From: an uncultured Eubacteriales bacterium
Lineage (GTDB): Bacteria > Bacillota > Clostridia > Lachnospirales > Lachnospiraceae
Assembly (NCBI GenBank): GCA_900557175.1
Contig: USSL01000042.1
Coordinates: 1-10,237 of the forward strand
DNA length: 10,237 nucleotides
Direction of reading: 5' to 3'
Under the pieces are notes generated by a model. The model saw only the letters and a list, made by a program, of their open reading frames with translations, was not told where the DNA came from and did no database searches. Both the position numbers and the translations under genes were made by a program. Shown here one piece after another: positions 1 to 10,237 of this stretch (the first letter of the stretch is position 1; each line of letters opens with the position of its first letter).

Positions 1-1678
1 ATTCCTTTCAGATTTGAGCCGCACAGTGATTGAGACATCAAAGGACGGTTATCCAGAGCTTGAGGAGCATAAGGATTATATTTTCAAAGTGATCACTCAG
101 GAGGAGGATAAGTTCGATAAGACAATTGACCAGGGACTTTCTATTCTTTCAGAGATGAAGGAGGCGCTGAAGGCATCCGGCAGCAAGCAGCTTTCCGGTG
201 AGGATGCTTTTAAGCTTTATGATACTTATGGTTTTCCGATGGATTTGACAGAAGAAATCTTAGAAGATGACGGTATCGAGATTGACAAGGATGGCTTTAC
301 GGCAGCAATGAATGCACAGCGTGAGAAGGCGAGAGCTGCAAGAAAGACAACAAACTATATGGGCGCAGATGTGACAGTTTATCAGTCTATCGATCCTGCC
401 CTGACAAGTACATTTGTCGGTTATGAAAATGATAATTATACATCAAAGATTACAGTGATGACAACAGAGGATGAGATTGTCCCGGCATTAAGTGACGGTC
501 AGAACGGCACAATTTTTGTTGAGGCGACACCGTTTTATGCGACAAGCGGCGGTCAGGCTTCTGACAGAGGTTTTATTTACGGCAATGACAGTATCTTTGA
601 AGTAAAAGATGTCATCAAGCTTCAGGGCGGCAAGATCGGTCATGTAGGTACGGTCATTAAAGGTGTATTTAAAAATGATGAATCTGTCGAGTTAAAGATT
701 GATACAGACAGAAGACGTGCAAGTGCGAAAAACCATAGTGCGACACATCTTCTTCAGAAGGCCTTAAAGGAAGTTTTGGGAAGTCATGTCCAGCAGGCCG
801 GTTCTCTCGTAGACGAGAGCAGACTTCGTTTTGACTTTACGCATTTTGCAGCAATGACAAAGGAAGAAATTGAAAAGGTTGAAGCAATTGTCAATGCCAA
901 AATTGAAGAAAATCTTCCGGTGCTTACAAAGGTCATGCCGATTGAGGAAGCTAAAAAGACAGGTGCGATGGCACTTTTCGGTGAAAAATACGGCGATGAT
1001 GTCCGCGTTGTTTCAATGGGTGATTTTTCCAAGGAGCTTTGCGGTGGTACACATGTATCAAATACAGGTAAAATCAGTGTGTTTAAAATTGTTTCAGAAG
1101 CCGGCGTGGCAGCGGGTGTCCGCCGTATTGAGGCATTGACATCAAAGGGCGTTTTTGATTTCTATAATCATATGGAAGCCGAGCTTAATGAGGCTGCAAA
1201 GACGGCAAAAACAGAGCCTGCACAGCTTGTTAAGAAAATTGAGACACTTCTTGAAGAAATGAAAGAATTACAGTCAGAAAATGAAAAGCTTAAAAATAAA
1301 ATGGCCAAAGAGGCTATGGGCGATGTTATGTCCAACGTTGTCGATGTGAAGGGTGTTAAGCTTCTTGCGACAAAGATGCAGGGCGTTGATATGACAAATC
1401 TTATGAATCTCGGCGACCAGTTAAAAACAAAGCTTGGCGACGGTGTTATTGTGCTTGCATCTGAAAATGACGGAAAGGTAAGTCTTCTTGCAATGGCAAC
1501 CGACGAGGCAATGAAAGCAGGCGCACATGCAGGCAATCTTATTAAGGGTATTGCAAAGCTTGTGGGCGGCGGCGGCGGCGGACGCCCGAATATGGCTCAG
1601 GCCGGCGGTAAAAATCCGGCAGGCATTGATGCAGCCTTAGAGGAAGCTAAGAAAGTGCTTGAAGGCCAGCTTGGTTAA
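1..1678 (+). CDS. alaS: Alanyl-tRNA synthetase, 3' part (5' end outside window)
   Basis: Cytoplasmic class II synthetase that charges tRNA-Ala and hydrolyses mischarged Ser/Gly-tRNA-Ala. The reading frame is open from base 2, so the gene begins upstream; 558 residues are visible of a family length near 870-880. The class II catalytic motifs lie off the window. Visible in order: the end of the aminoacylation region with the family motif FKLYDTYGFP (about 209-238); the start of the editing domain with TPFYATSGGQ (about 530-559); the editing zinc site HSATH (HxxxH, 734-748) and CGGTH (CxxxH, 1040-1054); a Lys/Glu-rich coiled coil (about 1228-1310); and the C-Ala domain with a six-glycine run and RPNMAQAGGK (about 1565-1612). 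All editing-site His and Cys residues are present, so the visible part looks functional. There is no terminator before the next gene, 20 bases downstream, so read-through is likely. The TTG at 14 is internal and is not a start. Confidence 0.97.
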   Translation, partial: FLSDLSRTVIETSKDGYPELEEHKDYIFKVITQEEDKFDKTIDQGLSILSEMKEALKASGSKQLSGEDAFKLYDTYGFPMDLTEEILEDDGIEIDKDGFTAAMNAQREKARAARKTTNYMGADVTVYQSIDPALTSTFVGYENDNYTSKITVMTTEDEIVPALSDGQNGTIFVEATPFYATSGGQASDRGFIYGNDSIFEVKDVIKLQGGKIGHVGTVIKGVFKNDESVELKIDTDRRRASAKNHSATHLLQKALKEVLGSHVQQAGSLVDESRLRFDFTHFAAMTKEEIEKVEAIVNAKIEENLPVLTKVMPIEEAKKTGAMALFGEKYGDDVRVVSMGDFSKELCGGTHVSNTGKISVFKIVSEAGVAAGVRRIEALTSKGVFDFYNHMEAELNEAAKTAKTEPAQLVKKIETLLEEMKELQSENEKLKNKMAKEAMGDVMSNVVDVKGVKLLATKMQGVDMTNLMNLGDQLKTKLGDGVIVLASENDGKVSLLAMATDEAMKAGAHAGNLIKGIAKLVGGGGGGRPNMAQAGGKNPAGIDAALEEAKKVLEGQLG

Positions 1679-1698
1679 TAACCGGAGAGGAAATTTTC

Positions 1699-3021
1699 AT
1701 GAAGGTGACAAAAAAGGCAGCAGCGCTTTTGCTGTCAGTGCTTATGTTTGCCGCAGTTTTTATCGCCTGTGTTCACTATGCGGGCAATGCCAGAGATTAT
1801 TACGTGGATCATCCTGGCATTGCCGGCGTCCGGCTTGATTTTAAGGTAACATCTGTCGAAAAGCTGATTTCATCCTATGTGAATACGGCGCTTGAGCGCG
1901 AGATCACAGTCAGCGGTGCCGGGGATTTAATGTTTTTTGAATGGCAGCTTAACAGAGCCTATGATAAGACTTCAGAAACCTTTGATTTTTCAGACAGCTT
2001 TTCGTATATTTCAAAATATCTTGAGCCGTCGGATTTAGTCATTGGCAGTCTTGAGACGACCTTTGCAGGCAAAGATAAGGGTAAGTATACTGATTTTTAC
2101 GGCTACGGCGCCAATGTCAGTGATATGAACTTTAATACGCCGGATTCAGCGGCAGAGGCGATTGCATCGGCTGGTTTTGACATTGTGTCCACAGCCAATG
2201 AGCATGCCTTAGACAGCGGCACCGAAGGGCTCATACGGACATATGATACAGCGGTGAATGCAGGACTTTGTGTTGTCGGCACAAAGAAAGCAGCGTCGGA
2301 TAAAGGCTATACAATCGTCAGAGAAAATGGTCTTGATATCGGTGTGGCAGCCTATACGGCAAAAATGCCTGCGGTCGATGAGAGCAACGCGGCGCTTGTC
2401 CAAACGATTGATGATTATTCGGAGGAAAAGATCGCGGCGATGTGCAGCGATATAAAGGCAATGAAAGACGAAGGCGCCGAGGCTGTTGTTGTAATGCTGC
2501 ATTTTGGAGAAAATTATGCCGAGACACCGGATGATAATCAGAAGTCAGCTGCACGAAAGCTTATAGAAGCCGGTGCCGATGTTGTTTTTGGCAGTCATCC
2601 GCATACGCTCCAGCCGGTGGAAGTTTATCCGGTGAGCGCAGATGACGGCACACAAAGAAATGGCGTGATTATTTACTCGATGGGTAATTTTTTGTCATCC
2701 CAGCAATATAAGGGCGGTACCGGCAACAGAGATATCGGCGCGCTGTTTGATATTGTTTTTGTGAAGCAGGGTAAGAAGGCGCGGATTAAGGAGATTCATG
2801 TGACGCCGGTTTATTCAAACTGGACGGACGAGGCGATTTCAGTCATTCCTGTCTGTGAGGCGAAAGAGGCGCCGGAGCACTTTGAAGGGCTTTTAGACAG
2901 ACATGCAGTTTCAAGAATTAATGCCGCATATGACACTCTGATTCCGTCAATGCTTCAAAATAGTGGCCTTAATTACACATATTCTGATTATAAATATAAA
3001 ATTTCGCTTGAAAATAGTTGA
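1699..3021 (+). CDS. CapA/PgsA-type protein (PGA_cap metallophosphatase fold), membrane-anchored
   Basis: A 440-residue protein of the CapA family (poly-gamma-glutamate synthesis/capsule, calcineurin-like fold). ATG at 1699 has GGAGAGG 8 bases upstream. The N-terminus (basic MKVTKK, then a hydrophobic stretch, residues about 7-24) is a signal peptide or membrane anchor. Cys24 is preceded by FIA, a poor lipobox, so I do not call it a lipoprotein. Family motifs: GAGDLMF around Asp76; SLETT around Glu119; ANEHALDSG around residues 166-174; HFGENY from His268; GADVVFGSHPHTLQP with His300 and His302; YSMGNF at 326-331. Two motifs differ from the forms I remember for the family: ANEH where ANNH is usual, and HFG where HWG is usual. 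Its role here is unclear. No capB/capC-like ligase genes are adjacent, so a general cell-envelope hydrolase is as likely as polyglutamate export. Probably transcribed with alaS. Its stop codon lies inside the -35 box of the rpsU promoter. Confidence 0.88.
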   Translation: MKVTKKAAALLLSVLMFAAVFIACVHYAGNARDYYVDHPGIAGVRLDFKVTSVEKLISSYVNTALEREITVSGAGDLMFFEWQLNRAYDKTSETFDFSDSFSYISKYLEPSDLVIGSLETTFAGKDKGKYTDFYGYGANVSDMNFNTPDSAAEAIASAGFDIVSTANEHALDSGTEGLIRTYDTAVNAGLCVVGTKKAASDKGYTIVRENGLDIGVAAYTAKMPAVDESNAALVQTIDDYSEEKIAAMCSDIKAMKDEGAEAVVVMLHFGENYAETPDDNQKSAARKLIEAGADVVFGSHPHTLQPVEVYPVSADDGTQRNGVIIYSMGNFLSSQQYKGGTGNRDIGALFDIVFVKQGKKARIKEIHVTPVYSNWTDEAISVIPVCEAKEAPEHFEGLLDRHAVSRINAAYDTLIPSMLQNSGLNYTYSDYKYKISLENS

Positions 3022-3045
3022 CGAATAAAAAAAATATGCTATAAT
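3018..3045 (+). promoter_or_regulatory. Sigma-A type promoter of rpsU, overlapping the end of the CapA gene
   Basis: TTGACG (3018-3023), a 16-base spacer, and TATAAT (3040-3045) preceded by TG at 3037-3038, making an extended -10. The -35 box includes the TGA stop of the upstream gene (3019-3021). Transcription would start near 3052 and give a leader of about 70 bases before rpsU. Five of six bases match at -35 and six of six at -10, so this is the strongest promoter in the window and suits a ribosomal protein gene. Confidence 0.85.
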
Positions 3046-3122
3046 TCTAATAGTGCTATGAAAATATACCCAGACAGTTGTATAGGCACAATACGCAACT
3101 GGAGGGAGGTAAGGTGTGAGCT

Positions 3123-3299
3123 ATGTCAAATGTAATCGTTAAAGAAAACGAAACTTTAGATAGTGCTTTACGCAGATTTAAAAGAAACTGCGCGAAAGCC
3201 GGAATCCAGCAGGAAATCCGTAAAAGAGAGCATTACGAAAAACCAAGCGTAAGACGTAAAAAGAAATCTGAAGCAGCTAGAAAGCGCAAGTATAAATAA
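3123..3299 (+). CDS. rpsU: 30S ribosomal protein S21 (bS21)
   Basis: A 58-residue, very basic protein beginning [20 protein letters not shown] and ending in a Lys/Arg-rich tail (ARKRKYK). This matches bS21, the small-subunit protein near the 3' end of 16S rRNA that assists initiation; the family is normally 57-70 residues. The ATG at 3123 follows a purine-rich GGAGGGAGGT (3101-3110) with a 12-base gap, slightly long. The in-frame GTG at 3114 is followed directly by TGA, so it cannot be the start. A short hairpin (AGTTG 3076-3080 with CAACT 3096-3100) lies just upstream of the ribosome binding site and might tune translation; this is inference. The gene has its own promoter and terminator and is monocistronic. 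Confidence 0.97.
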
Positions 3300-3326
3300 T
3301 TGCCTGCTGCAATAAGTGAGTAAACC

Positions 3327-3374
3327 AAAAGACATATTTTTACTGTAAACCGGTAAGAATATGTCTTTTTTTTT
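3327..3374 (+). terminator. Strong intrinsic terminator after rpsU
   Basis: AAAAGACATATT (3327-3338) pairs perfectly with AATATGTCTTTT (3358-3369). The inner pairing continues through one G-T pair to C3343/G3353, giving a stem of about 17 bp and a 9-base loop. Nine T residues (3366-3374) follow the stem. The left flank has only four A residues, so it acts mainly on + strand transcripts. It insulates rpsU from yqfC. Confidence 0.93.
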
Positions 3375-3419
3375 GCGTGTGCACATATGTTATAAACAAA
3401 GCTTTGCGGACGGTGTGTG

Positions 3420-3737
3420 ATGGAAAGACATAAGAAGTTTCGGCGTGAAAAAGAAAAAGGATTCAGTCAATGCAAACGGCGCCCGGCACCGGCGCACACC
3501 TGTGAGGAGGCACAGATGCAAAAGTCAGAAGCCTCACTTCCGATGATTACAATGCGGGCAGGCTTGTGGGTGCATGTGGAAAATTATGGTACAATGACGC
3601 TTTATGAAAATGAGCATATACGTCTTGCGGGAAAACAGTGGCGGATGAGCATTGAGGGGCAGCGGCTAAAAATCGTTTATTTTACAGAGGACGATATACT
3701 TGTGTCCGGTCATATAGGTCAGATCCGGTTTTTATAA
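3420..3737 (+). CDS. yqfC: YabP/YqfC-family sporulation protein
   Basis: A small protein of the YabP/YqfC family (105 residues from this start; B. subtilis YqfC is about 93). The conserved core runs from LPMITMRAGLWVHVENYG to DDILVSGHIGQIRF and matches the family pattern PxITMxGxLxVxIENxxG followed by a C-terminal ILxxGxIxxVxF. The B. subtilis gene is transcribed under sigma-E in the mother cell and paired with yqfD; that arrangement holds here, with yqfD 33 bases downstream. Start choice is uncertain. ATG 3420 gives a basic N-terminus (MERHKKFRREKEKG) like that seen in relatives but has no clear ribosome binding site; GTG 3417 is adjacent. ATG 3516 has a perfect GAGGAGG 5 bases upstream but leaves only 73 residues, with 8 before the conserved core. 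The longer form is preferred on family grounds. No convincing sigma-E promoter was found. Confidence 0.85.
   Translation: MERHKKFRREKEKGFSQCKRRPAPAHTCEEAQMQKSEASLPMITMRAGLWVHVENYGTMTLYENEHIRLAGKQWRMSIEGQRLKIVYFTEDDILVSGHIGQIRFL
3504..3518 (+). promoter_or_regulatory. Strong internal ribosome binding site and ATG in yqfC (alternative start)
   Basis: GAGGAGG (3504-3510) is placed 5 bases before an in-frame ATG (3516). It is a better ribosome binding site than anything before ATG 3420. It may be the true start, or give a second shorter product, or be a chance effect of Glu-Glu codons (GAG GAG). Confidence 0.5.
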
Positions 3738-3770
3738 TATCGGAAATATGATGTTTGGAGGTGAGCGCTT

Positions 3771-4943
3771 ATGTACAGATTATGGCAGAAAATTGCAGGA
3801 TACAGCCGATGCCGCATTTTGGGAGCCGATGCGGGAAGACTTCTGATGCTTTGTAAGCGCCGCCGGCTCTATTTGTGGGATATATGCCCATGTGACGGCG
3901 GATTGGAAGCTTTTGTACTGACGCCGTATATCCGGGATTTGTCAGAAACTGCGCTTGTGTGTGGTGCTTGTGTGACAGTTCTGGACGCTTATGGGCTCCC
4001 GGTCATTTTAAAAAAAGCGGCCGTCCACAAATTCTTCTTTTTTGGACTTTTATCGGCAGTGCTCATTATTTTTGCCCTGTCACGTTACATATGGGCTGTG
4101 GAAGTCTGCGGCAATTCTTTTTACACCGATGAAATGCTCTCTGCATATCTTGCAGAAATCGGTGCCGGTGCGGGAAGCTTAAAGAGGCATATTGTGCCCT
4201 CCGAGGTGGAAGAAAATATAAGACTTAAATATCCGCGTATTTCATGGGTGTCGGCAAGAATTACGGGTACAAAGCTGATGCTTGATATTGAGGAGGGACA
4301 GCCGGATATGAAGATGCCAGATGCAGACACGGGTGATTTATGCGCGCCTTATTCGGGAACCGTTGTTTCTATGATCACAAGGGCAGGGACGCCGCTTGTA
4401 AAAAAGGGGGATATTGTAAAAAAAGGTGATGTGCTCGTTGCGGCTGGGATGGATATTTGCGGTGATGATGGGACAGTCGTAAAGACAGTGCCTGCGGCGG
4501 CGGACGCGGATATCGTACTTCGGGTAAGGTTTGCTGTTGACAGGCGCTATGACAGACATTATATAAAAAAAAATGACGCCGGCGAAGCAAAAAAGAGTTA
4601 TGCCATTCATCTGTTCGGGCATACGTTTACTGTGCCTGATATGTCCCGCAGTGCGATGTCAGATTATGATGAAACAGTGGAATATAAGGTATTCCGTCTG
4701 ACAGAGGATTTTTATCTGCCTTTTGCCGTGACGGTGACAAGCCGTAAGCCATATACACAGACGCCGGCTTTGTATACGGCGGAAGAAATCAGAACAATAG
4801 CGTCGCGGGACTTTGAAAGAAAGCTTGAGACAATGAGAAATGACGGCGCAAAACTGATTGAAAATCATACGGATTTTGAAGTGACAAAAGACGACTTGTT
4901 ACTGACTGGTTATGTCATTATGGAAATGCCGTGCGGGACTTAA
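3771..4943 (+). CDS. yqfD: Sporulation protein YqfD
   Basis: A 390-residue single-pass membrane protein of the YqfD family (B. subtilis YqfD about 398 residues). ATG 3771 has GGAGGT (3757-3762) 8 bases upstream. Order: a soluble N-terminal region with LWDICPCDGG (about 35-44); one strong membrane segment FFFFGLLSAVLIIFALS (about 87-104); the conserved RISWVSARITGTKLMLDIEE (about 156-175); then GTPLVKKGDIVKKGDVLVAAG (about 205-225), whose repeated VKKGD resembles the hairpin of a barrel-sandwich (lipoyl/HlyD-like) fold, with no sign that it is lipoylated; and a C-terminal extracytoplasmic domain. The family is widespread in endospore formers and was described as sigma-E dependent in B. subtilis; its molecular role is not settled. 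It is probably co-transcribed with yqfC. It ends 37 bases before the palindromic element. Confidence 0.92.
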   Translation: MYRLWQKIAGYSRCRILGADAGRLLMLCKRRRLYLWDICPCDGGLEAFVLTPYIRDLSETALVCGACVTVLDAYGLPVILKKAAVHKFFFFGLLSAVLIIFALSRYIWAVEVCGNSFYTDEMLSAYLAEIGAGAGSLKRHIVPSEVEENIRLKYPRISWVSARITGTKLMLDIEEGQPDMKMPDADTGDLCAPYSGTVVSMITRAGTPLVKKGDIVKKGDVLVAAGMDICGDDGTVVKTVPAAADADIVLRVRFAVDRRYDRHYIKKNDAGEAKKSYAIHLFGHTFTVPDMSRSAMSDYDETVEYKVFRLTEDFYLPFAVTVTSRKPYTQTPALYTAEEIRTIASRDFERKLETMRNDGAKLIENHTDFEVTKDDLLLTGYVIMEMPCGT

Positions 4944-4960
4944 ATTTATGTATAAGCCGA

Positions 4961-4989
4961 TGGAAAATAAAGCGAAATGATGGTATAAT
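4961..4989 (+). promoter_or_regulatory. Possible promoter at the left edge of the palindromic element
   Basis: TGGAAA (4961-4966) is a weak -35 (4 of 6), followed by a 17-base spacer and TATAAT (4984-4989) in the extended form TGGTATAAT. The -10 is also the left closing arm of the palindromic element. A transcript from here would start near 4996, inside the first hairpin, so the hairpin could not form in that RNA. This speaks against it being the leader promoter for an RNA device. Confidence 0.4.
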
Positions 4990-5051
4990 GATTGCACAGA
5001 GTGCAATCAGCCCGGTTTTACCGGGCACTCCGCCTTGCGGAGTTTATACCA
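4981..5051. repeat. Palindromic multi-hairpin element (four-way junction), unclassified
   Basis: A 71-base block closed by TGGTATAA (4981-4988) pairing with TTATACCA (5044-5051). Inside are three perfect hairpins with 3-base loops: 4990-5008 (8 bp, GATTGCAC/GTGCAATC, loop AGA), 5010-5026 (7 bp, GCCCGGT/ACCGGGC, loop TTT) and 5027-5043 (7 bp, ACTCCGC/GCGGAGT, loop CTT). Only two bases (4989, 5009) are unpaired outside the loops. This is dense, perfect and symmetric, as in a REP/MITE-like extragenic element or a structured RNA. It is not a tRNA: the loops are three bases, with no anticodon or T-loop. I do not recognise it as a known riboswitch. Confidence 0.8.
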
Positions 5052-5067
5052 GCAATCCACGGCTTGC

Positions 5068-5097
5068 AAAGCAAATGCCCTTCGGGCGCTTTCTTTA
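5068..5097 (+). terminator. Weak terminator-like hairpin downstream of yqfD
   Basis: A bulged 9-bp hairpin (AAAGC + GCCC / GGGC + GCTTT, loop TTC) is followed by a short pyrimidine-rich tail (TTTCTTT, 5090-5096). This could end a yqfC-yqfD transcript before the kinase gene. The T-tract is interrupted and the stem is bulged, so this is only a possibility. Confidence 0.3.
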
Positions 5098-5106
5098 CTG
5101 CGCGCG

Positions 5107-5115
5107 TGGTATAAT
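5107..5115 (+). promoter_or_regulatory. Extended -10 promoter for the PfkB kinase gene
   Basis: TGGTATAAT is a perfect extended -10 (TGnTATAAT). Transcription would start near 5122, 16 bases before the AGGAG ribosome binding site (5138-5142), which fits well. No good -35 is present at the usual spacing. It coincides with the right-hand copy of the palindromic element's arm, so the element may supply this gene's promoter. Confidence 0.6.
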
Positions 5116-5150
5116 AGATTTGTATAATGAATATGACAGGAGAAATAATT

Positions 5151-6086
5151 ATGGTTTATACAGTGACTTTTAATCCGTCGTTAGATTACATTGTTTCAGT
5201 CGGCAATTTTGAACCGGGTATGACAAACAGAACGACAGCAGAGCAGATCTTTGCCGGGGGCAAGGGCATTAATGTTTCTGTTGTATTAAATAATCTCGGT
5301 ATAAAAAGTACGGCGCTCGGCTTTACTGCCGGTTTTACCGGGGAAGAAATTGAAAAAAAAGTAAAAAAGATTGGTTTAGACAGTGATTTTATCCGTGTAA
5401 AGCACGGTTTTTCAAGAATTAATGTAAAATTAAAGGATTATGACGGCACTGAAATTAACGGCCGGGGACCGGACATCAGTGCAGAGGAAACGGCGGCGCT
5501 TTTAGAGAAGCTTGATGTTTTAACTGCCGGGGATGTGCTTGTACTTGCGGGAAGTATTCCTGACAGTCTTCCAAATGATATGTACAGTATAATTTTAGAA
5601 AGACTTCAGGACAGAGGTGTTTTATTTGTTGTAGATGCAACAAAGGATTTACTTTTAAATGCTCTTAAATATCATCCGTTTCTTATAAAGCCGAATCATC
5701 ATGAGCTTGGGGAGATTTTTGGCATCAGGCTTCAGACAAAGGAAGCTGTCGTGCCTTATGCAAAAAAGCTTTTGAAAGCAGGTGCAAAAAATGTGCTCGT
5801 TTCGATGGCGGGTGACGGGGCAGTGTTCCTTTCGGAAAAAGGTGATATCTGTATGCTTGAAGCGCCAGAGGGAAAGGTGATGAATGCTGTCGGGGCAGGA
5901 GATTCTATGGTGGCCGGTTTCGTTGCAGGATGGCTTGAGAAAAAGGATACGGCACACGCCTTTAAAATGAGTGTGGCTGCGGGAAGCGCAAGCGCATTTT
6001 CGGAGTTTTTGGCGACAAGGCAGGAAATAGAAACTCTTTACAGCCGCCTTTACGAAAATAAATATATCTGTTATAATGAGCGTTGA
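5151..6086 (+). CDS. PfkB-family sugar-phosphate kinase, 1-phosphofructokinase (FruK/LacC type)
   Basis: A 311-residue cytoplasmic kinase of the ribokinase/PfkB superfamily. It probably phosphorylates fructose 1-phosphate to fructose 1,6-bisphosphate or a related hexose phosphate. Motifs: TFNPSLDY near the N-terminus (FruK/LacC-type TxNPxxD); GGKGIN at 36-41 (PfkB signature 1 region); VLAGSIP (about 132-138); KPNHHELGEIFG from 180; NAVGAGDSMVAGF with GAGD at 248-251 and Asp251 as the catalytic base. ATG 5151 is chosen because AGGAG (5138-5142) sits 8 bases before it; the in-frame ATGs at 5127 and 5133 lie upstream of that site. FruK genes commonly sit with a DeoR/FruR regulator and a fructose PTS transporter. 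Neither is here, so the substrate (fructose-1-P or tagatose-6-P) is open. It interrupts the yqfD-phoH neighbourhood with its own promoter and terminator. Confidence 0.9.
   Translation: MVYTVTFNPSLDYIVSVGNFEPGMTNRTTAEQIFAGGKGINVSVVLNNLGIKSTALGFTAGFTGEEIEKKVKKIGLDSDFIRVKHGFSRINVKLKDYDGTEINGRGPDISAEETAALLEKLDVLTAGDVLVLAGSIPDSLPNDMYSIILERLQDRGVLFVVDATKDLLLNALKYHPFLIKPNHHELGEIFGIRLQTKEAVVPYAKKLLKAGAKNVLVSMAGDGAVFLSEKGDICMLEAPEGKVMNAVGAGDSMVAGFVAGWLEKKDTAHAFKMSVAAGSASAFSEFLATRQEIETLYSRLYENKYICYNER
6049..6077 (+). promoter_or_regulatory. Possible promoter in the last codons of the kinase gene
   Basis: TTTACG (6049-6054, 4 of 6), a 17-base spacer and TATAAT (6072-6077) preceded by TGT (extended -10). 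It would start transcription near 6084, inside the terminator stem. Such a transcript would lack the outer base pairs of the hairpin and might read through towards phoH. It may instead be chance in AT-rich codons. Confidence 0.4.
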
Positions 6087-6115
6087 CGGATGTAAAATCC
6101 GTCAGCGCTATTTTT
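6079..6115 (+). terminator. Intrinsic terminator overlapping the end of the kinase gene
   Basis: AGCGTTGACGGAT (6079-6091) pairs with ATCCGTCAGCGCT (6097-6109). The stem is 13 bp with one G-T pair and a five-base loop, followed by A and five T (6111-6115). The kinase stop codon (6084-6086) is inside the left arm. Confidence 0.85.
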
Positions 6116-6176
6116 GCCGCATCAAAAGGCTTTGTCCTGTGTGGTAAAAGGCGCGATATGAAATTCTATTTTGAAA

Positions 6177-6192
6177 AGGAGAGCATGTTTTG
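6177..6192 (+). promoter_or_regulatory. Ribosome binding site fixing a TTG start for phoH, with a nested mini-ORF
   Basis: AGGAG (6177-6181) lies 8 bases before TTG 6190, the best start for PhoH. An out-of-frame ATG (6185) only 3 bases after the site encodes just Met-Phe-Trp-stop (6185-6196), overlapping the TTG. It is probably too close to the ribosome binding site to be used well, but it is a candidate translational modulator. Confidence 0.6.
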
Positions 6193-7206
6193 GTAAGCCA
6201 AAATACAGAGTTTGAATCAGCCGCACAGATGAGTGCGATTTTCGGGCCTTACGATGCAAATATAAAAGAAATTGAAAAGCTTTTGAAGGTGTCTGTTGTC
6301 TGTCGTGATATGGTGCTGACAGTGACCGGTGAGCAGGCTGCTGTCGATAAAGCGATGGCATCAATTGATACGTTAAAAAAGATGTATGACGGCGGTCAGG
6401 ATGTGAATACGCTTGTGATCGGTCAGGCCATTGAGCTTGTGGAGGATGGCAGCGCCGATGATGCAGTGAGTGTCATGAAGGATGTTCTTACGGTGACATT
6501 TAAGGGAAAGCCTGTCCGGTGTAAGACAATCGGACAGAAAAATTATATTAAGGCAATGACGGATAATACGGTGACGATATGCACAGGGCCTGCCGGTACG
6601 GGAAAGACGTATCTTGCAATCGCGATGGCTGTCGAAGCCTTAAAGCGGGAGGATATTTCACGTATTATTCTGACACGCCCGGCAGTGGAAGCCGGTGAGC
6701 ATCTCGGATTTTTGCCGGGAGACTTGCAAAGCAAGGTTGATCCGTATTTAAGACCGCTTTATGATGCACTTTTTGAAATGCTCGGTGAAGAAAAGTTTAA
6801 CCGCTGTCTTGAACGCGGCATTATTGAGGTGGCGCCGCTTGCTTATATGCGCGGACGTACATTAAGCAACAGCATGATTATTCTTGATGAGAGTCAGAAT
6901 GCCAGCCTTGAACAGCTGTTTATGGTACTGACACGTCTTGGTGAGGGCTCTAAAATTATTGTGACAGGTGATGTGACACAGGTAGACTTGCAGGATAAGC
7001 ATTCGGGGCTTGAAAAATGTGCCCGTATTCTTAAAGATGTCGATGATATTGCCGTTGTCGGCCTGACAAACCGGGATGTTGTCCGTCATAAGCTTGTCAA
7101 GGATATTATTAAGGCTTTTGAAAAGTATCATGAAAAAGAAGAAAGAACAGCAAAGACAAAGCAGACGGCAAGAAGCAGAAGAACTGCAGAAAGGGATAAA
7201 AAATGA
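6190..7206 (+). CDS. phoH: PhoH-like P-loop ATPase (YbeZ family)
   Basis: A 338-residue cytoplasmic ATPase of the PhoH/YbeZ family, functionally linked in bacteria to YbeY and RNA metabolism or ribosome maturation. A KH-like N-terminal domain (about 15-65, IFGPYDANIKEIEKLL) precedes the ATPase core. Walker A is GPAGTGKT (133-140); LTRPAVEAGEHLGFLPGDL follows (about 158-176); Walker B is IILDESQN with Asp233 and Glu234, carrying Ser where DEAQN is the usual form; VTGDVTQVDL is at about 258-267. The C-terminus is a Lys/Arg-rich tail (from about residue 314) that may contact RNA (inference). TTG at 6190 is the start, with a well-spaced AGGAG; no in-frame ATG gives a full-length protein. The stop overlaps ybeY's start by 4 bases (ATGA, 7203-7206), so the two are translationally coupled. 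The promoter is not clear: either the one inside the kinase gene's 3' end or a weak one in 6116-6176. Confidence 0.95.
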   Translation: MVSQNTEFESAAQMSAIFGPYDANIKEIEKLLKVSVVCRDMVLTVTGEQAAVDKAMASIDTLKKMYDGGQDVNTLVIGQAIELVEDGSADDAVSVMKDVLTVTFKGKPVRCKTIGQKNYIKAMTDNTVTICTGPAGTGKTYLAIAMAVEALKREDISRIILTRPAVEAGEHLGFLPGDLQSKVDPYLRPLYDALFEMLGEEKFNRCLERGIIEVAPLAYMRGRTLSNSMIILDESQNASLEQLFMVLTRLGEGSKIIVTGDVTQVDLQDKHSGLEKCARILKDVDDIAVVGLTNRDVVRHKLVKDIIKAFEKYHEKEERTAKTKQTARSRRTAERDKK

Positions 7207-7703
7207 CTTTAAATATTGAAAAGGAAGTTGACACAGCGCTTGAGTTTGACTATGAAAAAATTATAAGAACTGTCGTGGAGGCTGCGCTTGAGTTTGAGGA
7301 CTGTCCATATGAAACAGAAATTAATGTCGTTTTAACCTCAAATGAAGAAATTGCGCTCATTAACAGAGATTACAGGGATTTATTTAAGCCGACAGACGTT
7401 CTTTCGTTTCCGATGATTGATTATGTGGCGCCGGGTGATTTTTCATTCCTTGAGGAATGTGATGCTGAGGATTATTTTAATCCGGAGACAGGCGAACTGA
7501 TGCTTGGCGACATTATTATTTCTGTGGACAAAGTGATTGAGCAGGCGGAAAAATACGGTCATTCAAAACAGCGTGAGCTCGGATTTTTAACAGCCCACAG
7601 TATGCTTCATCTTTTTGGCTATGACCATATGGAGCCTGAGGAAACAGAAGCGATGGAGCTTAAGCAAAATGATATATTAAAGCTTGTTCATCTTGGCAGA
7701 TAG
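7203..7703 (+). CDS. ybeY: Endoribonuclease YbeY / rRNA maturation factor
   Basis: A 166-residue zinc-dependent protein of the UPF0054/YbeY family, acting in the 16S rRNA 3'-end maturation and 70S quality control known from other bacteria. The signature HSMLHLFGYDH is intact (HxxxHxxGxDH: His132, His136, His142 bind zinc). The family motif DVLSFP lies at about 66-71 and LGDIIIS at about 101-107. The length is typical of Firmicutes (about 150-170). The ATG is within the ATGA overlap with phoH, and the phoH-ybeY pair is a conserved functional neighbourhood. In B. subtilis dgkA-cdd-era follow ybeY; here they are missing. Confidence 0.96.
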   Translation: MTLNIEKEVDTALEFDYEKIIRTVVEAALEFEDCPYETEINVVLTSNEEIALINRDYRDLFKPTDVLSFPMIDYVAPGDFSFLEECDAEDYFNPETGELMLGDIIISVDKVIEQAEKYGHSKQRELGFLTAHSMLHLFGYDHMEPEETEAMELKQNDILKLVHLGR

Positions 7704-7717
7704 GAGGAATGTATATG
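7702..7717 (+). promoter_or_regulatory. Ribosome binding site deciding the DUF3048 lipoprotein start
   Basis: A perfect AGGAGG (7702-7707) overlaps the ybeY TAG stop (7701-7703). It is 7 bases before ATG 7715, 10 before ATG 7718 and only 1 before ATG 7709, so 7715 (or 7718) is the likely start and 7709 is not. Confidence 0.75.
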
Positions 7718-8809
7718 ATGAAAAGAAAATTTGCGGGGATTACGGCACTGATGCTTGCGGCTGCGATTGCTGTTTCAGGCTGCGGCAAAAAGGAAGCTGA
7801 GACACAGGCGCCTCAGACAGAAACCCAGATTAAGATTGAGAGTGAAAAGCAGACGGAAACAGAAACGGAAACAGAGACGGAGCTTGTCGTGCCGGAGGGC
7901 AAGGCAATCAGTCATCTGACCGGTGAGATTGTTGATGAAGCTGTAAACAACAGACGGCCTGTGGCGCTGATGATTAATAATGTGACGGAGGCGCTGCCTC
8001 AAAGCGGTCTTTCACAGGCTGATATTTTATATGAGGCAGTTGTGGAAAGCAAGATTACCCGTCTTATGGCTGTTTTCCAAAATTATGAGGCGCTTGAAAA
8101 GGTTGGCCCGATAAGAAGTGCAAGACATTATTATCTTGACTTTGCCCATGATGAGGAAGCTATTTACGGTCATTTCGGCTGGTCTATATTTGCTGAGAAC
8201 AGAATTAACAGTGAAGGCATTAAGACATTGCAGCTGATGGCAGGCGGCCTTAATTCAGATTATTACCGCGCTTCTGACAGAGTAGCGCCGCACAATGTTT
8301 ATATGACAGGCGAGCAGATTGTCCATGCTATCGGAAGATTCGGCGCAGATACGGCACTGCCTGAAAATTATGAGAGCCGTTTAAACTTTTTTACAAAAGA
8401 TACGGTGCCGTCAGATGGTGAAAACGCAGAGAAGGTGAAGATTCCTACAAGTTCAGATGCACAGCTTGAATATGATGCTGAAAATAAGATTTACAAGAAA
8501 TTCCAGTATGGTGAGCCGCATATGGATGATGTTAATGACAAACAGCTGACCTTTAAAAATATCATTATCCAGTTTGCGCCATATTCATGTATTGACGCAC
8601 CGTCGGATTGCCAGGATATTGCACTGACAGGTGAGGGCAGGGGCTTGTATATAACTGACGGCAAGTGTGTAGATATCACATGGAAAAAAGCGGATTTAAA
8701 GACAGATTATACGAGATATTATACAGAAGACGGCAAAGAACTTTCGCTTAATCCGGGCAAATCTTATATCGCCGTGATTCCGACCGATTATAAGGTGACA
8801 GTGTCATAA
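7715..8809 (+). CDS. DUF3048 (YerB-like) lipoprotein
   Basis: A 364-residue predicted lipoprotein. Signal peptide MMKRKFAGITALMLAAAIAVSGC with lipobox VSGC, so Cys23 would be lipidated and the protein anchored on the outer face of the membrane. A low-complexity Thr/Glu linker follows (about 24-66). The DUF3048 N-terminal domain then runs from about residue 75, with RRPVALMINN (80-89), ADILYEAVVE and GPIRSARHYYLDFA (131-144). A C-terminal domain follows, from LTFKNIIIQFAPY (about 281) to LNPGKSYIAVIPTD. The family includes B. subtilis YerB and has no established function. It lies 11 bases after ybeY without a terminator, so it is probably in the phoH-ybeY transcript, and 24 bases before a lipid-linked sugar flippase, which hints at an envelope role (inference). 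Confidence 0.92.
   Translation: MMKRKFAGITALMLAAAIAVSGCGKKEAETQAPQTETQIKIESEKQTETETETETELVVPEGKAISHLTGEIVDEAVNNRRPVALMINNVTEALPQSGLSQADILYEAVVESKITRLMAVFQNYEALEKVGPIRSARHYYLDFAHDEEAIYGHFGWSIFAENRINSEGIKTLQLMAGGLNSDYYRASDRVAPHNVYMTGEQIVHAIGRFGADTALPENYESRLNFFTKDTVPSDGENAEKVKIPTSSDAQLEYDAENKIYKKFQYGEPHMDDVNDKQLTFKNIIIQFAPYSCIDAPSDCQDIALTGEGRGLYITDGKCVDITWKKADLKTDYTRYYTEDGKELSLNPGKSYIAVIPTDYKVTVS
7853..7882 (+). repeat. 12-bp tandem repeat encoding a Thr-Glu linker
   Basis: The unit ACGGAAACAGAA occurs about 2.5 times (7853-7882, the last copies with GAG variants). It encodes five Thr-Glu pairs at residues 47-56 of the lipoprotein. Because the period is a multiple of three, slippage would change linker length without a frameshift. 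Confidence 0.85.
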
Positions 8810-8833
8810 TCGTAAAGACGAGAGAGGTTATTC

Positions 8834-10237
8834 ATGAATCAGACAGGAAAAGAAAAAAACGACAGTATTATTGTAGCCAGTTCAATTTTGGCCGGCGCAC
8901 AGATTGTCGTGCGAATTATCAGCCTTTTATACAGAATACCGCTGATTCGTATTGTCGGACAGGAGGGCATGGGTTATTATGCCAATGCCTATGAAGTTTA
9001 CCAGTTTTTACTTTTAGTGTCTTCAAACGGTATACCGGTTGCATTTTCGTTACTTTCGGCGTCCTATCTTGCCAATGGCGAATATAAAAATCTTCAGCGC
9101 CTGATGAAGGGAACGATGATTTTTGCGGGAATGATAGGTCTTGTATTTTCGCTGCTTACATTTTTTGGCGCCGGATGGATTGCTGAGGCGATGTTTAATA
9201 TGTCTGAGGTCGCGCCGGCTTTAAGAGTGCTGGCGCCGACAATTTTTGTATGCGCGCTGCTTGGCGTGTACAGAGGCTATTTTCAGGGAAAGAATGCGAT
9301 GATGCCGACGGCAATTTCTCAGGTGATCGAGCAGATTATCCATGCGGCTGTCAGTGTGATTGCGGCATATTTTCTCATTGTCAAAGGTCCGGCCTACGGT
9401 GCGGCGGGCGGAACGCTCGGAACGTTTTTAGGTGCGGTCGGCGCTCTTGGATTTTGTGTGCTTGTTTACCATCTTTATGCCCCGACGGTGCGCCGACATC
9501 TTCGCCGTGACCGGACGCCGCATAAAGAGCTTATTACATACCGGAATGTTTTAAAGCTTGTTGTCGTGACGATGACGCCGATTATTTTGAGTCAGACAAT
9601 GTATCAGCTGGGCGGCATTGTCGATGCGTTTTTATTTAATAATATTTTGGACGGCATGGGTTATACAAGTCAGGTGCGCTCCCAGCTTATTGGTATTTAC
9701 AGCGGCGAATATAAATTGCTTTTAAATGTGCCGCTGGCGCTGACATCATCCATCGGTATTGCGCTTATTCCGACAGTGGCCCATTCGGTTGCGTTAAAGA
9801 AGATGGGAGAGGTTTATGATAAAATTGACCAGATCGTGCGGCTGACAATGGTGATTGCCATGCCGTGCTGCGTGGGGCTTATGGTGCTTGCGGGCCCGAT
9901 GATGCAGCTGATGTTTTCAGATACATCGGAGCTTGCAAAAATGCTTCTTATTCTCGGCGCGCCGACAATTGCATTTTATTCACTGTCAACAGTGACGATA
10001 TCCATTCTTCAGGGCATCCGCCATATGAAAACGCCGGTCATCCATTCAGTCATCGCAATGATTGTTCATGCGGCGGCGCTTGGCATTGTATTTAAGGTGT
10101 TCGATATGAATATATACGGTATGGTTTTCGGAAATTATGTCTTTGCCTTTTTGATGTGCTGGCTGAACTTAAGAGCTATGAAAAAATACATCGGTTACGA
10201 GCAGGAGTATAAATACAGTGTTGTCATGCCGACACTT
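8834..10237 (+). CDS. SpoVB/MurJ-type polysaccharide flippase (MOP superfamily), 3' end outside window
   Basis: A reading frame open from ATG 8834 to the window edge: 468 codons without a stop. GAGAGG (8822-8827) is 6 bases upstream. I count 12 hydrophobic segments, fitting a 14-helix MOP transporter of about 520-550 residues with the last part missing. Family-like sequence: RIPLIRIVGQEGMGYY (about 34-49) with a following segment ending in ASYLANGEYKN, and NVPLALTSSIGIALIPTVA in the second half, matching the SpoVB/YtgP branch more than E. coli MurJ. The family flips undecaprenyl-linked sugars such as lipid II. SpoVB itself acts in spore cortex synthesis, but vegetative paralogues (YtgP/MurJ) exist, so the role cannot be fixed from the sequence alone. 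It is probably the distal gene of the phoH-ybeY-DUF3048 run. Confidence 0.9.
   Translation, partial: MNQTGKEKNDSIIVASSILAGAQIVVRIISLLYRIPLIRIVGQEGMGYYANAYEVYQFLLLVSSNGIPVAFSLLSASYLANGEYKNLQRLMKGTMIFAGMIGLVFSLLTFFGAGWIAEAMFNMSEVAPALRVLAPTIFVCALLGVYRGYFQGKNAMMPTAISQVIEQIIHAAVSVIAAYFLIVKGPAYGAAGGTLGTFLGAVGALGFCVLVYHLYAPTVRRHLRRDRTPHKELITYRNVLKLVVVTMTPIILSQTMYQLGGIVDAFLFNNILDGMGYTSQVRSQLIGIYSGEYKLLLNVPLALTSSIGIALIPTVAHSVALKKMGEVYDKIDQIVRLTMVIAMPCCVGLMVLAGPMMQLMFSDTSELAKMLLILGAPTIAFYSLSTVTISILQGIRHMKTPVIHSVIAMIVHAAALGIVFKVFDMNIYGMVFGNYVFAFLMCWLNLRAMKKYIGYEQEYKYSVVMPTL

Follow-up and report, generated by a model that had tools for sequence, protein, structure and literature searches.

Genomic setting and predicted fold

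The window, that is, the whole stretch of 10,237 nucleotides analysed here, comes from an uncultured Eubacteriales bacterium (contig USSL01000042.1). Between the stop codon of yqfD (4943) and the start of a forward-strand 1-phosphofructokinase-family gene (5151..6086; TIGR03828, 333.5 bits against a cut-off of 292), it contains a 71-bp block (4981-5051) whose predicted fold is a perfect four-way junction with stems of 8, 9, 7 and 7 bp, three triloops and zero unpaired bases at the junction. On the same forward strand, the 5' closing arm TGGTATAA (4981..4988) forms 8 bp with the 3' closing arm TTATACCA (5044..5051), enclosing hairpin 1 (4989..5009; 9 bp, loop AGA), hairpin 2 (5010..5026; 7 bp, loop TTT) and hairpin 3 (5027..5043; 7 bp, loop CTT). 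An earlier note on this DNA had reported these arms and the three hairpins with three-base loops, all of which are real. It gave the hairpins as 8, 7 and 7 bp, which is correct for the second and third; hairpin 1 has 9 bp, because T4989 and A5009, counted in that note as two unpaired bases outside the loops, can pair together. The predicted fold therefore leaves nothing unpaired apart from the nine bases of the loops. The claim that such a density of stems is above chance also stands: the folding energy of the block in its 83-nt context is -43.2 kcal/mol, compared with -18.25 (sd 3.08) for shuffles, none of 200 folding as low, and this context has the lowest energy in the window in an 83-nt scan with a step of 10 bases. 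No Rfam 15 family reached its gathering threshold on the element in the window and 16 relative loci, and ARAGORN called no tRNA on it, the sole tRNA found (L039, 191-262) lying outside the element; identity with an Rfam family or with a tRNA was accordingly rejected. An 80-aa mechanical open reading frame (4931-5173) spans the block and overlaps both neighbouring genes, and nothing marks it as a gene.

The block makes up the left side of a 126-bp unit (4990..5115, forward strand), running from GATTGC through a right-hand TATAAT, which lies between two copies of TGGTATAAT and is read here as inserted DNA. The bounds of this unit derive from the direct-repeat spacing of 126, from tandem relatives and from a 132-bp presence/absence difference in a relative. 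The left TGGTATAAT (4981..4989) is an extended -10 motif with TATAAT at 4984-4989 and, under the insertion reading, would be the original target promoter; 17 bp before this -10 lies a -35-like hexamer, TGGAAA (4961..4966), assigned by consensus match only, with 10 of 12 positions agreeing when the -10 is included. The right half of the unit (5052..5106), which full-length relatives conserve, is an imperfect hairpin (CCACG...CGTGG) and is followed by the right TGGTATAAT (5107..5115), a candidate -10 of the kinase gene situated 35 bp ahead of its start codon. The TTATACCA arm is complementary to both the left and the right TGGTATAA, at a distance of 55 nt from each. As tandem units meet at a TGGTATAAT-like motif, the window can be described as containing a complete unit followed by the initial nine bases of the next. 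The limits 4981-5051 proposed earlier thus delimit the junction, whereas the repeated unit runs to the second TGGTATAAT; the same reading had overlooked both the extended -10 in the closing arm and the position of the copies directly behind TATAAT.

Two observations concern the surroundings. At 6079-6115 of the window, a hairpin of about 13 bp is followed by a T run, probably a terminator behind the kinase gene. In genome G134, a locus (L013) comparable to window positions 4944-6189 carries an acetyltransferase-like gene (by eye) between yqfD and phoH in place of the element and kinase.

Related copies and covariation

Related genomes were reached through PhoH loci and then through YqfD, the closest relative reached being G134 (YqfD identity 47%). 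A covariance model (R1) built from the single block matched 24 times, in 7 of 397 genomes. A second model built from 20 copies (R2) gave additional matches in these seven genomes and, when run against 195 relatives of genome G303, matched seven at E-values up to 1e-5, two of which had previously been found. In total, related copies occupy 35 further places in 12 genomes, or 36 with the window (family A); three weak R2 matches (G315:C3:14480, G315:C8:85347 and G153:C5:75914) stand outside this set. The suggestion in the earlier note of a dispersed intergenic palindromic element is borne out by these places and their compensatory changes: the covariance search of relatives that it had proposed as a check found copies, and their stems covary, so that the outcome it had named as refuting (copies nowhere else, freely decaying stems) was not observed. 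Copy number is low, from one to about eight per genome, and a high-copy REP was rejected on this ground. Family A copies begin GGTATAAT-GATTGC and finish ATTATACC or TGGTATAAT. The full unit of the window measures 126 bp and that of G413 132 bp, tandem units are spaced 125-143 bp, and some places (e.g. L050) hold the four-way part alone, ending at or near a -10-like sequence.

Among 20 distinct copies (20 of 27 listed, tandem repeats and one decayed copy being excluded), standard pairs occupy 94.5% of 587 cells, both-sided changes occur in 18 of 30 pairs and the covariation score was reached by none of 500 shuffles; when the partners are slid by one to three columns, pairing falls to 28-41% of cells. 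For 40 distinct copies fitted to the model, the corresponding values are 96.0% of 1143 cells and 19 of 29 pairs, figures that favour well-paired copies both through the choice of places (33 out of 36, without L058, L063 and L074, of which two are decayed) and through the pair count, from which 14 reverse-strand and two identical rows were also excluded. Sequence is mostly kept in the closing arm and in hairpin 1, which in this respect is the most conserved of the family's hairpins; hairpins 2 and 3 covary. Wobble pairs are scarce (24 of 1143 cells in the 40 copies), and the excess of G-U over A-C cells (24 to 12, p=0.065) weakly hints at strand-specific folding of the coding strand. The earlier argument from three-base loops to selection on the DNA fits both the triloops and the few wobble pairs, which are compatible with it and no proof of it. 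Within genomes, pairwise differences are larger in loops than in stems (0.313 vs 0.035 in G407; 0.463 vs 0.072 in G134), a contrast that is biased because the covariance model needs stems. In these two genomes, the triloops vary among dispersed copies while the stems hardly do, and loops are mostly common within one tandem array.

The exact patterns of family A and of the second family described below each gave 0 stretches in viral contigs, and one family A copy had no match among plasmids. The unbiased pattern GGTATAAT(40-70)ATTATACC matched 30 of 397 genomes, against 15 for the reversed control; as many of its matches are unstructured AT-rich stretches, they were kept out of the evidence.

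Position relative to promoters and genes

A second palindrome, family B, starts with a hairpin of the form GGTATAAT-AACCAC-NNN-GTGGTT-ATTATACC, which in full copies is followed by two more hairpins, the last ending CCATGG-TATAAT. Its 17 hairpins are spread over five genomes and, by eye, show compensatory changes; the pattern also matched 8 other sites, and the reversed control none. Positions were counted over 50 places, namely the 36 of family A and 14 of the 17 family B hairpins, two tandem second copies and the copy at fprA in G409 being left out. The hexamer immediately left of the copies is TATAAT in 48 of the 50, with TATACT and CATAAT (L067) once each; the triplet ahead of the left TATAAT is TGG in 41, with the variants TGA, GGG and CGG, and -35-like hexamers (at least 4/6) precede the -10 in 23 places, where shuffled flanks give an expectation of 10.7. 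With these three features, the target looks like a promoter -10 box. At the right ends of full units, TGG predominates. Variant left flanks combined with mostly constant right ends imply that the element itself bears the right TATAAT or that a duplication spans six bases at most: TATAAT is present at both ends, so a six-base duplication is compatible, and a nine-base target duplication was rejected on account of the variation to the left. The unit starts GATTGCAC, ends GCGCACGTGGTATAAT or alike and, compared by eye, has no terminal inverted repeats.

A same-strand gene start with a ribosome-binding-like motif lies within 330 bp downstream at 45 of the 50 places (family A 32/36, family B 13/14) and on the other side at 15. 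At 384 control TATAAT sites the counts are 117 downstream and 124 on the other side, and the excess of downstream starts over the control rate has a binomial p of about 2e-18. Among the five misses, the gene is farther off at L042, a long array intervenes at L045, the start lies inside a decayed copy at L063, and no nearby same-strand gene was seen at L047 and L209. L042 and L047, from different genomes, have similar sequence (...GTxCGCG...AATGAGCCA...) right after the right TATAAT, which could not be named.

The genes downstream of family A are mostly unrelated in function. For 33 of them (32 scanned proteins and the window kinase, with the proteins of L045, L047 and L063 excluded), eight are of DNA-processing types, an observation made post hoc and without a background count: UvrD-type twice, AddB, MutS domain V, RecD2, JetA, a DUF4011 protein with an AAA_11 domain and a metallophosphatase read by eye as SbcD.

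Occupied, empty and differently filled sites

Orthologous loci were located in 11 genomes of the G303 genus with a composite of downstream gene starts; the genus of G153 consists of one genome, so the composite search is uninformative there. At a response-regulator promoter, a 132-bp unit is present in G413 and absent in G409 and G410. Around it, identity between G413 and G409 is 99.3% over 1328 bp on the left and 98.3% over 1819 bp on the right; G410 is 96.2% identical to G413 over 1819 bp on the right, with only 62 bp aligned on the left (91.9%). The join is exact, reading ...CCA-TGGTATAAT-ATAACC without the unit and ...CCA-TGGTATAAT-[unit ending TGGTATAAT]-ATAACC with it.

Other promoters hold different palindromes in sister species. 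The fprA promoter is empty in G413 (TGT-TATAAT) and carries family A in G303, G489 and G407. G409 has a single family B copy there and G410 a tandem pair; in each of these five genomes the palindrome follows that same TATAAT immediately. At murA, G407 has family A, a third palindrome occurs in both G303 and G489, and nothing recognisable follows the -10 in G409, G410 and G413. At NAPRT, G303 has a complete family A copy and G489 a partial one; by eye, none was seen in the other nine genomes. The mutS2 locus is mixed, with family A in G410, another palindrome in G409, a B-like start in G413 and an A-like fragment in G407, and at the jetA promoter of G413 (L084) the left part of A seems to be joined to the right part of B. 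A DUF5711 gene carries family A in both G153 and G407.

Further palindromes were seen in passing. In G409, one starting TATAATATGAACACTTGG lies behind the -10 of both jetA and mutS2 (L085, L104). In three genomes (L189, L190 and L203, 1501-1527), near-identical hairpins GGTATAATGATAGCAACACATTATACC lie ahead of a gene that by eye is recombinase-like, and in three genomes without A and B a hairpin GGTATAATAAGTAGAGTTACTTATTATACC lies upstream of an mreB-type gene (by eye; L193, L194 and L195, 1501-1530).

Candidate enzymes

Y1 transposase genes (PF01797) were found in 11 of 19 genomes searched; they are present in several carriers, and this search linked none of them to the element. Within the G303 genus, long Y1 proteins (open frames of 258-315 aa) occur in six of six carriers of A or B and in none of five non-carriers (Fisher p 0.002, tree ignored). 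They also occur in G315, G153 and G391, and as a fragment only in G134, and G212, G078, G030 and G380 have no long Y1 match. Short IS200-like proteins are found in five of the six G303-genus carriers (not G489), and in G134 and G212. Three of six long proteins tested pass the 80-bit cut-off of NF047646 (REP-associated tyrosine transposase, RAYT), the other three scoring 67.1-78.8 bits. The RAYT loci are flanked by other palindromes (e.g. GGGGACGTAAC...GTTACGTCCC), and R2 run over 12 of them gave one weak match of 17.9 bits; RAYT was thus rejected as a demonstrated mobiliser. By eye, a RAYT-like gene appears to occupy one conserved place, between a kbl-like gene and an aminopeptidase-like one, or next to the latter (L182, L171, L177, L180, L178, L176, L181, L172), with GGGGACGTAAC-type palindromes adjoining. 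At L137 and L138 (1501-1563; G489 and G303), a palindrome of this type is nested within arms GGTATAATGCAAT...ATTGCATTATACC.

Relation to known elements

Elements of the IS200/IS605 group lack terminal inverted repeats, have hairpins near their ends and insert 3' of a short motif, leaving it intact, with a similar motif at the right end. The present element likewise lies 3' of a fixed motif that is kept (TATAAT in 48/50; the exact G413/G409 join), is without terminal inverted repeats and has hairpins near its ends and the motif at both. It differs in that its hairpin begins at the motif itself and not some bases inside, in the absence of tnpA from the unit and in having no enzyme linked to it. 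Integron attC cassettes combine a folded single-strand site, a repeated core and arrays. These features recur here, at many scattered promoters and without cargo or platform.

Correia elements have a TA target and long inverted repeats. They contain promoter sequences and often lie upstream of genes, as described in PMC10969869, and the present element resembles these and other promoter-bearing MITEs in being short, non-autonomous, upstream of genes and equipped with sigma-70-like promoter sequences (PMC10969869). In contrast to them, it lacks terminal inverted repeats, its insertion point is itself the -10 box, and several unrelated palindromes share that point. REPs and REPINs are also non-coding intergenic palindromes, with conserved ends and a spacer whose pairing is kept by compensatory changes (PMC3116915), and genomes carrying them often hold a RAYT gene (PMC3116915, PMC3733652 and PMC2817692). 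REPs carry GTAG or CGTC tags (PMC3733652). The present element is low-copy, has neither tag, is fixed behind a -10 with TATAAT at its far end, and the RAYT loci seen here carry palindromes other than it. The REP-type assignment considered in the earlier note is therefore not upheld. In open-licence literature, including those listed among the papers with TGGTATAAT, no description was found of this element or of palindromes targeting the -10 box. On the best reading, the element belongs among the small non-autonomous palindromic mobile elements, with a putative -10 target rule.

Probable insertion behind the -10 box and its alternatives

In family A, covarying copies lie directly behind TATAAT and ahead of genes on the same strand, and two relatives lack one of these copies at just that point. 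Exact presence and absence in a near-identical relative, coupled with the location of copies behind TATAAT, makes a mobile element that inserts into promoters likely. We therefore favour, with a probability of roughly 60%, the reading that the 126-bp non-coding palindromic unit is a mobile element inserted exactly behind the kinase -10, to which it brought a second TGGTATAAT. At the response-regulator site, insertion is preferred to loss on grounds of parsimony, since both relatives examined lack the copy and the carrier is nearly identical to its nearest relative in the flanks; by analogy, the window's own copy would also be an insertion. Weighing against this reading are the five of 50 places that miss the gene-start count, the partial or mixed palindromes at mutS2 and jetA, and the search for an enzyme, in which the REP-type transposase genes had other palindromes beside them.

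The strongest competitor, though an improbable one, is a host regulatory element, in which folded DNA or read-through RNA controls genes and is selected gene by gene, absences representing losses, e.g. by slippage between the two copies of TGGTATAAT; the observed presence/absence could itself reflect precise loss between direct repeats. Copies do lie upstream of genes, fprA carries family A in three genomes and the DUF5711 gene in two, and low copy number together with the eight DNA-processing genes among 33 might point to regulation. Stems that are near-constant within a genome while loops vary are likewise unlike a decaying selfish copy, yet a stem-based search favours such copies. Against regulation, the downstream genes are mostly unrelated, the same promoter holds different palindromes in sister species, the distribution is patchy (R1 in 7/397 genomes) with tandem arrays, and the left arm overlaps the -10, so that a transcript from there would lack it.

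Less probable again is a REPIN-like element moved by the RAYT of several carrier genomes. REPINs similarly have conserved ends around a covarying spacer (PMC3116915), long Y1 proteins track carriers in the G303 genus, and half of those tested pass the RAYT cut-off. However, neither tag is present, the palindromes beside RAYT genes are other ones, with a single weak R2 match in 12 loci, and long Y1 is missing from G212, G078, G030 and G380, the first three of which R2 matched. An integron-like cassette, in which a tyrosine recombinase would act on folded single-strand sites with TGGTATAAT as exchange core, would account for the core at both ends, its inverted copy inside the fold and the tandem arrays; the many scattered promoters, the lack of a cargo gene in the units and the lack of a common platform make it very improbable. 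A weak terminator-like site at 5076-5088 speaks for an ordinary terminator, and this reading or a chance palindrome is negligibly probable given that none of 200 shuffles folds as well, that covariation extends across genomes and that the copies precede genes; a chance palindrome was excluded by the shuffles, copies and covariation together.

If the unit is indeed an inserting element, it would land directly behind the -10 box, at about -7/-6, and its target would be the melted promoter. In promoters, the DNA at about -7/-6 lies within the transcription bubble and is single-stranded; a junction at this point inside the open complex could be reached by a single-strand enzyme. The element may move as a folded single strand and be handled in trans by a strand-transferring (HUH/Y1-like) enzyme cutting next to TATAAT, with the internal ATTATACC possibly pairing with the TATAAT at either end and so defining both cuts. 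The far-end TATAAT would regenerate the promoter, so that the gene keeps its start signal, and tandem copies would arise locally from the regenerated target. A more tentative proposal, which we hold to be rather less likely than the insertion itself, is that several families form a promoter-homing palindromic class, inserting as folded single strands into the bubble behind the -10 and restoring the promoter with a -10 of their own.

Promoters are usually damaged when a mobile element lands in them. An element that settles behind the -10 and supplies its own could be nearly harmless and could stack in arrays, and such insertion would rewire 5' leaders across a genome. The existence of several palindromes obeying one rule in sister species makes the idea directly testable and, if confirmed, the -10 target rule would merit a class of its own. 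Should the bubble prove to be the target, bacteria would offer a case in which transcription initiation directs insertion. If the promoter-homing class is real, the DNA that RNA polymerase melts would be the landing site and promoters would offer these elements a safe and re-usable niche.
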